Assembly: GCA_019113745.1 (NCBI GenBank)
Contig: DXGV01000016.1
Span: forward strand, 1 to 64,000
Direction of reading: 5' to 3'
DNA: 64,000 nt
Source: Candidatus Blautia intestinavium
GTDB lineage: Bacteria > Bacillota > Clostridia > Lachnospirales > Lachnospiraceae
Shown: piece after piece, positions 1-64,000 of the stretch
Numbering within the stretch: position 1 is the first letter of the stretch
Layout of the letters: each line of letters opens with the position of its first letter
Position numbers and translations under genes: made by a program
The notes under the pieces: model-generated
Told to the model about the DNA's origin: nothing
The model's input: the letters and a program-made list of their open reading frames with translations, nothing else
The model's database searches: none

Positions 1-29
1 TGTCGTTGGTTCGAGTCCAACAGGGGGAG
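1..29 (+). tRNA. 3' end of a tRNA, probably tRNA-Asn
   Basis: Only the T arm (GTTGG / CCAAC around TTCGAGT), the 3' acceptor strand AGGGGGA and a G discriminator are inside the window; the 5' part lies before base 1. The G discriminator and the T-arm sequence fit tRNA-Asn of clostridia, but the anticodon is not visible, so the identity is an inference. It is the first visible member of a tRNA cluster. Confidence 0.6.
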
Positions 30-59
30 TTAGGGCATGAAGCCTGAACAAAAGAGATT

Positions 60-131
60 GGCTCCATGGTCAAGCGGTTAAGACACCGCCCTTTCACGGC
101 GGTAACAGGGGTTCAAATCCCCTTGGAGTCA
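60..131 (+). tRNA. tRNA-Glu (TTC)
   Basis: The acceptor GGCTCCA (60-66) pairs with TGGAGTC (124-130) with one G-T pair. The anticodon stem CCGCC/GGCGG encloses a loop with TTC, and the T arm is GGGG/CCCC around TTCAAAT. No CCA is encoded. Wobble U34 of this tRNA is a known substrate class for MnmA, encoded nearby at 2032-3120. Confidence 0.95.
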
Positions 132-160
132 TTTAAAATTAAAAAATATGTGATTTTCCG

Positions 161-189
161 TGGCTTGATTCAGACATTTGGTGTATAAT
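161..189 (+). promoter_or_regulatory. Possible internal promoter of the tRNA cluster
   Basis: A perfect -10 TATAAT (184-189) is preceded at 17 bp by a poor -35 (TGGCTT, 161-166). It lies in the 78-bp spacer between tRNA-Glu and tRNA-Thr, the longest spacer in the cluster, so it may start a second transcript for Thr-Met-Asp-Val-Leu. The weak -35 keeps the confidence low. Confidence 0.4.
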
Positions 190-209
190 ATATTTTGTAG
201 ATATTACAC

Positions 210-282
210 GCCGATGTGGCTCAATTGGCAGAGCAGCTGATTTGTAATCAGCAGGTTATCGGTTCGAGTCCGATCATCGGCT
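210..282 (+). tRNA. tRNA-Thr (TGT)
   Basis: The acceptor GCCGATG pairs with CATCGGC (275-281) and the discriminator is T. The anticodon stem GCTGA/TCAGC carries the loop TTTGTAA, so the anticodon is TGT. It is followed after four bases by tRNA-Met. Confidence 0.95.
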
Positions 283-286
283 TTTT

Positions 287-360
287 GGACCTTTAGCTCA
301 GTTGGTTAGAGCAACCGGCTCATAACCGGTCGGTCCTGGGTTCGAGTCCCCGAAGGTCCA
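287..360 (+). tRNA. tRNA-Met (CAT)
   Basis: The acceptor GGACCTT pairs with AAGGTCC and the discriminator is A. The anticodon loop contains CAT between ACCGG-type stem strands. A standard acceptor pair 1-72 (G-C) argues for an elongator-type tRNA. A tRNA-Ile with lysidine-modified CAT cannot be excluded by anticodon alone. Confidence 0.88.
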
Positions 361-371
361 CTATTTATTTT

Positions 372-445
372 GGCCCAGTGGCTCAGTTGGTTAGAGCGCC
401 GCCCTGTCACGGCGGAGGTCGTGAGTTCGAGTCTCATCTGGGTCG
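372..445 (+). tRNA. tRNA-Asp (GTC)
   Basis: The acceptor GGCCCAG pairs with CTGGGTC (438-444, with a G-T pair) and the discriminator is G. The anticodon stem CCGCC/GGCGG encloses a loop with GTC. Confidence 0.95.
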
Positions 446-462
446 TTTTTCTTTATACATTT

Positions 463-535
463 GGGGTCTTAGCTCAGCTGGGAGAGCATCTGCCTTACAA
501 GCAGAGGGTCATAGGTTCGAGCCCTATAGGCCCCA
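463..535 (+). tRNA. tRNA-Val (TAC)
   Basis: The acceptor GGGGTCT pairs with AGGCCCC (528-534) and the discriminator is A. The anticodon stem CTGC/GCAG encloses a loop with TAC. Confidence 0.95.
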
Positions 536-553
536 TATTCATATTTTAAATAT

Positions 554-639
554 GCCGCAGTGGCGGAACTGGCAGACGCCCGGGACTTAAAATCCCGTGG
601 GTAGTGATACCCGTACCGGTTCGATTCCGGTCTGCGGCA
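554..639 (+). tRNA. tRNA-Leu (TAA)
   Basis: This is a class II tRNA of 86 nt with a long variable arm. The acceptor GCCGCAG pairs with CTGCGGC (632-638) and the discriminator is A. The anticodon stem GGGA/TCCC carries TAA. It is the last tRNA before the cluster terminator. Confidence 0.95.
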
Positions 640-650
640 TTGGATCTTTT

Positions 651-705
651 CCCCGAGTATTCTGAAGACATAATGTTTTCAGGATTCTCGGGGTTTTTCT
701 TTTTT
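651..705 (+). terminator. Terminator of the tRNA cluster
   Basis: CCCCGAG at 651-657 and the following bases form a long stem with the strand ending CTCGGGG at 693. A T-rich tract (694-705) follows directly. It sits 12 bases after tRNA-Leu. Confidence 0.9.
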
Positions 706-740
706 AATCTTTGGCTGACCTGCATATTTGGTAGTGGCGC

Positions 741-764
741 ATTGTTTCCCTGTACACTAACGCT
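741..764 (+). repeat. Half-copy of dispersed GTACACTGACGCT repeat
   Basis: The bases TGTACACTAACGCT (751-764), preceded by ATTGTTTCCC, match the 3' half of the repeat family seen as full palindromes at 3164-3216 and 9956-10004. This copy is diverged and lies in the 206-bp gap between the tRNA terminator and the chromate transporter genes. A TATAAT at 808-813 lies downstream, without a good -35. Confidence 0.6.
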
Positions 765-911
765 CTGGATTTAACAGAAATGTTCTCGATTTTTTACAGT
801 GTTAAGATATAATAAAATACAGAGACAGCGTCAAATGAGTCGAAAAAATGAGATATATGCCGGGATTAATGCAGTACTCCGGCAGAAAGAACATGGGGAA
901 AGAGACGTAAT

Positions 912-1475
912 ATGAAGAAAAACAATATTCTGGTAAAATTATTTATTTCAACTTTATATCTCAGCGCATTTACTTTCGGCGGGGGATATGTGATCGTAAC
1001 GTTGATGAAGAAAAAATTTGTAGATCAATATCATTGGATAGAAGAAAAAGAAATGCTGGACCTTATTGCCATAGCGCAGTCCTCGCCGGGAGCGATAGCG
1101 GTAAACGGCGCGATCGTGGTGGGTTATAAGCTGGCGGGAATGGCAGGGGCGGTAACAGCCATTGCCGCTACCATCATTCCGCCGTTTTTGATCATATCAC
1201 TGGTTTCTGTATTTTATAATATATTCCATGATAATTATGTGGTAAGCGAAATCCTCAGCGGTATGCAGGCGGGAGTGGGCGCGGTGATCGCTTCTGTAGT
1301 ATGGGAAATGGGGGAAGGGATCGTCAGAGAAAAAAAGGCTTCTTCTGTATTCATCATGGCAGCGGCTTTTGCGGCAACCTGCATTTTCCAGGTAAATATC
1401 GTTTTTGTGATACTGATCTGTATTTTTCTGGGAATTGTAAGAACCTGGCTGAAGAGAAGGAGGGCCTCTGAATGA
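912..1475 (+). CDS. Chromate transporter family protein, first half
   Basis: A 187-residue membrane protein of the short-chain CHR (ChrA) family, which moves anions such as chromate across the cytoplasmic membrane. The N-terminal FTFGGGYVIV and the SSPGAIAVNGA segment are the conserved family motifs, followed by several hydrophobic helices. Short CHR proteins occur as adjacent pairs, each equal to one half of a long ChrA; the partner starts at 1472 with an ATGA overlap. The start has GGGGAAAGAG upstream. Substrate specificity is not shown by sequence; chromate is a family label and the physiological anion is unknown. Confidence 0.88.
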   Translation: MKKNNILVKLFISTLYLSAFTFGGGYVIVTLMKKKFVDQYHWIEEKEMLDLIAIAQSSPGAIAVNGAIVVGYKLAGMAGAVTAIAATIIPPFLIISLVSVFYNIFHDNYVVSEILSGMQAGVGAVIASVVWEMGEGIVREKKASSVFIMAAAFAATCIFQVNIVFVILICIFLGIVRTWLKRRRASE

Positions 1476-2035
1476 TTTTTTTGAAATTGTTTATCAGCTT
1501 TATGCAGATAGGGCTTTTCAGCTTTGGAGGAGGATACGCCGCCATGCCTCTTATTCAGGAACAGGTTGTAAATATACATGGATGGCTCAGTATGAGCGAA
1601 TTTACAGATCTGATCACAATTTCCCAGATGACTCCGGGTCCTATCGCTATTAATTCCGCTACGTTCGTCGGAATAAAAACAGCAGGAATTCCCGGGGCGG
1701 CGGTGGCTACCTTCGGCTGTATTCTGCCCTCCTGCATCATCGTGACTTTAATTGCAAAAATATATTTAAGATACCGGAACGTGACAGTTTTTCAGAGCGT
1801 GCTGGATTCTCTGCGGCCCGCCGTAGTCGCGATGATTGCTTCAGCCGGTGTTTCCATTCTGGTTTCAGCGATTTGGCCGTCTGTGGAAAAGATCTGTTTT
1901 GCAGATATGAACTGGGAAATGGCAGCTATATTTGTAATTTGTCTTTTCCTTCTGAAAAAGGGAAGGCTAAATCCGGTGGCCGTCATGATCCTCGCGGGCC
2001 TTATGAAGCTCGGATGCGCAGTTTTAGCGGCTTAA
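1472..2035 (+). CDS. Chromate transporter family protein, second half
   Basis: The second short CHR-family subunit (187 residues), translationally coupled to the first by the ATGA overlap at 1472-1475. It carries FSFGGGYAAMPLI near the N terminus and the TPGPIAINSATFVG motif, matching the family signature, and is expected to form a heterodimer with the upstream product in the membrane. It converges on mnmA, with the two stop codons overlapping by 4 bp at 2032-2035 and no terminator visible between them. Confidence 0.88.
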   Translation: MIFLKLFISFMQIGLFSFGGGYAAMPLIQEQVVNIHGWLSMSEFTDLITISQMTPGPIAINSATFVGIKTAGIPGAAVATFGCILPSCIIVTLIAKIYLRYRNVTVFQSVLDSLRPAVVAMIASAGVSILVSAIWPSVEKICFADMNWEMAAIFVICLFLLKKGRLNPVAVMILAGLMKLGCAVLAA

Positions 2036-3120
2036 CGCTGCGTTTCTCCCAGTATCGTTCCGCCGCCGAGGACGGTATCTCCGTCATAGAGAACGGCGGC
2101 CTGTCCGGGGGTAACCGCTCTCTGAGGTTCACAGAACGTAATCTTAAGGAGATCGTCCCCAATCTGTTCGGCAATGGCCGGCTGTTCCGGCTGTCGGTAG
2201 CGCACCTTTACTTTGCAGGAAACAGGTCCGGGCATTTTCTCCCAGGGAATCAGATTGATGTCGTTTACATAGCAGGTATCGGTGAAAAGATCCTGCTTCC
2301 TGCCAAGGATCACCGTATTGTTTTTTAAGGACTTTCCGCATACATACAGAGATTCCGGCGCGGAAATACCCAGTCCGCGGCGCTGGCCGATGGTGTAGTG
2401 GATCTGTCCTTTGTGATGGCCGAGGATATTTCCATCCCGGTCTACAAAATCGCCGGGCCGAGAATGTTTCCCGGTATATTCCTCAATAAAAGAAGCGTAA
2501 TCTCCATCGGGAACAAAACAGATATCCTGGCTTTCCGGCTTATCCGCGTTGACGAATCCCTGTTCCTGGGCAATCCGGCGGATCTCCGCTTTCGTATAGC
2601 CTCCAAGGGGAAAAAGAGTATGGGAAAGCTGATCCTGATTCATGGAATAAAGCACATAGCTCTGGTCCTTGGAGGGATCCAGACCTTTTTTAAGAAGATA
2701 TCTTCCGGTATCCGGATCCTGCTCAATACGGGCATAGTGGCCGCTGGCGATATACTCCGCGCCCAACTCGCGGGCTTTCTGAAGAAGGGCGTCAAATTTT
2801 AAGAAACGGTTGCAGTCAATACATGGGTTGGGAGTCCCGCCTGCAAAATAAGTATCTGAAAATTTCTGAATTACATTTTTACGGAACTCTTCCTGCATGG
2901 GAAATACATAATACAGTATTCCTAAGCCTGCCGCCACATGCCGGGCGTCTTCCGTATCTGAGGGGGTGCAGCAGGCTCGGGTGTTGGCGGAAATATCCTG
3001 TGGTTTGTCATATAATTTCATAGTAGCGCCTGCGCACTCGTAGCCCTCTCGGATCATCAGGTAGGCCGCTACGCTGGAGTCCACACCGCCGCTCATGGCA
3101 ATGATCACTTTTTTCTTCAT
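2032..3120 (-). CDS. mnmA: tRNA-specific 2-thiouridylase MnmA
   Basis: A 362-residue cytoplasmic enzyme that thiolates U34 of tRNA Glu, Gln and Lys, using ATP and sulfur relayed from cysteine. The N-terminal PP-loop SGGVDSSVAAYLM binds ATP; the catalytic cysteines are in NPCIDCNR and SQDICFVPDG. The usual length and full domain set are present. The start has AGGAGG seven to eight bases upstream. Its promoter (3217-3245) lies beyond a palindromic repeat (3164-3216), so that palindrome should be transcribed in the mnmA leader. It is divergent from the Met/Cys-rich ORF and metQNI. Confidence 0.96.
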   Translation of the reverse strand: MKKKVIIAMSGGVDSSVAAYLMIREGYECAGATMKLYDKPQDISANTRACCTPSDTEDARHVAAGLGILYYVFPMQEEFRKNVIQKFSDTYFAGGTPNPCIDCNRFLKFDALLQKARELGAEYIASGHYARIEQDPDTGRYLLKKGLDPSKDQSYVLYSMNQDQLSHTLFPLGGYTKAEIRRIAQEQGFVNADKPESQDICFVPDGDYASFIEEYTGKHSRPGDFVDRDGNILGHHKGQIHYTIGQRRGLGISAPESLYVCGKSLKNNTVILGRKQDLFTDTCYVNDINLIPWEKMPGPVSCKVKVRYRQPEQPAIAEQIGDDLLKITFCEPQRAVTPGQAAVLYDGDTVLGGGTILGETQR

Positions 3121-3163
3121 GGATAAACCTCCTAAAATTCTGGTTTCAGGGAATCTTTATATC

Positions 3164-3216
3164 GTTAGCGTTAATGTACAAGGAGAGCGTGTTGCCCCTT
3201 GTATATTAACGCTAAC
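3164..3216. repeat. Full palindromic copy of the dispersed repeat
   Basis: The arms 3164-3183 and 3197-3216 are 20 bp each with one mismatch. The 13-base loop contains AGCGTGTTG, also present in the loop at 9976-9984. It lies between mnmA and its promoter, so the RNA would carry a strong hairpin about 45-95 nt before the mnmA start. There is no T tract, so it is not an ordinary terminator. Confidence 0.9.
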
Positions 3217-3245
3217 ATGGTATCATTACAGGGCAATAGTGTCAA
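3217..3245 (-). promoter_or_regulatory. mnmA promoter
   Basis: On the minus strand a perfect -35 TTGACA (3245-3240) and a -10 TACCAT (3222-3217) are separated by 17 bp. It is back to back with the promoter at 3257-3285; only 11 bp separate the two -35 boxes. Confidence 0.7.
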
Positions 3246-3256
3246 TGAAAAAACAG

Positions 3257-3285
3257 TTGACAGAGACAGTATATCGTGCTATCAT
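3257..3285 (+). promoter_or_regulatory. Promoter of the leader ORF and met transporter region
   Basis: TTGACA (3257-3262) and TATCAT (3280-3285) are separated by 17 bp. It is the only convincing sigma-A-type promoter before metQ, which suggests that metQNI is transcribed from here through the ORF and terminator. Confidence 0.75.
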
Positions 3286-3324
3286 TCAACACATAAATAG
3301 ACTGAAAGAAAAGGAGGAAGAATC

Positions 3325-3483
3325 ATGTTTACAGTTAATGCAGAACAGAAGAGATATATGTGCGGTATGATGGGTCAGGACATGTGCATGGATATGTCTA
3401 TGTTTTGTTGTGCATTTATGTATCAGAGACTTCCTGAAGCATCGGCCGGTTTTAAGAGAATCCCGGACGTTGCCGGAGTGTAG
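3325..3483 (+). CDS. 52-residue Met/Cys-rich small ORF, candidate leader peptide
   Basis: It has a strong Shine-Dalgarno AAGGAGG (3311-3317) and an ATG at 3325. Residues 12-32 contain eight Met and four Cys in 21 positions; the C-terminal 20 residues are ordinary. There is no signal peptide or membrane segment. I do not recognise a family. Two readings fit: a leader peptide sensing sulfur amino acids for the downstream methionine importer, or a small metal/thiol-binding protein. The leader reading is favoured because codons 35-37 contain CTTCCTG (3430-3436), identical to the 3' arm of the terminator at 3524-3555, and because metQNI follows. Confidence 0.7.
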   Translation: MFTVNAEQKRYMCGMMGQDMCMDMSMFCCAFMYQRLPEASAGFKRIPDVAGV

Positions 3484-3555
3484 ACAGAACAATATCTGAA
3501 CAGATATCGGCTTGACACATCTGCAGGAAGATCCCTTTGGACTTCCTGTTTTTTT
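3430..3555 (+). promoter_or_regulatory. Candidate transcription attenuator before metQNI
   Basis: Segment 2, CTTCCTG (3430-3436), can pair with segment 3, CAGGAAG (3524-3530). Segment 3 otherwise pairs with segment 4, CTTCCTG (3542-3548), to make the terminator. A ribosome stalled on the Met/Cys codons (3358-3420) would leave segment 2 free and favour the antiterminator. A small dyad ATATCTG/CAGATAT (3492-3507) lies in the intervening loop. This is an inference from base complementarity. Confidence 0.5.
3524..3555 (+). terminator. Intrinsic terminator between leader ORF and metQ
   Basis: CAGGAAG (3524-3530) and CTTCCTG (3542-3548) form the stem, with seven T immediately after (3549-3555). 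It lies 40 bases after the small ORF's stop and 72 bases before metQ. Confidence 0.85.
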
Positions 3556-3626
3556 CAGTTTAGGGGAAGATTCAGAGGAAAGGAAAACTAAATAAGAAAA
3601 AATTATAAGACAGGAGAGAAGAAGTT

Positions 3627-4475
3627 ATGAAAATCAAAAAAATACTGGCAGGAACAATTACAGCATCACTTGTACTGGGAGCTTTCGCAGGGAGTTCTAT
3701 CCTTGTAAGCGCCGATGATAAAACTATCACAGTAGCAGCGTCGGCTACGCCTCATGCGGAAATCCTGGAACAGGCGGCTCCGCTTCTTGAAGAGCAGGGA
3801 TGGGAACTTGAAGTTACCGTATTCGAGGATTATGTACAGCCGAATCTGGTAGTAGACAGCGGAGACTTTGACGCGAACTATTTCCAGCATATTCCTTATC
3901 TGGACGATTTTAATGAGGAACATGGCACCAGCCTTGTAAACGCAGGCGGCATCCACTATGAGCCATTCGGCATTTATCCGGGAACAAAGAAGGATCTTGG
4001 AGAGCTGGAAGAAGGAGACGTGATCGCAGTTCCGAACGATACAACCAACGAAGCGAGAGCCCTTCTGCTTCTTCAGGATAACGGCGTAATCAAGCTGAAA
4101 GACGGAGTCGGCCTGGAAGCCACAGTTAAGGATATTGAGGAGAATCCGAAAAATGTGGAGATCGAAGAGCTTGAGGCAGCGCAGGTTTCCCGTGTGGCAG
4201 ACGAGGTTGCTTTTGTGGTATTAAATGGAAACTACGCGCTGCAGGCAGGGTACTCTGTATCAAAGGACGCCATTGCCTATGAGAAATCAGATTCTGAGGC
4301 TGCTCAGACATATGTAAATGTGATCGCGGTAAAAGAGGGAAACGAGGACAGTGAAAAGATCAAAGCTCTGGTAGAGGTGCTGAAATCAGATGAAATCAAG
4401 GACTTTATCACTGAGAACTACGACGGAGCAGTAATTCCTTTTGATGATTCAGAAGATGCGGAAGCGGCTGAATAA
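3627..4475 (+). CDS. metQ: Methionine ABC transporter substrate-binding protein MetQ
   Basis: A 282-residue NlpA/MetQ-family binding protein that captures methionine outside the cell for MetNI. Family motifs include ASATPHAEIL near the mature N terminus, DYVQPN, FQHIPYLDDFN and PNDTTNEARALLLL. The N terminus is a signal peptide (basic start, hydrophobic core, then VSA-DD), but there is no lipobox: no cysteine follows the hydrophobic core, whereas Gram-positive MetQ is normally a lipoprotein. It may be released, or held by an uncleaved signal. RBS is AGGAGAG. No SAM riboswitch or T-box was recognised upstream. Confidence 0.94.
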   Translation: MKIKKILAGTITASLVLGAFAGSSILVSADDKTITVAASATPHAEILEQAAPLLEEQGWELEVTVFEDYVQPNLVVDSGDFDANYFQHIPYLDDFNEEHGTSLVNAGGIHYEPFGIYPGTKKDLGELEEGDVIAVPNDTTNEARALLLLQDNGVIKLKDGVGLEATVKDIEENPKNVEIEELEAAQVSRVADEVAFVVLNGNYALQAGYSVSKDAIAYEKSDSEAAQTYVNVIAVKEGNEDSEKIKALVEVLKSDEIKDFITENYDGAVIPFDDSEDAEAAE

Positions 4476-4519
4476 CTGATCAGGACAGTCTAATTGCAAG
4501 GGACGGGAGGATTTTTATC

Positions 4520-5530
4520 ATGGAACCTATCATACAGGTAGAGCACCTGTGCAAGAGCTTTTCAGCCAGAGGCGGATCGGTAGAGGCTGCCAGGGATATC
4601 AGTTTTTGTATTGAAAAAGGGGATATCTTTGGAATCATTGGCCTTTCCGGAGCAGGAAAAAGTACGCTTGTCCGCTGTCTGAATCTTCTGGAACGGCCCA
4701 CTTCCGGAACAGTCCGCGTTCATGGAAAGGAGCTGACGGCTTTGTCAGACAGAGAACTGCGCAGAGAGAGACAAAAGATCGGAATGATCTTCCAGCATTT
4801 TAATCTTCTGATGCAGAGAACAGCCCTGGATAACATTTGTTTTCCTATGGAAATCGCCGGGATAAAGAAAAAGGAAGCCAGGAGAAAAGCTATAGAATAT
4901 CTGAAGATCGTAGGACTGGAGGATAAGGCGCTGTCTTATCCGGCCCAGCTCTCCGGCGGACAGAAGCAGAGAGTGGCGATTGCCAGAGTACTGGCCTCCG
5001 ATCCGGATATCCTTCTCTGCGACGAGGCTACCAGCGCTCTGGATCCCCAGACGACCAAATCAATTCTGGAACTTCTGAAGGAAATCAATCAGAAGTACGG
5101 AATCACTATTGTAGTCATTACTCATGAGATGAGCGTGGTTCAGGAGATCTGCAACAGAGTGGCAGTTCTGGACGAAGGCGTTCTGGCGGAAACCGGAACA
5201 GTGGAGGAGCTGTTCCGCAATCCGAAGACAGAAGCGGCCCGCAAGCTGGTGTTCAGCGGAAGAAACCAGATTAAAGAGATGAAAGGAAAACACCTGGTAA
5301 GAGTGACTTTTGAAAATAAGTCGTCTTTTGAACCGGTAATCGGAAATCTGGTGCTGGAGTTCCGCACTCCGGTGAACATTCTCTATGCCGATACGAAAAA
5401 TATCAACGGACAGGCGGAAGGAGAGATGATCCTGCAGCTTCCGGAGGACAGAGAGACTGCGAAAAAGATGATACGATATCTGAAAAATATCCGTATGGGA
5501 GTGGAGGAGCTGAATTCTGATGTTGGATAA
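4520..5530 (+). CDS. metN: Methionine ABC transporter ATP-binding protein MetN
   Basis: A 336-residue ATPase that powers methionine import. Walker A GLSGAGKST, signature LSGGQKQRVAIARVLA and Walker B ILLCDEATSALDP are intact. The C-terminal third is an NIL regulatory domain (about residues 255-336), which in characterised MetN proteins binds methionine and inhibits transport. Its start overlaps nothing; the RBS GGGAGG precedes ATG by about ten bases. It overlaps metI by 11 bp, implying coupled translation. Confidence 0.96.
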   Translation: MEPIIQVEHLCKSFSARGGSVEAARDISFCIEKGDIFGIIGLSGAGKSTLVRCLNLLERPTSGTVRVHGKELTALSDRELRRERQKIGMIFQHFNLLMQRTALDNICFPMEIAGIKKKEARRKAIEYLKIVGLEDKALSYPAQLSGGQKQRVAIARVLASDPDILLCDEATSALDPQTTKSILELLKEINQKYGITIVVITHEMSVVQEICNRVAVLDEGVLAETGTVEELFRNPKTEAARKLVFSGRNQIKEMKGKHLVRVTFENKSSFEPVIGNLVLEFRTPVNILYADTKNINGQAEGEMILQLPEDRETAKKMIRYLKNIRMGVEELNSDVG

Positions 5531-6182
5531 TGATACGATCATGATGCTGGTGGAAGGTACCAGAGATACACTATATATGACATTAATGTCAACATTTTTC
5601 GGATATGTCCTGGGACTGCCCCTGGGAATCCTGCTTACTGTGACAGATAAGGAAGGGATCCGTCCCAACGCCTTTGTTTATAAGATACTTGATGTGATTG
5701 TAAATATACTGAGGAGTATTCCCTTTTTGATCCTTCTGATTCTGGTTATTCCCGTGACGAAGGCAATCGTAGGAAAAAGCTATGGTTCCAGTGCCACGAT
5801 CGTTCCTCTTGTGATAGCGGCAGCCCCGTTTATTGCCAGAATGGTGGAATCTTCCTTAAAAGAAGTAGATTCCGGAGTGATCGAGGCAGCCGTCAGTATG
5901 GGCGCGGGAACCGGTACGGTGATCTGGAAGGTTCTTCTGGCTGAAGCGAGAACTTCCCTTCTGGTGGGCGTTACCATTGCTGTAGGGACAATCCTGGGAT
6001 ATTCCGCAATGGCCGGTACTGTCGGCGGAGGCGGTCTTGGCGATATTGCCATCCGGTATGGGTATTATCGCTACCAGACGGATATCATGATTGTGACGAT
6101 CGTGATCCTGGTAGTGCTGGTGCAGATCCTTCAGGGAATTGGAATGATGCTTTCCAAGAAGCTGGATAAGAGAAGAGCTTAG
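5520..6182 (+). CDS. metI: Methionine ABC transporter permease MetI
   Basis: A 220-residue inner-membrane permease with about five hydrophobic helices. The cytoplasmic coupling helix EAAVSMGAGTGTVIWKVLL and GYSAMAGTVGGGGLGDIA are MetI signatures. It is the last gene of the metQNI operon and starts inside metN. A bidirectional terminator follows at 6368-6413. Confidence 0.95.
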   Translation: MLDNDTIMMLVEGTRDTLYMTLMSTFFGYVLGLPLGILLTVTDKEGIRPNAFVYKILDVIVNILRSIPFLILLILVIPVTKAIVGKSYGSSATIVPLVIAAAPFIARMVESSLKEVDSGVIEAAVSMGAGTGTVIWKVLLAEARTSLLVGVTIAVGTILGYSAMAGTVGGGGLGDIAIRYGYYRYQTDIMIVTIVILVVLVQILQGIGMMLSKKLDKRRA

Positions 6183-6367
6183 AGAAATAATTATTTTAGA
6201 TATTTTATAATTTTATTAGAAATTATACAAATTCTCATCACATTTATATTGTATGATGTAATTGTCTTAAAGGAAAAGAACTTTAAGACCTCCGGTAACA
6301 CTTCATTGCCGGGAGGGTTGCCGGAACTCTTTCCTTTCCCTAAAAATAAAAAGAAAACGAACAAACA
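6183..6367. other. AT-rich spacer between metI and its terminator
   Basis: The 185 bases after metI contain no convincing ORF. The part at about 6270-6345 can fold: AAGGAAAAGAAC has an imperfect complement in GAACTCTTTCCTTTC, and CCGGTAA/TTGCCGG flank ACACTTCA. A -10-like TATGAT lies near 6253. The unusual distance from stop to terminator could mean a 3' UTR-derived or separate small RNA ending at 6413, but this is only a possibility. Confidence 0.3.
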
Positions 6368-6413
6368 GCCGCTCATCTGACAAGATCGTCAGATAAGCGG
6401 CAGTTTTCTTTTT
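6368..6413. terminator. Bidirectional terminator between metI and the ABC-class ATPase
   Basis: GCCGCTCATCTGAC (6368-6381) pairs with GTCAGATAAGCGGC (6388-6401), with one wobble. There is a T-rich tract on the right and an A-rich tract on the left, so it serves both converging transcripts. Confidence 0.9.
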
Positions 6414-6429
6414 GCAGACAATATTTTTT

Positions 6430-6446
6430 GTTTCCCCTTGTACACT
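6430..6446 (+). repeat. Truncated half-copy of dispersed repeat
   Basis: GTTTCCCCTTGTACAC followed by TA matches the core of the dispersed repeat but loses the GACGCTA end, where the stop codon of the minus-strand gene (6445-6447) begins. It may be a remnant. Confidence 0.5.
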
Positions 6447-8154
6447 ATCTCCGGTAACGGTTAAAGCAGGAATAGATTTCCTGAATACGGGGCGCCGCAT
6501 AGCCGCAGGCGACAGGGGATCCGTCCGTAAGAAAAGAGAAGCCTCTGGTATTCAGTTCCCTGTCCAGTTTTCGGACGATTTCGGAAATGGTGAGTTTTCC
6601 GTCTGCCAGATGTTCCAGGGCATATTTTAAAAGCATACCAAGGGCGGCTGTCTGTTCTGCATCAATAACCTGCTCCAGATACCGGAGATCTACATCCTGT
6701 TTTCCGATAAGGAAACCGTCTTTTCCGTGAACTTTTACTTTCATTCTCTCTTCACGGCCGGATCGGCGGACGTGGCAGGAGGTGCCTGCTGTCATAACGC
6801 GATGGCTTTCGGGCTCTGCGTACGGTGGAACTCCGGAAGAAGCCAGGGGGTATTCCCGGCATAATTTTTTTGTGGATTCTGTGATATCTACAGGGCGGTA
6901 GCAGTCCATCTGGATGATCGTATCCGCAATATGGAAGAAGGCTCCAGAGCTTCCCGCCACCAGGATCGTAGAGATCCCGGATTTTTCATATAAATCCCGG
7001 GCGCGTTCCAGAAAAGGCGTAATGGGCTCTTTTTCTCTGGCAATCACTTTCTGCATAAAGGAGTCTCTTACCATAAAATTCGTGGCGGAGGTGTCTTCAT
7101 CCAGAAGAAAAACTCTGCTTCCAGCTTCCATTCCTTCCACAATTCCCGCCGCCTGGGAGGTGCTTCCGCTGGCGTCTTCTGTAGAGAAGCTGCGGGTGTC
7201 CTTTTTATTTGGAAGATCATTGATAAAAAGGGAGATATCCACGTCTTTGATGAAACGACCGTCCTCTGAACGGAGCTTCAGGGCAGAAGCGTCGGTAATG
7301 ACATATTCTCTCCCGTCGCCGGCAATGTGATTGTAGACGCCCAGCTCCAATGCATTTAAGAGCGTAGATTTTCCATGGTAGCCGCCGCCTACGATCAGAG
7401 TGATGCCCTGGGGAATTCCCATGCCGGATATTTTTCCGTGATGGGGAAGCTCCATGATAATCCTCAGAGAATCCGGAGACTGAAAAGGAACGGAATCCTT
7501 CATGGGAAGAGCGGAAACGCCGCTTTCTCTGGGGAGGACAGACCCGTCCGCCACAAAGGCGGCAAGCCGGAGATCCTTCAGGCGGCTGCGGATGTAAGCC
7601 TGATCCTCGGCAAGAAAAACAGCCTGTTCAAGAGAACGGGGATTCATATTTTTATAGAAGAAACTTTTTTCCACACAGACAGGAAGAAATTCAAACAGAA
7701 TTTTTTCAAGCTCCAGGGCGTTGATCGTCCGGCCGTTGGCCGGAAAGCCGATAAAGAAACGGGCAATAATCTCCGTTTCCGTAAGTTCGCAGGCTGTCCG
7801 GCGCAAAACTTCCTGTCCGCAGCGGCTTACAGAGATCAGTCCGCTTTTTCCGGATCCTTTTGCTTTGAAAGAAAAACGGTCAGTCTGCCGGCTGAACTGT
7901 CGCGTCAGGTAATCGCAGAGAGCTGTTCTGGTTACAGTATCCTTATAAAATGCGCCGGGGAAACCTGCATCCCGGAGAGAAATACGCAGGCTGATATGAG
8001 AAGGCGACGCAAAAGGATCGCCCTGCACATGATCGACGGATAAGATATAATGGTCAAAGCGATATGCGCCTCTCAGAGATTTATAAGCCGGATAGTTTTT
8101 TCTGTGGATAGAGCGGAGCATACGCTGAAGGTCGGATGAATTCTGCATAATCAA
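6445..8154 (-). CDS. ABC-class P-loop ATPase, COG3044 family
   Basis: A protein of about 569 residues belonging to the predicted ABC-class ATPase family (PF09818-like); its cellular role is not established. A Walker A variant, GGGYHGKSTLLNALE, sits near residue 250. VFLLDEDTSATNFMVRD gives a Walker B-like region, and the N-terminal third is family-specific. Two starts are possible: TTG at 8154, five bases after AAGGAGG, or ATG at 8148, eleven bases after it; spacing slightly favours TTG. It is a single gene, converging on metI. The product is sometimes mis-annotated as an isopentenyl-diphosphate isomerase; nothing here supports that. Confidence 0.8.
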   Translation of the reverse strand: MIMQNSSDLQRMLRSIHRKNYPAYKSLRGAYRFDHYILSVDHVQGDPFASPSHISLRISLRDAGFPGAFYKDTVTRTALCDYLTRQFSRQTDRFSFKAKGSGKSGLISVSRCGQEVLRRTACELTETEIIARFFIGFPANGRTINALELEKILFEFLPVCVEKSFFYKNMNPRSLEQAVFLAEDQAYIRSRLKDLRLAAFVADGSVLPRESGVSALPMKDSVPFQSPDSLRIIMELPHHGKISGMGIPQGITLIVGGGYHGKSTLLNALELGVYNHIAGDGREYVITDASALKLRSEDGRFIKDVDISLFINDLPNKKDTRSFSTEDASGSTSQAAGIVEGMEAGSRVFLLDEDTSATNFMVRDSFMQKVIAREKEPITPFLERARDLYEKSGISTILVAGSSGAFFHIADTIIQMDCYRPVDITESTKKLCREYPLASSGVPPYAEPESHRVMTAGTSCHVRRSGREERMKVKVHGKDGFLIGKQDVDLRYLEQVIDAEQTAALGMLLKYALEHLADGKLTISEIVRKLDRELNTRGFSFLTDGSPVACGYAAPRIQEIYSCFNRYRR

Positions 8155-8462
8155 AATGCCTCCTTGATGAATAATTTATACTTTTGATTTTAGGATATTT
8201 GGAAAAAAATAGCAATAATATATAACGGCCCTGCCCGGAGGCGTTTTTCCGGATTCTTTAAATTTTCCTTAAGGTTTGGGTTTACGGTGGAATTTTTCTG
8301 TTTTTTGCACTATAATGTTTCCAGTGAAATATGCCTGTGCCTGACGCTGAGCGTGATGCGGCCGTTTTTTGCCGTATACTCCGCAGAAACAGAGACATAT
8401 TAAGAAAGGACAGGATGATCCGTACAGAATGAAAGCCAAACAGGATGAAAGGTGGAATAAAT
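8155..8462. other. Intergenic region between divergent ATPase and M18 aminopeptidase genes
   Basis: 308 bases without a supported gene. On the plus strand a perfect TATAAT lies at 8311-8316 with a poor -35 (TGGAAT, 8288-8293, 17 bp spacing), plausible for the aminopeptidase. On the minus strand TATAAA with TTCCAA 18 bp upstream (around 8170-8200) could serve the ATPase gene. No repeat copy or riboswitch was seen. Confidence 0.4.
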
Positions 8463-9854
8463 ATGGAACGCAAAAATGCATGGCTCGATTACACAGAAAA
8501 AGATGAAAAAGAAATAGAACGGACAGCAAAGGATTACCGCTATTTCCTTAATGTTGGAAAAACAGAGCGGGAATGCGTGGAAGAGCTGGTAAAACAGGCG
8601 GAGGAAGCAGGATATGTTTCCCTGGAAAAGAAAGCGGCTTCCGGAGAAAAAATCCAGGCAGGAGATAAAATTTACGCTGTGGGCATGAAAAAAATCATGG
8701 CTCTTTTCCACATCGGCCAGGAACCGCTGGAAAACGGCATGAATATTCTGGGAGCTCACATTGACTCTCCACGTCTTGACGTGAAGCAGAACCCTCTTTA
8801 TGAGGATACAGATCTGGCGTATCTTGACACACATTATTACGGCGGGGTAAAGAAATATCAGTGGGTTGCCCTGCCGCTTGCCATTCACGGAGTGATCGTA
8901 AAAAAAGACGGAGAAACAGTGAAGGTTACGGTAGGCGAGGACGAGGAAGATCCGGTAGTTTATATTACAGACCTTCTGATCCATCTGGCGGGCAAACAGA
9001 TGGCAAAAAAAGCTTCTGAAGTTATCGAAGGAGAAAATCTGGATATCCTTATCGGCAGCAGACCGTTAAAAGACGTGGAGGATGATAATAAAAAAGAGGC
9101 GGTAAAAGCCAATATACTGAATATTTTAAAAGAAAAATACGGGGTAGAAGAGGAGGATTTCCTCTCTGCTGAACTGGAAATCGTACCGGCGGGAAAGGCG
9201 AGGGACTGCGGCCTGGACAGAAGTATGGTGGCGGGCTACGGACAGGACGACAGAGTCTGCGCCTATACCTCTTTTCTTGCGATGCTGGAGATGGATACGC
9301 CGAAGAGAACAAGCTGCTGCCTGCTTACAGATAAAGAAGAGATCGGAAGCGTAGGCGCTACAGGAATGCAGTCCAGATTTTTTGAGAACACAGTTGCAGA
9401 GCTTCTGGAAGGTATGGATTCCTATTCAGGGCTGGCGCTCAGAAGGGCGCTGAGCCGTTCCTGTATGCTGTCCTCTGACGTCAGCGCAGGATATGATCCG
9501 GCTTACGGTGAATTCTTTGAAAAGAAAAACAGCGCTTATCTTGGACGGGGGATCGTTCTGAATAAATTTACAGGAGCCAGAGGAAAATCAGGTTCCAATG
9601 ACGCCAACGCGGAATATGTGGCAAAGGTAAGAAAGATTTTTGACGACAATCATGTCGCTTTCCAGACGGCGGAGCTTGGCAAAGTTGACGTGGGAGGTGG
9701 CGGAACCATCGCCTATATCGCGGCGCTTTATGGAATGGAAGTTATTGACAGCGGCGTGGCTGTTTTAAGTATGCATTCCCCCTGGGAAGTAACCAGCAAA
9801 GCGGATATTTACGAGGCAAAAAAAGCTTACAAAGCCTTTCTTCAGGATGCGTAA
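8463..9854 (+). CDS. M18 family aminopeptidase
   Basis: A 463-residue cytosolic di-zinc aminopeptidase of the M18 (aminopeptidase I) family, which removes N-terminal residues from peptides. Conserved elements are NILGAHIDSPRLDV, the GYGQDDRVCAYTS segment, LLTDKEEIGSVG, and MHSPWEV near the C terminus, which hold the metal ligands. ATG 8463 is chosen because AAAGGTGG lies eight to ten bases upstream; an in-frame ATG at 8445 has no comparable site. It is monocistronic; a palindromic repeat follows at 9956-10004. Confidence 0.93.
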   Translation: MERKNAWLDYTEKDEKEIERTAKDYRYFLNVGKTERECVEELVKQAEEAGYVSLEKKAASGEKIQAGDKIYAVGMKKIMALFHIGQEPLENGMNILGAHIDSPRLDVKQNPLYEDTDLAYLDTHYYGGVKKYQWVALPLAIHGVIVKKDGETVKVTVGEDEEDPVVYITDLLIHLAGKQMAKKASEVIEGENLDILIGSRPLKDVEDDNKKEAVKANILNILKEKYGVEEEDFLSAELEIVPAGKARDCGLDRSMVAGYGQDDRVCAYTSFLAMLEMDTPKRTSCCLLTDKEEIGSVGATGMQSRFFENTVAELLEGMDSYSGLALRRALSRSCMLSSDVSAGYDPAYGEFFEKKNSAYLGRGIVLNKFTGARGKSGSNDANAEYVAKVRKIFDDNHVAFQTAELGKVDVGGGGTIAYIAALYGMEVIDSGVAVLSMHSPWEVTSKADIYEAKKAYKAFLQDA

Positions 9855-9955
9855 ATTTTTGAATCAATTTTCCGTTTGAAGTCGTTATATCAGTCAGACG
9901 GCATATAACTGTAAGAGAAAGTATTCCCCTCGTGTAAATCAGTATGCGGGGGGAA

Positions 9956-10004
9956 TAGCGTCAGTGTATAAGGGGAGCGTGTTACCCTTTGTACACTGAC
10001 GCTA
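9956..10004. repeat. Full palindromic copy of the dispersed repeat
   Basis: Arms 9956-9975 and 9985-10004 match as an inverted repeat at 18 of 20 positions. The nine-base loop AGCGTGTTA nearly equals the AGCGTGTTG in the loop at 3164-3216. It ends 15 bases before the start of the MacB-like ATPase gene and leaves its RBS (AAGGAG) just outside. Confidence 0.88.
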
Positions 10005-10019
10005 ATATAAGGAGAAAAA

Positions 10020-10733
10020 ATGGGCAGCACTTTGATCAAGGTAGAAGATTTATGCAAAGTATATAATCCGGGAGAAAATGAGGTACATGCGCTGGATCAT
10101 GTGAATCTGGAGATTCAGACAGGAGAATTTGTAGCTATTATCGGTCAGTCCGGTTCGGGAAAATCCACATTTATGAATATGCTGGGATGTCTGGACGTTC
10201 CTACGTCCGGCAAATATTATCTGAACGGAACAGACGTCTCAACAATGAGGGATAATGATTTGTCTGAAGTGAGGAACAGAGAAATCGGTTTTATTTTTCA
10301 GGGATTCAATCTGATCGCGAATCTGAACGCCATAGAAAATGTGGAGCTTCCCCTGATCTATCGCGGTATTGACAGGAAAACAAGGCATAAACTAGCCGTT
10401 GAATCTTTAAAAATGGTAGGACTGGAGAAGCGTATGCGCCACAAACCCAGCGAGATGTCCGGCGGACAGCAGCAGAGAGTCGCCATCGCAAGGGCAATCG
10501 CTGCAAAACCGCCGGTGATCCTGGCAGATGAGCCTACAGGAAATCTGGATTCCGCATCAAGTAAAGAAATTCTTGGGATTCTGAAAGATCTTCATAAATC
10601 AGGGCGCACAGTGATTTTGATCACCCACGATAACGGTATTGCCGCTCAGGCCAAAAGAGTGGTAAGAATTATGGACGGAAAGATTGAGTCGGATATGATA
10701 AATAAAAATTTTGACTCCATGGAGGACGCATGA
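10020..10733 (+). CDS. MacB/LolD-type ABC transporter ATP-binding protein
   Basis: A 237-residue ATPase of the LolD/MacB-type class. It has Walker [10 protein letters not shown], signature [16 protein letters not shown], Walker [14 protein letters not shown] and a His-switch ITHDN. It is the first gene of a three-gene efflux-type operon with an adaptor (10730) and an FtsX-like permease (12502), each overlapping the next. The ATG has AAGGAG five bases upstream. The exported substrate is unknown; such Gram-positive trios commonly relate to peptide or antibiotic defence. Confidence 0.93.
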
Positions 10734-12502
10734 TGAAAAAGGGGAAGAAAAGACTTATTATTGGAATCGGCGTACTGGCGGCGGCAGCAGGAAGTATTGT
10801 CGTCCTGGGACAGCAGGCGCAGCAGGGACAGGTGACACCGCAGGTTGAGGTGGTGAAGGCTGTCAGAGGAGATATTCAGCAGACAGTGGAAGCCAGCGGC
10901 ACTGTGGTAAGCGAAGAAGAAAAAACATATTTTTCTCCGGCAAACGCCAAGGTACAGGAGGTTTCCGCTGAAGAGGGAAAAGTGGTAAAAGCCGGAACAA
11001 AGCTGGTGGAGTTTAATCTGAAGGATCTTCAGAGAGAAGAAAAGAAAGCGTCTATGAATCTAGAATCCGGAAAGCTGGATATGCAGAATACCATTAATAA
11101 ATCCAACAAAGCGGTACAGAAACAAAGAGACGCCCAGGGAAATGCGGCGGCGCTGAAGCAGCAGGTGGAAGACCAGAAAAATTACGTGGCCAGTCTGAAA
11201 GCGCAGATCGCCCAGGCGACTGCCGACGCGCAGGCGAGAGCGGCTCAGGAAGCGGCAAGGCAGGAGGCTGAAGCCCAGGCGGCAAAACAGGCGCAGCAGC
11301 AGGAAATCCAGAGACAGTATGCCGAGGCGATGACTGTTTATGAGAACGAGACGCTTCCTGCCTATCAGGCAAAGCTGAAAGAGCTGAACAGCCAGTCCAG
11401 TCAGGCACTTAGCAGCTATAATCAGGCGGAGAATACATATCAAATGGCTTTCCAGGTATGGACCGCCGATCCAAGTGACGAGAACACCGCCGCTCTTTCC
11501 CAGGCAGAAGAACTCAGAAGCGAGGCGCAGATCGAGCTTCAGAACGCTCAGACAGCATATGAAGACTATAAAAAAATGCAGCCTGCACCGCCGCAGCAGG
11601 AGGATTTTTCCTCTGATGTTCCCGGTACAGAATTTGTATCGGACGGGACGGAGCTGGCCGGCGGCGCTTCCGGAACAGAAGCCGGTTCTTCCGTCTCCAG
11701 TGTAACGGCAGATACTTCACAGTTGGAAGCCGCGCTGGAACAGGCCAGCAGCGACCTGGCAGAACTTCAGTCAGAACTGGCCTCCCAGGAGGCTGTTGCC
11801 GAAACAGATCCGGCTGCGGTAACTGAGGAAGAAAAAGAAAAAATGGAGATCAGCAACAATCTTTCCGAGCTTGACCAGATGTCCGCACGGGAATTAGTGG
11901 AAGAGGCAAAAAAAGGGATTTCTGCAGATTTCAACGGCGTTATTTCCGGCGTTTCTGTAGTGGAGGGAGCCACTGTCACACAGGGGACCGAGCTGTTCAC
12001 CCTGCAGAATACAGACCGCGTAGATGTGGACGTGAATGTTTCCAAATATGATTACGATAAAATTGAGAAGAACCAGAAAGCGGAAATCACTCTGGCCGGA
12101 GAAATCTACCAGGGAACTGTGCGGGAGATCAGTCACATAGCAGCTCAGAATGAAAAAGGCGCCACTCAGATTCCCGTAAAGGTGAAAATTGATAACCCGG
12201 ATGAAAATGTTTTTCTCGGCGTGGACGCAAAAGTAACGATCCAGGCAAAAAAAGCAGAGGATGTAATTATGCTTCCGGCAGAGGTAGTCAATATCGGAAA
12301 AGAAGGTTCTTTCTGCTATGTGCTGGAAGACGGTGTGATTGCAAGGAAAAATGTTGCCACAGGCCTCAGCTCTGACGACTATACAGAGATTCTTTCCGGC
12401 ATCGGCGAGGGAGAGACTGTGATCAGAGATCTTGGAACACTGCAGGAGGGAATGCAGGCCCAGGGAGCGGATACCGGGGAAGAAACAGGAGAGGACGCCT
12501 GA
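10730..12502 (+). CDS. MacA-like membrane-fusion/adaptor protein
   Basis: A 590-residue HlyD/MacA-family adaptor anchored by one N-terminal helix (about residues 9-27). Residues 35-95 hold the first barrel-sandwich half (VEASGTVVSEEEK, VSAEEGKVVKAGTKL). Residues about 95-390 are a very long Ala/Gln/Glu-rich coiled coil broken by a Pro/Ser/Gly-rich patch. The second lipoyl half (GVISGVSVVEGATVTQG) and beta-barrel domains follow. It is longer than a usual MacA because of the coiled coil. The start may be ATG 10730 or 10733; the first overlaps the ATPase stop. Confidence 0.88.
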   Translation: MMKKGKKRLIIGIGVLAAAAGSIVVLGQQAQQGQVTPQVEVVKAVRGDIQQTVEASGTVVSEEEKTYFSPANAKVQEVSAEEGKVVKAGTKLVEFNLKDLQREEKKASMNLESGKLDMQNTINKSNKAVQKQRDAQGNAAALKQQVEDQKNYVASLKAQIAQATADAQARAAQEAARQEAEAQAAKQAQQQEIQRQYAEAMTVYENETLPAYQAKLKELNSQSSQALSSYNQAENTYQMAFQVWTADPSDENTAALSQAEELRSEAQIELQNAQTAYEDYKKMQPAPPQQEDFSSDVPGTEFVSDGTELAGGASGTEAGSSVSSVTADTSQLEAALEQASSDLAELQSELASQEAVAETDPAAVTEEEKEKMEISNNLSELDQMSARELVEEAKKGISADFNGVISGVSVVEGATVTQGTELFTLQNTDRVDVDVNVSKYDYDKIEKNQKAEITLAGEIYQGTVREISHIAAQNEKGATQIPVKVKIDNPDENVFLGVDAKVTIQAKKAEDVIMLPAEVVNIGKEGSFCYVLEDGVIARKNVATGLSSDDYTEILSGIGEGETVIRDLGTLQEGMQAQGADTGEETGEDA

Positions 12503-13734
12503 TGAACGGATTCGGTGAATATATAAAAATGGCTGTTCAGAATATCCGGGCAAATAAGGGGCGTTCTTTTTTGACAATGCTTGGGATCATTATTGGAATC
12601 GCATCTGTGATCGCCATCGTTTCAATCGGCGAAGGAACAAAAAACCAGATGAACAGCGAAATCAGCGATATCGGAGGCGGACAGATCTATATAAGCTGCA
12701 GCTCGGACGCCATGTCAGAGGAGGAGTGGATCCTGCCCGAGGATGTGGAAGCCGTCCGGGAGCTGGAAAATGTCGAGGGCGTCAGTATCTCTGAGAGCTA
12801 TGACGGCGAGACTGTCACCGGCAAGGGTACCTTCAGCCTCATGGTGACGGCAGAGGGGCCGGACGCAAAGATGATCAATAATGCCAGTATGAAATATGGA
12901 AATTATTTCGGGGAGCAGGAGCTGGAGGAAGCGAAAAATGTCTGTGTGATTTCAGATACAGACGCCAGAAGACTCTTTGGGACAGATGATGTAGTCGGCA
13001 TGAGTCTGGATATTACCTGCTATGATATGACGAAAAGCTTCCGGATCATGGGAGTTACTACGCAGAAGGAAAACGGTACTTTTGTCAGCTATACTTATGA
13101 TGGAATGCCCGTATCAGTGAGCATCCCGTATACGGCTATGAATGAGCTGGTTGGAAATATGGACTTCTTTTACTCCATGACTGTGCAGGCTGACACCAGA
13201 GTGGATTCTCAGACCGTAGCGGATCAGATTATTCATCTTCTGGAAAAAAGACACCAGAGCGCAGGAGAGGATTATTTCCAGGTGGAGAATTTTCAGGATG
13301 TAATGAAAACCCTGAATCAGATGCTGGGAATGGTAACTGCTTTTATCTCTTTTGTAGCGGGGATTTCTCTTCTTGTAGGAGGAATCGGCGTTATGAACAT
13401 TATGCTGGTCTCTGTCACAGAACGCACCAGAGAAATTGGAATCCGTAAAGCTCTGGGAGCGAAAACATCGTCCATTATGCTGCAGTTTCTGGCAGAAGCC
13501 GCTATTCTTACGGTAATCGGAGGAATTATCGGCATTATTCTTGGAATTGCAGGCGCTTATGGCATCTGCAGCGTGATCAGCGCCGGAATGGGAATGGCGA
13601 TTTCCCCGGGGATCACCCTTCCTGTCATTTTAGTAGCTACGCTTTTTTCCTGCGCGGTAGGGGTGTTTTTCGGTATTTATCCCGCCAGAAAGGCGGCGAA
13701 GCTCAGTCCTATTGAGGCGCTGAGAAGAAACTGA
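12502..13734 (+). CDS. MacB-like ABC transporter permease (FtsX family)
   Basis: A 410-residue permease with one N-terminal helix, a large extracytoplasmic MacB_PCD domain (about residues 45-270) and three C-terminal helices (FtsX domain). GGIGVMNIMLVSVTERTREI and GIRKALGAKTSSIMLQFLAE are diagnostic. It overlaps the adaptor stop by one base, completing a tripartite mechanotransmission-type transporter. No cognate two-component system is adjacent. Confidence 0.93.
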   Translation: MNGFGEYIKMAVQNIRANKGRSFLTMLGIIIGIASVIAIVSIGEGTKNQMNSEISDIGGGQIYISCSSDAMSEEEWILPEDVEAVRELENVEGVSISESYDGETVTGKGTFSLMVTAEGPDAKMINNASMKYGNYFGEQELEEAKNVCVISDTDARRLFGTDDVVGMSLDITCYDMTKSFRIMGVTTQKENGTFVSYTYDGMPVSVSIPYTAMNELVGNMDFFYSMTVQADTRVDSQTVADQIIHLLEKRHQSAGEDYFQVENFQDVMKTLNQMLGMVTAFISFVAGISLLVGGIGVMNIMLVSVTERTREIGIRKALGAKTSSIMLQFLAEAAILTVIGGIIGIILGIAGAYGICSVISAGMGMAISPGITLPVILVATLFSCAVGVFFGIYPARKAAKLSPIEALRRN

Positions 13735-13882
13735 AGTTTCTGTTTCACATTTTTTTCTCATTCTCATCACGAAGAGATCACATGTCCTGTCTATAGTGTT
13801 TTTTGTAAACGAAATAGCTGAAATTCCAAAATGAATGGAACGGAAGCTGAAGGAAATAAAAGCAGAAAGGATATGATCACTT

Positions 13883-14752
13883 ATGAAACGGAGATATGCA
13901 GCAATGGTTCTGGGGCTCGCCCTTACGCTCGGTTCAGTGAATTTTGCATATGCCGCCGGGGATGCTTCAGCAGCGGCAGAGAAGACTACAGAGGCTACAA
14001 CTGCGAAAGAAGACGCTTCGGAAGATACGGATGCAGAACAGGCAAAAGAAGATGAAATTTATGGAGAAGTTACGGAGGTCGGCAAGGACAGTATTACGAT
14101 CAATACTGGAACGCTGAAAGAGGACGCTTTAAACGATAACGGGGCGGCGTCTTCAGAAAAATCTTCCGACAGCGCGTCAGAAGAGGACAAGGATACCGCA
14201 GATACAGACAGCACAGCATCAGAAGACACAGATACCGCGAAGACAGACAGTACGGAAACAGAAAATGCAGATACTGCGGCGTCTATCCTTGATCTGACAG
14301 GAAAGTCCCAGACAGTGACTTTGACAGATACTACCGTTTATGATCGGGAAAAGGCTCCTGCGTCAGCAGAGGACACACAAATAGGAACATCCACTGACGA
14401 GAAAGCTCAGAAGGATACATCTGAAGACACAGCTGCAGCTACGGAGTCTGAGGATAAGGAAACTGCGTCGGACAGCAAAGACGGAGCGGATCAGCAGGAT
14501 AAAAGTGCCTCGGATGCGGAGCAGAAAACTGAGACAGAGAGTATAAAACTTGACGATATCAAGGTTGGCGATGTTATAAAAATTATGCTGGACGAGGACG
14601 GAAACGCGGAGACAGTAACCGTGATGAATAATAGTTCCGGCGATACGGAGAAGACTGCGGCGGCTTCGTCAGACAGCAGCGCAGGCTCCGACGACGCATC
14701 AGACAGCACGGCTTCTGACGATACATCAGACAGCACAGCTTCGGAAAAATAA
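13883..14752 (+). CDS. Secreted low-complexity acidic protein
   Basis: 289 residues: a signal peptide (MKRRYAAMVLGLALTLGSVN, cleavage after YAA), then two beta-rich pieces interrupted by Ser/Asp/Thr/Glu repeats. EIYGEVTEVGKDSITINTG, then SQTVTLTDTTVYDREK, then DIKVGDVIKIMLDEDGNAE read like parts of one small OB-like (DUF5666-like) fold split by disordered insertions; that assignment is tentative. The tail is (S/D/T/A)n with no sorting signal. It lies 148 bases after the MacB-like permease and may belong to that locus. The AAAGGA site is 13 bases upstream of ATG, a long spacing. Confidence 0.7.
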   Translation: MKRRYAAMVLGLALTLGSVNFAYAAGDASAAAEKTTEATTAKEDASEDTDAEQAKEDEIYGEVTEVGKDSITINTGTLKEDALNDNGAASSEKSSDSASEEDKDTADTDSTASEDTDTAKTDSTETENADTAASILDLTGKSQTVTLTDTTVYDREKAPASAEDTQIGTSTDEKAQKDTSEDTAAATESEDKETASDSKDGADQQDKSASDAEQKTETESIKLDDIKVGDVIKIMLDEDGNAETVTVMNNSSGDTEKTAAASSDSSAGSDDASDSTASDDTSDSTASEK

Positions 14753-14761
14753 TATATATGG

Positions 14762-14791
14762 AGAGAAGCGTGAAAAGCGCTTCTCTTTTTT
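14762..14791 (+). terminator. Terminator after the low-complexity protein gene
   Basis: AGAGAAGCG (14762-14770) pairs with CGCTTCTCT (14778-14786), followed by T5. Confidence 0.9.
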
Positions 14792-14871
14792 GAAAATATT
14801 TTAAAAAACATGTTGACAAAAACATAAATATAAAGTAAAATACATTTTGTTGCGAAGGTAATCGCAAGGAT

Positions 14872-14945
14872 GTGCGTTTAGCTCAGCTGGATAGAGCGTT
14901 TGGCTACGGACCAAAAGGTCGGGGGTTCGAATCCTCTAACGCACG
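14872..14945 (+). tRNA. tRNA-Arg (ACG)
   Basis: The acceptor GTGCGTT (14872-14878) pairs with AACGCAC (14938-14944) and the discriminator is G. The anticodon loop CTACGGA contains ACG. It is a solitary tRNA at the edge of an accessory-looking stretch; tRNA-Arg genes are common integration targets, and a near copy of its last 13 bases lies at 15044-15056. Confidence 0.95.
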
Positions 14946-14994
14946 CTTCAGACGAAAGGAACCAGGGTTTTTACCCTGGTTCTTTTTCGTCTGA
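14946..14994. terminator. Long hairpin/terminator after tRNA-Arg
   Basis: The inner stem GAACCAGGG/CCCTGGTTC (14959-14982) is followed by T5. The outer strands CTTCAGACGAAA and TTTCGTCTGAAG extend it, so the whole 49-bp segment is a near-perfect inverted repeat and could terminate in both directions. Confidence 0.85.
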
Positions 14995-15043
14995 AGAGCG
15001 GATCGGAGTCGGTTGCTAAACGCGTGCCACAGGCACGCAGCAA

Positions 15044-15056
15044 CCTTTAACGCACG
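15044..15056 (+). repeat. Near copy of the tRNA-Arg 3' end (possible att remnant)
   Basis: CCTTTAACGCACG matches CCTCTAACGCACG of the tRNA (14933-14945) at 12 of 13 positions. No integrase gene is present in the window. The surrounding 15057-15239 shows no gene. Confidence 0.35.
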
Positions 15057-15239
15057 AATTATGCAAATGAAAATTCGTACAAGAGAGAGTGCAAGCAAAG
15101 AAATTCTGATCCATGAAAAATAAAATTCTTAAAGTCTAAGGTTACTGACGAAAACCCAGTTCTTTCATTGTTCTTTTTTCAATGTGACGAGTGTGGCATT
15201 TCTGGCGTTCAATTTCTGTACGGATTTTCTTTTGCTATA

Positions 15240-15296
15240 TTGACACATACAGACTACTGTGATAGTATATAATTACAAACAGACTATTGCAATAGT
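15240..15296 (+). promoter_or_regulatory. Promoter and twin BlaI-type operators
   Basis: TTGACA (15240-15245) and TAGTAT (15263-15268) are 17 bp apart. Two dyads overlap and follow it: ACTACTGTGATAGT (15253-15266) and the perfect palindrome ACTATTGCAATAGT (15283-15296), 30 bp centre to centre. They resemble BlaI/MecI operators, so the downstream repressor probably represses its own transcription here. Confidence 0.75.
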
Positions 15297-15312
15297 ACAG
15301 GGGCGAAACAAA

Positions 15313-15672
15313 ATGGAAATTAAATTATTTGATTCAGAATTAAAGGTGATGGAGGTTTTATGGAAGGAGGGCGATCTGTCGGCAAAAGATATTTCTCAAA
15401 TACTGGGAGATAAAATCGGCTGGAATAAAAATACAACATATACAGTAATAAAAAAATGTATTGCAAAAGGAGCTATTGAGCGTTACGGAAACAATTATAT
15501 GTGTAAACCGCTGATCAGTAAGGAAGAAGTGGAAGATTATGAGACAAAAGAATTAATTGATAAAGTTTTTGAAGGATCCAGAATAAAATTATTTGCTTCA
15601 TTTTTAAACAGAGGGGTTCTGTCTGATGAAGAGCGGGCCCAGATAAAGAAAATGATAGATGAAAATGAATGA
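15313..15672 (+). CDS. BlaI/MecI/CopY family transcriptional repressor
   Basis: 119 residues with the BlaI winged-helix fold: the N-terminal FDSELKVMEVLWKEGDLSAK and the WNKNTTYTVIKKCIAKGAIE recognition region are typical, and an acidic dimerisation tail follows. Such repressors bind paired dyads and are cleaved after signalling by a BlaR1-type protease. ATG 15313 is chosen because homologues begin at this point and the operators lie just upstream; an in-frame start at 15259 would place codons in the operator. It is the first gene of a two-gene operon. Confidence 0.92.
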   Translation: MEIKLFDSELKVMEVLWKEGDLSAKDISQILGDKIGWNKNTTYTVIKKCIAKGAIERYGNNYMCKPLISKEEVEDYETKELIDKVFEGSRIKLFASFLNRGVLSDEERAQIKKMIDENE

Positions 15673-15683
15673 GGTGATGGCTA

Positions 15684-16853
15684 TTGCTGTTCCGGATGCT
15701 TTTTAGTTCCAGTATTTTAATCTTAATAACTGTTCTATTAAGAATAATTTTCGGAAAGTATCTGCCGGGAAGACTGTTTGTTGCATTGTGGACCGTGGCG
15801 ATGCTGCGGCTTATGCTTCCGGTCGCTCTGCCTGTTCCTGTTAAGACTGGCCTTCCGTTTGAAATTTCCCGAAAAAATATTACTTTTGTACAGGATACTT
15901 ACAAAAATACTCGGCTGCTGACACTGGGAATTGGAATATGGGTTGTGGGAACAGTGATTTTCTGGAGTATACTGCTCGTGAAATATTACAGGTCGTATAT
16001 TCTGCTGGCACAGTCGTTGCCATGTGAAGAAAAAGACAGTGTGTTATTAAAGAAACTGACGAAACGCAATATTCAGATTTGTATATCAGACAGAATTATT
16101 GCACCTGTTACTTACGGTATCCTAAAATCCAGGATTGTGTTGCCTAAAAACATTGCATGTAATAACTCGGAGCTGATAAAACATGTTATCATACATGAAG
16201 GCATACATATTATCAGGATGGACAATTTATTAAAATTTGCAGCTTTCCTGATGCTTGGATTTTATTGGTTCGATCCGTTTATGTGGCTGCTATGTTATTT
16301 TTTATCGAAGGACATCGAAATAGCGTGTGACCAGAAAGTTTTGGCTTATATCGGCATCAGTGGGAAAAAAAGATATGCTTCATCACTTTATCAGATGGCT
16401 GAGACTTATTCTGAAAATTTTCTTTTATTTTCGGGATTTGGAAAAAATCCTGCTATAGAAAGGATTGATAAAATCATGAAATATAAAAAGAGAAAAATAA
16501 TACTGCCGCTTTCTGTACTGATTATTGTCATGGCTGCTTTCGGTGTCTTTGCGGCCGATAAAAGTCTTTTTACTGACGGAACAGAAAATGTTGGATTATC
16601 AGACAAAGAAAGCAGTGAACAAAGCAGTGAACAAAACAATGTGACGGAACAGAAAGCAGAAAGTTCAGGCACTAAAAGTCAGGATGATCCTGTAACTGAG
16701 GAAAATTCCCGTTATAATCTAAACAGAAAATATCGGGAATGGTATCCGGAGATGACAGATGAAGAAGCGCTCGCAATTGAAAAACTTCATGAATACAACC
16801 GGAATTTTATCAGGGAACTGACGGGTGAAATTGTCGAGCCGCCTGAAAATTGA
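15684..16853 (+). CDS. BlaR1-like M56 membrane peptidase, short sensor tail
   Basis: A 389-residue membrane metalloprotease of the M56 (BlaR1/MecR1) family. There are several N-terminal helices, then HEGIH (the HExxH zinc motif) around residues 170-175, EIACDQKVL, and a last helix near residue 280. Unlike BlaR1 there is no penicillin-binding sensor domain: only about 100 Ser/Glu-rich extracytoplasmic residues follow. It is expected to cleave the upstream BlaI-like repressor on an unknown cue. The start is TTG 15684 with GAGGTG upstream; ATG 15696 is a less supported alternative. Confidence 0.88.
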   Translation: MLFRMLFSSSILILITVLLRIIFGKYLPGRLFVALWTVAMLRLMLPVALPVPVKTGLPFEISRKNITFVQDTYKNTRLLTLGIGIWVVGTVIFWSILLVKYYRSYILLAQSLPCEEKDSVLLKKLTKRNIQICISDRIIAPVTYGILKSRIVLPKNIACNNSELIKHVIIHEGIHIIRMDNLLKFAAFLMLGFYWFDPFMWLLCYFLSKDIEIACDQKVLAYIGISGKKRYASSLYQMAETYSENFLLFSGFGKNPAIERIDKIMKYKKRKIILPLSVLIIVMAAFGVFAADKSLFTDGTENVGLSDKESSEQSSEQNNVTEQKAESSGTKSQDDPVTEENSRYNLNRKYREWYPEMTDEEALAIEKLHEYNRNFIRELTGEIVEPPEN

Positions 16854-16903
16854 TGGTTGCGTTGTTGGACTCGTACATTCTTATGATGTAAGGAACTGAA
16901 AAC

Positions 16904-16952
16904 GAGGAAGATGTCTGGCTTCGGAAAGTCAGCCTCTTCCTCTGTTCTTTTC
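16904..16952 (+). terminator. Probable terminator after the BlaR1-like gene
   Basis: GAGGAAG (16904-16910) pairs with CTTCCTC (16936-16942), with an inner stem CTGGCT/AGTCAG. The following TGTTCTTTT is only moderately T-rich. Confidence 0.6.
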
Positions 16953-16956
16953 GTTC

Positions 16957-16985
16957 TTGAAATATACAGAAAAATCCCGTATAAT
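16957..16985 (+). promoter_or_regulatory. Promoter of the parA-like operon
   Basis: TTGAAA (16957-16962), a 17-bp spacer and a perfect TATAAT (16980-16985). Confidence 0.75.
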
Positions 16986-17027
16986 TGACAATATCAGAGG
17001 TAAATTGACAAAACAGGGAGGTATCCC

Positions 17028-17822
17028 ATGAGCAGCAGAACGACAACGATCTGTTTTACAAACAACAAAGGAGGAAGCGGCAAATCAACTACCTGTTCCA
17101 ACATAGGAGCCGCAATGGCCCGCACCGGAAAGAAAGTGCTGATGGTGGACGGCGATATGCAGCTGAATCTCTCCCTTTCCTTTTTTTCAGAAGAGTGGGT
17201 GCTTGAACAGGCTGCCGGAGAAAAAAATCTGTACCGCGCTATAAGAGAACAAAAAGATCTGACAGACTTTATTGTCCGGACGCCTTATGAGAATCTTGAT
17301 CTGATACCCTCGTCCACATTGATGAGCTCTATCGAATACGAACTGTTTACAAAATGGCAGAGAGAATTTATTCTCAAAAAATGTCTGCAGAAGATTAAAG
17401 ACGCAGGTACGTATGATTACATTCTTATTGACGCTCCGCCAACCCTTGGAGGATGGGTGATGAATATTCTGTGTGCGTCGGACTGGGTGGTGGTTCCAGT
17501 GGAAGCGAGTCCATGGGGAATGTTCGGACTTGCAAATATGTTTGATTTTCTGAACGAGGTAAAGCAGATCACTCCGGAGCTGAAGGTTGCAGGCATTGTT
17601 GTGACAAAAGTGGATACCCGCAAAAATTATTTTAAACAAACTATGGAAACTTTGCGAGAGCTGGAGGATATTCATTTGTTTGAAACCTATGTACGGGTGG
17701 ACAGTTCAGTGGAATGGGCGCAGGACAACAGTATTCCGGTAGTAGAGTATAAAAAATCCAGCAGGAGCGCAAAGGAATATACAGAGTTGGCAGAGGAGGT
17801 AATGAAACGTGTCAGTAGGTAA
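17028..17822 (+). CDS. ParA/Soj family ATPase (orphan)
   Basis: A 264-residue deviant Walker-A ATPase: NNKGGSGKSTTCSNIG, VDGDMQLNLS (A' motif), and YDYILIDAPPTLGGW (Walker B). ParA proteins position chromosomes, plasmids or protein cargos on the nucleoid. No ParB follows; instead a small basic Lys/Ala/Thr protein overlaps its end. The gene sits in an accessory-looking stretch, not near dnaA/gidB, so it is not the chromosomal soj. It may be a plasmid- or element-derived system or a cargo-positioning ATPase. Confidence 0.9.
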   Translation: MSSRTTTICFTNNKGGSGKSTTCSNIGAAMARTGKKVLMVDGDMQLNLSLSFFSEEWVLEQAAGEKNLYRAIREQKDLTDFIVRTPYENLDLIPSSTLMSSIEYELFTKWQREFILKKCLQKIKDAGTYDYILIDAPPTLGGWVMNILCASDWVVVPVEASPWGMFGLANMFDFLNEVKQITPELKVAGIVVTKVDTRKNYFKQTMETLRELEDIHLFETYVRVDSSVEWAQDNSIPVVEYKKSSRSAKEYTELAEEVMKRVSR

Positions 17823-18144
17823 GGAAAGCATTAAACGGGCGGCCAGCGCCGGGACAAAAAAAAGTACGGTCAATGTACTGGCAGAGGAGGTAAAGGCGGC
17901 GGCAGAAAGTAAAGCTGCGGAAGCGGCAAAAAGTACGGCCGCAGTAAAGAAGACAACCCGCACAAAGGCAGCGGCAGCCAGAAAGACAACATCCAGGACG
18001 ACGAAAAGTGTGAAAACATCTGTTCTTACACCTCAAAACACACAGGAACTGCAGGATAAGGTTCTTTCCGGTAAAAAAGCAAATGAAGAAAACAGCAGGG
18101 AACCGGTACGTATTACAGAGGAACTTCCTGTATATCTTTTATAA
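17809..18144 (+). CDS. Small Lys/Ala/Thr-rich basic protein paired with ParA
   Basis: 111 residues starting at GTG 17809 (AGGAGG eight bases upstream) and overlapping parA by 14 bp. Residues 1-75 are histone H1-like, rich in Lys, Ala, Thr and Arg (KKTTRTKAAAARKTTSRTTK). The C terminus is different, acidic and hydrophobic (EPVRITEELPVYLL). There is no recognised domain. It could bind DNA non-specifically or tether a cargo, acting where ParB would. No parS-like repeats were seen nearby. Confidence 0.65.
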   Translation: MSVGKESIKRAASAGTKKSTVNVLAEEVKAAAESKAAEAAKSTAAVKKTTRTKAAAARKTTSRTTKSVKTSVLTPQNTQELQDKVLSGKKANEENSREPVRITEELPVYLL

Positions 18145-18176
18145 CGGAAAAAATAAAGATATTTCGGTATCAGGAG

Positions 18177-18207
18177 ATGAAGGGGTAAAATCCCCTTCAT
18201 TTTTTTG
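18177..18207 (+). terminator. Terminator of the parA operon
   Basis: ATGAAGGGG (18177-18185) pairs with CCCCTTCAT (18192-18200), followed by T7. Confidence 0.92.
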
Positions 18208-18355
18208 AAATGTAGCAATGGAATCCTGAAACTGTGGAAATAGAAATTTATTTTGCTGAAAAAAGTTGCCCACAAATCTTGCCACATATTGTAGAATAAT
18301 GGACTGTGGATTAATATAGAGAAAGATCGGTGTGGATGAAAAAGAAAAAATAAAG

Positions 18356-18401
18356 ATTCCCCGGCGGCCGGATTTGCGTCTGGCAGCCGGGGAATTTTTT
18401 T
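18356..18401. terminator. Terminator of the HTH gene, usable in both directions
   Basis: ATTCCCCGGC (18356-18365) pairs with GCCGGGGAAT (18385-18394). T7 follows on the plus strand, and a T-rich run follows on the minus strand after the HTH gene's stop. The 148 bp between this and the previous terminator show no gene. Confidence 0.85.
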
Positions 18402-19867
18402 CAGGAAAGTTCATTTTCTAATTTTTCAATGGCATTGCGTACAAGAAGGACAGCTTCTTCCGGCTTATAAAAACTGGAATCCTCCATATGTTCCATATAG
18501 TCGCGGAAAGTATCAAGAAGGCCGGATTCTTTTATGAGGAGAAATACAACATGCCCGCTGTTATCTCTGAAAAGAATGCTTCCCTCGCCGCCGCAGATAC
18601 ACAGATGGAGATTATGCGGAAGATAGCTGAGAGATTCTTCCAGAATACGGTAGGTGCCGTCCTGACAGCATGTAAGAACGTCCTGCAGAACTACGATCCT
18701 CTGGCGTGGAGTAAGAGGACGATAGAAAACTTCGGGGAATTCTTCCAACCGTCCGGTCCGGGCAAAGTGAATCAGCCCGCTCAGGGTGAAATAAAGCAAA
18801 AACTGATTTTTGGATATTTTTTGAAGGCTGCATCCAAAGGCTTTCTGTCCCTGTGACAGTATGAAGGAACCGTTTTCAATATCATGATTAAAAATCTCGT
18901 CCAGAATTTCGCCGGCAATAAAGGGAGTCAGACACGGCTCAGGCTGTATTCCGATCATTGTCTCATCCTGATAGGAAAAGCGGAACAGGGAGCTGAAGAT
19001 ATCCACGCAGTTTTCGGGTCTTATTTGTAAAGCCTCAAAAAGAGGAGAACATTTTTCGCGGCAGGACAGATAAATTTTCCTGAGCATATCCACAATATCT
19101 TTATCCTGAAAAAAGATCCCCTCCTGATAATCAGAACTGCAGAGAATCGCGGCGTCCGTAGTAAGGATCATGTATGGAAAAAGATTAAAATTATAAAAGT
19201 GCGACTGGATTTCATCATAAAAATACCAGACCGTATATTTCAGCTCTGTCATATAAAGCGGAAAAATTTTTTTCAGACACTGCAGGTTGTACAGCTCATT
19301 TTCTGAGGTAAACTGGGTTTTGCTGCTCATGCAGAGAATATGCTGAACTTTTAAAGTCCCGGAAGGCTTCAAACTGGACAGGAGACTGAACAGGAAATCA
19401 TAATCTGTCTGCATAAATAAAGATATGTTTCCGTCCTTTCTTCCAGCTTCCGTAAGAAGCATGCGGTGGAGAAAATAATTCATATGCTGGCGTGAAGATA
19501 AGGAGATACAGTTTTTCTCTCCGGTTTCCTCAGGGTTATTCTGAGAATTGATGTAGTAATTCAACGGAGGAGTAGGAAGGGCGGACGGAAAGTGACAGAT
19601 AAGATTTTCCACACTCTTTCTTTTATAATAAGTTTCAGCTCCCATGCGGGTAATCTTCCATGCCTCTGTCAGCCGCTGGTTTTCTGTAGGCGTCAGACGC
19701 ATGAAGTCCGTCATCTTTTTGTAGACATCCGGCGCGGGAGGATTTCGTTTGCCGTTAATGATCTTATACATTGTGGAACGGTCCAGATGACAGTGTTTCA
19801 CCATGGAAAATACTTTGATTTCTTTTTGTTGGATCAATTCGCTTAAAACTTCAGAAAAAATAGACAT
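18401..19867 (-). CDS. Large helix-turn-helix protein of unknown function
   Basis: 488 residues from ATG 19867 (GGGGGAAG upstream); a longer in-frame reading to 19921 would cross a repeat copy. Residues about 5-60 resemble an XRE-type HTH (VKHCHLDRSTMYKIINGKRN, then PDVYKKMTDFMRLTPTENQR). The remaining roughly 420 residues match nothing I recognise; they contain no transmembrane segment or obvious catalytic motif. It may be a transcription regulator with a large ligand or interaction domain. It is monocistronic, facing away from the surface protein gene at 20423. Confidence 0.75.
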   Translation of the reverse strand: MSIFSEVLSELIQQKEIKVFSMVKHCHLDRSTMYKIINGKRNPPAPDVYKKMTDFMRLTPTENQRLTEAWKITRMGAETYYKRKSVENLICHFPSALPTPPLNYYINSQNNPEETGEKNCISLSSRQHMNYFLHRMLLTEAGRKDGNISLFMQTDYDFLFSLLSSLKPSGTLKVQHILCMSSKTQFTSENELYNLQCLKKIFPLYMTELKYTVWYFYDEIQSHFYNFNLFPYMILTTDAAILCSSDYQEGIFFQDKDIVDMLRKIYLSCREKCSPLFEALQIRPENCVDIFSSLFRFSYQDETMIGIQPEPCLTPFIAGEILDEIFNHDIENGSFILSQGQKAFGCSLQKISKNQFLLYFTLSGLIHFARTGRLEEFPEVFYRPLTPRQRIVVLQDVLTCCQDGTYRILEESLSYLPHNLHLCICGGEGSILFRDNSGHVVFLLIKESGLLDTFRDYMEHMEDSSFYKPEEAVLLVRNAIEKLENELS

Positions 19868-19898
19868 ACTGTTTCTTCCCCCTGTTCTATTGCAGTAC

Positions 19899-19922
19899 AG
19901 CGTCAGTGTACATTGGCGCAAT
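19899..19922 (-). repeat. Half-copy of dispersed repeat, reverse orientation
   Basis: AGCGTCAGTGTACATTGGCGCAAT is the 5'-arm version of the repeat with a small change in the GGGG part. It lies 32 bases upstream of the HTH gene's start, where its promoter should be. Confidence 0.6.
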
Positions 19923-20010
19923 CTAAGATAAAGATATCATGTTCCGGCGGGGATGTCTCGCTTAAATTTGATAAAATAATGAAAAATGTCTGTCCGCGTT
20001 AATAAAAAAG

Positions 20011-20041
20011 AAAAAATCTCCTGGAGTCAGGAGATTTTTTC
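20011..20041. terminator. Perfect symmetrical terminator in a divergent spacer
   Basis: AAAAAATCTCCTG (20011-20023) pairs perfectly with CAGGAGATTTTTT (20028-20040). It lies between two genes that point away from each other, where neither needs a terminator, so it suggests an unseen transcript or past insertion. Confidence 0.85.
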
Positions 20042-20124
20042 TTAACTTTTGAGGGGGGAGATAGAGAGTGGTTATTCATCTATCCAAAACATATTATATC
20101 CAAGAAATGTGAGCAAAGTGTGTA

Positions 20125-20154
20125 TTGTTTCTAAAAGAAATAGAAAATTTATAA
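20125..20154 (+). promoter_or_regulatory. Possible promoter of the surface protein gene
   Basis: TTGTTT (20125-20130) is followed after 17-18 bp by TTTATA/TTATAA (20148-20154). It would give a 5' UTR of about 260 nt. Confidence 0.35.
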
Positions 20155-20259
20155 AGAATAATTAAAAAATATATATTATTCAGCCTGTATCTTGTGTATC
20201 CCGCAAAATCGTGGTACATTGATTCTGTCTGGAAGATGCGTTCTGCATAATCCCAAACA

Positions 20260-20294
20260 GCCGGAAATGATAAGAATAAAAGTCTGTTTCCGGC
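20260..20294 (+). other. Hairpin in the long 5' UTR before the surface protein gene
   Basis: GCCGGAAA (20260-20267) pairs perfectly with TTTCCGGC (20287-20294), and a second small GCCG/CGGC stem lies just after. No known riboswitch class was recognised. The rest of 20042-20422 holds no supported gene. Confidence 0.4.
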
Positions 20295-20422
20295 ACGTCT
20301 TAACAGCCGTTCCGGCAAATTTTCCACAACAATGAAAAATGATAAAAGGGGGGATGCCTATGTCCTTAAAGAGACACTGACAGACAAATACGGGAAATGA
20401 TCTGGTGCGAAAGGAGAAGAAT

Positions 20423-21925
20423 ATGAGAAAAACCAAATTATGTAAACATATGAAAAGGACCGTGGCCCTCCTTTTATCATTGACAATGATGTGGTATGGA
20501 GGAGCAGTCCTGCGGGTTTCGGCGTCAGCAGAATATACAGAAAAGGCTGAGGAGGAAATCATATCTTTCCCGGAAGGAGAAGACCGGGAAGCAGGGAATC
20601 TGGAGGCGGAATCTCAGGGAAGCCCTTCTCTGGAGGCAGAAGAAACGAAGGAAAGCGAGAGTCTGGAAGCAGGGGAATCTCAGGGGAACAGCGCGCCGGG
20701 GGAAGAAGATGCGAAAGAGGCCGGAATCATGGAAGTAGAGAAAGGACAGGAAAGCCAGCCTCTGGAGAATGAAGAAATGAAAGAAGGATCCCCTGAAGAT
20801 ATTCAGAAAAAACAGCCGGATGAAGACCCAAAGGCTGCAGATGAAGAGGAGGTTCCTGAAAAAGAGGAGCTGTTTTTTGAAGAGAATATTCCGGAAGAGG
20901 AAACAGAGATCCAGGGTGAATGGGAAAATGATAAAGAAGAGACAGCAGATTTTACAATTACGGCGCTGTCAGGCGAAACAGCGGCAAAGGCAGGGAGCAC
21001 CCTGCTTTACGAAATACAGATAGAAAACACAGGAAGGATACTGCTTGAAAATCTGCAGATTGAAAGCAGGTGGCAGGAAGATGCCCTGTCCGGTCTGTGG
21101 AGCCGGGAAGAAAGTCCTGAAAAACAGGAAGAAAAGGCAGAACTGGATTTTCTGGAACCGGGGCAGAAAAAAATATTTTATTTAAAAATATCGCTTCCGG
21201 AGGAAAGAGAAGAAAAAGTAAATACTGCCCTTTGCGTCAGGGCGGAATATTCTGATGCGGAAACGGAACTGAAAAAAGAAGTATATAGAACTGCATCGCT
21301 TGTGACGGACATCATTCCCCTGAAGGCGGATTTTCAGGTGACGAAGACGGCGGACAGAAGCATGGCGGCGCCGGGAGATCAGATACTGTATCAAATCTGT
21401 ATCCGCAATACGGGAGAACGTACGCTCCATTCTGTTGTGACTACAGAAAACTTCCGGATGGAAAATGTTTCGGCAGAGTTCCTTCAAAAAGAAGGAGTGC
21501 AGCTTAACCAGTCCAGAACAAAGGCGATGGTTTCCAAAATAGTCCCCGGACAGGCTGTCAGCCTCCAGGCGGCAGTAAAACTTCCGGAAACACTGGTCAG
21601 TCAGGAACTGATCAATGAAGTGACTGTCGTTGCCGCGGAAACGGGGGAGAAAGAGGCGGTATCTCAGGCGAAGGTACAGGTATTCGGAAATTCTTCTGAC
21701 AGAGAAAATTACCAGGAGACGGAAGCAGAAGAAGCCGTGACAGAACAGACCGTGACAGAAAGCCGTCCTGTATCTTCTGTTCCGAAAACAGAAGACGAGA
21801 CGGAAGTTCTGTTATGGCTGTACCTGTTTACTGTTTCAGCGGCTGCTGTTTTCTCTTTGTCCGGATATTTGCGTGGAAAGGATCCGGGCGGAAACCGGGG
21901 AAAGATGGCGAAAAGGAAAGATTGA
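20423..21925 (+). CDS. Secreted acidic surface protein with two DUF11-like domains
   Basis: 500 residues from ATG 20423 (AAAGGAGAAG upstream). It has a signal peptide (to VSASA), then about 130 Glu/Ser-rich residues with repeating ESLEAxE-type units. Two beta-sandwich repeats follow, resembling DUF11/conserved-repeat domains (about residues 175-290 and 305-420; the second starts DFQVTKTADRSMAAPGDQI). The C terminus has VPKTE, a hydrophobic helix and a basic tail, like a cell-wall sorting signal in which the Gly of LPxTG is Glu. It may be membrane-anchored if sortase cannot use it. The murE promoter overlaps its stop. Confidence 0.75.
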   Translation: MRKTKLCKHMKRTVALLLSLTMMWYGGAVLRVSASAEYTEKAEEEIISFPEGEDREAGNLEAESQGSPSLEAEETKESESLEAGESQGNSAPGEEDAKEAGIMEVEKGQESQPLENEEMKEGSPEDIQKKQPDEDPKAADEEEVPEKEELFFEENIPEEETEIQGEWENDKEETADFTITALSGETAAKAGSTLLYEIQIENTGRILLENLQIESRWQEDALSGLWSREESPEKQEEKAELDFLEPGQKKIFYLKISLPEEREEKVNTALCVRAEYSDAETELKKEVYRTASLVTDIIPLKADFQVTKTADRSMAAPGDQILYQICIRNTGERTLHSVVTTENFRMENVSAEFLQKEGVQLNQSRTKAMVSKIVPGQAVSLQAAVKLPETLVSQELINEVTVVAAETGEKEAVSQAKVQVFGNSSDRENYQETEAEEAVTEQTVTESRPVSSVPKTEDETEVLLWLYLFTVSAAAVFSLSGYLRGKDPGGNRGKMAKRKD

Positions 21926-21950
21926 AAACGCAACCCGGGTGTGCTATTCT
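21922..21950 (+). promoter_or_regulatory. murE promoter
   Basis: TTGAAA (21922-21927), a 17-bp spacer and TATTCT (21945-21950). The -35 overlaps the stop codon of the surface protein gene. Confidence 0.65.
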
Positions 21951-22012
21951 ATAAAAGAGTATTTCAGCGGCGGCAGAGGCAGGCTGCTGTATTCTGCTTG
22001 GAGGAAAAGTAT

Positions 22013-23470
22013 ATGAAATTATCAGCTTTATTGGAACGTATAGAATATACCTGCTGTCAGGGCAGCGTGGATCAGGAGATCGGCACAGTTGTATATGATT
22101 CTCGGAAGGCTGGAGAGGATTCGCTTTTTATCTGTATCCGCGGCGCTGTTTCAGACGGACATAAATTTATCCCCGACGTACTGAAAAAAGGCGTAAAGGC
22201 TCTTGTTGTGGAAGAAGAGGTAGAAGCGCCGCAGGACGTTACGGTGATCCTTGTAAAAGACACACGATACGCTATGGCCTTTATCTCGGCGGCGTATTTC
22301 GGGTATCCGGCGGAACAGCTTAAGACGATCGGCATCACAGGCACCAAAGGAAAAACCACCACAACCTATATGGTGAAATCTATTCTGGAGAATGCCGGCT
22401 ATAAAGTAGGACTGATCGGAACCATCGAGGCGATCCTGGGCGACGAGGTGATACCGGCTGCCAATACGACTCCGGAATCTTATATTATACAGGAATATTT
22501 CCGGAAAATGGCGGACGCCGGCTGCGACTGCGTGGTGATGGAAGTGTCGTCACAGGGGTTGATGCTTCATCGGACCCAGGGATTTGTGTTTGATTACGGT
22601 ATTTTTACCAACATTGAGCCGGATCATATAGGCCCTAACGAACACCGGGATTTCGACCATTATCTGGCATGTAAGTCCATGCTGCTTCGCCAGTGCAGAG
22701 TGGGGATTGTAAACCGCGACGACGAACATTTTGAAAAAATCATCCAGGGCCATACATGCAGTCTGGAGACTTACGGTTTTTCGCCGGAGGCTGACCTGAG
22801 AGCGGAGAACGCCCGTATGGTGAACGGAAAAGGATACCTGGGCATTTCCTATCATGTAAAAGGTCTTATGGATTTTCCTGTGGAAATTGACATTCCGGGG
22901 AAATTCAGCATCTATAATTCACTGACCGCTATTGCGATCTGCAGGCATTTCAAGGTATCTGAGGAGAATATTATCCGCGCCCTGAAGGTGGCGAAAGTAA
23001 AAGGCCGTATCGAAATGGTCAAAGTTTCCGATGAGTTTACTCTGATGATCGATTACGCCCATAACGCCATGGCGCTGGAGAGTCTTTTGACCACGCTGAG
23101 AGAGTACCATCCCCATCGGCTGGTCTGCCTTTTCGGCTGCGGCGGCAACCGCGCGCGGCAGAGACGTTTTGAAATGGGGGAAGTATCCGGCCGTCTGGCG
23201 GATCTGACGATCATTACTTCAGACAATCCCCGGAACGAGGAGCCCCAGGCAATTATCGACGATATCAAAACGGGAATTGAAAAAACTGACGGAAAATATG
23301 TGGAAATCTGCGACAGAAAAGAAGCTATCGCTTATGCTATCCATCACGGAGAACCTGGAGATATTATTGTTCTGGCAGGAAAAGGCCATGAAGATTATCA
23401 GGAAATCAAAGGGAAGAAGTATCCTATGGACGAGCGCGTTCTGATCGCGGACATACTGGCGGAAAGATAG
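22013..23470 (+). CDS. murE: UDP-MurNAc-tripeptide ligase MurE (meso-DAP type)
   Basis: A 485-residue cytosolic ATP-dependent ligase adding the third residue of the peptidoglycan stem peptide. The ATP site is TGTKGKTTTTYMV and the substrate site is MEVSSQGLMLHRT. The DNPRNEEP motif is the meso-diaminopimelate specificity signature, rather than the lysine-type. ATG 22013 is preceded by GGAGG at good spacing; an upstream in-frame extension to 21941 has no RBS and crosses the promoter. It is separate from the main division cluster at 38-52 kb and is followed by priA after 15 bp. Confidence 0.96.
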   Translation: MKLSALLERIEYTCCQGSVDQEIGTVVYDSRKAGEDSLFICIRGAVSDGHKFIPDVLKKGVKALVVEEEVEAPQDVTVILVKDTRYAMAFISAAYFGYPAEQLKTIGITGTKGKTTTTYMVKSILENAGYKVGLIGTIEAILGDEVIPAANTTPESYIIQEYFRKMADAGCDCVVMEVSSQGLMLHRTQGFVFDYGIFTNIEPDHIGPNEHRDFDHYLACKSMLLRQCRVGIVNRDDEHFEKIIQGHTCSLETYGFSPEADLRAENARMVNGKGYLGISYHVKGLMDFPVEIDIPGKFSIYNSLTAIAICRHFKVSEENIIRALKVAKVKGRIEMVKVSDEFTLMIDYAHNAMALESLLTTLREYHPHRLVCLFGCGGNRARQRRFEMGEVSGRLADLTIITSDNPRNEEPQAIIDDIKTGIEKTDGKYVEICDRKEAIAYAIHHGEPGDIIVLAGKGHEDYQEIKGKKYPMDERVLIADILAER

Positions 23471-23485
23471 AGAAAGAGAAAACGG

Positions 23486-25705
23486 ATGTTATATGCGGAT
23501 GTAATAGTGGATATTTCTCATGAAAAACTGGACCGCAGCTTTCAATATCTGGTTCCGGAAAATCTGGAGAAAGAAATCCGCGTGGGGATGGTGGCTGCCA
23601 TCCCCTTTGGAAATGGAAACCGCGAAAGAAAGGGATATGTGATCGGGCTGTCACGGACGCCCCAGTTTGCTCCTGAAAAAATAAAGCCTCTGTCCCGGCT
23701 CTGCAGCGGAGAGGAAACTACGGAAACCCGTCTTGTTTCCCTGGCGGCCTGGATGAGAGAACGGTACGGTTCCACAATGGTTCAGGCTCTGAAAACAGTA
23801 ATACCTGTCCGCGGGAAGGTAAAGCCTAAAGAAAAACGCCGTCTGTATCTGAATATAGACAAAGAAGAAGCCGAAAAGCTGGCGGAGTCAATGGAAAAAA
23901 GCCGATGCAAGGCCAGGGCCCGCCTGGTCCGCGCGCTTCTTAAGGAGTCCCCGCTGGATTATTCCAGAGCCGCCGGGGAACTGGGAGCAACCTCCAGTGT
24001 GCTGAAGCCTCTTGTACAGCAGAAAATCATAAAAGTTACCCAGAGTGAAATAAGCCGGGTGCCTGACCTTGCGGCGGATGTGACGCAGGAGCCGGACCAG
24101 GGACTGACGCCATCCCAGGAGAAGGCTCTGAATATCATCCGGAAGGAATGGAAACATCCTCCGGCCAGACCGGTACTCCTATACGGAGTTACTGGCAGCG
24201 GAAAAACCCAGATCTATATGAAGCTTATCGAAGAAACGGTGGCGGCAGGCAGGCAGGCCATCGTACTGATCCCTGAGATCGCGCTGACCTACCAGACTGT
24301 AAAGCGCTTTTGCGGGCGTTTTGGGAATAAAGTTTCTGTACTGAATTCACGGATGTCCCAGGGGGAGCGCTACGATCAGTTCAGAAGGGCGAAAAAAGGC
24401 GAGATCCAGATCATTGTAGGACCCCGGTCCGCGCTTTTCACACCATTTTCCCAACTGGGGCTTATCATTATAGACGAGGAACATGAACAGACATATAAAA
24501 GTGAAACAAGCCCGCGGTATCATGCCGGGGAGGTTGCGGTAAAAAGAGCGGAAATGGAGGGGGCGAAAGTGATCTTCGGTTCCGCCACGCCGTCTCTGGA
24601 ATCTTATACAAAGGCAGTGAACGGAGAATATCTGCTTGTAAAATTAAAGGACAGATACCTCAGCCGTTCTCTTCCGGAGGTTTCTGTTGTGGATCTCAGG
24701 GAGGAGCTGAGAGCGGGAAACCGTTCTGTTCTCAGCAGAAAGCTTGAAAAAGCCATTGACAGGAGGCTGGCGCAGAGAGAACAGACAATACTTTTTCTGA
24801 ACAGAAGGGGCTATGCCGGCTTTGTTTCCTGCCGCTCCTGCGGCACGGTTCTGAAATGTCCTCATTGCGATGTGGCGCTTTCAGAACATAAAAACGGCAG
24901 GATGCTCTGCCACTACTGCGGCTATGAGAGAACGGCGGTGAAGAACTGTCCTGTCTGCGGTTCGCCTTATATCGGCGGCTTTAAAGCCGGGACGCAGCAG
25001 ATAGAGCAGGTGCTTCAGAAAAAATTTCCCGGGGCGAAAATACTCCGGATGGATTATGACACTACAAGGACAAAAGGCAGCTATGAACAGATTCTTTCCT
25101 CTTTTGCGGCCCATGAAGCGGATATTCTGGTGGGAACGCAGATGATCGTGAAAGGACATGACTTTCCGGATGTAACCCTGGTGGGAGTCGTTGCGGCGGA
25201 TCTTTCGCTGAACGCGGCGGACTTCCGGTGCGCGGAGAGAACCTTTCAGCTTCTCACCCAGGCTGTGGGTCGTTCCGGAAGAGGCAGAAAACAGGGCGAA
25301 GCGGTTATCCAGACATATCACCCGGATCATTACAGTATACAGGCTGCCGCGAAGCAGGACTATGAAAAATTTTACCAGGAAGAAATGGGATACCGCACAT
25401 TGATGGATTATCCCCCGGCAGCCCATATGCTTTCTGTTCTTGCGTCAGGACAGGATGAAGAACTGCTGGAAAAAGGAATCGGCTATATCAGGAAATTCGC
25501 GGAGCATGTGAGTGAGGAGCAGAAGGTTCATATTATAGGCCCGGCCAGCGCCGCTGTGGGAAAAATAAACGATGTATACCGAAAAGTCTTATACTTAAAG
25601 TGTACAGATGAAAAAGCGCTCCTGGAATTAAAAAATAAAATTGAAAAATATGTTGAAATAAATTCCGGATTCCGGAAATTATATATACAGTACGATTTTG
25701 AATAA
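23486..25705 (+). CDS. priA: Primosomal replication restart helicase PriA
   Basis: A 739-residue helicase that reloads the replisome at stalled forks. It has an N-terminal DNA-binding domain, Walker A GVTGSGKTQIYM near residue 235, DEEH, and GSATPSLESY. Paired zinc-binding cysteines lie in CRSCGTVLKCPHC and CHYCG with NCPVCG. Helicase motifs V-VI (GTQMIVKGHDFPDV, QAVGRSGRG) are present. The length is normal. The Shine-Dalgarno is weak (AGAGAAAG), which suggests readthrough coupling with murE. Confidence 0.96.
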   Translation: MLYADVIVDISHEKLDRSFQYLVPENLEKEIRVGMVAAIPFGNGNRERKGYVIGLSRTPQFAPEKIKPLSRLCSGEETTETRLVSLAAWMRERYGSTMVQALKTVIPVRGKVKPKEKRRLYLNIDKEEAEKLAESMEKSRCKARARLVRALLKESPLDYSRAAGELGATSSVLKPLVQQKIIKVTQSEISRVPDLAADVTQEPDQGLTPSQEKALNIIRKEWKHPPARPVLLYGVTGSGKTQIYMKLIEETVAAGRQAIVLIPEIALTYQTVKRFCGRFGNKVSVLNSRMSQGERYDQFRRAKKGEIQIIVGPRSALFTPFSQLGLIIIDEEHEQTYKSETSPRYHAGEVAVKRAEMEGAKVIFGSATPSLESYTKAVNGEYLLVKLKDRYLSRSLPEVSVVDLREELRAGNRSVLSRKLEKAIDRRLAQREQTILFLNRRGYAGFVSCRSCGTVLKCPHCDVALSEHKNGRMLCHYCGYERTAVKNCPVCGSPYIGGFKAGTQQIEQVLQKKFPGAKILRMDYDTTRTKGSYEQILSSFAAHEADILVGTQMIVKGHDFPDVTLVGVVAADLSLNAADFRCAERTFQLLTQAVGRSGRGRKQGEAVIQTYHPDHYSIQAAAKQDYEKFYQEEMGYRTLMDYPPAAHMLSVLASGQDEELLEKGIGYIRKFAEHVSEEQKVHIIGPASAAVGKINDVYRKVLYLKCTDEKALLELKNKIEKYVEINSGFRKLYIQYDFE

Positions 25706-25740
25706 AGTTATACAACAGAAGAAAGAGAGAGGATAATATT

Positions 25741-26217
25741 ATGGCACTTAGAACAATCAGAACAGAAGGAGATCCGGTGCTTTCTAAAATCAGCCGGCCA
25801 GTTGCGGAGATGACGCCAAAGATTCGGACTCTGGTGGAGGATATGCTGGATACCATGTATGAAGCTATGGGAGTGGGTCTTGCAGCGCCGCAGGTAGGCG
25901 TACTTAAGCGCATTGTGACGATTGACGTCGGCGACGGGCCTATTGTCCTGATCAATCCGGAAATTCTGGAAACTTCAGGAGAACAGACAGGAGAAGAAGG
26001 CTGCCTGAGCGTTCCGGGCATGTCCGGAAGAGTGACAAGACCAAATTATGTAAAGGTAAAGGCGATGGACGAGGACATGAACGAGGTGATCTACGAAGGA
26101 ACAGAGCTTCTTGCACGGGCTTTCTGCCATGAGATCGATCACCTTGATGGAAAAATGTACACAGAACTTGTGGAGGGCGAACTTCATAAAGTCGCTTATG
26201 AAGAAGATGAGGTGTGA
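25741..26217 (+). CDS. def: Peptide deformylase
   Basis: A 158-residue metalloenzyme that removes the formyl group from nascent N termini. All three motifs are present: GVGLAAPQVG, EEGCLSVPG and HEIDHLDG (HExxH metal site). It follows priA by 35 bp with a GAGAGG-type RBS and precedes fmt, the enzyme that adds the formyl group to initiator tRNA. Confidence 0.97.
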   Translation: MALRTIRTEGDPVLSKISRPVAEMTPKIRTLVEDMLDTMYEAMGVGLAAPQVGVLKRIVTIDVGDGPIVLINPEILETSGEQTGEEGCLSVPGMSGRVTRPNYVKVKAMDEDMNEVIYEGTELLARAFCHEIDHLDGKMYTELVEGELHKVAYEEDEV

Positions 26218-26221
26218 AAAT

Positions 26222-27169
26222 ATGAAAATCGTCTATATGGGAACTCCGGATTTTGCCGTGCCCCCGCTGGAGGCTCTTGTAAAAGCCGGATACGAGGTGG
26301 CGGCCGTGGTCACACAGCCGGATAAACCGAAGGGCAGAGGAAAAGCGCTTATGCCTACGCCGGTAAAAGAAGAAGCGCTGAAGCATGGAATTCCTGTTTA
26401 TCAGCCGGAAAAAGTACGGGAACCTGGATTTGTGGAAAAGCTGAGAGAACTGAAGCCTGATCTTATTGTAGTGGCGGCGTTTGGACAGATTATTCCGGAA
26501 TCTGTTTTGAATATGCCGAAATTCGGATGTATCAATATCCACGCGTCGCTTCTGCCGAAATACAGGGGAGCCGCGCCTATCCAGTACGCGGTGATCGACG
26601 GCGAAAAAGAATCCGGAGTCACGATCATGAAGATGGGAAAAGGGCTGGATACAGGCGATATGATCGCCCGCACGGAAGTGCCGCTGGCAAAAGATGAGAC
26701 AGGCGGCAGCCTGTTTGAAAAACTTTCTTCAGCAGGAGCCCGTCTTCTTGTAGAAACGCTTCCGGATATCTTTGCCGGAACGGCGGTTTACGAAAAACAG
26801 CCGGAGGAAAGTCCCACTCCCTATGCGGCGATGATCACAAAGAAGATGGGACTGATAGATTTTTCAAAAAGCGCGGAGGAACTGGAGAGACTTGTGCGGG
26901 GACTGAATCCCTGGCCCAGCGCCTATACGTTCCTGAATGGAAAAAATCTTAAGATATGGAAAGCCGAAGCAGATATGACGCAGGCGGAAAAGAATATTCC
27001 GGGAACAGTAGTCAGAGCAGACGAAGAAGGAATCTGTGTTGCCTGCGGGACAGGAAGGCTTATTTTAAAAGAGGTACAGCTTGAGGGAAAGAAGAGAATG
27101 GACAGCGCTTCGTTTTTGAGAGGCTGTAAAGTAGAACCGGGAACAAGGCTTACAGATCATAAGGAGTGA
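26222..27169 (+). CDS. fmt: Methionyl-tRNA formyltransferase
   Basis: A 315-residue enzyme that formylates initiator Met-tRNA from 10-formyl-THF. The N-terminal MKIVYMGTPDFAVPPLEAL, the catalytic segment NIHASLLPKYRGAAPIQYA, and the LDTGDM segment are intact, with a C-terminal OB-like domain. ATG 26222 is chosen since the family begins here and GAGGTG precedes it; a longer reading from 26111 would run deep into def. Confidence 0.97.
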   Translation: MKIVYMGTPDFAVPPLEALVKAGYEVAAVVTQPDKPKGRGKALMPTPVKEEALKHGIPVYQPEKVREPGFVEKLRELKPDLIVVAAFGQIIPESVLNMPKFGCINIHASLLPKYRGAAPIQYAVIDGEKESGVTIMKMGKGLDTGDMIARTEVPLAKDETGGSLFEKLSSAGARLLVETLPDIFAGTAVYEKQPEESPTPYAAMITKKMGLIDFSKSAEELERLVRGLNPWPSAYTFLNGKNLKIWKAEADMTQAEKNIPGTVVRADEEGICVACGTGRLILKEVQLEGKKRMDSASFLRGCKVEPGTRLTDHKE

Positions 27170-27175
27170 TAAATA

Positions 27176-27886
27176 ATGTACGGATATCATTACGGCTTTT
27201 ATGGATTTGACTGGACATATATACTTCTGATCATTGGTATGCTGCTGTCTCTTGCTGCGTCTGCAAAGCTGAAAAGCACCTTTGCCAGATACCGCAGGGT
27301 CAGAAATGCTTCCGGCCTGACAGGAGCTGAGGCGGCGGCCAGGATCTTAAGAGCGGCAGGGATCACAGACGTACAGATACGCGCGATTCCGGGAAGCCTC
27401 ACGGACCATTATGATCCAAGGACAAAAACAGTCAGTCTTTCCCAGGACATTTACGGACAGACTTCCCTGGCGGCAGTGGGAGTAGCGGCCCATGAGTGCG
27501 GCCATGCTATCCAGCACGCCGTGCATTATGTTCCCCTTGAACTGCGAAGCGCGATTGTGCCGGCCGCGAATTTTGGAAGCACATTGTCGTGGCCTTTGTT
27601 TCTTATCGGACTGATCGCGGGAATACGTCCGTTGATCACTGCGGGAATTGTGTTGTTTTCCCTTGCGGTCCTGTTTCAGCTTGTGACGCTTCCTGTAGAA
27701 ATCAATGCTTCAGCCAGAGCGCTCCGTATGCTGCAAAGCACCGGTATTCTCGGAACAGAGGAAACAGGAGGCGCGCGGAGAGTGCTGACGGCGGCGGCTC
27801 TGACCTATGTGGCGGCTCTGGCTGCTTCCATACTGCAGCTTCTGAGACTTCTGATACTTGCGGGAGGAAGGAGAAATGATGACTAA
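27176..27886 (+). CDS. Zinc metallopeptidase, YugP family
   Basis: A 236-residue membrane-bound putative zinc protease (PF04298 type). The catalytic AAHECGHAIQHA holds HExxH near residue 107. Hydrophobic helices flank it at the N terminus (about 12-28) and C terminus (about 125-175 and 205-230). Its substrate is unknown. It is embedded in the def-fmt-rsmB-rlmN-prpC-prkC operon, a conserved neighbourhood in clostridia. It overlaps rsmB by 11 bp. Confidence 0.9.
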   Translation: MYGYHYGFYGFDWTYILLIIGMLLSLAASAKLKSTFARYRRVRNASGLTGAEAAARILRAAGITDVQIRAIPGSLTDHYDPRTKTVSLSQDIYGQTSLAAVGVAAHECGHAIQHAVHYVPLELRSAIVPAANFGSTLSWPLFLIGLIAGIRPLITAGIVLFSLAVLFQLVTLPVEINASARALRMLQSTGILGTEETGGARRVLTAAALTYVAALAASILQLLRLLILAGGRRNDD

Positions 27887-29231
27887 TGGCGTGAATACCC
27901 GGGAACTGATCCTTGAGATCCTTCTGCAGATCAATGAGGAAGGAGAACACAGCCATATTGCAATAAGGAACGCGCTGTCAAAATATCAGTTCCTTCCAAA
28001 ACAGGACAGGGCTTTTATTACAAGAGTATGTGAGGGTACTCTTGAATACAGAATTTATATTGATTATATTATCGACTCTTTTTCAAAGATAAAAGTAGAT
28101 AAAATGAAACCTCCTATTCGGGAGATCTTAAGAAGCGCGGTATATCAGCTCAGATTTATGGACCGGGTTCCGGACAGCGCGGTATGCAACGAGGCAGTGA
28201 AGCTCACCCAGAGAAAAGGATTTTATAATCTGAAACCTTTTGTAAACGGAGTATTGCGTACTGTGATCCGTCAGGCGGAGCAACTGGAATATCCTCCAAG
28301 AGAAAGAAACCTGGTTCGGTATCTTTCCGTAAGATATTCCATGCCGGAGACGCTGGTCCTTCGCTGGCTTAACGATTACGGGGAGCAGACCACTGAAAAA
28401 ATGCTGGCGGATTTTCTGGAGGAAAAACCTCTGACGATCCGCTGCCGTACATATCTGAATTCCGTGGAGGATACCTGCGCCAGTTTGAGAAGCCAGGGAG
28501 TAACGGTGGAACCGGCGCCCTATCTTCCCTACGCCAGAAGGATTTCCAATTTCAACCATATTCTTGCGCTGGACGCGTTTATCCAGGGCAGGATCCAGGT
28601 GCAGGACGTAAGCTCCATGCTGGTGGCGGAAATAGCGGATCCAAAAAAAGGAGACTATGTGATCGATCTATGCGCCGCTCCCGGCGGCAAAAGCCTGCAC
28701 ATTGGCGATAAGATGGAAGGGTTCGGAACGGTGGACGCCAGGGATATCAGTCCATATAAAGTAGGCCTGATCGAGGAAAATATCCGCCGTACCGGCTCTA
28801 TCAACGTACAGGCAAGAGTACAGGACGCCACAGTATTTGACGTGGATTCAGAATGTCTTGCGGATATCGTCCTTGCGGATGTTCCATGTTCCGGCTACGG
28901 CGTAATCGGGAAAAAGCCGGAGATTAAATACCGGTCTACGCTCCAGAAACAGGAGGAACTTGTAATCCTTCAGAGAAACATCCTGGATAAGGCGGCGGAA
29001 TATGTGAAGCCGCGGGGGACGCTGATCTTCAGTACCTGTACTGTGGCAAAAGAAGAAAATGAAGAAAATATGATGTGGTTTATGAATAACCATCCGTTCA
29101 AACTGGAAAGTATCGATCCGTATCTTCCCGACGAGCTGAAGTCAGAAAGCACTGCGCTTGGATACCTTCAGCTTCTTCCGGGAGTTCACGGTACAGACGG
29201 ATTCTTTATAGCGAAATTCAGAAGGAAGTGA
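27876..29231 (+). CDS. rsmB: 16S rRNA m5C967 methyltransferase RsmB
   Basis: A 451-residue SAM-dependent methyltransferase. The N-terminal NusB-like domain covers about residues 5-140; the Rossmann domain carries CAAPGGKSLHIGDKM, DVPCSGYGVIGKKP (the PC motif with catalytic Cys) and FSTCTV. ATG 27876 has GGGAGG eight bases upstream; 27879 and a TTG at 27858 are weaker alternatives. Confidence 0.95.
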   Translation: MMTNGVNTRELILEILLQINEEGEHSHIAIRNALSKYQFLPKQDRAFITRVCEGTLEYRIYIDYIIDSFSKIKVDKMKPPIREILRSAVYQLRFMDRVPDSAVCNEAVKLTQRKGFYNLKPFVNGVLRTVIRQAEQLEYPPRERNLVRYLSVRYSMPETLVLRWLNDYGEQTTEKMLADFLEEKPLTIRCRTYLNSVEDTCASLRSQGVTVEPAPYLPYARRISNFNHILALDAFIQGRIQVQDVSSMLVAEIADPKKGDYVIDLCAAPGGKSLHIGDKMEGFGTVDARDISPYKVGLIEENIRRTGSINVQARVQDATVFDVDSECLADIVLADVPCSGYGVIGKKPEIKYRSTLQKQEELVILQRNILDKAAEYVKPRGTLIFSTCTVAKEENEENMMWFMNNHPFKLESIDPYLPDELKSESTALGYLQLLPGVHGTDGFFIAKFRRK

Positions 29232-29235
29232 AGCC

Positions 29236-30276
29236 ATGACAGATATCAAATCAATGACGCTGGAAGAGCTGCAGGAACTGATGGAATCTATGGGAGAGAA
29301 GAAGTTCCGGGCCACACAGATTTATGGATGGCTTCACCAGCGCCTTGCCGTTTCTTATGACGAAATGGCAAATTTGCCGAAAAGCCTGAAAAAGAAACTG
29401 GAGTCCTGGCCGGTCACTGCCCTGGAAACAATAGACGTGCAGATTTCAAAGATAGACGGAACCAGAAAATATCTGTTTCGTCTCAGCGACGGAAATATGA
29501 TCGAAAGTGTTCTGATGCGGTACAGACATGGAAATTCTGTCTGTATTTCCTCTCAGGCGGGATGCAGAATGGGCTGCAGATTCTGCGCTTCAACCATAGG
29601 CGGACTGGCAAGAAACCTTCTGCCTTCTGAAATGCTGGATCAGATTTACAGGATCCAGTCCTCCACCGGAGAGAGAATTTCCAATGTGGTAGTAATGGGG
29701 TCCGGGGAACCTCTGGACAATTATGACAATCTGCTGCGGTTTATCCATCTTCTTACAGCAGAAGGGGGGCTGCATCTCAGTCAGAGGAATCTGACTGTTT
29801 CGACCTGCGGTATTGTGCCGAAAATGTACGAGCTGGCAGACGAAAAGCTTCAGATGACTCTGGCAGTATCTCTTCATGCTTCCAACGATGAGAAGAGGCA
29901 GGAGCTGATGCCCATTGCAAAAAAATACAGCATTAAGGAGCTTCTGAAGGCATGCAGGTACTATTTTGAAAAAACAGGACGCAGAATTACTTTTGAGTAC
30001 AGTCTGGTGGCCGGAGTAAACGACACAAAGGAAGACGCTCTGGAGCTGGCCGGGATTCTGAAGGGAATGAACTGTCATGTAAACCTGATCCCTGTCAATC
30101 CTGTGAGAGAGCGTTCTTTTGCGCGTTCCGGCAGGGAGGCGGTGGAGAATTTCAAAATAAATCTTGAAAAATGTGGAATTAATGGTACTATTAGAAGAGA
30201 AATGGGCAGCGATATAGACGGTGCCTGTGGCCAACTGAGAAAAAGATATATGGAAAAAACAGAAAGCGAGAAGTGA
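29236..30276 (+). CDS. rlmN: Dual-specificity RNA methyltransferase RlmN
   Basis: A 346-residue radical SAM enzyme that makes m2A in 23S rRNA and some tRNAs. The cluster motif CRMGCRFC is at about residue 113-120. The methyl-carrying cysteine is near the C terminus in GACGQL. GSGEPLDNYDN is the family motif. It follows rsmB after four bases. Confidence 0.97.
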   Translation: MTDIKSMTLEELQELMESMGEKKFRATQIYGWLHQRLAVSYDEMANLPKSLKKKLESWPVTALETIDVQISKIDGTRKYLFRLSDGNMIESVLMRYRHGNSVCISSQAGCRMGCRFCASTIGGLARNLLPSEMLDQIYRIQSSTGERISNVVVMGSGEPLDNYDNLLRFIHLLTAEGGLHLSQRNLTVSTCGIVPKMYELADEKLQMTLAVSLHASNDEKRQELMPIAKKYSIKELLKACRYYFEKTGRRITFEYSLVAGVNDTKEDALELAGILKGMNCHVNLIPVNPVRERSFARSGREAVENFKINLEKCGINGTIRREMGSDIDGACGQLRKRYMEKTESEK

Positions 30277-30277
30277 G

Positions 30278-31024
30278 ATGAGGGTATATTCAGCTACGGA
30301 TGTAGGGCAGAAGAGGAAAATGAACCAGGATTATGTGTTCGTATCCGAAAACCCTGTGGGCAATCTTCCAAATCTGTTTGTCGTTGCTGATGGAATGGGC
30401 GGACATAACGCGGGAGACTTCGCGTCTTCCCACGCAGTTCAGATATTAGTGGATGAGATTCGGAAGGATGCAGATTTTAACCCGATTAAGGTGCTTCGTC
30501 ATGCCATTGAAACAGCCAACACGGCGATTCTGGACCGGGCGCAGAAAGAAGAAGGCCTGAGAGGAATGGGAACGACCATAGTTGCGGCGACGATCGTGGG
30601 GCATTACGCATATGTGGCAAACGTAGGGGACAGCCGCCTGTATCTTATTCAGGGGAAGATCCACCAGATTACAAAAGACCATTCTCTGGTGCAGGAAATG
30701 GTACGGATGGGTGAGATCAAGCCGGAGGAGGCGAGAAATCATCCGGACAAAAATATCATTACCAGAGCGCTGGGGGCGGAGAGAACCGTGGATATTGATT
30801 TCTTTGATCTGAAAATGGAGCCTGGAAGTACGATCCTTATGTGTTCCGACGGACTGAGCAACATGGTGGAAGACAGCAAGATCGAGGAAATTATACTGGA
30901 TCAGACAAATGAGCTGCCGAAAAAGGGCGAAAGGCTTCTGAGTGAAGCAAACCGGAATGGCGGCAAGGATAATATTGCAGTAATTTTGGTAGAACCATTC
31001 ACAAATGAGGTGGACAAATGTTAA
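30278..31024 (+). CDS. prpC: PP2C-type Ser/Thr phosphatase
   Basis: A 248-residue metal-dependent phosphatase that reverses PrkC phosphorylation. Metal-binding motifs are QDYVFV, ADGMGGHNAGD, CSDGLSNMVED and GGKDNIAV. It overlaps prkC by 7 bp, the usual kinase-phosphatase pairing. Confidence 0.96.
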   Translation: MRVYSATDVGQKRKMNQDYVFVSENPVGNLPNLFVVADGMGGHNAGDFASSHAVQILVDEIRKDADFNPIKVLRHAIETANTAILDRAQKEEGLRGMGTTIVAATIVGHYAYVANVGDSRLYLIQGKIHQITKDHSLVQEMVRMGEIKPEEARNHPDKNIITRALGAERTVDIDFFDLKMEPGSTILMCSDGLSNMVEDSKIEEIILDQTNELPKKGERLLSEANRNGGKDNIAVILVEPFTNEVDKC

Positions 31025-33201
31025 AAACGGGAATGATTATAGCGGAGCGCTACGAAATTTTAGGGAAAATAGGCACCGGCGGAATGGCCGATGTGTATAA
31101 GGCAAAAGACCATAAACTGAACCGTTTTGTTGCGGTAAAGGTACTGAAACCGGAATTTCGTGAAGACACGACATTTATCAGGAAATTCCGCAGTGAGGCC
31201 CAGGCGGCGGCCGGTCTGACGCATCCGAATATTGTCAACGTATTCGATGTGGGCGATGACGAGGGCGTCTATTATATTGTGATGGAGCTCATTGAAGGCA
31301 TTACGCTGAAAGAATATATCGGAAAAAAAGGAAAGCTGTCTATTAAAGAGGCTACCAGCATTGCTATTCAGGTTTCCATGGGACTGGAAGCGGCGCATAA
31401 TCACGGGATCGTTCACCGTGACGTAAAGCCGCAGAATATTATTATTTCCACAGACGGAAAAGTAAAGGTGACAGATTTTGGGATCGCCAGAGCCGCGTCC
31501 TCCAATACCATCAGCTCAAACGTAATGGGATCTGTTCACTACAGCTCTCCGGAACAGGTACGGGGAGGCTACAGCGATGAAAAATCAGATATCTATTCTC
31601 TGGGTATCACCCTGTATGAGATGGTTACAGGAAGAGTGCCTTTTGACGGGGACACTACAGTAGCTATCGCCATTAAGCATCTTCAGGAGGAAATGGTTCC
31701 GCCAAGCGTTTACACTCCGGACCTGCCTTACAGTCTGGAACAGATTATTTTCAAGTGTACGCAAAAGAGTGTAGGACGCCGGTACGCAAAAATGGAAGAT
31801 GTGATCGCGGATCTGAAGCATTCGCTGATCGATCCTCAGGGCGATTTTGTGAAGCTGTCCGATGTGGATAATGACGCAAAAACAGTTGTGATCTCTGATG
31901 AAGAACTGGGCGAGATCAAGCATACTCCGAAATCCAGGAACAGTTCCAGAAGAACGGAAGCGGCTCCCCTTGAGGAAGAGGAGGATTACGATACAGATTA
32001 TGACGACGGCGACGATGATGAATATGAACGCCGCCGCAATCTTCAGAAAAAAGCCCGTAATCAGAAAAGAAGAACCGTAAGCAGGGCGGTGACTATCGCA
32101 GGCTTCCTGGCAGGAGCCGTACTTCTGATCGCCGTTATTTTCTTCATAGTGAGAGCCGCCGGGCTTCTTGGAACAGATTCCGGTAATGAAAATAACAGCG
32201 CCCAGCAGTCGGAAACAGACGACAGCGGCCTGGTTCAGGTGCCGGATCTGGTTGGAAAGACGGAAGAGGAAGCAAAAGAGCTTGTAGAGGAAGTGAACCT
32301 GGGAACACAGATGATCGGAGAAGAGCCTTCCACACAGGAAAAGGGAAGAATTTCTTCTCAGGATATCCCGGCAGGTACTATGGTGGAGGCGTATACGACG
32401 CTTAAATATTATATCAGCGCCGGAGAGGAAGAGATCACAATCCCCAATGTAGAGGGCCAGCCCGCGATCGAGGTACAGCACACGCTGGAAGATCAGGGAC
32501 TTACTGTAAATGTGCAGAAAGAGTACAGCGAGGATGACGGCAGCGGAAATCCTGTTGTGTCGCCCGGATATGTGATCGCGGTTACGCCGGATACGGGAAG
32601 TACCGTGAACGCAGGAGACTCAGTAACGCTGACAGTCAGCCGCGGACTTGACTTCGGCGGCAGCGCAGAGGTACCCAGCGTTGTGGGAATGTCGGAAGAT
32701 GACGCGCTGACTACTCTGGGAAAATGGACGGATATCGAAGTGGTAGAAGAGCAGAACTCAGAAGTTCCGGCAGGAGAGGTAATCTCTCAGAGCCTGGAAG
32801 CCTATTCTTCGGCAGATCCTGACGAACCCATCAGCATTACAGTCAGCAGCGGGGATCAGGCGCCCGGAACCACAGAAGAAAGCGCGGGAACAGAAAACAC
32901 CGGCACTGCCCAGCAGAACAATACAGCGGCTGCAAATGGCGAGATCTGGAAATGTACCCAGACGCTGAATACGCCTCAGGGATACCAGGGCGGAGCTCTT
33001 CGTCTGGAGCTGGTTCAGGAATCCAACGGAGAAACAGAGTCCACCAATATTGTGGACGGGCAGGCACTTGAATTCCCGTATCAGTTGGACATTACCGGAA
33101 TGCCAGGCGTCAGCCAGGGAACCTTATATGTGTACGAACTGATAGACGGAAGCTTCCAGCAGCTTGGTTCCTATCCCCTGACTTTTGAAAAGGCAGAGTA
33201 A
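31018..33201 (+). CDS. prkC: PASTA-domain Ser/Thr kinase PrkC
   Basis: A 727-residue membrane kinase sensing muropeptides or lipid II. The kinase domain spans residues 10-275: glycine loop GTGGMADVYK, catalytic Lys in VAVKVLK (about 41), HRDVKPQN and TDFGIA. An acidic/basic juxtamembrane linker runs to about 345, then one helix at about 360-380. Three PASTA domains (about 400-620) and a final beta-rich extracellular domain of about 80 residues after a Thr/Gln linker follow. The kinase targets are not deducible here, though the division cluster downstream is a plausible source. Confidence 0.96.
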   Translation: MLKTGMIIAERYEILGKIGTGGMADVYKAKDHKLNRFVAVKVLKPEFREDTTFIRKFRSEAQAAAGLTHPNIVNVFDVGDDEGVYYIVMELIEGITLKEYIGKKGKLSIKEATSIAIQVSMGLEAAHNHGIVHRDVKPQNIIISTDGKVKVTDFGIARAASSNTISSNVMGSVHYSSPEQVRGGYSDEKSDIYSLGITLYEMVTGRVPFDGDTTVAIAIKHLQEEMVPPSVYTPDLPYSLEQIIFKCTQKSVGRRYAKMEDVIADLKHSLIDPQGDFVKLSDVDNDAKTVVISDEELGEIKHTPKSRNSSRRTEAAPLEEEEDYDTDYDDGDDDEYERRRNLQKKARNQKRRTVSRAVTIAGFLAGAVLLIAVIFFIVRAAGLLGTDSGNENNSAQQSETDDSGLVQVPDLVGKTEEEAKELVEEVNLGTQMIGEEPSTQEKGRISSQDIPAGTMVEAYTTLKYYISAGEEEITIPNVEGQPAIEVQHTLEDQGLTVNVQKEYSEDDGSGNPVVSPGYVIAVTPDTGSTVNAGDSVTLTVSRGLDFGGSAEVPSVVGMSEDDALTTLGKWTDIEVVEEQNSEVPAGEVISQSLEAYSSADPDEPISITVSSGDQAPGTTEESAGTENTGTAQQNNTAAANGEIWKCTQTLNTPQGYQGGALRLELVQESNGETESTNIVDGQALEFPYQLDITGMPGVSQGTLYVYELIDGSFQQLGSYPLTFEKAE

Positions 33202-33204
33202 TCT

Positions 33205-34083
33205 ATGACAGGAAAGATCATAAAAGGGATTGCCGGATTTTACTATGTCTGCGGAGAAGACGGCATAGTCTATGAATGTAAGGCAAAGGGGATTTTCCGC
33301 AAGGATAACCAGAAACCGCTTGTAGGAGACGATGTGGAGATCCATATTTTAAACCCTCAGGAAAAAGAGGGGAATCTTGTAAAAATCCTGCCAAGACGAA
33401 ACGTGCTTCTCCGTCCGGCGGTTGCGAATGTGGATCAGGCGTTTGTAATCTTTGCCATGGAAGATCCCAGCCCCAATTTTCTGCTTCTGGACAGATTCCT
33501 GATCATGATGGAGCAGGCGGGGATCCCTTCGGTGATCTGTTTTAATAAGAAGGATCTGGCAGAAGAGGAAAAAGCGCAGTCCTTAGCAAAAATTTACCGT
33601 GAATGCGGATATCCGGTAATCCTCTCCAGCGCGAAGGCGGAAGAGGGAATAGAGAATATCAGGGATATCCTGAAGGGTAAAATGACAGTTGTGGCCGGTC
33701 CCTCCGGCGTGGGAAAGTCGTCCCTGACAAACCTTCTCCAGCCTCAGGTGAAAATGGAGACGGGGGAGATCAGCCGAAAGCTGAAAAGAGGGCGTCATAC
33801 AACACGCCATTCGCAGGTGATCCCGGCAGGGGAAAACACATACCTTATGGACACTCCGGGATTTTCTTCTCTGTATCTGACGGGAATGGATCAGAGCGAA
33901 CTTAAAAATTATTTTCCCGAGTTCCGGAAATTTGAGGATGGATGCAGGTTTCAGGGCTGCGTTCATATCCATGAACCTGACTGCAGAGTAAAACAGGCGC
34001 TGGAGCAGGGAGAGATCAGCAGGTTGCGATACGAAAATTATCTCAGCTTATATGAAGAATTAAAAGAGAAAAGGAGATACTAA
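33205..34083 (+). CDS. rsgA: Ribosome small subunit GTPase RsgA
   Basis: A 292-residue circularly permuted GTPase that helps 30S maturation. It has an N-terminal OB fold, then G4 NKKD, G1 GPSGVGKSSL and G3 DTPG in permuted order, and a C-terminal zinc site (CRFQGCVHIHEPDC). It follows prkC after three bases. Confidence 0.97.
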   Translation: MTGKIIKGIAGFYYVCGEDGIVYECKAKGIFRKDNQKPLVGDDVEIHILNPQEKEGNLVKILPRRNVLLRPAVANVDQAFVIFAMEDPSPNFLLLDRFLIMMEQAGIPSVICFNKKDLAEEEKAQSLAKIYRECGYPVILSSAKAEEGIENIRDILKGKMTVVAGPSGVGKSSLTNLLQPQVKMETGEISRKLKRGRHTTRHSQVIPAGENTYLMDTPGFSSLYLTGMDQSELKNYFPEFRKFEDGCRFQGCVHIHEPDCRVKQALEQGEISRLRYENYLSLYEELKEKRRY

Positions 34084-34758
34084 ATGGAATATCAGTTGTG
34101 TCCCTCAATTTTGTCAGCGGATTTTAACCGCCTTGGGGAGCAGATAAAGATTCTGGAAAAAGAAGGAGTCGAATGGCTTCATATCGACGTGATGGACGGC
34201 GATTTTGTCCCAAGCATTTCTTTTGGGATGCCGGTGATCCGGTCTATCAGAAAAGAATCAAAAATGTTTTTTGACGTGCATCTGATGGTGTCAGCTCCGG
34301 AACGCTATATTCAGGATTTTGCAGACTGCGGTGCGGATTCCATCACAGTCCATGCGGAGGCATGCGAGGATCTGGAACGCGCTATCGAGCAGATTCACGA
34401 CGCGGGAGTAAAAGCGGGAGTTTCCATTAAACCGGCCACCCCGGTAAACGATATCAGCCATCTTCTGGAAGATGTGGATATGGTGCTGGTGATGACGGTG
34501 CAGCCGGGATTCGGCGGTCAGAAATATATAGAAGAATGCACGGAAAAGATCCAGGAACTTCGCGAACTGATCGAGAAGGAAGAGCTTGATGTGGATATTC
34601 AGGTAGATGGGGGAATCAACGATTCTACCATCGAAACAGTGATAAAGGCCGGAGCAAATCTTCTGGTTGCAGGCTCTTATGTATTCAACGGCGATCTTGC
34701 CGGCAACGTGAAAAAGATCAACAGAAAAATGAAGGAAATTATCGGCACACTTGAGTGA
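34084..34758 (+). CDS. rpe: Ribulose-phosphate 3-epimerase
   Basis: A 224-residue TIM-barrel enzyme interconverting ribulose-5-P and xylulose-5-P. Signatures are PSILSADF, HIDVMDGDFVPSISFG, VHLMVSAP, TVQPGFGGQKYIE and VDGGIND. It abuts rsgA directly and thiN follows. Confidence 0.97.
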   Translation: MEYQLCPSILSADFNRLGEQIKILEKEGVEWLHIDVMDGDFVPSISFGMPVIRSIRKESKMFFDVHLMVSAPERYIQDFADCGADSITVHAEACEDLERAIEQIHDAGVKAGVSIKPATPVNDISHLLEDVDMVLVMTVQPGFGGQKYIEECTEKIQELRELIEKEELDVDIQVDGGINDSTIETVIKAGANLLVAGSYVFNGDLAGNVKKINRKMKEIIGTLE

Positions 34759-34766
34759 GGCACAAC

Positions 34767-35426
34767 ATGAAAAAAGCAGTTATCGTAAGCGGGGGCAATA
34801 TCCAAAAAGATTTTGCCCTCGATTTTTTGAAAAAATACAGAACAGGTGATTTTTTTACTGTCGCTGCAGATAAAGGACTGGAGTTCTTCATGGAGACGGG
34901 ACTGGTTCCGGATGTGGCGGTGGGAGATTTTGACAGTCTGTCCAGACAGGGGCTTGCCTACCTGGACGCTCTTTCCGGAACGGAAGTCGTCAGACTGATG
35001 CCGGAAAAAGATGATTCAGATACGCAGCACGCCCTGAATTACACTATAGACCGGGGAGCGGATGAAATCGTCATGCTTGGAGCTACAGGAAGCCGGATCG
35101 ACCATCTCCTGGCAAACCTGGAGCTGCTTCTGCTGGGATGGAAGCGGGGAGTAAAGGTGATTCTTGCGGATCCCAACAATTATGCGGCTTTGATAAAAAG
35201 CGGCACAGTGCTAAAAAAGGCAGAGCAGTTCGGCTCCTATGTTTCTTTCTTTCCTATAGGGGGAAGCGTACATGGACTGACGCTGACAGGGTTTAAATAC
35301 CCCCTGAGAAAGCACTGTCTCCGGGCGGAGGACTGCGGGCTTACAGTGAGCAATGAAATTAAAGAGGACAAAGCCGAGATTGTATATGACGAAGGTATTC
35401 TCCTGATGCTGATGACGAGGGACTGA
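34767..35426 (+). CDS. thiN: Thiamine pyrophosphokinase
   Basis: A 219-residue enzyme that pyrophosphorylates thiamine. Family motifs are AADKGLEFFM, VGDFDSL, KDDSDTQHAL and LGATGSRIDH. ATG 34767 is chosen (GAGG six bases upstream); GTG 34755 would overlap rpe with no RBS. It is the last gene of the long operon beginning near priA/def. Confidence 0.94.
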   Translation: MKKAVIVSGGNIQKDFALDFLKKYRTGDFFTVAADKGLEFFMETGLVPDVAVGDFDSLSRQGLAYLDALSGTEVVRLMPEKDDSDTQHALNYTIDRGADEIVMLGATGSRIDHLLANLELLLLGWKRGVKVILADPNNYAALIKSGTVLKKAEQFGSYVSFFPIGGSVHGLTLTGFKYPLRKHCLRAEDCGLTVSNEIKEDKAEIVYDEGILLMLMTRD

Positions 35427-35507
35427 GCGTATAGGATCCGCAGGAAAAGACAGGGCGCAGGCTGACCGGGGGATAATGCAGAAAAACGCTGAAATTACGC
35501 GGTTGAA

Positions 35508-35536
35508 AGCGTATTGCCCCTTGTACACTGACGCTA
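35508..35536 (+). repeat. Half-copy of dispersed repeat with loop
   Basis: AGCGTATTG followed by CCCCTTGTACACTGACGCTA equals the loop plus 3' arm of the full palindromes. The 5' arm is missing. Its TTGTAC also serves as a -35 (35521-35526). Confidence 0.85.
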
Positions 35537-35550
35537 TGGAGTGTTATAAT
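35521..35550 (+). promoter_or_regulatory. ychF promoter built on the repeat
   Basis: The -35 TTGTAC (35521-35526), inside the repeat, is followed after 18 bp by a perfect TATAAT (35545-35550). The 5' UTR is about 130 nt and contains a GC hairpin (CCCG/CGGG near 35649-35662) without a T run. Confidence 0.65.
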
Positions 35551-35686
35551 ATAGTTCACTGTATTATGGCTTCTTCCGGAAGAAGCTGAAATATGAGAAT
35601 ATAAAAAAGATCTGAAAAACACTGAAAATAAAGAGAAAGGCAGAAGGCCCGTAAAACGGGGGCTTTCTGGACAGGTAAAGATAGAT

Positions 35687-36784
35687 ATGAAATTAGGAAT
35701 CGTCGGACTTCCGAACGTTGGAAAAAGTACATTGTTCAATTCTTTGACAAAGGCGGGAGCCGAGTCGGCAAATTATCCCTTCTGTACCATCGATCCCAAT
35801 GTGGGCGTGGTTACAGTGCCGGATGAGAGACTGAAGCTTCTGGGAGATTTTTATCATTCCAAAAAGGTAACGCCGGCGGTGATCGAATTTGTGGATATCG
35901 CCGGACTTGTAAAAGGCGCGTCCAAGGGGGAAGGGCTGGGAAATCAGTTCCTTGCCAATATCAGAGAAGTAGACGCTATTGTACATGTGGTCCGCTGCTT
36001 TGAGGATCCCAATGTGATCCATGTAGACGGCAGCATCGATCCTCTCAGAGATATAGAAACCATCAATCTGGAGCTTGTTTTCTCAGATCTGGAAATCCTT
36101 GAGAGAAGGATCGCGAAAGTGACGAAAACGGCCAGAATGGATAAAGAGGCCGCGAAAGAGCTGGATTTTCTTCAGAAGATAAAAGCGCATCTGGAGGACG
36201 GCAAGATGGCGATCACTCTTGAACTGGAGAATGAGGACGAGGAAGGCTGGATGTCCACTTACAATCTTCTCACCTGGAAACCTGTGATCTACGCCGCCAA
36301 CGTGGCGGAGGACGAGCTGGCGGACGACGGGGCCTCCAATCCCCACGTGCAGGCGGTGAAGGAATACGCCGCGGAGCAGAAAAGCGAAGTCTTTGTCATC
36401 TGCGCCGAGATCGAGGAAGAAATATCAGAGCTTGACGACGATGAGAAGAAGATGTTCCTGGAGGATCTGGGACTGAAGGAATCCGGGCTGGAAAAACTGG
36501 TGCGGGCAAGCTACCGTCTTCTGGGACTGATGAGTTTTCTCACCGCAGGCGAGGACGAAACCCGGGCATGGACGATCAAGATCGGAACAAAAGCGCCTCA
36601 GGCCGCCGGAAAGATCCATACAGATTTTGAACGCGGATTCATCAAAGCGGAGGTAGTAAATTACCGGGATCTTCTGGACTGCGGTTCCTATGCCGGCGCA
36701 AGAGAAAAAGGACTTGTAAGGATGGAAGGAAAAGAGTATGTGGTGCAGGATGGAGACGTGATCCTGTTCCGTTTCAACGTATGA
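35687..36784 (+). CDS. ychF: Redox-regulated ATPase YchF
   Basis: A 365-residue Obg-family protein that binds ATP rather than GTP and associates with ribosomes. G1 [10 protein letters not shown]3 [20 protein letters not shown], a coiled-coil insertion (about residues 130-165) and the C-terminal TGS domain ending [11 protein letters not shown] are all present, at normal length. Confidence 0.97.
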
Positions 36785-36797
36785 TGAAGGTGCTTTT

Positions 36798-38180
36798 ATG
36801 GATATGTCGATTCGCTTTCCAAATTTACAGATATACTTTGGGTATGTAGGCAGATCAGTTTCTGTTTTCGGCTTTGAGATCACCATATATGGACTGCTTA
36901 TTGCAGCGGGAATGTTTCTGGGGCTGATCTATGTACTGCATCAGGCAAAGGTGCAGAATGAAAACCAGAATCTGTATCTGGAAATGATGATCCCCGCTAT
37001 GCTGGGAGGGCTTATTGGAGCCCGCGCTTTTTATGTGCTGTTCAACTGGAATCTTTTCAGCGGACAGACGGCTGCAGAAATCTGCGACATCAGAAACGGC
37101 GGTATGTCCCTGTACGGCGGAATACTGGGAGGAGCTCTTCTGGCTGCTCTGTACTGCCGGATCAGAAAGGTGTCGTTCCAGAGAATGGCAGATACTGCCA
37201 GTATAGGACTTCTTATTACGCAGATAATAGGCATATGGGGGAATTTTTTCAACAGGGAATCTTTTGGCGGCTATACAGACAGCCTTTTCGCCATGCAGAT
37301 TCCTCTGGATGTAGTCCGCCCGGGCCAGATAACAGACGCGATAGAAGAGCATCTGGTTACGGTGGGGGACGTCTCCTATATCCAGGTGCATCCGCTGTTT
37401 CTTTATGAAAGCCTCTGGTGCCTGCTTTTGTTTCTGGTGCTTCTTTTCTACACCAGGAGAAAGACCTATCAGGGAGAAGTTTTCCTGAGATATCTTGCAG
37501 GAGTCAGTCTTGGCGGAGTTGGGATAGAGTGGCTGCGCACGGATGCTTTGAAAATTCCCGGAACAGATTTCCCGGCGTTTCTGCCGGTATGCGCGTTTTT
37601 GTTCATAGTCTGCGGCGTATCGGCGACGGTGCGGCGGGTTCTGTGGAAAAAGCGCGAAGCGGCGCGGAGACGCAGGAGAGAGGAGCGGTATGCGGCAGAA
37701 GAAAAAGCAACCCTTAATTATAACGATATACAGGGCTATGAAAATGTGGCCGGAGAATTCTGGAACACGGAAAACGCGGCGGAAGACAAAGAAAATGTGG
37801 AAGAAGCTTCAGGATCTGAGAAAAGCAGGGAAGAGCTTCCGGATAATACAGGAGCAGATTCCGGAGACGGTGAGGAAAATCAGCCTGTGGATGGGGAAAA
37901 TTCGCAGGAACACAACCAGCCTTCAGAAGAAAATAAGGAGGCTGAAGAAACCTGTGAAGAGATTCCTGAAAATGGCGGAGATACCGGAGAGGATACAAAG
38001 GACTGCCCGCCGGATACAGAAAACCATGTGGTGGAAACAGAAGAAGAAACGGCGCCTGTACCGCCGGATCGAGAGAACGCGAAAGAAGCTGAACCGGATG
38101 GCGGGGAAGAACCAGAACCTGGGAAAATGCCTGAAGATCAGCCGGCAGCTCGACGAGATGATGAATCAAATACAGTTTGA
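36798..38180 (+). CDS. lgt: Prolipoprotein diacylglyceryl transferase with long charged tail
   Basis: 460 residues; the core (about 1-285) is a typical seven-helix Lgt that attaches diacylglycerol to lipobox cysteines. GARAFYVLFNW, GGMSLYGGILGG, NFFNRESFGGYTD and HPLFLYESLWC are conserved. After the last helix an Arg-rich stretch is followed by about 160 Glu/Asn/Pro-rich residues with no domain I know; common Lgt proteins end near 260-330. A basic overlapping ORF at 37690-38184 is a frame shadow of this tail. A hairpin, not a T-tailed terminator, follows. Confidence 0.93.
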   Translation: MDMSIRFPNLQIYFGYVGRSVSVFGFEITIYGLLIAAGMFLGLIYVLHQAKVQNENQNLYLEMMIPAMLGGLIGARAFYVLFNWNLFSGQTAAEICDIRNGGMSLYGGILGGALLAALYCRIRKVSFQRMADTASIGLLITQIIGIWGNFFNRESFGGYTDSLFAMQIPLDVVRPGQITDAIEEHLVTVGDVSYIQVHPLFLYESLWCLLLFLVLLFYTRRKTYQGEVFLRYLAGVSLGGVGIEWLRTDALKIPGTDFPAFLPVCAFLFIVCGVSATVRRVLWKKREAARRRRREERYAAEEKATLNYNDIQGYENVAGEFWNTENAAEDKENVEEASGSEKSREELPDNTGADSGDGEENQPVDGENSQEHNQPSEENKEAEETCEEIPENGGDTGEDTKDCPPDTENHVVETEEETAPVPPDRENAKEAEPDGGEEPEPGKMPEDQPAARRDDESNTV

Positions 38181-38188
38181 ATAAAACA

Positions 38189-38216
38189 GAAGGCTCTCTG
38201 GAAACAGAGGGCCTTC
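38189..38216 (+). other. Hairpin between lgt and mraZ
   Basis: GAAGGCTCTCTG and CAGAGGGCCTTC pair with one wobble around GAAA. No T tract follows, so it may stabilise the lgt 3' end rather than terminate. Confidence 0.55.
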
Positions 38217-38285
38217 CTGCAGTTACAGTACAGATGCAGCCAGCAAAAGTCCGCCGGACGATCCGAAAAAAACTGAGATTCCTAC

Positions 38286-38314
38286 TTGTAATTTCAACAT
38301 AAATGGGGTAGAAT
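38286..38314 (+). promoter_or_regulatory. Promoter of the division/cell-wall cluster
   Basis: TTGTAA (38286-38291), 17 bp, TAGAAT (38309-38314). The expected start point is just before the MraZ repeats. Confidence 0.7.
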
Positions 38315-38324
38315 GAGTTCATAA

Positions 38325-38358
38325 GTGGTAGAAAGTGGTGAATAGTGGTGGTGAATGG
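38325..38358 (+). promoter_or_regulatory. MraZ-binding repeats
   Basis: GTGG occurs at 38325, 38335 and 38345, with ATGG at 38355, an exact 10-bp period. MraZ is known to bind short direct repeats of this kind before its own gene. The position directly downstream of the promoter fits autoregulation. Confidence 0.75.
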
Positions 38359-38437
38359 AGGGAATGTGGAAACACAATCCATCTCCGCCGGAAAGTGCGA
38401 AGGGGAGAATCGCACTTTGCGAGAGTAGGTGAGTAAC

Positions 38438-38869
38438 ATGTTCATGGGAGAATACAATCACACGATCGACGCGAAGGGGCGTCTGATTATCCCTTCCAAG
38501 TTCAGAGAACAATTGGGAGAAGAGTTCGTTCTGACTAAGGGACTGGATGGTTGTCTTTCTATCTATCCTATGAATGAATGGGAAGCCTTTGAAGAAAAAC
38601 TCAGAGCCTTACCACTTACAAATAAAAACGCAAGAACCTTCTCACGTTTTTTTGTTGCGGGGGCTGCAACCTGTGAACTGGACAAGCAGGGGAGAATTCT
38701 CGTGCCTCAGACACTGAGAGAATTTGCTGGTCTTGAAAAGGATGTGGTTCTGACCGGAAATCTTAACAGAATTGAGGTCTGGAGCAAAGAAAAGTGGAGC
38801 GAGAACTGCAATTATGACGATATGGACAGCATTGCAGAGGGAATGCAGGAAATGGGTATCGTCATCTGA
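38438..38869 (+). CDS. mraZ: Transcriptional regulator MraZ
   Basis: A 143-residue AbrB-like ring-forming DNA-binding protein. It holds two SpoVT-AbrB repeats: [19 protein letters not shown] at the N terminus and [13 protein letters not shown] near residue 75. ATG 38438 has AGGTGAG five bases upstream; GTG 38429 is less likely. It is the first gene of the division cluster, with its likely operator upstream. Confidence 0.96.
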
Positions 38870-38905
38870 GAGTTACGCTGGAAGGAAATCCAACAGGAGA
38901 CGGAT

Positions 38906-39844
38906 ATGGAATTTAAACACAAATCTGTATTACTGGAAGAAACCATTGAGGGTTTAAGGGTAAAACCCGACGGGATCTACGTGGATGGAACTCTGGGAGG
39001 TGCAGGGCATGCCGCCGAGGTATGCAAAAGACTTTCTGCCAAGGGGAGATTTATTGGCATAGATCAGGACCAAGATGCAATAGTTGCTGCGAGTGAAAGG
39101 TTGGCTGGCTATGGTGACCGGGTGACGATCATTCGCAGCAATTATTGTTACATGGTAAGTGAACTGAAACGCCTTGGGATTGACCGGGTGGACGGTATTC
39201 TGCTGGATCTTGGAGTTTCTTCGTATCAGCTTGACAATGAGGAGCGCGGCTTTACTTACAGAACGGACGCGCCTCTGGACATGCGGATGGATCAACGGCA
39301 GAGCCGCACAGCGGCGGACATCATCAACGGCTACGATGAAAAAGAACTGTACCGGATCATACGTGATTACGGAGAAGATAAATTTGCAAAAAATATTGCC
39401 AAACATATCGTGGCGGCAAGACAGAAAGCTCCGATCCGTACTACGGGAGAGCTGACGGAGATTATCCGCCGCGCTATACCTATGAAAATACAGGCGGCGG
39501 GAGGACATCCGGCCAAAAGGACTTTTCAGGCCGTCCGGATCGAACTGAACCGCGAGCTTGACGTACTGAGAGATTCCCTGGATGGGATGATCGACATTCT
39601 GGGAGACGGAGGACGTATCTGCGTGATCACTTTTCACTCTCTGGAGGACAGAATTGTAAAGACGATTTTCCGCAAAAACGAAAATCCCTGTACCTGTCCG
39701 CCGGACTTTCCCGTATGCGTATGCGGGAAAAAATCAAAAGGAAAAGTCATTACAAGGAAACCGGTCCTGCCGGGAAAGGCAGAGCAGGAGGAGAACCCGC
39801 GTTCGAAAAGCGCAAAGCTCCGTATTTTTGAGCGGCGCTGCTGA
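38906..39844 (+). CDS. rsmH: 16S rRNA m4C1402 methyltransferase RsmH
   Basis: A 312-residue SAM methyltransferase (MraW). Motifs [37 protein letters not shown] and [11 protein letters not shown] are conserved. It is the second gene of the cluster, between mraZ and ftsL as in most bacteria. Confidence 0.97.
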
Positions 39845-39921
39845 AAGTATGGTAGAATATGAGGCGGCAACAGCCGGCCTCTTGTATTTCATTGATTTAA
39901 AGGGAGTTTGTGATATAAAAG

Positions 39922-40491
39922 ATGGACAGGACAAACAGAGCGGTAGCATCCAGAAGAAGCCGGACCAATGCCAGAAACGCCCGTGGAACATATATAGATG
40001 GAAATGCGGTCAGAAAAATTCAGGAAATGCCCTCCAGACAGCGCTCCTCATCACCGGGGCGCAGAGCAGGAAGGACCAGGACCGTATCAAGGCCTGCTTC
40101 GCAGTCGGAACGGCGGGTGAGACAGGTAAGCAGAGAAACGATCAGAAACCGTCAGAAAGCGAAAAGCATGGGAAGAGGGTTTGTGGTTTTTCTCACAGCG
40201 GTGTGCGTTGCGATTCTGTTTTTTACAGTGAATTATCTGCAGCTCAAATCCGATATCACAGGTAAGATCAAAGATGTGGCTGCTCTTGAAGCGGAGTATT
40301 CTGAACTGAAAGAAGATAATGACGCCTATTACAGTCAGGTAACATCCAATGTGGATCTTAATAAAATAAAAAAGATCGCCATTGGACGGCTGGGCATGAA
40401 TTATCCCACTGACGAACAGAAAAAGACATATACTATGTCGAACAACAGTTATGTAAGACAGTATCAGGATATCCCGGAAAACAGGAGGTGA
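39922..40491 (+). CDS. ftsL: FtsL/DivIC-like septum formation initiator
   Basis: A 189-residue bitopic division protein. The cytoplasmic part (about 1-80) is unusually long and very Arg/Ser-rich. One helix (about residues 84-103) is followed by a coiled coil (KDVAALEAEYSELKEDND) and KIAIGRLGMNYPTDEQ, typical of FtsL. The nearest Shine-Dalgarno AGGGAG lies about 15 bases before ATG, a poor distance. A small GC hairpin precedes it (39858-39880). Confidence 0.85.
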   Translation: MDRTNRAVASRRSRTNARNARGTYIDGNAVRKIQEMPSRQRSSSPGRRAGRTRTVSRPASQSERRVRQVSRETIRNRQKAKSMGRGFVVFLTAVCVAILFFTVNYLQLKSDITGKIKDVAALEAEYSELKEDNDAYYSQVTSNVDLNKIKKIAIGRLGMNYPTDEQKKTYTMSNNSYVRQYQDIPENRR

Positions 40492-40495
40492 GAGT

Positions 40496-42760
40496 TTGAG
40501 CAGTACCGGCAGAAGGAACAGGCGGAAGCCCGTCAGAAAATTGAATCATCAGATGAGAGGGAAGCTAGTAGGACTATTTGGAGTGGTGCTGCTAGCTTTA
40601 GTTTGTTTGCTGGCAAGAATTACTTATATCAATGCTACAAGCGGAAGCAAATATACAAGGCAGGTGCTTACGCAGGCCCAGCAGTCCTATGAAAATAATA
40701 TTATACCTGCCAAGAGAGGCAATATATACGACCGGAACGGAAATCTTCTTGCCACCAGCAATAAGGTATACAACGTTATCCTGGACTGCAAAACAGTCAA
40801 TTCCGACGTGGAATATGTAGAGCCGACTATCCGGGCGCTGACAACGGTTCTGGGACTGGACGAGCAGGATATCCGCTCACGGCTGACTGACAGCGATACG
40901 AAAAACAGCCAGTATCAGATCCTGAAAAAAGAGCTTTCCATGGATGAAAAGAAAGCCTTTGAAGATTACATTACCGTAACGGAAGACAGCGCGCTTTCCG
41001 AATCGGAAAAAGCGGAACGGGAAAAGGTAAAAGGCGTATGGTTTGAGGAGGATTATCTGAGGACCTATCCTTTTAACGATCTTGCATGCGATACCATAGG
41101 TTTTACTCTGTCAAGAGACGTTGCCGATGTGGGAATTGAAAGCTACTACAACAGTACGCTGATGGGGACAGACGGCCGCCAGTACGGGTACGTCAGCAGC
41201 AATTCCAATGTGGAACAGACGATCATTGAGCCGACGGACGGGCAGAACGTCGTATTGTCCCTGGACGTAGGCGTACAGCAGATTGTAGAAAAATATGTCA
41301 ATGGATTCAAAAAGCGCATGGGGGCAAAGAACATCGGCGTCATCGTGGAGGATCCCAATACAGGCGAAATTCTTGCCATGGATGGGGGAGACCGCTATGA
41401 CTTAAACGAACCCCGGGACATGTCGGATGTATATTCGGAAGAAGAAATCAAGGCGATGAACGACGCGGAAACAGTAGACGCGCTGAACGCCATGTGGGGC
41501 AATTTCTGCGTGACAGACGCCTATGAACCCGGGTCGGTTGTGAAGCCTATCGTAATGGCAGGCGCTCTGGAAAAGGGAGCAATTTCAGACACGGACACTC
41601 TGGACTGCGACGGCGGAGAGTCGTTTGGAGCAAACGGAGACACCTATATCAAATGTGCGGTCTGGCCAAACGCTCACGGAACGCAGACGCTGCGGGAAGT
41701 GATCGCAAACTCCTGCAACGACGGAATGATGCAGATCGCGGCGAAAATGGGAGCAGAGCAGTTTATTAAAAGCCAGAGTCTTTTTAACTTCGGTACACGG
41801 ACAGGCATTGACCTTCCGAATGAGGGTACCGGTATTATCCATACGCTGGATACCATGGGAGAAACGGAGCTGGCCTGCTCCGCCTTCGGACAGGGTTATA
41901 CCTGTACCATGCTCCAGGAAATCAACGCAATGTGTTCCGTGATCAACGGCGGGTATTATTACCAGCCTCATCTGGCAACTGAAATTCAGGACAACAACGG
42001 AAATACTGTCAGAACGATTGAGCCGGTGCTTCTCAAACAGACAATCTCGTCAGATATTTCCGCGGATATCCGTTCTTACATGGAAGCCAGCGTTCTGGAA
42101 GGTACCAGCGCCCATTCCAAGGTACAGGGCTACAGCTCGGGCGGAAAAACAGGTACGGCGGAAAAGCTGCCGAGAGGAAACGGGAAATATCTGGTATCCT
42201 TTATCGGATTTGCTCCTGTAGACGAACCCCAGGTAGTGATCTATGTGGTAATAGACGAGCCGAATGCGGAGGAGCAGGCGGACAGTAAATATCCTCAGTA
42301 TATCGCGCAGGGAATTCTTTCGGAACTTCTTCCGTATCTTAACATTGAACCGGATGAGGCGGAAGATGGAGTTATTCCTGAAACAGAATTGTGGGAAGGC
42401 TTTGACGGAGTGCTGGAGGACGTCTCCGGAAGCAATGTGGATGAAGCCGGAAACCTGGTAGACGCGGAAGGAAACCTGATCGATATGGAAGGCAACCGGA
42501 TTGACGAAAAAGGTTATCTTCTGAATGACGACGGCGAACATATATTAAACGACAACGGCGAATATGTGATGTCCGAAAATCTGGAGGCTCTTGAGGAGGA
42601 GGGCGGCGATACTGCGGTCCAGGATTCCGGAAACAGTATGTCCGAGGATTCTGTATCCAACCCCGACGCTCCGGAGCCGCCGGAGAACGATGAAGATCCT
42701 ATAATCGGAAACGATATGGAAAGCGAGGGGCTTACCAACGAGGAAGCCGGGCTGGAATAG
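40496..42760 (+). CDS. Class B penicillin-binding protein (FtsI/SpoVD type) with repeat tail
   Basis: 754 residues: a short basic cytoplasmic start, one helix (about 25-45), a dimerisation domain and a transpeptidase. The catalytic motifs are SVVK (in YEPGSVVKPIVM), SCN and KTGT (GGKTGTAEKL). After the enzyme a tail of about 130 residues begins with near-heptad units of the type DxxGNLI (about residues 645-695) and ends in acidic low complexity. The start is TTG with GGAGGTGAG upstream. It makes septal peptidoglycan; whether it is FtsI or SpoVD is not decided. Confidence 0.92.
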   Translation: MSSTGRRNRRKPVRKLNHQMRGKLVGLFGVVLLALVCLLARITYINATSGSKYTRQVLTQAQQSYENNIIPAKRGNIYDRNGNLLATSNKVYNVILDCKTVNSDVEYVEPTIRALTTVLGLDEQDIRSRLTDSDTKNSQYQILKKELSMDEKKAFEDYITVTEDSALSESEKAEREKVKGVWFEEDYLRTYPFNDLACDTIGFTLSRDVADVGIESYYNSTLMGTDGRQYGYVSSNSNVEQTIIEPTDGQNVVLSLDVGVQQIVEKYVNGFKKRMGAKNIGVIVEDPNTGEILAMDGGDRYDLNEPRDMSDVYSEEEIKAMNDAETVDALNAMWGNFCVTDAYEPGSVVKPIVMAGALEKGAISDTDTLDCDGGESFGANGDTYIKCAVWPNAHGTQTLREVIANSCNDGMMQIAAKMGAEQFIKSQSLFNFGTRTGIDLPNEGTGIIHTLDTMGETELACSAFGQGYTCTMLQEINAMCSVINGGYYYQPHLATEIQDNNGNTVRTIEPVLLKQTISSDISADIRSYMEASVLEGTSAHSKVQGYSSGGKTGTAEKLPRGNGKYLVSFIGFAPVDEPQVVIYVVIDEPNAEEQADSKYPQYIAQGILSELLPYLNIEPDEAEDGVIPETELWEGFDGVLEDVSGSNVDEAGNLVDAEGNLIDMEGNRIDEKGYLLNDDGEHILNDNGEYVMSENLEALEEEGGDTAVQDSGNSMSEDSVSNPDAPEPPENDEDPIIGNDMESEGLTNEEAGLE

Positions 42761-42791
42761 AACTTCCGGTGGTTCCCGGGAAAAGTATAGT

Positions 42792-42842
42792 CCCGGAAGA
42801 AATGTCATATATTATTTATGATATTTCTTCCGGGGCTTTTTT
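42792..42842 (+). terminator. Strong terminator between the two PBP genes
   Basis: 42792-42808 pairs with 42818-42834 as a 17-bp stem (12 perfect pairs at the base, one G-T). GC and T6 follow, and the next start codon is two bases later. Confidence 0.88.
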
Positions 42843-42843
42843 G

Positions 42844-44595
42844 ATGAAAAAAAATAAAACATTTCACAAAAAGAAGATTTGGGTGATATTTCTCTGCTGC
42901 TCGGCCATGCTGGCAGGGCTGTTCGGCCGTCTGGTCTATCTGATGGGATTCCGTTCCGATTATTATTACGAAAAGGCAGAGGATCTCCATGAAAGGGAAC
43001 GGGATATAAAGGCGGCCAGAGGGGAGATCCTGGACGCAAAAGGAAAAGTTCTGGCAGCCAATAAAACTGTCTGTACGATTTCGGTGATCCACAGCCAGAT
43101 AGAGGAGCCGGAGAAGGTGATCAGTCTTTTGACAGAGAAACTTGGTCTGGAAGAGGAGAGCGTGCAAAAAAAGGTGGAAAAAGTATCTTCTATAGAGAGG
43201 ATCAGGACAAACGTGGAAAAAGAAACAGGAGACGCCATCAGAGAAGCCGGACTGAAAGGAATAAAGGTTGACGAAGATTACAGGAGATATTATCCTTACG
43301 GATCTCTGGCTTCCAGAGTGCTGGGATTTACCGGAGGAGATAATCAGGGGATTATCGGGCTTGAGGTAGAGTATGAGGAAATCCTAAGCGGCGCCCCGGG
43401 AAAAATCCTGACGACTACGGACGCCAGGGGGATTGAGATCGATGAGATCGGAGAAAGCAGGGTAGAACCGGTTTCCGGGGACAATCTGAGAGTCAGTTTG
43501 GACGTTAATATCCAGAAATATGCGCAGCAGGCGGCGATGAAGGTTATGGAAGAAAAACAGGCGGAGAGGGTGTCGATCCTGCTTATGAATCCACAGAACG
43601 GGGAAATCTATGCATGTGTAAACGTTCCGGAGTTCGACCTGAACGATCCCTTTACTCTGAACACCGGAGAGGACGTATCCGGGCTTGACCAGGAAGAAGA
43701 GCAGGATCTCCTGAACCAGATGTGGAGGAATCCCTGTCTGAACGATACCTATGAACCTGGTTCTACTTTTAAGATCGTCACAATGTCTGCCGGGCTGGAG
43801 GAAGGAGTCGTTTCCCCTGACGATACCTTTTACTGCCCCGGATACAAGCTGGTAGACGACCGGCGTATCCACTGCGCCAACAGACGGGGACACGGATCGC
43901 AGACCTTTGTGGAAGGAGCGGAAAATTCCTGCAATCCGGTGTTTATTGAAGTGGGGCTAAGACTTGGCGTGGACCGGTATTATAAATATTTCACACAGTT
44001 TGGCCTGATGAAAAAAACAGGAGTGGATCTTCCGGGAGAAGCGGGAACTATTATGCACAAAAAAGAGAATATGGGAAATGTGGAACTGGCCACCGTAGCT
44101 TTCGGACAGTCTTTTCAGATCACGCCCATCCAGCTTGCCGCCACCGTAAGCTCCCTTATCAACGGCGGGAACCGGATTACGCCTCATTTCGGCGTATCTG
44201 TGGAAACCTCAGACGGAAGCTATGTGAAAAAACTTGAATACCCGGTGGAAACAGAGATCGTTTCAGAGAAAACCTCGGAAACAGTGCGCTATATTCTGGA
44301 AAAAGTAGTCGCGGAGGGTTCGGGGAAAAACGCCGGTATCGAGGGATATTCCATAGGAGGGAAAACAGCTACTTCCCAGACGCTTCCCAGAAGCGCCAAC
44401 CGTTATATTTCTTCTTTTCTCGGCTTTGCCCCTGCTGATGATCCGCAGGTCCTGGCGCTGTGTATCATTCACGATCCCCAGGGCGTGTATTATGGAGGAA
44501 CTATCGCGGCGCCGGTAGTAAGGAGTATTTTTGAAAACGTTCTTCCCTATCTCGGGATAGAAAAGGAAACGGACGCCGGGGAAGACGCCGGATGA
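42844..44595 (+). CDS. Second class B penicillin-binding protein (SpoVD/FtsI type)
   Basis: 583 residues from ATG 42844: one helix (about 12-32), a pedestal domain, and a transpeptidase with STFK (YEPGSTFKIV) and SCN. The third motif reads KTAT (GGKTATSQTL) where most PBPs have KTG(T/S). There is no C-terminal extension, unlike its neighbour. The start lies immediately after a terminator, with only GGGG (in the hairpin) as a possible RBS; in-frame starts within the hairpin are weaker. It may be the sporulation-specific SpoVD, or the vegetative paralogue. Confidence 0.88.
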   Translation: MKKNKTFHKKKIWVIFLCCSAMLAGLFGRLVYLMGFRSDYYYEKAEDLHERERDIKAARGEILDAKGKVLAANKTVCTISVIHSQIEEPEKVISLLTEKLGLEEESVQKKVEKVSSIERIRTNVEKETGDAIREAGLKGIKVDEDYRRYYPYGSLASRVLGFTGGDNQGIIGLEVEYEEILSGAPGKILTTTDARGIEIDEIGESRVEPVSGDNLRVSLDVNIQKYAQQAAMKVMEEKQAERVSILLMNPQNGEIYACVNVPEFDLNDPFTLNTGEDVSGLDQEEEQDLLNQMWRNPCLNDTYEPGSTFKIVTMSAGLEEGVVSPDDTFYCPGYKLVDDRRIHCANRRGHGSQTFVEGAENSCNPVFIEVGLRLGVDRYYKYFTQFGLMKKTGVDLPGEAGTIMHKKENMGNVELATVAFGQSFQITPIQLAATVSSLINGGNRITPHFGVSVETSDGSYVKKLEYPVETEIVSEKTSETVRYILEKVVAEGSGKNAGIEGYSIGGKTATSQTLPRSANRYISSFLGFAPADDPQVLALCIIHDPQGVYYGGTIAAPVVRSIFENVLPYLGIEKETDAGEDAG

Positions 44596-44663
44596 AAAGC
44601 GGAACGGTTTTTACAGTTTACACCTAACCGTTATCTGAAATTTTCAGGAACATTTGCTTAGGG

Positions 44664-44692
44664 TTGATAAATCCATGGAAAAGCTTTATACT
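44664..44692 (+). promoter_or_regulatory. Internal promoter before mraY
   Basis: TTGATA (44664-44669), a 17-bp spacer, TATACT (44687-44692). It lies in the 139-bp gap after the second PBP gene. Confidence 0.7.
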
Positions 44693-44734
44693 AAAACAGT
44701 ATAAAAAACGAAAGAATAAATAAGAGGTGTGAGG

Positions 44735-45691
44735 ATGGATTTTCAAGTTGTAATTCCGGTGCTGATCTCTTTTGGGATCAGCGTTATTCTGGGCCCTGTG
44801 ATCATCCCCTTTCTGAGAAAACTCAAGATGGGGCAGACAGAACGGGTGGAAGGCGTGCAGTCTCATCTGAAAAAAGCCGGAACCCCCACAATGGGAGGAA
44901 TCATTTTTCTGATCGCAGCGGTAGTGACGGCGCTGTTCTATGTGAAGGATTATCCGAAGGTGATCCCCGTGCTGTTTCTGACCCTTGGATTTGGCATTAT
45001 CGGTTTCCTTGACGATTACCTTAAGGTGGTCCTCAGACGTTCCGACGGGCTGCTTCCCTGGCAGAAATTTCTTCTGCAGATCGTGGTGACGGGCATTTTT
45101 GCTTATTATCTTATCCACTATACGGACATTTCCCTGTCCATGCGGATTCCGTTCTGGCCGGATCATTATCTGAACATGGGCTGGCTGGCGATCCCGGTAT
45201 TATTTTTTGCGGTGATCGGCACTGTAAATGGGGTAAACTTTACGGACGGTCTGGATGGTCTGGCGGCCAGCGTGACTTTGATTGTGGCGGTATTTTTTAC
45301 GGTTGTTTCCATAGGCGTTCAGGGCGGAGTAGAGCCCATGACGGGAGCCGTTGTAGGAGGGCTGATGGGCTTTCTTCTGTTCAACGTATATCCTGCCAAG
45401 ATTTTCATGGGAGATACGGGATCCCTTGCTCTGGGAGGATTTGTGGCAGGAACGGCCTATGTGATGGAAATGCCGCTGTTCATCCTTCTGGTAGGCCTTA
45501 TCTATCTGGTGGAGGTGCTTTCCGTTATAATCCAGGTAAGCTATTTTAAGGCTACCCACGGCAAAAGGATATTTAAAATGGCGCCGATCCATCATCATTT
45601 TGAACTGTGCGGCTGGTCGGAGACGCGGGTAGTTGCGGTATTTTCCGTAATTACAGCAGTGATGTGTCTGATCGCGCTGCTTGCACTGTAA
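44735..45691 (+). CDS. mraY: Phospho-MurNAc-pentapeptide transferase MraY
   Basis: A 318-residue ten-helix membrane enzyme making lipid I on undecaprenyl phosphate. Catalytic segments are FLDDYLK, NGVNFTDGLDGLA, GDTGSLALGG and HHHFELCGW. ATG 44735 has GAGGTG seven bases upstream; GTG 44729 has none. Confidence 0.97.
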   Translation: MDFQVVIPVLISFGISVILGPVIIPFLRKLKMGQTERVEGVQSHLKKAGTPTMGGIIFLIAAVVTALFYVKDYPKVIPVLFLTLGFGIIGFLDDYLKVVLRRSDGLLPWQKFLLQIVVTGIFAYYLIHYTDISLSMRIPFWPDHYLNMGWLAIPVLFFAVIGTVNGVNFTDGLDGLAASVTLIVAVFFTVVSIGVQGGVEPMTGAVVGGLMGFLLFNVYPAKIFMGDTGSLALGGFVAGTAYVMEMPLFILLVGLIYLVEVLSVIIQVSYFKATHGKRIFKMAPIHHHFELCGWSETRVVAVFSVITAVMCLIALLAL

Positions 45692-45767
45692 AAGAAAACA
45701 AACTTCATGGCGGGCGGACCCGGAGCGGGTATCCTGCGAAGAATCGTCATGGCGATAAGGAGGAAAT

Positions 45768-47126
45768 ATGAATCTGTCAGGGAAAAAGGTTCTTGTGTTC
45801 GGTTCCGGAAAGAGCGGGATCGGAGCGGCGGATCTTCTGGGACAGGTAGGAGCCTGTCCTCTGATATACGACGGCAATGCGGAGATTGATAAAGAAGCTG
45901 TGCTACATAAAACAGAGCATGTAAAAGAGATGGAGATTTATGCCGGGGAGCTTCCCGGGGACGTACAGAAAAGCCTTGATCTCGTGGTTTTAAGCCCGGG
46001 AGTGCCTACGGATCTTCCTCTGGTAAAAAGTTTTTATGAGCAGGGACTCCCCGTGTGGGGCGAGGTGGAACTGGCCTATCGGATCGGAAAGGGAAGGGTG
46101 CTGGCGATCACCGGAACCAACGGCAAGACCACGACCACCGCTCTTCTTGGAAAGATCATGAGCGACGCGGAGGACTCGGTGTTTGTGGTGGGCAATATCG
46201 GCACACCCTATACTTCCAAAGCGTTGGAGATGAAGGAAAACTCCATAACAGTGGCGGAGATCAGCAGCTTTCAGTTGGAAACCATCGAAGAATTTGCTCC
46301 GGAGGTCAGCGCGATCCTTAATATAACTGAGGATCATCTGAACCGCCACCATACCATGGAAGAATATATCCGGGTCAAAGAACTGATCGTGAAGAATCAG
46401 AAGCCGGAAAATTACTGTATCCTGAATTATGAGGACGAAGTCCTCCGGGAATTTGGAAAGCATATCGTGCCGAAAACCGTATATTTTTCCAGTGAAAGAA
46501 AACTGGAAGAGGGAATTTATCTGGATGGAGATCAGATCATCCTGAAAACGGACAGGGAGGAGATTTCCGTCGTCCGCACCGGCGAACTGAAACTTCTTGG
46601 AAAGCATAATTTTGAGAATGTGATGGCTGCGGTGGCAATGGCGTATTATGCGGGAGTGTCCATAGAGAATATCCGAAGAAGCATCTGCGAATTTACGGCT
46701 GTGGAACACCGTATCGAGTATGTGACAGAGAAAAACGGCGTGGTTTATTATAACGATTCCAAAGGGACAAACCCCGACGCGGCTATCAAGGGGATCCAGG
46801 CCATGAACCGTCCTACGCTTCTGATCGGAGGAGGGTATGACAAGGGCTCAAGCTATGACGAATGGCTGAATTCTTTTGACGGAAAGGTGCGTTATCTGGT
46901 GCTGATCGGACAGACAAAAGAAAAGATCCGCGACGCTGCAGAGCGCCTGGGCGTCTGCCCCTGCATACTCTGCGGGGATCTGGAAGAGGCGGTGAAGGTC
47001 TGCGCCGAAAAGGCAAATCCGGGGGACGCGGTGCTTCTTTCGCCCGCCTGCGCAAGCTGGGGACAGTTTGACAATTACGAGCAGCGGGGAGATATGTTTA
47101 AGGAATATGTAAGAAATCTGAAATAA
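45768..47126 (+). CDS. murD: UDP-MurNAc-L-alanine:D-glutamate ligase MurD
   Basis: A 452-residue cytosolic ligase adding D-Glu. The ATP site is GTNGKTTTTALLG. EISSFQLETIE, the NDSKGTNPDAAIKG motif and LLSPACASWGQFDNY are MurD signatures. RBS is AAGGAGG. It is followed by a terminator before ftsW. Confidence 0.97.
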   Translation: MNLSGKKVLVFGSGKSGIGAADLLGQVGACPLIYDGNAEIDKEAVLHKTEHVKEMEIYAGELPGDVQKSLDLVVLSPGVPTDLPLVKSFYEQGLPVWGEVELAYRIGKGRVLAITGTNGKTTTTALLGKIMSDAEDSVFVVGNIGTPYTSKALEMKENSITVAEISSFQLETIEEFAPEVSAILNITEDHLNRHHTMEEYIRVKELIVKNQKPENYCILNYEDEVLREFGKHIVPKTVYFSSERKLEEGIYLDGDQIILKTDREEISVVRTGELKLLGKHNFENVMAAVAMAYYAGVSIENIRRSICEFTAVEHRIEYVTEKNGVVYYNDSKGTNPDAAIKGIQAMNRPTLLIGGGYDKGSSYDEWLNSFDGKVRYLVLIGQTKEKIRDAAERLGVCPCILCGDLEEAVKVCAEKANPGDAVLLSPACASWGQFDNYEQRGDMFKEYVRNLK

Positions 47127-47156
47127 CAGATCTGCCGGCGGCTGCAGGCAGGAAAA

Positions 47157-47212
47157 GAAAAGGTTCAAAATCTGTCAGAGCCGAAACGGGGACAGGTTAT
47201 GAACCTTTTTTT
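47157..47212 (+). terminator. Terminator-like hairpin between murD and ftsW
   Basis: AAAAGGTTCA (47158-47167) pairs with TGAACCTTTT (47200-47209), with a TGTC/GACA inner stem, and the T tract runs to 47212. No good promoter is visible before ftsW, so partial readthrough is likely. Confidence 0.75.
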
Positions 47213-47308
47213 GATCCTGCAGAAAACGTCTTTCTGTAAAAAACGGGCATGCATATTTCCGTCAGGTTCCCTCATATGAATGAATAACATAGTGCCGGGA
47301 GGCGGACA

Positions 47309-48400
47309 ATGGAGAAAGGCAGAAAGAACAATACCGGCAAAGTGGATCTGGCTCTTCTGACGCTGGTTCTGCTGCTGGCGGTATTCGGGCTGGCGATTCT
47401 TTTCAGCGCAAGCTCCTACAACGGAAGGGTGCGTTTTCATGATCCGGCTTATTATTTCAAAAAACAGTTGTTTGCTACGGCTCTTGGACTGGCCGCCATG
47501 TACGCGGTGTCCAGAATCGATTATCATCTGTTTGTGAGAACTGCCCCGGCGGCTTATCTTGCCTCCATGATTTTTTCCACTCTTGTTCTTCTGGTAGGCA
47601 GAGAGATCAATGGATCAAAAAGATGGCTGGATCTGGGGCCCCTGTCTTTTCAGCCGTCGGAATTCGCGAAAGTGGCGGTGATCCTTTTTCTGGCATGGCA
47701 GATCGGGAGGACAAAAAGCAGTACCTCCGGGATATGGTTTATGTCGAGGACCATGCTGACGCTTCTTCCCATCGTGGGGCTGGTAGGCTCCAATAACCTC
47801 AGTACCGCTATTATTATTCTGGGGATCGGAGTTCTTCTGATTTTTGTCTCTAATCCCAGATATCTTCCCTTTGTGGGGATGGGGGCGGCCGGGGCCGCTT
47901 TCGTAGCCGTATTTCTGACGGCGGAAAGCTACCGTCTGGAGCGGCTGGCTATCTGGAGGAATCCGGAAAAGTATGAAAAAGGTTTCCAGACGATCCAGGG
48001 CCTTTACGCGATTGGCAGCGGCGGGCTTTTCGGCCGGGGGCTTGGGAGCAGCCTGCAGAAGCTGGGGTTTGTGCCGGAGGCCCAGAATGATATGATCTTT
48101 TCTATTATCTGCGAGGAACTGGGACTTGCGGGAGCCGGAATACTGATTTTTATCTTTGGTCTTCTCATGTGGAGACTGTGCGTGATTGCCATGCACTCGC
48201 GTGATCTGGAAGGAGCCCTGGTAAGCGCTGGAATTATGGGACATATGGCTGTTCAGGTAATCCTGAACATTTCAGTGGTGACAAATACCATACCGAATAC
48301 GGGAATAACCCTGCCTTTTATCAGTTACGGAGGAACGTCGGTGGTATTCCTTCTTGCGGAAATGGGGCTGGCATTAAGCGTCAGCAGTCACAGGAAATAA
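47309..48400 (+). CDS. ftsW: FtsW-type lipid II polymerase (SEDS family)
   Basis: A 363-residue ten-helix SEDS glycosyltransferase acting with a class B PBP at the septum. LFSASSYNGRV, KRWLDLGPLSFQPSEFAKVA and NTIPNTGITLPFISYGGTS are family signatures. The location in the division cluster supports FtsW over RodA or SpoVE, which are similar. Confidence 0.92.
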   Translation: MEKGRKNNTGKVDLALLTLVLLLAVFGLAILFSASSYNGRVRFHDPAYYFKKQLFATALGLAAMYAVSRIDYHLFVRTAPAAYLASMIFSTLVLLVGREINGSKRWLDLGPLSFQPSEFAKVAVILFLAWQIGRTKSSTSGIWFMSRTMLTLLPIVGLVGSNNLSTAIIILGIGVLLIFVSNPRYLPFVGMGAAGAAFVAVFLTAESYRLERLAIWRNPEKYEKGFQTIQGLYAIGSGGLFGRGLGSSLQKLGFVPEAQNDMIFSIICEELGLAGAGILIFIFGLLMWRLCVIAMHSRDLEGALVSAGIMGHMAVQVILNISVVTNTIPNTGITLPFISYGGTSVVFLLAEMGLALSVSSHRK

Positions 48401-48446
48401 AGAAACGCATATGATAAATGTAAGAGCCCCTTTGGGAGTGAACAGC

Positions 48447-49706
48447 ATGGACGAAATTCGGGTCACAGGAGGAAAACCGCTGCGGGGGAGTGTGTCTGTG
48501 CAGGGATCCAAAAATGCGGCGCTGCCCATGATGGCGGCGTCTTTGCTTCACCGGGGCGTCAGCGTACTGAGAGGATGCCCCAAAATCGCAGATGTATACT
48601 GCATGGAAGAAATCCTGAAAGAGCTTGGGGCTTCGACATGGTGGAGGGGAAACGATCTGTACCTGGACTGCGCCGGGGCAGACAGGACGGAAGTGCCCGG
48701 GGATAAAACGGGAAAGATGCGTTCATCGGTGATTCTTCTTGGAGCTATGCTGGGAAGAAACAGGAAGGGGCTTATGGGATATCCGGGCGGCTGTGTGATC
48801 GGCAGAAGGCCCATCGATCTGCACCTGTATGTACTGAAAAAAATGGGGGCGTCCATTGCGGACGGAGAAGGATATATATCTGCTGTCTGCCCCCGCCTTG
48901 CAGGAACAGAAATCCTGTTTCCGAAAAGCAGTGTGGGAGCTACAGAGCAGGGAATCCTGGCCGCCGTTCTGGCAGAGGGGGAAACTGTCCTCTGCCGCTG
49001 CGCCTGCGAGCCGGAGATTGTCTGGCTGTGCCGCTATCTGAAGAAAATGGGGGCAAAGATCCAGGGGGAGGGAAGCAGGGAAATCCGCATCCAGGGCGTG
49101 GAAACGCTGTCCGGCGGAGATATGAAGGTCCCGGCGGACAGAATCGCCGCAGGAACATATCTCTGCGCGGCGGCGGCCACAAGAGGAAAAATCGTCATTG
49201 AGAATCCTCCTGAGGGAGAGCTGGACGCTTTCCTTCAGGTATATCGGAAAATAGGTGGACAATATGAAGGGAAGAGTGGTAAACTAATAGCTGATGGAAG
49301 CGGGGTACGCTTTCCGCTTCCATTTCTGGAAACAGAAGAATACCCGGGTTTTCCCACAGATCTGCAGTCGCCTCTTATGGCGGTGCTGGCAACGATCCCC
49401 GGGGAAAGCCATATACGGGAAAATATATTTGAAGACCGGTTCAAGCTTGCCGGAGAGTTAAATAAAATGGGCGCGTCTGTCGCGGTATCGGGACGCGACG
49501 CCTGGATCAGAGGAAACGCTTCTCTTTCCGGCTGTGAGGTTAAGGCCGAGGAACTGAGAGGAGGGGCTGCTCTGATACTGGCCGCTCTGGCCGCGCAGGG
49601 GAGTACGGTTATCAAAGGCTATTCTTTTGTCCGGCGCGGCTATGAACATATATGCAGGGATTTTGCCGCGCTGGGCGGTATAATAGAAGATACAGGAACG
49701 ACATGA
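48447..49706 (+). CDS. murA: UDP-GlcNAc 1-carboxyvinyltransferase (MurA type)
   Basis: A 419-residue EPSP-synthase-family enzyme for the first committed peptidoglycan step. MDEIRVTGGKPLRG and GSKNAALPMMAASLL open it. PGGCVIGRRPIDLH holds the active-site cysteine targeted by fosfomycin. ATG 48447 (GGGAG upstream) matches the family's start better than ATG 48411. It lies between ftsW and ftsQ, where murG is commonly found. Confidence 0.92.
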   Translation: MDEIRVTGGKPLRGSVSVQGSKNAALPMMAASLLHRGVSVLRGCPKIADVYCMEEILKELGASTWWRGNDLYLDCAGADRTEVPGDKTGKMRSSVILLGAMLGRNRKGLMGYPGGCVIGRRPIDLHLYVLKKMGASIADGEGYISAVCPRLAGTEILFPKSSVGATEQGILAAVLAEGETVLCRCACEPEIVWLCRYLKKMGAKIQGEGSREIRIQGVETLSGGDMKVPADRIAAGTYLCAAAATRGKIVIENPPEGELDAFLQVYRKIGGQYEGKSGKLIADGSGVRFPLPFLETEEYPGFPTDLQSPLMAVLATIPGESHIRENIFEDRFKLAGELNKMGASVAVSGRDAWIRGNASLSGCEVKAEELRGGAALILAALAAQGSTVIKGYSFVRRGYEHICRDFAALGGIIEDTGTT

Positions 49707-49707
49707 T

Positions 49708-51039
49708 ATGAGAACATCCAAATACAGGAAAAAAATAAAGCTCACGGAAAAGCAGAAAAAGATAATCGCAGGCGTGGCGGCAGCGGGAATTCTTGGCGGC
49801 GCTGTTTTTTTCTTTACCTATTTTCATGTGGAAAAGGTGGAAGTCATGGGCAGCGGGCATTATACAGAAGACGAAATAAAAGAAATGATCCTGCGGGGGC
49901 CGATGGCTTCAAACTCCATACTGGCCCCCCTTCTTTATTCAAGGGAAAACGCCGGAGACCTTCCATATGTAGAAGGTTTTACAGTCAGCAGGACGGACAG
50001 AAATACAATCGTGATCAGCGTCAGGGAGAAAAAAGCGGTAGGATGCATTCCTTATCTGGACAGTTATATATATTTTGACAGAAACGGAATTTTTATCGAA
50101 AGCGACAGGGCGCGGGACGAAGCTGTGCCGTTTTTTGACGGTATCCAGGTGGAGCAGGTGGTGAAGGATGAAAAGCTCCCGATTGAGGATACAGTTCTGA
50201 ACACTGCCGTGGCTCTCTCTACGATCTTTGCGAAAAACGATATGATACCGGATCACATACAGTTTGACGACAACAGTGATATCAGTCTTTTGTATGGAGA
50301 TATAACCGTACTTCTGGGAAAAGATGAATACCTGGAAGACAAAATGACCAGGGTGATCGCTATCCTTCCTCAGTTGAGCGGCCAGAAAGGTATCCTTCAC
50401 ATGGAAAATGTGACGAATTCTTCAAAAACCATTACCTTCGAGGCGGAAGTGGAAGAAGTCACGGCTGAAAACTGGACAGGCGGCTACGATGAAAACGGGG
50501 AGTATACAGGAGACGGGGAATATGACGAAAACGGCAGGTATGTAGGCCCCAGACCGATGTCAGCCCTTGATTACGCTCTGGAAAACTGGGTGGGCGGCTA
50601 TGATGAAGAAGGAGACTATACAGGCGCGGGAGAATATGACGCAAATATGAATTATGTAGGACCGGCGCCTACCCAGGAGACGATCGACGCCATGGGAGAC
50701 TGGACGGGCGGCTACAATGAGGAGGGCGGCTTTACAGGAACGGGAGAATACGACCGGGAAGGCAATTATGTGGGACCGAATCCCAACGACGGCTCTTCAG
50801 GAGAGGACGGTTCTGCGGAGGATGATTCCGGGGAGGAATCCGGAGATTATGGCGAAGACTATGATTATGAAGATTCCTACAGCGAAGACTCCTACAGTGA
50901 AGATTATGGTTATGATGACTCCTATGATGAAAACTATGACTATGATTCCGGGGAGGACTATGGTTACGAAGAGTCCTATGACGGGGACTACGGCTACGAA
51001 GAGTCTTATGACGGGGATTACGGCAGCGAAAACTACTGA
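49708..51039 (+). CDS. ftsQ: FtsQ/DivIB-like division protein with repeats and Tyr/Asp tail
   Basis: 443 residues: one helix (about 19-38), a POTRA domain (VEKVEVMGSGHYTEDEIKEM) and a beta domain to about residue 250. Then three copies of a roughly 37-residue repeat follow (cores near 255, 292 and 331, each with GGY(D/N)E-G-TG-GEYD--YVGP) and a tail of about 80 residues made almost only of Asp, Tyr, Ser, Glu and Gly. Ordinary FtsQ/DivIB proteins end near residue 260. It is one base after murA and upstream of ftsZ; no ftsA intervenes. Confidence 0.88.
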   Translation: MRTSKYRKKIKLTEKQKKIIAGVAAAGILGGAVFFFTYFHVEKVEVMGSGHYTEDEIKEMILRGPMASNSILAPLLYSRENAGDLPYVEGFTVSRTDRNTIVISVREKKAVGCIPYLDSYIYFDRNGIFIESDRARDEAVPFFDGIQVEQVVKDEKLPIEDTVLNTAVALSTIFAKNDMIPDHIQFDDNSDISLLYGDITVLLGKDEYLEDKMTRVIAILPQLSGQKGILHMENVTNSSKTITFEAEVEEVTAENWTGGYDENGEYTGDGEYDENGRYVGPRPMSALDYALENWVGGYDEEGDYTGAGEYDANMNYVGPAPTQETIDAMGDWTGGYNEEGGFTGTGEYDREGNYVGPNPNDGSSGEDGSAEDDSGEESGDYGEDYDYEDSYSEDSYSEDYGYDDSYDENYDYDSGEDYGYEESYDGDYGYEESYDGDYGSENY

Positions 51040-51162
51040 CGAAAATTAGTGAAAAAAGTATAAAAAATAAAAATAGTAGTTGATTAATTGAAAAAAAAAA
51101 TATATGATATACTATATGCAGGTATATACGATAACAATCGGGGAAATAAAGGAGGAAGTACA

Positions 51163-52329
51163 TTGTTAGAGATTATGTCAAATGAAGCCGAGTCTTCTGC
51201 CAAGATCATCGTCATTGGCGTAGGCGGAGCTGGAAATAATGCTGTGAACAGAATGGTGGAAGAAACCATCGGAGGAGTAGAGTTTGTAGGCGTCAATACA
51301 GATAAGCAGGCTCTGACTCTGTGTAAAGCTCCAACAGTACTTCAGATTGGCGAGAAGATAACGAAAGGCCTCGGCGCCGGAGCACAGCCGGAGGTTGGCC
51401 AGAAGGCTGCTGAGGAGAGCATAGAAGATGTGAAACAGATCATGGAAGGCGCCGATATGGTGTTTGTCACCTGCGGTATGGGCGGCGGCACCGGAACAGG
51501 AGCGGCTCCCGTAATCGCTGCAGCGGCGAAAGAGATGGGGATCCTGACAGTAGGCGTTGTCACAAAGCCTTTCCGTTTTGAAGCCAAGACCCGTATGAAC
51601 AATGCTCTTGCGGGGATTGAAAATCTGAAGAAAGCAGTGGACACACTGATCGTTATTCCAAATGATAAACTTCTGGAGATCGTAGACCGCCGGACGACTA
51701 TGCCGGAGGCTCTCCGCAAAGCGGATGAAGTGCTTCAGCAGGCAGTACAGGGTATTACGGACCTGATCAACCTTCCGGCTCTCATCAATCTGGACTTTGC
51801 GGATGTTCAGACAGTTATGACAGACAAGGGAATCGCGCATATCGGTATCGGAGAAGCAAGAGGAGACGACAAAGCCATGGAAGCAGTACAGCAGGCGGTA
51901 TCCTCCCCGCTTCTGGAAACAACCATCAAGGGCGCGACCCATGTGATCATCAATATTTCAGGAGATATCTCCCTGATGGATGCAAACGACGCGGCAAGCT
52001 ATGTACAGGAGCTTACAGGAGACGATGCGAATATCATCTTCGGAGCTATGTATGACGATTCTGTGGCGGACTACGCAAGGATCACCGTGATCGCGACAGG
52101 ATTATCCGACGCATCTTCCAAGCCGTCATCTTCTCTTGGAGGAAGAAGCACCTCCCCGTTTTCTGTGAGAAGACCATCAAATACGGCTGGAAGCGGCAAT
52201 ACCCAGAGCGGTCTGAATATGCCTACCTTTACCATGCCGACGATGCATTCCTCTTTCGGAACAAAGGTACCGTCCAGCACAGTACAGAAGAAAGATATCC
52301 AGATACCGGATTTTCTTAAAAACAGATAA
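51163..52329 (+). CDS. ftsZ: Cell division GTPase FtsZ
   Basis: A 388-residue tubulin homologue forming the Z ring. [13 protein letters not shown], the tubulin signature [11 protein letters not shown] and NLDFADV (T7 loop) are intact; the C terminus ends [10 protein letters not shown], the conserved partner-binding peptide. The start is TTG 51163 with AAGGAGG seven bases upstream; ATG 51175 is too far from it. Confidence 0.97.
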
Positions 52330-52349
52330 GGAACGAAGATAAAGAAGAA

Positions 52350-52380
52350 GGACGCTGCGTTCGGCAGCGTCCTTTCTTCA
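52350..52380. terminator. Terminator between ftsZ and the DUF1540 gene
   Basis: GGACGCTGC (52350-52358) pairs with GCAGCGTCC (52364-52372) around GTTCG, followed by TTTCTTC. It serves both converging genes. Confidence 0.88.
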
Positions 52381-52701
52381 GCATGTGCATGCAAAAGTAC
52401 TGCATTTCGTATCCTGGCAGGTACATGCATTGTGTCCGGTAATATCAATGGCGGAAGCGGTGCATCTGCAATGCTCGTTATAAGTGCATTCCTTTGCCTT
52501 GCAGTCGATGTTGATTTTTTCACAGCCGCAATGTTCGCTCCTGGCATTTGTAACGGAATCTTTTTCCTGCTCGCGGAAACTCTGGCAGCAGGTCTCATCC
52601 GCACAGCGGGCCGTGGAACCGGCGACCTCAATAGCTCCTTTTGAACAGAGCCTGTCTTTGTTGTAAATACAGGTGGTTGCGCTGCAGTTAAGAATTGTCA
52701 T
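52378..52701 (-). CDS. Cys-rich protein with two DUF1540 units
   Basis: A 107-residue protein with 17 cysteines. Two DUF1540 units are visible: NCSATTCIYNKDRLCSKGAI and, near residue 66, DCKAKECTYNEHCRCTASAI. The pattern suggests metal binding; the function of DUF1540 is unknown, and it is frequent in spore-forming clostridia. ATG 52701 has AAGGAGG about ten bases upstream; the longer frame to 52836 lacks one. Confidence 0.85.
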   Translation of the reverse strand: MTILNCSATTCIYNKDRLCSKGAIEVAGSTARCADETCCQSFREQEKDSVTNARSEHCGCEKINIDCKAKECTYNEHCRCTASAIDITGHNACTCQDTKCSTFACTC

Positions 52702-52854
52702 AATCTTGTGCCCTCCTTGTTGATCTCGGGTTCTGGAAAGCCCGTTTGCCTCACAGAAACGGCGCCCGCAAAACAGAAGAATATAAAAACAGGCGTGATT
52801 TCTGTGGGATATAACGTAGTATCTACAGAAATGCAAAAGATATTCAAAAAATAC
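52702..52854. other. Spacer between the DUF1540 gene and the infC promoter
   Basis: No supported gene. It contains the DUF1540 gene's upstream region; no clear minus-strand promoter was identified. Confidence 0.4.
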
Positions 52855-52883
52855 TTGACTTTGAATGTCGGCCGTGATATCGT
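52855..52883 (+). promoter_or_regulatory. Promoter of infC-rpmI-rplT
   Basis: TTGACT (52855-52860), a 17-bp spacer, TATCGT (52878-52883). It gives a leader of about 240 nt before infC. Confidence 0.6.
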
Positions 52884-52993
52884 ATTACAGAACGTTAAAA
52901 CAAAGCAGAGTTCCACTCTCACCTCAGCGCACGTAAGATGCGGCTCGGGTTTATATGCACACATGGATTTTCCGTGTATCAGTGGGTATAATG

Positions 52994-53067
52994 GGTGAGG
53001 ACGCTGTCCGCGCCTTTTTTTATTTCATAAGAAATATTTTTGTCAGAGAAGGGACAGCGGCGGCAGG
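52994..53067 (+). promoter_or_regulatory. Candidate attenuator leader of infC-rpmI-rplT
   Basis: GGTG-A-GGAC-GCT-GTCC-G-CGCC (52994-53014) followed by T7 is an intrinsic terminator in the leader. Downstream GGGACAGCG (53051-53059) can pair with CGCTGTCC (53002-53009), a mutually exclusive fold. L20 autoregulates this operon by attenuation in Bacillus; whether this is the same RNA family needs a covariance search. Confidence 0.55.
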
Positions 53068-53128
53068 TTTTTACGAGGGTGACGGATAGTCATGGTTTAT
53101 CATTTATCAGGTATGGAGGTGTACTACA

Positions 53129-53635
53129 ATTAGCAATTTAATGATTAACGAACAAATTAGAGACAAAGAGGTACGTCTGATCGGAGCAGACGGCGCGCAG
53201 TTAGGCATTATGTCTGCAAGAGAGGCTATGTTTAAAGCACAGGAAGCAGGATTGGATCTGGTAAAGATCGCGCCTCAGGCGAAGCCTCCGGTTTGCAAGA
53301 TCATTGATTACGGAAAATACCGCTACGAACTTTCCCGCAAGGAAAAGGAAGCGAAGAAAAAACAGAAAACAATTGATATTAAAGAGGTACGTCTTTCTCC
53401 GAATATTGATACCAATGACTTGAAGACAAAAGTAAACGCGGCCAGAAAATTCCTTTCCAAAGGGGACCGCGTGAAGGTTACTCTGCGCTTCCGTGGAAGA
53501 GAGATGGCTCATATGGCCAGCAGCAAGCATGTGCTTGACGACTTCGCGGAGCTTCTGGCAGATGTGGCTGTAGTGGAGAAAGCTCCAAAAGTAGAAGGCA
53601 GAAGCATGACCATGTTTCTCAGTGAAAAACGTTAG
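53129..53635 (+). CDS. infC: Translation initiation factor IF-3 (ATT start)
   Basis: 168 residues if read from ATT 53129: the GGAGGTG site is seven bases before ATT, and the frame continues SNLMINEQIRDKEVRLI. ATG 53141 would be 19 bases from it. A rare AUU start is the known device by which IF-3 limits its own synthesis. The N-terminal domain, linker helix (KEKEAKKKQKT) and C-terminal domain (VTLRFRGREMAH) are complete. Confidence 0.95.
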   Translation: MSNLMINEQIRDKEVRLIGADGAQLGIMSAREAMFKAQEAGLDLVKIAPQAKPPVCKIIDYGKYRYELSRKEKEAKKKQKTIDIKEVRLSPNIDTNDLKTKVNAARKFLSKGDRVKVTLRFRGREMAHMASSKHVLDDFAELLADVAVVEKAPKVEGRSMTMFLSEKR

Positions 53636-53721
53636 GCAGTTACTGTCCGCCGCGCGTTCAGAGCGGAACGGCAGTATTGTTCAATACAAAACAGAACCAT
53701 TGAATTAAGGAGGAAATAGAA

Positions 53722-53919
53722 ATGCCCAAGATTAAAACATGCAGAGCAGCAGCAAAGCGCTTCAAAAAAACCGGTACCGGAAAAATTATGAGAAATAAAG
53801 CTTACAAGAGCCATATCTTAACAAAGAAATCTCAGAAGAGAAAGAGAAATCTGAGAAAGGCCACTGTTGTTGATTCTACAAACCTTAAGAATGTAAGGAA
53901 ATCACTGCCTTATTTATAA
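53722..53919 (+). CDS. rpmI: 50S ribosomal protein L35
   Basis: A 65-residue basic ribosomal protein. [19 protein letters not shown] at the N terminus is the L35 signature. AAGGAGG is upstream. It lies between infC and rplT, the universal order. Confidence 0.97.
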
Positions 53920-53954
53920 GAAATAAGAGAAGAAGAACAGGAGGAAATTAAGAA

Positions 53955-54311
53955 ATGGCAAGAATTAAAGGCGGATTAAACGCAAAGAAAAGACATAACC
54001 GTACACTGAAGCTGGCGAAAGGTTACAGAGGAGCCCGTTCCAAACAGTACAGAATCGCAAAACAGTCTGTAATGAGAGCGCTGGCAAGCTCCTACGCAGG
54101 AAGAAAGCAGAAAAAACGCCAGTTCAGACAGCTCTGGATCGCACGTATCAACGCTGCAGCAAGAATGAATGGTCTTTCTTACAGCAAAATGATGCACGGC
54201 CTGAAGGTTGCAAACATCGACATCAACAGAAAGATGCTTGCAGAGATGGCTGTCAACGATGCAGAGGGCTTCGCAGCACTGGCTGAGATCGCAAAAAAAG
54301 CAGCAGCATAA
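53955..54311 (+). CDS. rplT: 50S ribosomal protein L20
   Basis: A 118-residue rRNA-binding protein. [20 protein letters not shown] and the globular [20 protein letters not shown] are conserved. It is the known repressor of this operon in other bacteria and the likely ligand of the leader at 52994. Confidence 0.98.
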
Positions 54312-54335
54312 TAAGGGTTTATGCCTGATGAGAGG

Positions 54336-54366
54336 CCGCGGCACCGGAAGGTAGCCGCGGTTTTTC
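54336..54366 (+). terminator. Terminator after rplT
   Basis: CCGCGGC (54336-54342) pairs with GCCGCGG (54354-54360), followed by T5. Confidence 0.9.
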
Positions 54367-54440
54367 TGCTTTTCCGGAAATACATTTCTGCGCTGAAAAC
54401 GCAGAATTCAGGGAATTATAAAATTTATATAAATTTCCAC

Positions 54441-54469
54441 TTGCAATCAAAAATACATAATGCTATAAT
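54441..54469 (+). promoter_or_regulatory. Promoter of the branched-chain-type ABC importer
   Basis: TTGCAA (54441-54446), a 17-bp spacer, a perfect TATAAT (54464-54469). Confidence 0.8.
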
Positions 54470-54514
54470 CAAATACATTAAAGCATTAGCGAACGAAAGT
54501 CAGAGGGGAAAGCC

Positions 54515-54546
54515 AAAGCCGGCTGGGATTCCAGTGGGCTTTTTTA
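54515..54546 (+). terminator. Terminator in the leader before livJ
   Basis: AAAGCC (54515-54520) with CTGG/CCAG and GGGCTTT (54536-54542) forms the stem, with T6 at its end. It lies about 40 nt after the predicted start point and 70 bases before the livJ start, so it must be read through or attenuated. No leader ORF with ATG precedes it. Confidence 0.75.
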
Positions 54547-54615
54547 ACCTTATTTGTGGTATAAGTCAGATAGAACCGATGGCAGTCGTTATCATTTTTA
54601 AGGAGGAGATTTGTT

Positions 54616-55779
54616 ATGAGAAACTGGAAAAAAGCATTTGGCGTGACAGCCGCAGTTGCTATGGCTGCAGCCGCAGTAATGCCGACCACTGTTTTTGCAG
54701 AAGAAGAGGAAACCTTCAAGATCGGCGTGATCGGACCTATGACAGGTGATTACGCACAGTATGGTACAAACGTATATAACGCAGCCTTACTTGCTGCAGA
54801 GGAAGTCAATGCAAACGGCGGCTTTAACGGATATCAGATTGAGATCCTGGATGCGGGAGACGATATGGGCGATCCGGAGAAGGCGGTAAACGCTTACAAC
54901 GACCTTCTTGACAAGGGAATGCAGATGCTGGACGGCACCGTTACTTCAGCGCCCTGTATCGCGGTAGGCGCAGAGGCGGCGGAGAGCACCTTCTTGTTCA
55001 CACCTTCAGGAACAGCGGTAGACTGCATCACAGCAGGCTCCAACCAGTTCCGTATGTGCTTCACAGACCCCATGCAGGGAACGAAATCCGCGCAGTTCAT
55101 TTCCGAACATGACCTTGCTACAAAGGTGGCTGTTCTTTATGATTCCATGGCTGACTACAACGTAGGTATCCATGACGCCTTCGTAGAAGCGGCAGGAGAG
55201 TACGGCCTGGAAGTTGTTGCCGACGAGGCTTACACAACAGACAGCAACACAGACTTCTCTGTACAGCTTTCCAAGATCAAAGACAGCGGCGCAGAGCTTC
55301 TGTTCCTTCCGAACTACTATTCCGACAACGCCCTGATCCTTCAGCAGGCGTCTGAAGCAGGCATGGACGATATGACCATCTTCGGCGTAGACGGTATGGA
55401 CGGTATCCTCAGCGTAGAAAACTTTGATACTTCTCTTGCAGAAGGCGTTATGCTTCTGACACCGTTCTCCGCAACAGGCGAGGACGAGGCTACTCAGAAC
55501 TTTGTAAACGCATACAAAGAAGCATACAACGGCGAGACACCGAACCAGTTTGCGGCAGATTCCTATGACGTTATCTATGCTATGCAGCTTGCAGCGAATG
55601 AAGCCGGCATTACACCGGATATGTCCAACGAGGATATCAGCGCCGCAATGTCAGAAGCTATGCTGAACATTGAGCTTGACGGCCTTACCGGAAAAGCAAA
55701 ATGGACAGAAGACGGCGAGTGCGATAAAGAGCCGAGAGCTTTCGTTATCCAGGACGGCGTTTATGTAGAGGTTGAATAA
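54616..55779 (+). CDS. livJ: Branched-chain amino acid ABC transporter substrate-binding protein
   Basis: A 387-residue type I periplasmic-binding-fold protein of the LivJ/LivK family (FKIGVIGPMTGDYAQYGTNV opens the mature part). The signal peptide ends in VFA-EEEE with signal peptidase I character; there is no lipobox cysteine, unusual for a Gram-positive binding protein. RBS is AAGGAGG. Leu/Ile/Val is the likely ligand, but urea or other amino acids are possible within the family. A hairpin at 55812 separates it from the permease genes. Confidence 0.9.
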   Translation: MRNWKKAFGVTAAVAMAAAAVMPTTVFAEEEETFKIGVIGPMTGDYAQYGTNVYNAALLAAEEVNANGGFNGYQIEILDAGDDMGDPEKAVNAYNDLLDKGMQMLDGTVTSAPCIAVGAEAAESTFLFTPSGTAVDCITAGSNQFRMCFTDPMQGTKSAQFISEHDLATKVAVLYDSMADYNVGIHDAFVEAAGEYGLEVVADEAYTTDSNTDFSVQLSKIKDSGAELLFLPNYYSDNALILQQASEAGMDDMTIFGVDGMDGILSVENFDTSLAEGVMLLTPFSATGEDEATQNFVNAYKEAYNGETPNQFAADSYDVIYAMQLAANEAGITPDMSNEDISAAMSEAMLNIELDGLTGKAKWTEDGECDKEPRAFVIQDGVYVEVE

Positions 55780-55811
55780 TTAAGAAAGCAATTACTGCTG
55801 ATTTTGGGGAC

Positions 55812-55846
55812 GGAGGACGGTTTCCTGCAAAGAAGGAACGTCCTCC
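55812..55846 (+). other. Hairpin between livJ and livH
   Basis: GGAGGAC (55812-55818) pairs with GTCCTCC (55840-55846), with an inner TTCCT/AGGAA. Only TTTCTC follows, so it is a weak terminator or stability element that would keep binding-protein mRNA in excess over the membrane genes. Confidence 0.65.
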
Positions 55847-55886
55847 TTTCTCTATGCGGCGATAAACTTACTTTAAGAGGTGCACT

Positions 55887-56771
55887 ATGAGTTTTATATC
55901 TTATCTGAAAGATGGAATTAACCTGGGCAGTATCTATGCGATCATCGCTCTTGGCTATACAATGGTGTACGGTATTGCAAAGATGCTGAATTTTGCTCAC
56001 GGCGATGTAATCATGGTAGGAGCCTTTGTGATCCTTACCGCTATCACCGGAGCGGGAATGTCTCCCATCCTGGCGGTGCTGCTGTCTGTTGTATTCTGTA
56101 CAGTTCTCGGCGTAGTCATCGAGAAAGTAGCCTACCGTCCTCTGAGGAAGGCGTCCTCCAATCTTGCTGTGCTGATCACAGCTATCGGCGTCAGCTATCT
56201 GCTTCAGAATGTGGCGCTTCTGATCTTCGGAGCAGACGCGAAGAGCTTTGTGACAGTGATCAATGTACCGTCTTTGAGCCTGTTCGGCGGAGAGCTGGTG
56301 ATCAAAGGCATCACCATCGTAACAGTACTTACCTGTATTGTTATCATGGTCGCCCTTACTCTTTTTGTACAGAAAACAAAACCGGGACGCGCGATGCAGG
56401 CGGTTTCCGAAGACCGTGACGCCGCCCAGCTTATGGGAGTAAACGTAAATGCAACGATCTCCCTTACGTTTGCCATCGGTTCCGGTCTTGCGGCTATCGC
56501 AGGTCTTCTGCTCTGTTCCGCATATCCTACGCTGACTCCCTATACAGGAGCCATGCCTGGTATCAAAGCCTTTGTAGCGGCCGTATTCGGCGGCATCGGT
56601 TCTATTCCGGGAGCAATGGTGGGAGGAATTCTTCTGGGTATCATCGAAATCTTCGGAAAGGCTTATATTTCCTCACAGGTGGCGGACGCGATCGTTTTTG
56701 CCGTTCTGATCATCGTACTCCTTGTAAAACCAACAGGACTGTTCGGAAAGAACATCCAGGAGAAAGTGTAA
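55887..56771 (+). CDS. livH: Branched-chain amino acid ABC permease LivH
   Basis: A 294-residue inner-membrane permease with about eight hydrophobic segments. GSIYAIIALGYTMVYGIAKM, LNFAHGDVIMVGAF and AVFGGIGSIPGAMVGG are LivH signatures. RBS AAGAGGTG is close to the ATG. Confidence 0.94.
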   Translation: MSFISYLKDGINLGSIYAIIALGYTMVYGIAKMLNFAHGDVIMVGAFVILTAITGAGMSPILAVLLSVVFCTVLGVVIEKVAYRPLRKASSNLAVLITAIGVSYLLQNVALLIFGADAKSFVTVINVPSLSLFGGELVIKGITIVTVLTCIVIMVALTLFVQKTKPGRAMQAVSEDRDAAQLMGVNVNATISLTFAIGSGLAAIAGLLLCSAYPTLTPYTGAMPGIKAFVAAVFGGIGSIPGAMVGGILLGIIEIFGKAYISSQVADAIVFAVLIIVLLVKPTGLFGKNIQEKV

Positions 56772-56781
56772 GGTGGCCGGT

Positions 56782-57855
56782 ATGAAGAATAAGATGAACA
56801 AAACAACAAAAAACAACTTTATTACTTATGGAATCGTTATCGTTCTGTTCGTAGTGGTACAGATCCTCTCCTCCACAGGAAATCTGTCCAGACTGCTTAC
56901 CGGACTTCTGGTTCCTCTGTGCGTGTATGTCATCGCCGCAGTATCTCTGAACCTTGTGGTAGGATTTTCAGGAGAACTGAGCCTTGGCCATGCGGGCTTT
57001 ATGTGTGTGGGCGCTTATTCCAGCGCGCTGTTTTCCCATATTGCCGCCGACGCTATTCCGACGATTCCCAGATTTATCCTGGCGATCCTGGTAGGAGCGG
57101 CAGTTGCGGGCGTTTTTGGAATTATCATCGGAATCCCTGTGTTGAGACTGCGGGGAGACTATCTGGCCATCGTTACTCTGGCTTTCGGTGAGATCATCAA
57201 GAACCTGATCAATATCCTGTATGTGGGTGTGGATAAAAACGGGCTCCATGTAGCGGCAAGCTCCGCGGGGATCAAGCTGGAAGCAGGCGGAAAGCAGATA
57301 CTCAAGGGCGCTCTGGGTATTTCAGGGACCTCTACACTTTATAAGGATATCAAGGACTATTTCTTCCCTATCGGGGTGGTTCTTGTCCTGCTTACCTTAT
57401 TCATTGTGCAGAATCTTGTTCACTCCAGAAGCGGCCGGGCGATCATGTCCACCAGAGACAACCGGATCGCTGCAGAGTCCGTAGGAATTAATGTGACGAA
57501 ATACAAGCTTCTCGCTTTTACTGTTTCCGCTGCCCTGGCAGGCGTGGCAGGCGTGCTTTACGCACATAACCTTTCCATGCTTAAGGTGTCGGTATTTGAC
57601 TACAACATGTCCATCCTGATTCTGGTGTATGTAGTACTGGGCGGTATCGGAAGCCTCAGAGGCTCCATGATCGCCGCGATCATTCTCTATGCTCTTCCGG
57701 AGCTGCTTCGTGGATTCTCAAACTACCGTATGCTGATCTACGCCATTGTGCTGATTGCCATGATGCTCTTTAACTGGGCTCCGGCAGCCAGAAACTGGAG
57801 AAGCCGCATGATGGAAAAGATCCGGGGCGGAAATAAGAAAAAGGAGGCGGCTTGA
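56782..57855 (+). CDS. livM: Branched-chain amino acid ABC permease LivM
   Basis: A 357-residue permease. NLVVGFSGELSLGHAGFMC, LRLRGDYLAIVTLAFGEI and VVLGGIGSLRGSMIAA are conserved. ATG 56782 has AAGGTGG five bases upstream; GTG 56773 would begin inside that site. Confidence 0.94.
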   Translation: MKNKMNKTTKNNFITYGIVIVLFVVVQILSSTGNLSRLLTGLLVPLCVYVIAAVSLNLVVGFSGELSLGHAGFMCVGAYSSALFSHIAADAIPTIPRFILAILVGAAVAGVFGIIIGIPVLRLRGDYLAIVTLAFGEIIKNLINILYVGVDKNGLHVAASSAGIKLEAGGKQILKGALGISGTSTLYKDIKDYFFPIGVVLVLLTLFIVQNLVHSRSGRAIMSTRDNRIAAESVGINVTKYKLLAFTVSAALAGVAGVLYAHNLSMLKVSVFDYNMSILILVYVVLGGIGSLRGSMIAAIILYALPELLRGFSNYRMLIYAIVLIAMMLFNWAPAARNWRSRMMEKIRGGNKKKEAA

Positions 57856-57856
57856 T

Positions 57857-58615
57857 ATGGCGATGCTGGAAGTAAATCATTTATCTATTCAGTTCGGCGG
57901 TCTTCGGGCCGTTGACGGTTTTCATGTAAATATTGAAAAAGGAGAGCTCTATGGTCTGATTGGCCCCAACGGCGCAGGAAAGACCACCATTTTCAATCTC
58001 CTTACCGGAGTATATAAGCCCACAGAGGGAATCATCAAGCTGGACGGGCAGGATATTACAGGGAAAAATACCATCGAGATCAATAAAACAGGTATTGCCC
58101 GTACTTTTCAGAATATCCGTCTGTTTAAAGATATGCCTGTGCTGGACAATGTAAAAGTGGGGCTCCACAATCATCATACCTACTCGACGCTGACAGGAAT
58201 CCTCCGTCTGCCGAAATATTTCAGAGTAGAAAAAGAAATGAACGAGCGGGCCATGGATATCCTGAAGGTATTTGATCTTGACAGGGAAGCAGATACTCTT
58301 GCGGGAAATCTTCCATATGGCAAGCAGCGTAAGCTGGAAATCGCCAGGGCTCTTGCCACAGATCCGAAGCTTCTCCTTCTGGACGAGCCTGCGGCAGGTA
58401 TGAACCCCAACGAGACGCAGGAACTGATGGATACCATCCGTTTTGTAAGAGAGCATTTCCAGATGACGATCCTCCTTATCGAACACGACATGAAGCTGGT
58501 AGGCGGTATCTGCGAAAGACTGACAGTGCTGAATTTCGGACAGGTTCTGGCAGAAGGCGAAACCTCTGCCGTGCTGAACGATCCGGCGGTCATCACTGCA
58601 TATCTGGGAGAATAG
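57857..58615 (+). CDS. livG: Branched-chain amino acid ABC ATPase LivG
   Basis: A 252-residue ATPase. Walker A GPNGAGKTT, Walker B LLLLDEPAAGMNPNE and the family-specific ILLIEHDMKLVGGICERL are present. The signature region reads NLPYGKQRKLEIARAL, a common LivG variant of LSGGQ. Confidence 0.95.
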   Translation: MAMLEVNHLSIQFGGLRAVDGFHVNIEKGELYGLIGPNGAGKTTIFNLLTGVYKPTEGIIKLDGQDITGKNTIEINKTGIARTFQNIRLFKDMPVLDNVKVGLHNHHTYSTLTGILRLPKYFRVEKEMNERAMDILKVFDLDREADTLAGNLPYGKQRKLEIARALATDPKLLLLDEPAAGMNPNETQELMDTIRFVREHFQMTILLIEHDMKLVGGICERLTVLNFGQVLAEGETSAVLNDPAVITAYLGE

Positions 58616-58628
58616 GAGGAACGGAACA

Positions 58629-59339
58629 ATGGCAATGTTGGAAGTAAAGGATCTCCAGGTCTATTACGGGGTGATCCAGGCATTAAAAGGCATTTCCTTT
58701 GAAGTAAATCAGGGAGAAGTCATTGCCCTGATCGGCGCCAACGGCGCGGGAAAAACAACGACTCTTCAGACGCTTACCGGAATCATTCCGTCAAAGGCCG
58801 GGAAAATTTCCTTTGAGGGAAAGGATATTACAAAAACTCCGGCTCATAAAATCGTAGAGATGGGAATGGCCCATGTTCCGGAGGGGCGCCGCGTATTTGC
58901 GGATATGACGGTTTACGAAAATCTTCTGATGGGAGCTTACACCAGGAAAGATAAGAATGAAATCGCCCAGAGTCTGGAAAATGTATACAAAAGATTCCCG
59001 AGACTGAAGGAACGTAAAAATCAGCGGGCGGGAACCCTTTCCGGAGGCGAGCAGCAGATGCTGGCCATGGGCCGGGCCCTTATGAGTAAGCCAAGGATTA
59101 TTCTGATGGACGAGCCGTCCATGGGTCTTTCTCCCATCTTTGTAAACGAGATCTTCGATATTATCAAAGAGGTCAGCGAAGGGGGAACCACAGTTCTTCT
59201 TGTTGAGCAGAATGCGAAAAAGGCTCTTTCTATTGCCGACAGAGCATATGTAATGGAAACAGGAAACATTACCCTCAGCGGAAAAGCGGAAGACCTTCTG
59301 AATAATGAATCTGTCCAGAAAGCATATCTGGGTGAATAA
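58629..59339 (+). CDS. livF: Branched-chain amino acid ABC ATPase LivF
   Basis: A 236-residue ATPase. GANGAGKTTTLQTL, LSGGEQQMLAMGRALMSKPR, LMDEPSMGLSP and LLVEQNAKKALSIADRAYVM are LivF signatures. It pairs with LivG to drive the LivHM channel. Confidence 0.95.
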   Translation: MAMLEVKDLQVYYGVIQALKGISFEVNQGEVIALIGANGAGKTTTLQTLTGIIPSKAGKISFEGKDITKTPAHKIVEMGMAHVPEGRRVFADMTVYENLLMGAYTRKDKNEIAQSLENVYKRFPRLKERKNQRAGTLSGGEQQMLAMGRALMSKPRIILMDEPSMGLSPIFVNEIFDIIKEVSEGGTTVLLVEQNAKKALSIADRAYVMETGNITLSGKAEDLLNNESVQKAYLGE

Positions 59340-59395
59340 ATAAGTTGTGCACAGAGGAATGGTATCTGCGCAGGATGAAACGAGGAGGAGCAGAA

Positions 59396-60019
59396 ATGGA
59401 AAATGTTGTAATTTCAATAGCGAGGCAGTATGGAAGCGGCGGGCGTACTGTCGGCGAGATGCTGGCGAAGAAATTAGGGATTTCCTATTATGATAAACAG
59501 ATCATCCGCATGGCCTCTGACGAAAGCGGGATCGATCTCAGCCTTTTTGGAAAAGTAGAGGACGGGGCGAAGGTAAAGCCTTCTCTGTTCAATAAGACCG
59601 GTCTTTATAAGGGCGAACTGATCCAGCCTGACAGCCGGGAATTTATTTCCGATGAAAATATCTTTAATTATCAGGCAAAGATTGTCCGCGATCTTGCGGA
59701 AAAGGAATCTTTTGTGATCGTGGGCCGCTGTGTCAATTATGTGCTGCGGGATCGTCCAAACACCCTTCGCGTCTTTATTCACGCGCCCTGGGAATACCGG
59801 GTGGAACAGGCTTCCCAGAAAATTTCCGGCTCCAGGGAGGACGTGGAAAAATTTCTTCTGAAAGATGATAAGAGAAAGAAGGATTACTACCGTAAATTTG
59901 CCGGCGGAGTATGGAACGACGCCACAAATTACGATCTGTGCCTGAACAGCAGCAAGCTGGGATTTGAGAAATGTGTGGAAGCCATTGAAGCCCAGTTGAA
60001 GATCATGCTGGACAAATAA
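59396..60019 (+). CDS. Cytidylate kinase-like family protein
   Basis: A 207-residue P-loop protein (Cytidylate_kin2 type). The loop reads RQYGSGGRTVGEMLAKKLG; YYDKQII and VGRCVNYVLRD follow. It is not the housekeeping Cmk, and its substrate is unknown. ATG 59396 has GGAGG upstream; the longer frame from 59345 does not. It lies 56 bp after livF and probably shares its transcript. Confidence 0.88.
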   Translation: MENVVISIARQYGSGGRTVGEMLAKKLGISYYDKQIIRMASDESGIDLSLFGKVEDGAKVKPSLFNKTGLYKGELIQPDSREFISDENIFNYQAKIVRDLAEKESFVIVGRCVNYVLRDRPNTLRVFIHAPWEYRVEQASQKISGSREDVEKFLLKDDKRKKDYYRKFAGGVWNDATNYDLCLNSSKLGFEKCVEAIEAQLKIMLDK

Positions 60020-60033
60020 AAGCGGCAGAAGCG

Positions 60034-60077
60034 ATACCGTCTGTTTTCTCCGGAAAGCGGACGGTATTTTCTATATA
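60034..60077 (+). terminator. Terminator after the kinase-like gene
   Basis: A stem of about 15 pairs (ATACCGTC at 60034-60041 with GACGGTAT at 60060-60067, with wobble pairs inside) precedes TTTCTATATATATT. A longer T7 tract lies near 60080. Confidence 0.75.
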
Positions 60078-60121
60078 TATTTTTTTCAGAAGAAAGATGA
60101 GGAACGGAAGGCTGGCAAGAC

Positions 60122-60150
60122 TTGCTTTTTTCTCTGTTTTTCGCTATACT
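60122..60150 (+). promoter_or_regulatory. Promoter of the DUF624-radical SAM genes
   Basis: TTGCTT (60122-60127), a 17-bp spacer, TATACT (60145-60150). Confidence 0.65.
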
Positions 60151-60190
60151 GTACTTTATTAAATGACTGTGTACAAAGGAGTTATAAGGT

Positions 60191-60850
60191 ATGAATCGGT
60201 TATTCAGCATGGACAACAAGTTTTTTGTTTTTATGGGAAAGGTAGCGGATCTCTGTATTCTGAATCTGATCTGCCTGGTCTGTTGTATCCCTATTGTTAC
60301 TGCGGGCGCTTCCCTGACGGCTCTGTATTATGTAACTCTGAAAATGGTGAGAAATGAGGAGGCTTATATTTTCCGGAGCTTTTTTAAATCTTTCAGACAG
60401 AATTTTAAACAGGCGACGATCATCCATCTGATCATGCTGGTAGCGGCGGCGCTCCTTTTTCTGGATACGAATATCGTAAAGGCAATGGGGGAACCGGCTT
60501 CCAGCATCATGTCGGTGATCTTCGCTGTATTTACATTGCTGTACGCCATGATCCTTCTGTATCTGTACCCGATCCTCTCGAAATTTTATAACTCTGTGAA
60601 GAATACTTTCCGAAACGCGGTTCTGATGTCCATACGTCATCTGCCGTATACGATCCTTATGCTGATCATCTGTATCCTTCCGATCCTGATCTTTTTTGTT
60701 CCGTCCCTTCAGATACAGATGACGCTGATCCTTTTGTTTATTATGTTTGGATTTGCTGTTATTGCGTACTGTAACTCTTTTTTCCTTGTAAAGATCTTTG
60801 ACAAATACATTCCGGAGGAAGAAAAGGAAACAGACGGAGGAATATCCTGA
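60191..60850 (+). CDS. DUF624 (YesL-like) membrane protein
   Basis: 219 residues with about five hydrophobic helices. LCILNLICLVCCIPIVTAG followed by SLTALYYVTLKMVRNEE is the DUF624 signature. YesL homologues often lie by sugar transporter genes; here it is coupled to a radical SAM gene (stop and start overlap by one base). Its function is unknown. Confidence 0.88.
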   Translation: MNRLFSMDNKFFVFMGKVADLCILNLICLVCCIPIVTAGASLTALYYVTLKMVRNEEAYIFRSFFKSFRQNFKQATIIHLIMLVAAALLFLDTNIVKAMGEPASSIMSVIFAVFTLLYAMILLYLYPILSKFYNSVKNTFRNAVLMSIRHLPYTILMLIICILPILIFFVPSLQIQMTLILLFIMFGFAVIAYCNSFFLVKIFDKYIPEEEKETDGGIS

Positions 60851-61818
60851 TGGAGAATGTAAGGGGAACGGAAAAAAGAGATCCCTGCAGGAACTGGAAT
60901 GGAAAGCCCTACCGCTCCCTGGACTATATGCTCAGGGAGCGTTTTGGTGAAAAGGTATATAAGGTAACTTTGAACGGCGGAATGTCCTGTCCCAACAGAG
61001 ACGGGACACTCGGGAACAGAGGATGCATTTTCTGCAGCGCGGGAGGAAGCGGCGATTTCGCGGCAGACGCTTCACTTTCTGTCACAGAACAGATAGACAG
61101 TCAGATTGCCCTCCTGTCACAAAAGCGTCCCATACAGAAATATATTGCATATTTTCAGGCGTATACAAATACCTACGCACCTGTAAGTTATCTGCGTGAA
61201 ATCTATGAGGAGGCTCTTTTACATCCGGGGATCGTGGCGATGTCTGTCGGGACGCGGCCGGACTGCCTCGGGCGGGACGTGCTTAAGCTTCTGGAAGAGA
61301 TGAACGCCGTCAAGCCGGTGTGGGTGGAGCTGGGGCTTCAGACTGTGCACGAAAAAACGGCCAGGTATATCAGAAGGGGCTATGAGCTGCCCTGTTTTGA
61401 AGAAGCGGTGGAGAATCTGCGCCGGATAGGGATCGAGGTAATTGTCCACACAATCCTGGGGCTTCCGGGAGAGAGCCGGAGGGATATTCTGGAGACTATG
61501 GAATATCTGAACCATAAAGATATCCAGGGAATAAAGCTTCAGCTTCTTCATGTTCTGAAAGGAACAGATCTTGCATATGATTATTCCGCAGGGAAATTTA
61601 AGGTTTATGAGAGAGACGAATATCTGGATATTGTGACAGAATGTCTGGAACATTTAAGACCGGATATTGTGATCCACAGGATCACGGGAGACGGACCTAA
61701 GGAGCTTTTGCTGGCGCCGCTCTGGGCAGGCAGAAAAAGAGAGGTTCTCAATATGCTCCATCACCGGATGAAGGAAAAGGAAAGCTATCAGGGAAAACAG
61801 TATATGCCGCGGCAGTAA
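60850..61818 (+). CDS. TIGR01212/YtqA family radical SAM protein
   Basis: A 322-residue radical SAM enzyme of unknown reaction. The N-terminal YRSLDYMLRERFGEKVYKV is followed by a CX11CX2C cluster motif beginning SCPNRDGTLGN and ending CIFC. Downstream ELGLQTVHEKTARYIRRGY and HTILGLPGE are Elp3-like radical SAM features. Its start overlaps the DUF624 stop. Confidence 0.92.
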   Translation: MENVRGTEKRDPCRNWNGKPYRSLDYMLRERFGEKVYKVTLNGGMSCPNRDGTLGNRGCIFCSAGGSGDFAADASLSVTEQIDSQIALLSQKRPIQKYIAYFQAYTNTYAPVSYLREIYEEALLHPGIVAMSVGTRPDCLGRDVLKLLEEMNAVKPVWVELGLQTVHEKTARYIRRGYELPCFEEAVENLRRIGIEVIVHTILGLPGESRRDILETMEYLNHKDIQGIKLQLLHVLKGTDLAYDYSAGKFKVYERDEYLDIVTECLEHLRPDIVIHRITGDGPKELLLAPLWAGRKREVLNMLHHRMKEKESYQGKQYMPRQ

Positions 61819-61848
61819 GAGTTCTCCAGGAAAGAATGAGGTGAAAAG

Positions 61849-62361
61849 ATGGCGGATGTATTTACAATTTATAAACTGATTGTTTTGTATATGGCGCAGC
61901 AGTCAAAAGAGGAATTAACAAACTCCCAGATTTCGCAGTTTGTTCTGGACAGAGATTATACAGACTATTTTCATCTGCAGCAGGTTCTGTCGGAACTGGT
62001 GGAAACCGGACTTCTGAAAAAAAGAACAAAATCCAACAGTTCTTATTATGACATTACGGAGGAAGGGAGCAAAACGCTTTTTTATTTTGAAAAGGATCTG
62101 TCGTCAGAGATTAAGAAAGAGGTGGAAGAATTTCTGAAGGACTGCGGAGTTCAGACAGAAAAGAAAATCCAGACGCCTGCGGACTATTTTGAAACGCCCC
62201 AGGGGGGATACATGGTGCGCTGCCAGTATATTGAGAAGGACGCCACTATGCTGGATCTGACGCTGAGCGCCCCGAGCCTGGAAGCTGCCCAGGCTATCTG
62301 CCGGAACTGGCCGGAGAAAAGCCTGGACGTTTATGCTGCCGTTATGGGAGAGCTGATCTAA
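61849..62361 (+). CDS. DUF4364 family protein
   Basis: A 170-residue protein typical of Clostridia. The N-terminal half looks like a winged helix (LTNSQISQFVLDRDYTDYFH, ELVETGLLKKRTKSNSSYY), so DNA binding is possible. It converges on rarA with a 4-bp stop overlap and no terminator seen. Confidence 0.88.
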   Translation: MADVFTIYKLIVLYMAQQSKEELTNSQISQFVLDRDYTDYFHLQQVLSELVETGLLKKRTKSNSSYYDITEEGSKTLFYFEKDLSSEIKKEVEEFLKDCGVQTEKKIQTPADYFETPQGGYMVRCQYIEKDATMLDLTLSAPSLEAAQAICRNWPEKSLDVYAAVMGELI

Positions 62362-63677
62362 GCTTCTCCCTTTATTTTTTTCAGACGCTCTTTAAGAGTT
62401 TTTTCATATCCCATATCGCTGAGCTCATAAAAATGTTCGCCTTCAATTTCGGAAGGAAGGTACTGCTGTTTTACATAGTGATCAGGGTAATCGTGCGCGT
62501 ATTTATAGCCGATGCCCCGCCCAAGCTGTTCGTGGCCTCCGTAATGGGCGTCCTGAAGATGGGGAGGAACCGTTGTTTTTGTGCGCTTTACCGATTCCAT
62601 GGCGGCGGAAATGGCATTTACAGCAGAGTTGCTTTTGGGGGCGCAGGCCATGTAAGCGGCAGCCTGTGAAAGGATGATCTGCGACTCGGGCATACCGACC
62701 CGCTCCACCGCCTGAGCCGCTGCCGCCGCTACGCAGATAGCCTGTGGATCCGCGTTGCCAATATCTTCGGAAGCGAGGATCATGATCCTTCTGGCGATGA
62801 ATTTAACATCTTCGCCGGCATACAGCATTTTTGCAAGATAGTAGACGGCGGCGTCGGGGTCTGAGCCGCGCATGCTTTTAATAAAAGCGGAGATAACATC
62901 GTAGTGGTTATCCCCGTTTTTGTCATAGTGGACAACACGTTTCTGGATACATTCTGAAGCTACCTCAAGAGTCAGATGAATATAGCCGTCAGAGGCCCGG
63001 GGAGTAGTAAGAATCCCAAGCTCAACGGCGTTCAGCGCGTTTCTTGCGTCTCCTCCGGCCATATCGGCCAGGAATTCCAGCGCGTCCTCTTCAATGACAG
63101 CCCTGTAATTTCCCATTCCTTTGTCACAGTCGTTTACCGCGCGCAGGATCAGCTCACGGATATTGTCCTTGCCAAGAGGCTTCAGCTCAAAAATGATAGA
63201 CCGGGACAAAAGCGCGCTGTTGACCTCGAAATATGGATTTTCAGTAGTTGCTCCAATAAGAATAAGAGTACCGTCTTCCACAAAAGGCAGAAGATAATCC
63301 TGCTGTCCTTTGTTAAAACGATGGATCTCGTCAATAAAGAGAATTGTTTTTTTGCCGTACATGCCAAGACGGTCCTGCGCTTCTTTTACGACGGCTTCCA
63401 TATCTTTCTTACCGGCGGAAGTAGCGTTGATCTGGGTAAAATCAGCGCTCGTAGTGCTGGCGATCACCCGGGCCAGGGTAGTCTTGCCTGTTCCGGGAGG
63501 CCCGTAGAAAATAACAGAGGTCAGCTTGTCCGCCTTTATCGCGCGATAGAGTAGTTTGTCTCTGCCGACGATATGTTCCTGTCCCACTACTTCGTCCAGG
63601 CTGGAAGGACGCATACGGGAGGCAAGGGGGGATTCTTTATCCAGCGTTTTCGATTTTGCGTATTCAAATAGATCCAT
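62358..63677 (-). CDS. rarA: Replication-associated recombination protein RarA (MgsA)
   Basis: A 439-residue AAA+ ATPase that acts at stalled replication forks. RMRPSSLDEVVGQEHIVG, Walker A GPPGTGKTTLA, Walker B LFIDEIHRFNKGQQD and sensor GATTENPYFEV are intact, followed by the MgsA tetramerisation domain ending near QYLPSEIEG. The upstream spacer carries two direct copies of the dispersed repeat. Confidence 0.96.
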   Translation of the reverse strand: MDLFEYAKSKTLDKESPLASRMRPSSLDEVVGQEHIVGRDKLLYRAIKADKLTSVIFYGPPGTGKTTLARVIASTTSADFTQINATSAGKKDMEAVVKEAQDRLGMYGKKTILFIDEIHRFNKGQQDYLLPFVEDGTLILIGATTENPYFEVNSALLSRSIIFELKPLGKDNIRELILRAVNDCDKGMGNYRAVIEEDALEFLADMAGGDARNALNAVELGILTTPRASDGYIHLTLEVASECIQKRVVHYDKNGDNHYDVISAFIKSMRGSDPDAAVYYLAKMLYAGEDVKFIARRIMILASEDIGNADPQAICVAAAAAQAVERVGMPESQIILSQAAAYMACAPKSNSAVNAISAAMESVKRTKTTVPPHLQDAHYGGHEQLGRGIGYKYAHDYPDHYVKQQYLPSEIEGEHFYELSDMGYEKTLKERLKKIKGEA

Positions 63678-63770
63678 GGTGAAATCTCCGTTCCTGTTAA
63701 TCGTACATTTGTTCTGTAATCAGTATACTTGATTTCGGGAAGGATTTCAACTGAAATCACACAGTTTAAA

Positions 63771-63822
63771 ACGTGCTGCCCCTTGTACATTAACGCTATT
63801 GTCCCCTTGTACACTGACGCTA
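63771..63822 (+). repeat. Two direct half-copies of the dispersed repeat
   Basis: Units 63771-63798 and 63799-63822 both contain CCCCTTGTACA and end ACGCTA; the first has ATTAACGCTA and the second has CTGACGCTA. They lie in the divergent spacer of rarA and yerC. Confidence 0.85.
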
Positions 63823-63846
63823 TGTTCCTCTAAAGCAAAAAAGAAC

Positions 63847-63879
63847 TTGCTTCTCACATGTTAAAGTGTTAAAATGTGA
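63847..63879 (+). promoter_or_regulatory. yerC promoter with overlapping palindrome
   Basis: TTGCTT (63847-63852), 17 bp, TAAAAT (63870-63875). A 26-bp imperfect dyad, TCACAT...ATGTGA with internal TTAA on each side (63854-63879), spans spacer and -10, a good place for a repressor. Confidence 0.6.
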
Positions 63880-63918
63880 AGAGCGACATTGAGGAAAAGA
63901 ACTAAAGGAGCTGACATT

Positions 63919-64000
63919 ATGGGTAAAAAAATCAGAACTGAAGAGGTGGATCATCTATTTGAAGCGATTCTCTGTCTGAAAAATAAAGAGGAGTGCTATA
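63919..64000 (+). CDS. YerC/YecD family TrpR-related protein, 5' part
   Basis: Only the first 27 residues are in the window (MGKKIRTEEVDHLFEAILCL, then KNKEECY). They match the start of YerC-type TrpR homologues, small helix-turn-helix DNA-binding proteins. AAAGGAG is eight bases upstream of ATG. The palindrome over its promoter may be its own operator. Confidence 0.8.
   Translation, partial: MGKKIRTEEVDHLFEAILCLKNKEECY

Follow-up and report, generated by a model that had tools for sequence, protein, structure and literature searches.

A candidate ribosome-mediated attenuator reading methionine codons upstream of metQNI in Blautia, and a wider set of Met/Cys leaders preceding genes of sulfur amino acid metabolism

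Introduction

Attenuators of the trp/his type in Proteobacteria combine a short open reading frame carrying a run of regulatory codons with the alternative RNA pairings 1:2, 2:3 and 3:4 and an intrinsic terminator. In Gram-positive bacteria, methionine genes are usually controlled by SAM riboswitches, T-boxes or transcription factors. Leader-peptide attenuation has nevertheless been proposed in Firmicutes for other amino acids and genes, namely a leucine attenuator peptide for ilv-leu of Staphylococcus aureus (PMC5794164) and histidine leader peptides in bacilli (PMC2965389). In Actinobacteria, runs of cysteine codons are reported to precede cys operons, with neither a conserved terminator there nor a comparable structure for methionine operons (PMC1262725); T-boxes have also been surveyed (PMC2494555). 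The initial annotation of the locus studied here knew of no described Met/Cys peptide attenuator for metQNI in this group. Among the matches listed from open-access papers, none describes a leader peptide of the Met or Met/Cys kind for either metNIQ or metY.

Here we analyse a leader upstream of metQNI in a stretch of 64,000 nucleotides from Candidatus Blautia intestinavium (hereafter the window). Our comparative analysis suggests that metQNI is very probably controlled by a ribosome-mediated transcription attenuator that reads Met codons, and the window leader appears, from sequence comparison, to belong to a broader class of Met/Cys leaders located upstream of sulfur amino acid genes.

Results

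A Met/Cys-rich leader ORF and a terminator precede metQNI

The metQNI operon is divergent from mnmA and is preceded by the following features.

2032-3120, minus strand: mnmA, divergent from metQ (Pfam)
3257-3285, plus strand: promoter of the leader and metQNI, TTGACA, 17 nt, TATCAT, extended TG (promoter scan)
3311-3317, plus strand: Shine-Dalgarno sequence of the leader ORF, AAGGAGG (read from sequence)
3315-3436, plus strand: predicted 1:2 pairing between the Shine-Dalgarno/start region (AGGAAG, 3315-3320, onward) and a stretch comprising region 2 and the last part of the Met run (ViennaRNA, 8/8 leaders)
3325-3483, plus strand: leader ORF, 52 codons and 52 amino acids, coordinates including the stop (ORF list, relatives)
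3358-3420, plus strand: Met/Cys run (codons 12-32), where stalling is proposed (Met columns unchanged across the 7 distinct sequences)
3430-3436, plus strand: region 2, CTTCCTG, within the ORF, Leu-Pro codons (re-read by script; kept in relatives)
3439-3473, plus strand: predicted hairpin A, between regions 2 and 3 (fold)
3474-3523, plus strand: predicted hairpin M, between regions 2 and 3 (fold and pair counts)
3524-3530, plus strand: region 3, CAGGAAG, the terminator 5' arm (terminator scan)
3542-3555, plus strand: region 4, CTTCCTG (3542-3548), the terminator 3' arm, with the T-run 3549-3555 (terminator scan)
3627-4475, plus strand: metQ, NlpA lipoprotein (PF03180)
4520-5530, plus strand: metN, ABC ATPase with NIL domain (PF00005, PF09383)
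5520-6182, plus strand: metI, permease (PF00528)

Re-reading the sequence by script placed the promoter, Shine-Dalgarno sequence, 52-codon ORF and terminator where the initial annotation had them, and confirmed both its count of eight Met and four Cys codons within 21 codons and its observation that CTTCCTG at 3430-3436 duplicates the terminator 3' arm. The internal Met codons are 12, 15, 16, 20, 22, 24, 26 and 32 and the Cys codons 13, 21, 28 and 29, so that 12 of the 21 codons specify a sulfur amino acid. This density is the highest among the 520 window ORFs of at least 30 amino acids (the next reaches 8 in 21 codons), and none of 5000 dinucleotide shuffles of the leader ORF attained 12 Met plus Cys, while CTTCCTG occurred in 2 of the 5000. 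The peptide has no Pfam match.

The promoter matches the consensus at 11 of 12 positions (-35 TTGACA at 3257-3262, -10 TATCAT at 3280-3285) in addition to the extended TG, and is also visible by eye in eight relatives. A promoter scan of 2900-4000 returned 3 sites against a shuffle mean of 1.8 (sd 1.4), an excess that is not clear. The sole plus-strand site in this interval is the one at 3257; hence no promoter is seen between the terminator and metQ, where a separate metQ promoter after 3555 would have spoken against the initial reading. A simple terminator scan did not report the hairpin at 3524-3555, which was detected by a second scan allowing longer loops and one mismatch; the score floor used, the lowest accepted among the leaders, was attained by 6 of 640 shuffled segments. 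Judged by sequence only, an intrinsic terminator is thus present between the ORF and metQ. A search with Rfam covariance models assigned the leader to no family, including SAM riboswitch and T-box, bearing out the initial statement that neither is recognisable there.

Between mnmA and the leader promoter lies a palindrome (3164-3216) with arms of about 20 bases. It is a dispersed repeat, found at 57 places in its own genome at E<=1 (a count that includes both strands and overlapping matches), with further copies in the window at 35505-35536 and 63772-63798, and is absent from the corresponding place in one relative (G007).

Predicted folds allow mutually exclusive pairings

We folded eight leaders with ViennaRNA. 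In all eight, the predicted 1:2 helix joins the Shine-Dalgarno/start region to region 2 and the last part of the Met run, and regions 3 and 4 pair with each other. When a ribosome occupies the first, the next-to-last or the last internal Met codon, RNA extending through region 3 is predicted to form 2:3 with 6-7 of 7 pairs in 8/8 leaders, a fold that encloses two further hairpins. The front edge of a stalled ribosome lies at +13; at the last Met codon, an edge at this position would cover only the first base of region 2 and leave 6 of the 7 pairs. At equilibrium 3:4 beats 2:3 in every fold examined, and 2:3 therefore has to form first, during transcription. An idea that predated the folding, in which region 1 was a CAGGA inside the Met run, was dropped.

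We propose the following mechanism. The leader would be translated by a ribosome while being transcribed. When Met-tRNA is ample, the ribosome would clear the Met codons, region 2 would be taken up by region 1, located at the ribosome-binding site of the leader itself, regions 3 and 4 would pair, and transcription would end at 3549-3555. When Met-tRNA is short, the ribosome would stall at codons 12-32, preventing 1:2 with its front edge reaching only the start of region 2; region 2 could then capture region 3, which would block the terminator and let metQNI be transcribed. A leader that is not translated would form 1:2 and the terminator, making off the default. In this scheme we infer that the leader is translated, that the ribosome stalls on it, that the pairings form in step with transcription and that the outcome responds to methionine. 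Charged tRNA-Met is the best explanation for the signal, probably together with tRNA-Cys in relatives.

Met codons and region 2 are conserved within the genus

Searching the 64 genus genomes at a threshold of E<=0.01 with a seven-row profile, consisting of the window leader and six related leaders, detected the leader in 8, each time with metQ directly downstream and with a Shine-Dalgarno sequence, ORF, region 2 and terminator. The named records carrying it are all Blautia (6 loci), comprising four poultry-named candidate species, one uncultured MAG and Blautia sp. Marseille-P3087. In the alignment of the 7 distinct sequences, all eight internal Met columns are invariant and the Cys columns are variable, the Met/Cys run varies in length with Met retained, and the C-terminal third of the peptide varies. 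The alignment that the initial annotation had suggested thus upholds conserved Met codons upstream of metQ. That annotation had proposed stalling at Met and Cys codons alike; in the window clade the Met codons are conserved and the Cys codons are not. Region 2 is conserved in 8/8 leaders, as is the spacing of 12 nt between the last Met codon and region 2.

The helices themselves hardly vary within this clade. In 2:3, 6 of 7 pairs are invariant and there are no compensatory changes; 3:4 likewise has none; hairpin M contains one doubly changed pair; and in 1:2 two of the 29 pairs are doubly changed, a count that 318 of 500 shuffles also reach. With so little variation, the covarying arms that the initial annotation had named as a check were not seen within the window clade; covariation appeared in the wider family, as described below. 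Searching 397 family genomes with the window-clade profile gave 7 matches at E<=0.05, including the window's own, and nothing convincing elsewhere; the one of the six non-window matches that was read (L114) was rejected. None of the other 41 of the 49 genus loci screened has a Met-rich leader and terminator before metQ.

Other regulators occupy related loci

One SAM riboswitch match was found in 43 of the 64 genus genomes and none in the window's own genome, which is 83% complete. At 6/6 loci opened, the genus SAM riboswitch (RF00162) precedes a gene that we take, by its sequence, to be metK-like. Other Blautia mostly have the order metN-metI-metQ, and in 13 of 20 of their metN upstream regions the end of one and the same LysR-type gene was seen by eye (one confirmed by Pfam). 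Given this LysR-type gene and the 41 of 49 genus loci that have no leader, the leader probably replaces another regulator in the window clade. Searching 13 leader loci with cmscan identified no RNA family; among another 60 loci, of which 53 lack a leader and 7 carry one, it identified two T-boxes, both at leaderless loci and both directly before metN, the place the leader occupies elsewhere, with an ATG specifier assigned by eye.

Met/Cys leaders with terminators recur across the family

A MetQ match was present in 106 of 200 family genomes, giving 126 metQ places besides the window's own, and we fetched the upstream regions of 80 of these (ranks 2-84 minus three), several of which end at contig edges. 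Screening for ORFs of 14-75 codons preceded by a Shine-Dalgarno sequence and containing at least 4 Met in 12 codons yielded 26/80 loci on the forward versus 4/80 on the reverse strand; two of the 26 (L223, L258) were removed because by eye they lie inside other coding sequence. A screen blind to composition (Shine-Dalgarno sequence, 20-62 codons, terminator 10-140 nt past the stop) yielded 45 ORFs at 39 loci forward versus 4 ORFs at 2 loci reverse. Here Met was the most enriched residue (7.1-fold), followed by Tyr (6.5-fold) and Cys (2.7-fold), all, Tyr included, against a baseline of only 179 reverse-strand residues. This second screen regained 23 of the 24 Met-rich leaders and added three (L215, L227, L253).

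In total, a Met/Cys leader with a terminator precedes metN, metQ or a fused binding-protein gene at 27 of 80 family loci. The next gene was assigned by sequence motif for 26 of the 27; for the remaining leader (L227), a metQ-like gene was seen at another locus (L273). Leaders of different groups are unrelated in sequence, and each has its own matching segment; what is kept across them is the Shine-Dalgarno sequence, the frame, the Met/Cys codons and the matching terminator. In many otherwise different leaders a Cys-Arg-Met motif closes the Met/Cys run, and neither pairing nor codon sensing as yet accounts for its Arg.

A separate search for a pattern of five alternating ATGs matched 215 of 397 family genomes, mostly noise; 30 loci were opened and 10 examined further, of which one (L142) has a Met-rich ORF directly before metN. 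This leader (genome G310, 1470-1580) has a strong hairpin without a T-run and was excluded from the terminator-based tests. The same genome carries a second, distinct Met-rich leader (L263, 153-251), so that two such leaders precede two met transporter operons.

Leader and terminator covary in family relatives

We compared the pairing of each terminator 5' arm, together with the loop and three upstream bases, with its own leader region in 26 leaders; these own-arm tests left out six near-copies from the window clade and kept two members (G009, G028). Own-arm pairing summed to -438.6 kcal/mol, versus a permuted mean of -353.9 (sd 13.7), and was equalled in 0 of 20000 permutations, or 2 of 20000 when the type A leaders (described below) and the window leaders were left out. 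In the initial test of 2:3, which used the stem arm alone, 1 of 5000 permutations did as well or better; the arm was widened post hoc, once pairing between region 2 and the loop had been noticed in some leaders. In five leaders (L190, L194, L205, L256, L261) the own arm pairs no better than foreign arms.

A profile of five type A leaders matched 40 of 397 family genomes at E<=0.02, and 30 of the 49 places listed were read. A Ser-Gln/Arg motif, whose codons form region 2, was found at 28 of these 30 loci, and in 24 of the 28 an exact 8-nt complement of region 2 lies past the stop codon. Taking the first C[CT]GGG past the stop as the arm base, 27 of the 30 loci could be scored; two of the others (L275, L294) have a frame without the motif, probably misplaced at contig ends, and one (L291) has no scorable base. 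Ser-Gln was accompanied by T in the arm in 8/8 cases and Ser-Arg by C in 19/19 (Fisher 4.5e-7, uncorrected for relatedness, as are all p-values given here), and the association persisted without the five profile members (5/5 and 17/17). Both Ser-Arg-Thr leaders carry a matching GTCCGGGA. That the peptide's Ser-Gln or Ser-Arg tracks T or C in the arm argues that this part of the ORF is kept for pairing with the terminator; such dependence of a residue on the terminator sequence is hard to account for by a function of the peptide.

The Met:Cys ratio differs between target genes

The 27 family leaders contain 112 Cys codons, versus a mean of 73 and a maximum of 90 in 500 shuffles. Two of the fused binding proteins (L183, L188) were checked and combine SBP_bac_3 and NlpA (MetQ) domains in about 560-580 amino acids. 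Leaders of the fused gene (n=6) have a Cys share of 0.45-0.64, versus 0.11-0.56 before plain metN/metQ (n=20; p=0.0004), and metY leaders are richer in Cys than plain Met-transporter leaders (p=4e-5). By motif, the genes following the 28 type A leaders are metY (12), SBP_bac_3-type (7), metN (1) and metQ (1), with 5 other or unknown and 2 off the contig.

Ten of the proteins encoded next to type A leaders were searched against NCBIfam. Two (L280, L298) scored above the cut-off for O-acetylhomoserine sulfhydrylase and a third (L295) had it as best match, below the cut-off; the protein at L274 matched both MetQ-type and cystine-type binding proteins, and that at L278 matched the cystine type only and looks unfused. 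Behind a Cys/Met leader (L291, genome G372), the best match was (2S)-3-sulfopropanediol dehydratase, partial and below the cut-off, an observation that raises the possibility of sulfonate-use control. Four of the ten had no NCBIfam match; three type A leaders (L277, L281, L284) stand before such unmatched genes, which are candidates for unknown sulfur genes.

At the level of the order, 5 of 196 genomes matched at E<=0.01, four of which belong to other families (three to f8 and one to f17); by eye, these four leaders are of the CRM..SRA type with a metY-like gene next. A further Cys/Met leader (L303, G291 C16:828979-829059), with Ser-Gln-Gly as region 2, precedes a small yezD-like gene, and a metK-like gene lies further downstream by eye.

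Discussion

At the sequence level the window leader has the hallmarks of an attenuator: its parts, their conservation and a set of pairings predicted to be mutually exclusive, of which 1:2 is a prediction and the covariation comes from family relatives. The attenuator reading put forward initially is therefore strengthened by conservation in the genus, by the leaders of the family, by own-arm pairing and by the Gln/Arg-T/C association. The same features bear on three other explanations of the locus. It is improbable, we believe, that the peptide is a nascent-chain sensor that halts the ribosome when it binds a small molecule such as Met or SAM, as TnaC does. Such an arrest could operate the same 2:3/3:4 switch, and many leaders end their run with Cys-Arg-Met, but the motif is missing from the window clade, the run shifts in length though Met is kept, and the codons sensed track the target gene.

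Still less credence is due to the two remaining explanations. Met- and Cys-rich motifs do resemble metal-binding peptides, and the initial annotation had offered as its alternative a functional metal- or thiol-binding miniprotein, with, by implication, an ordinary terminator. The conservation over the full length, Cys ligands included, that would speak for such a protein was not found: the Cys columns and the C-terminal third vary, Pfam recognises no domain, the amino acid choice of relatives tracks the terminator base, and the leaders of other groups share no sequence yet precede sulfur amino acid genes. The miniprotein is thus very unlikely. It would be just as surprising if the terminator were worked by an unrecognised ligand-binding RNA in which the ORF is incidental; the leader is strongly structured in prediction, but Rfam has no match, and it is the Shine-Dalgarno sequence, the frame, the Met/Cys codons and the matching terminator that are kept. 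We accordingly favour attenuation by a ribosome reading Met codons.

Taken together, our analyses lead us to think it fairly likely that Clostridia hold an undescribed attenuation regulon for sulfur amino acids, spread over three families of the order, in which the Met:Cys ratio of the leader is tuned to its target, two sulfur tRNAs are sensed, and LysR, T-box or SAM control is replaced. As part of the same joint reading, held with the same reasonable but incomplete confidence, leaders would be Met-rich before metNIQ/metQNI, mixed before fused cystine-type/MetQ genes and Cys-rich before metY, and one case each would stand before a gene resembling sulfopropanediol dehydratase and before a yezD-like gene with metK. 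If true, this would tell how a set of Clostridia regulate methionine uptake and metY, and would add to leader-peptide attenuation a class reading Met (and Cys) codons, including an amino acid that is awkward for the mechanism because initiation of the leader itself requires fMet. The covariation of Gln/Arg with the terminator makes this class directly testable. Moreover, the signature of a Met/Cys ORF with a matching terminator could place unnamed genes in sulfur metabolism.

Compared with known systems, the Met T-box reads the charging of tRNA-Met, as we propose for the leader, but binds the tRNA without translation, and none was found in the window. SAM riboswitches exert terminator control over methionine genes, as would the leader, and are not present at it. 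The Leu leader of S. aureus and the His leaders of bacilli are likewise cases of leader-peptide attenuation in Firmicutes, for other amino acids and genes, whereas the leaders described here differ from the Cys leaders of Actinobacteria in having terminators and in the dominance of Met codons. Most similar are the trp/his-type attenuators, with which the window leader shares an ORF with a codon run, competing pairings as far as predicted, and a terminator before the operon. Unlike them, it would sense Met (and Cys) codons, its region 2 lies within the ORF, 12 nt past the run, and its region 1 is the leader's own Shine-Dalgarno/start region. Judging from these shared and differing parts, the window leader is most likely a new amino-acid variant of the trp-type mechanism.
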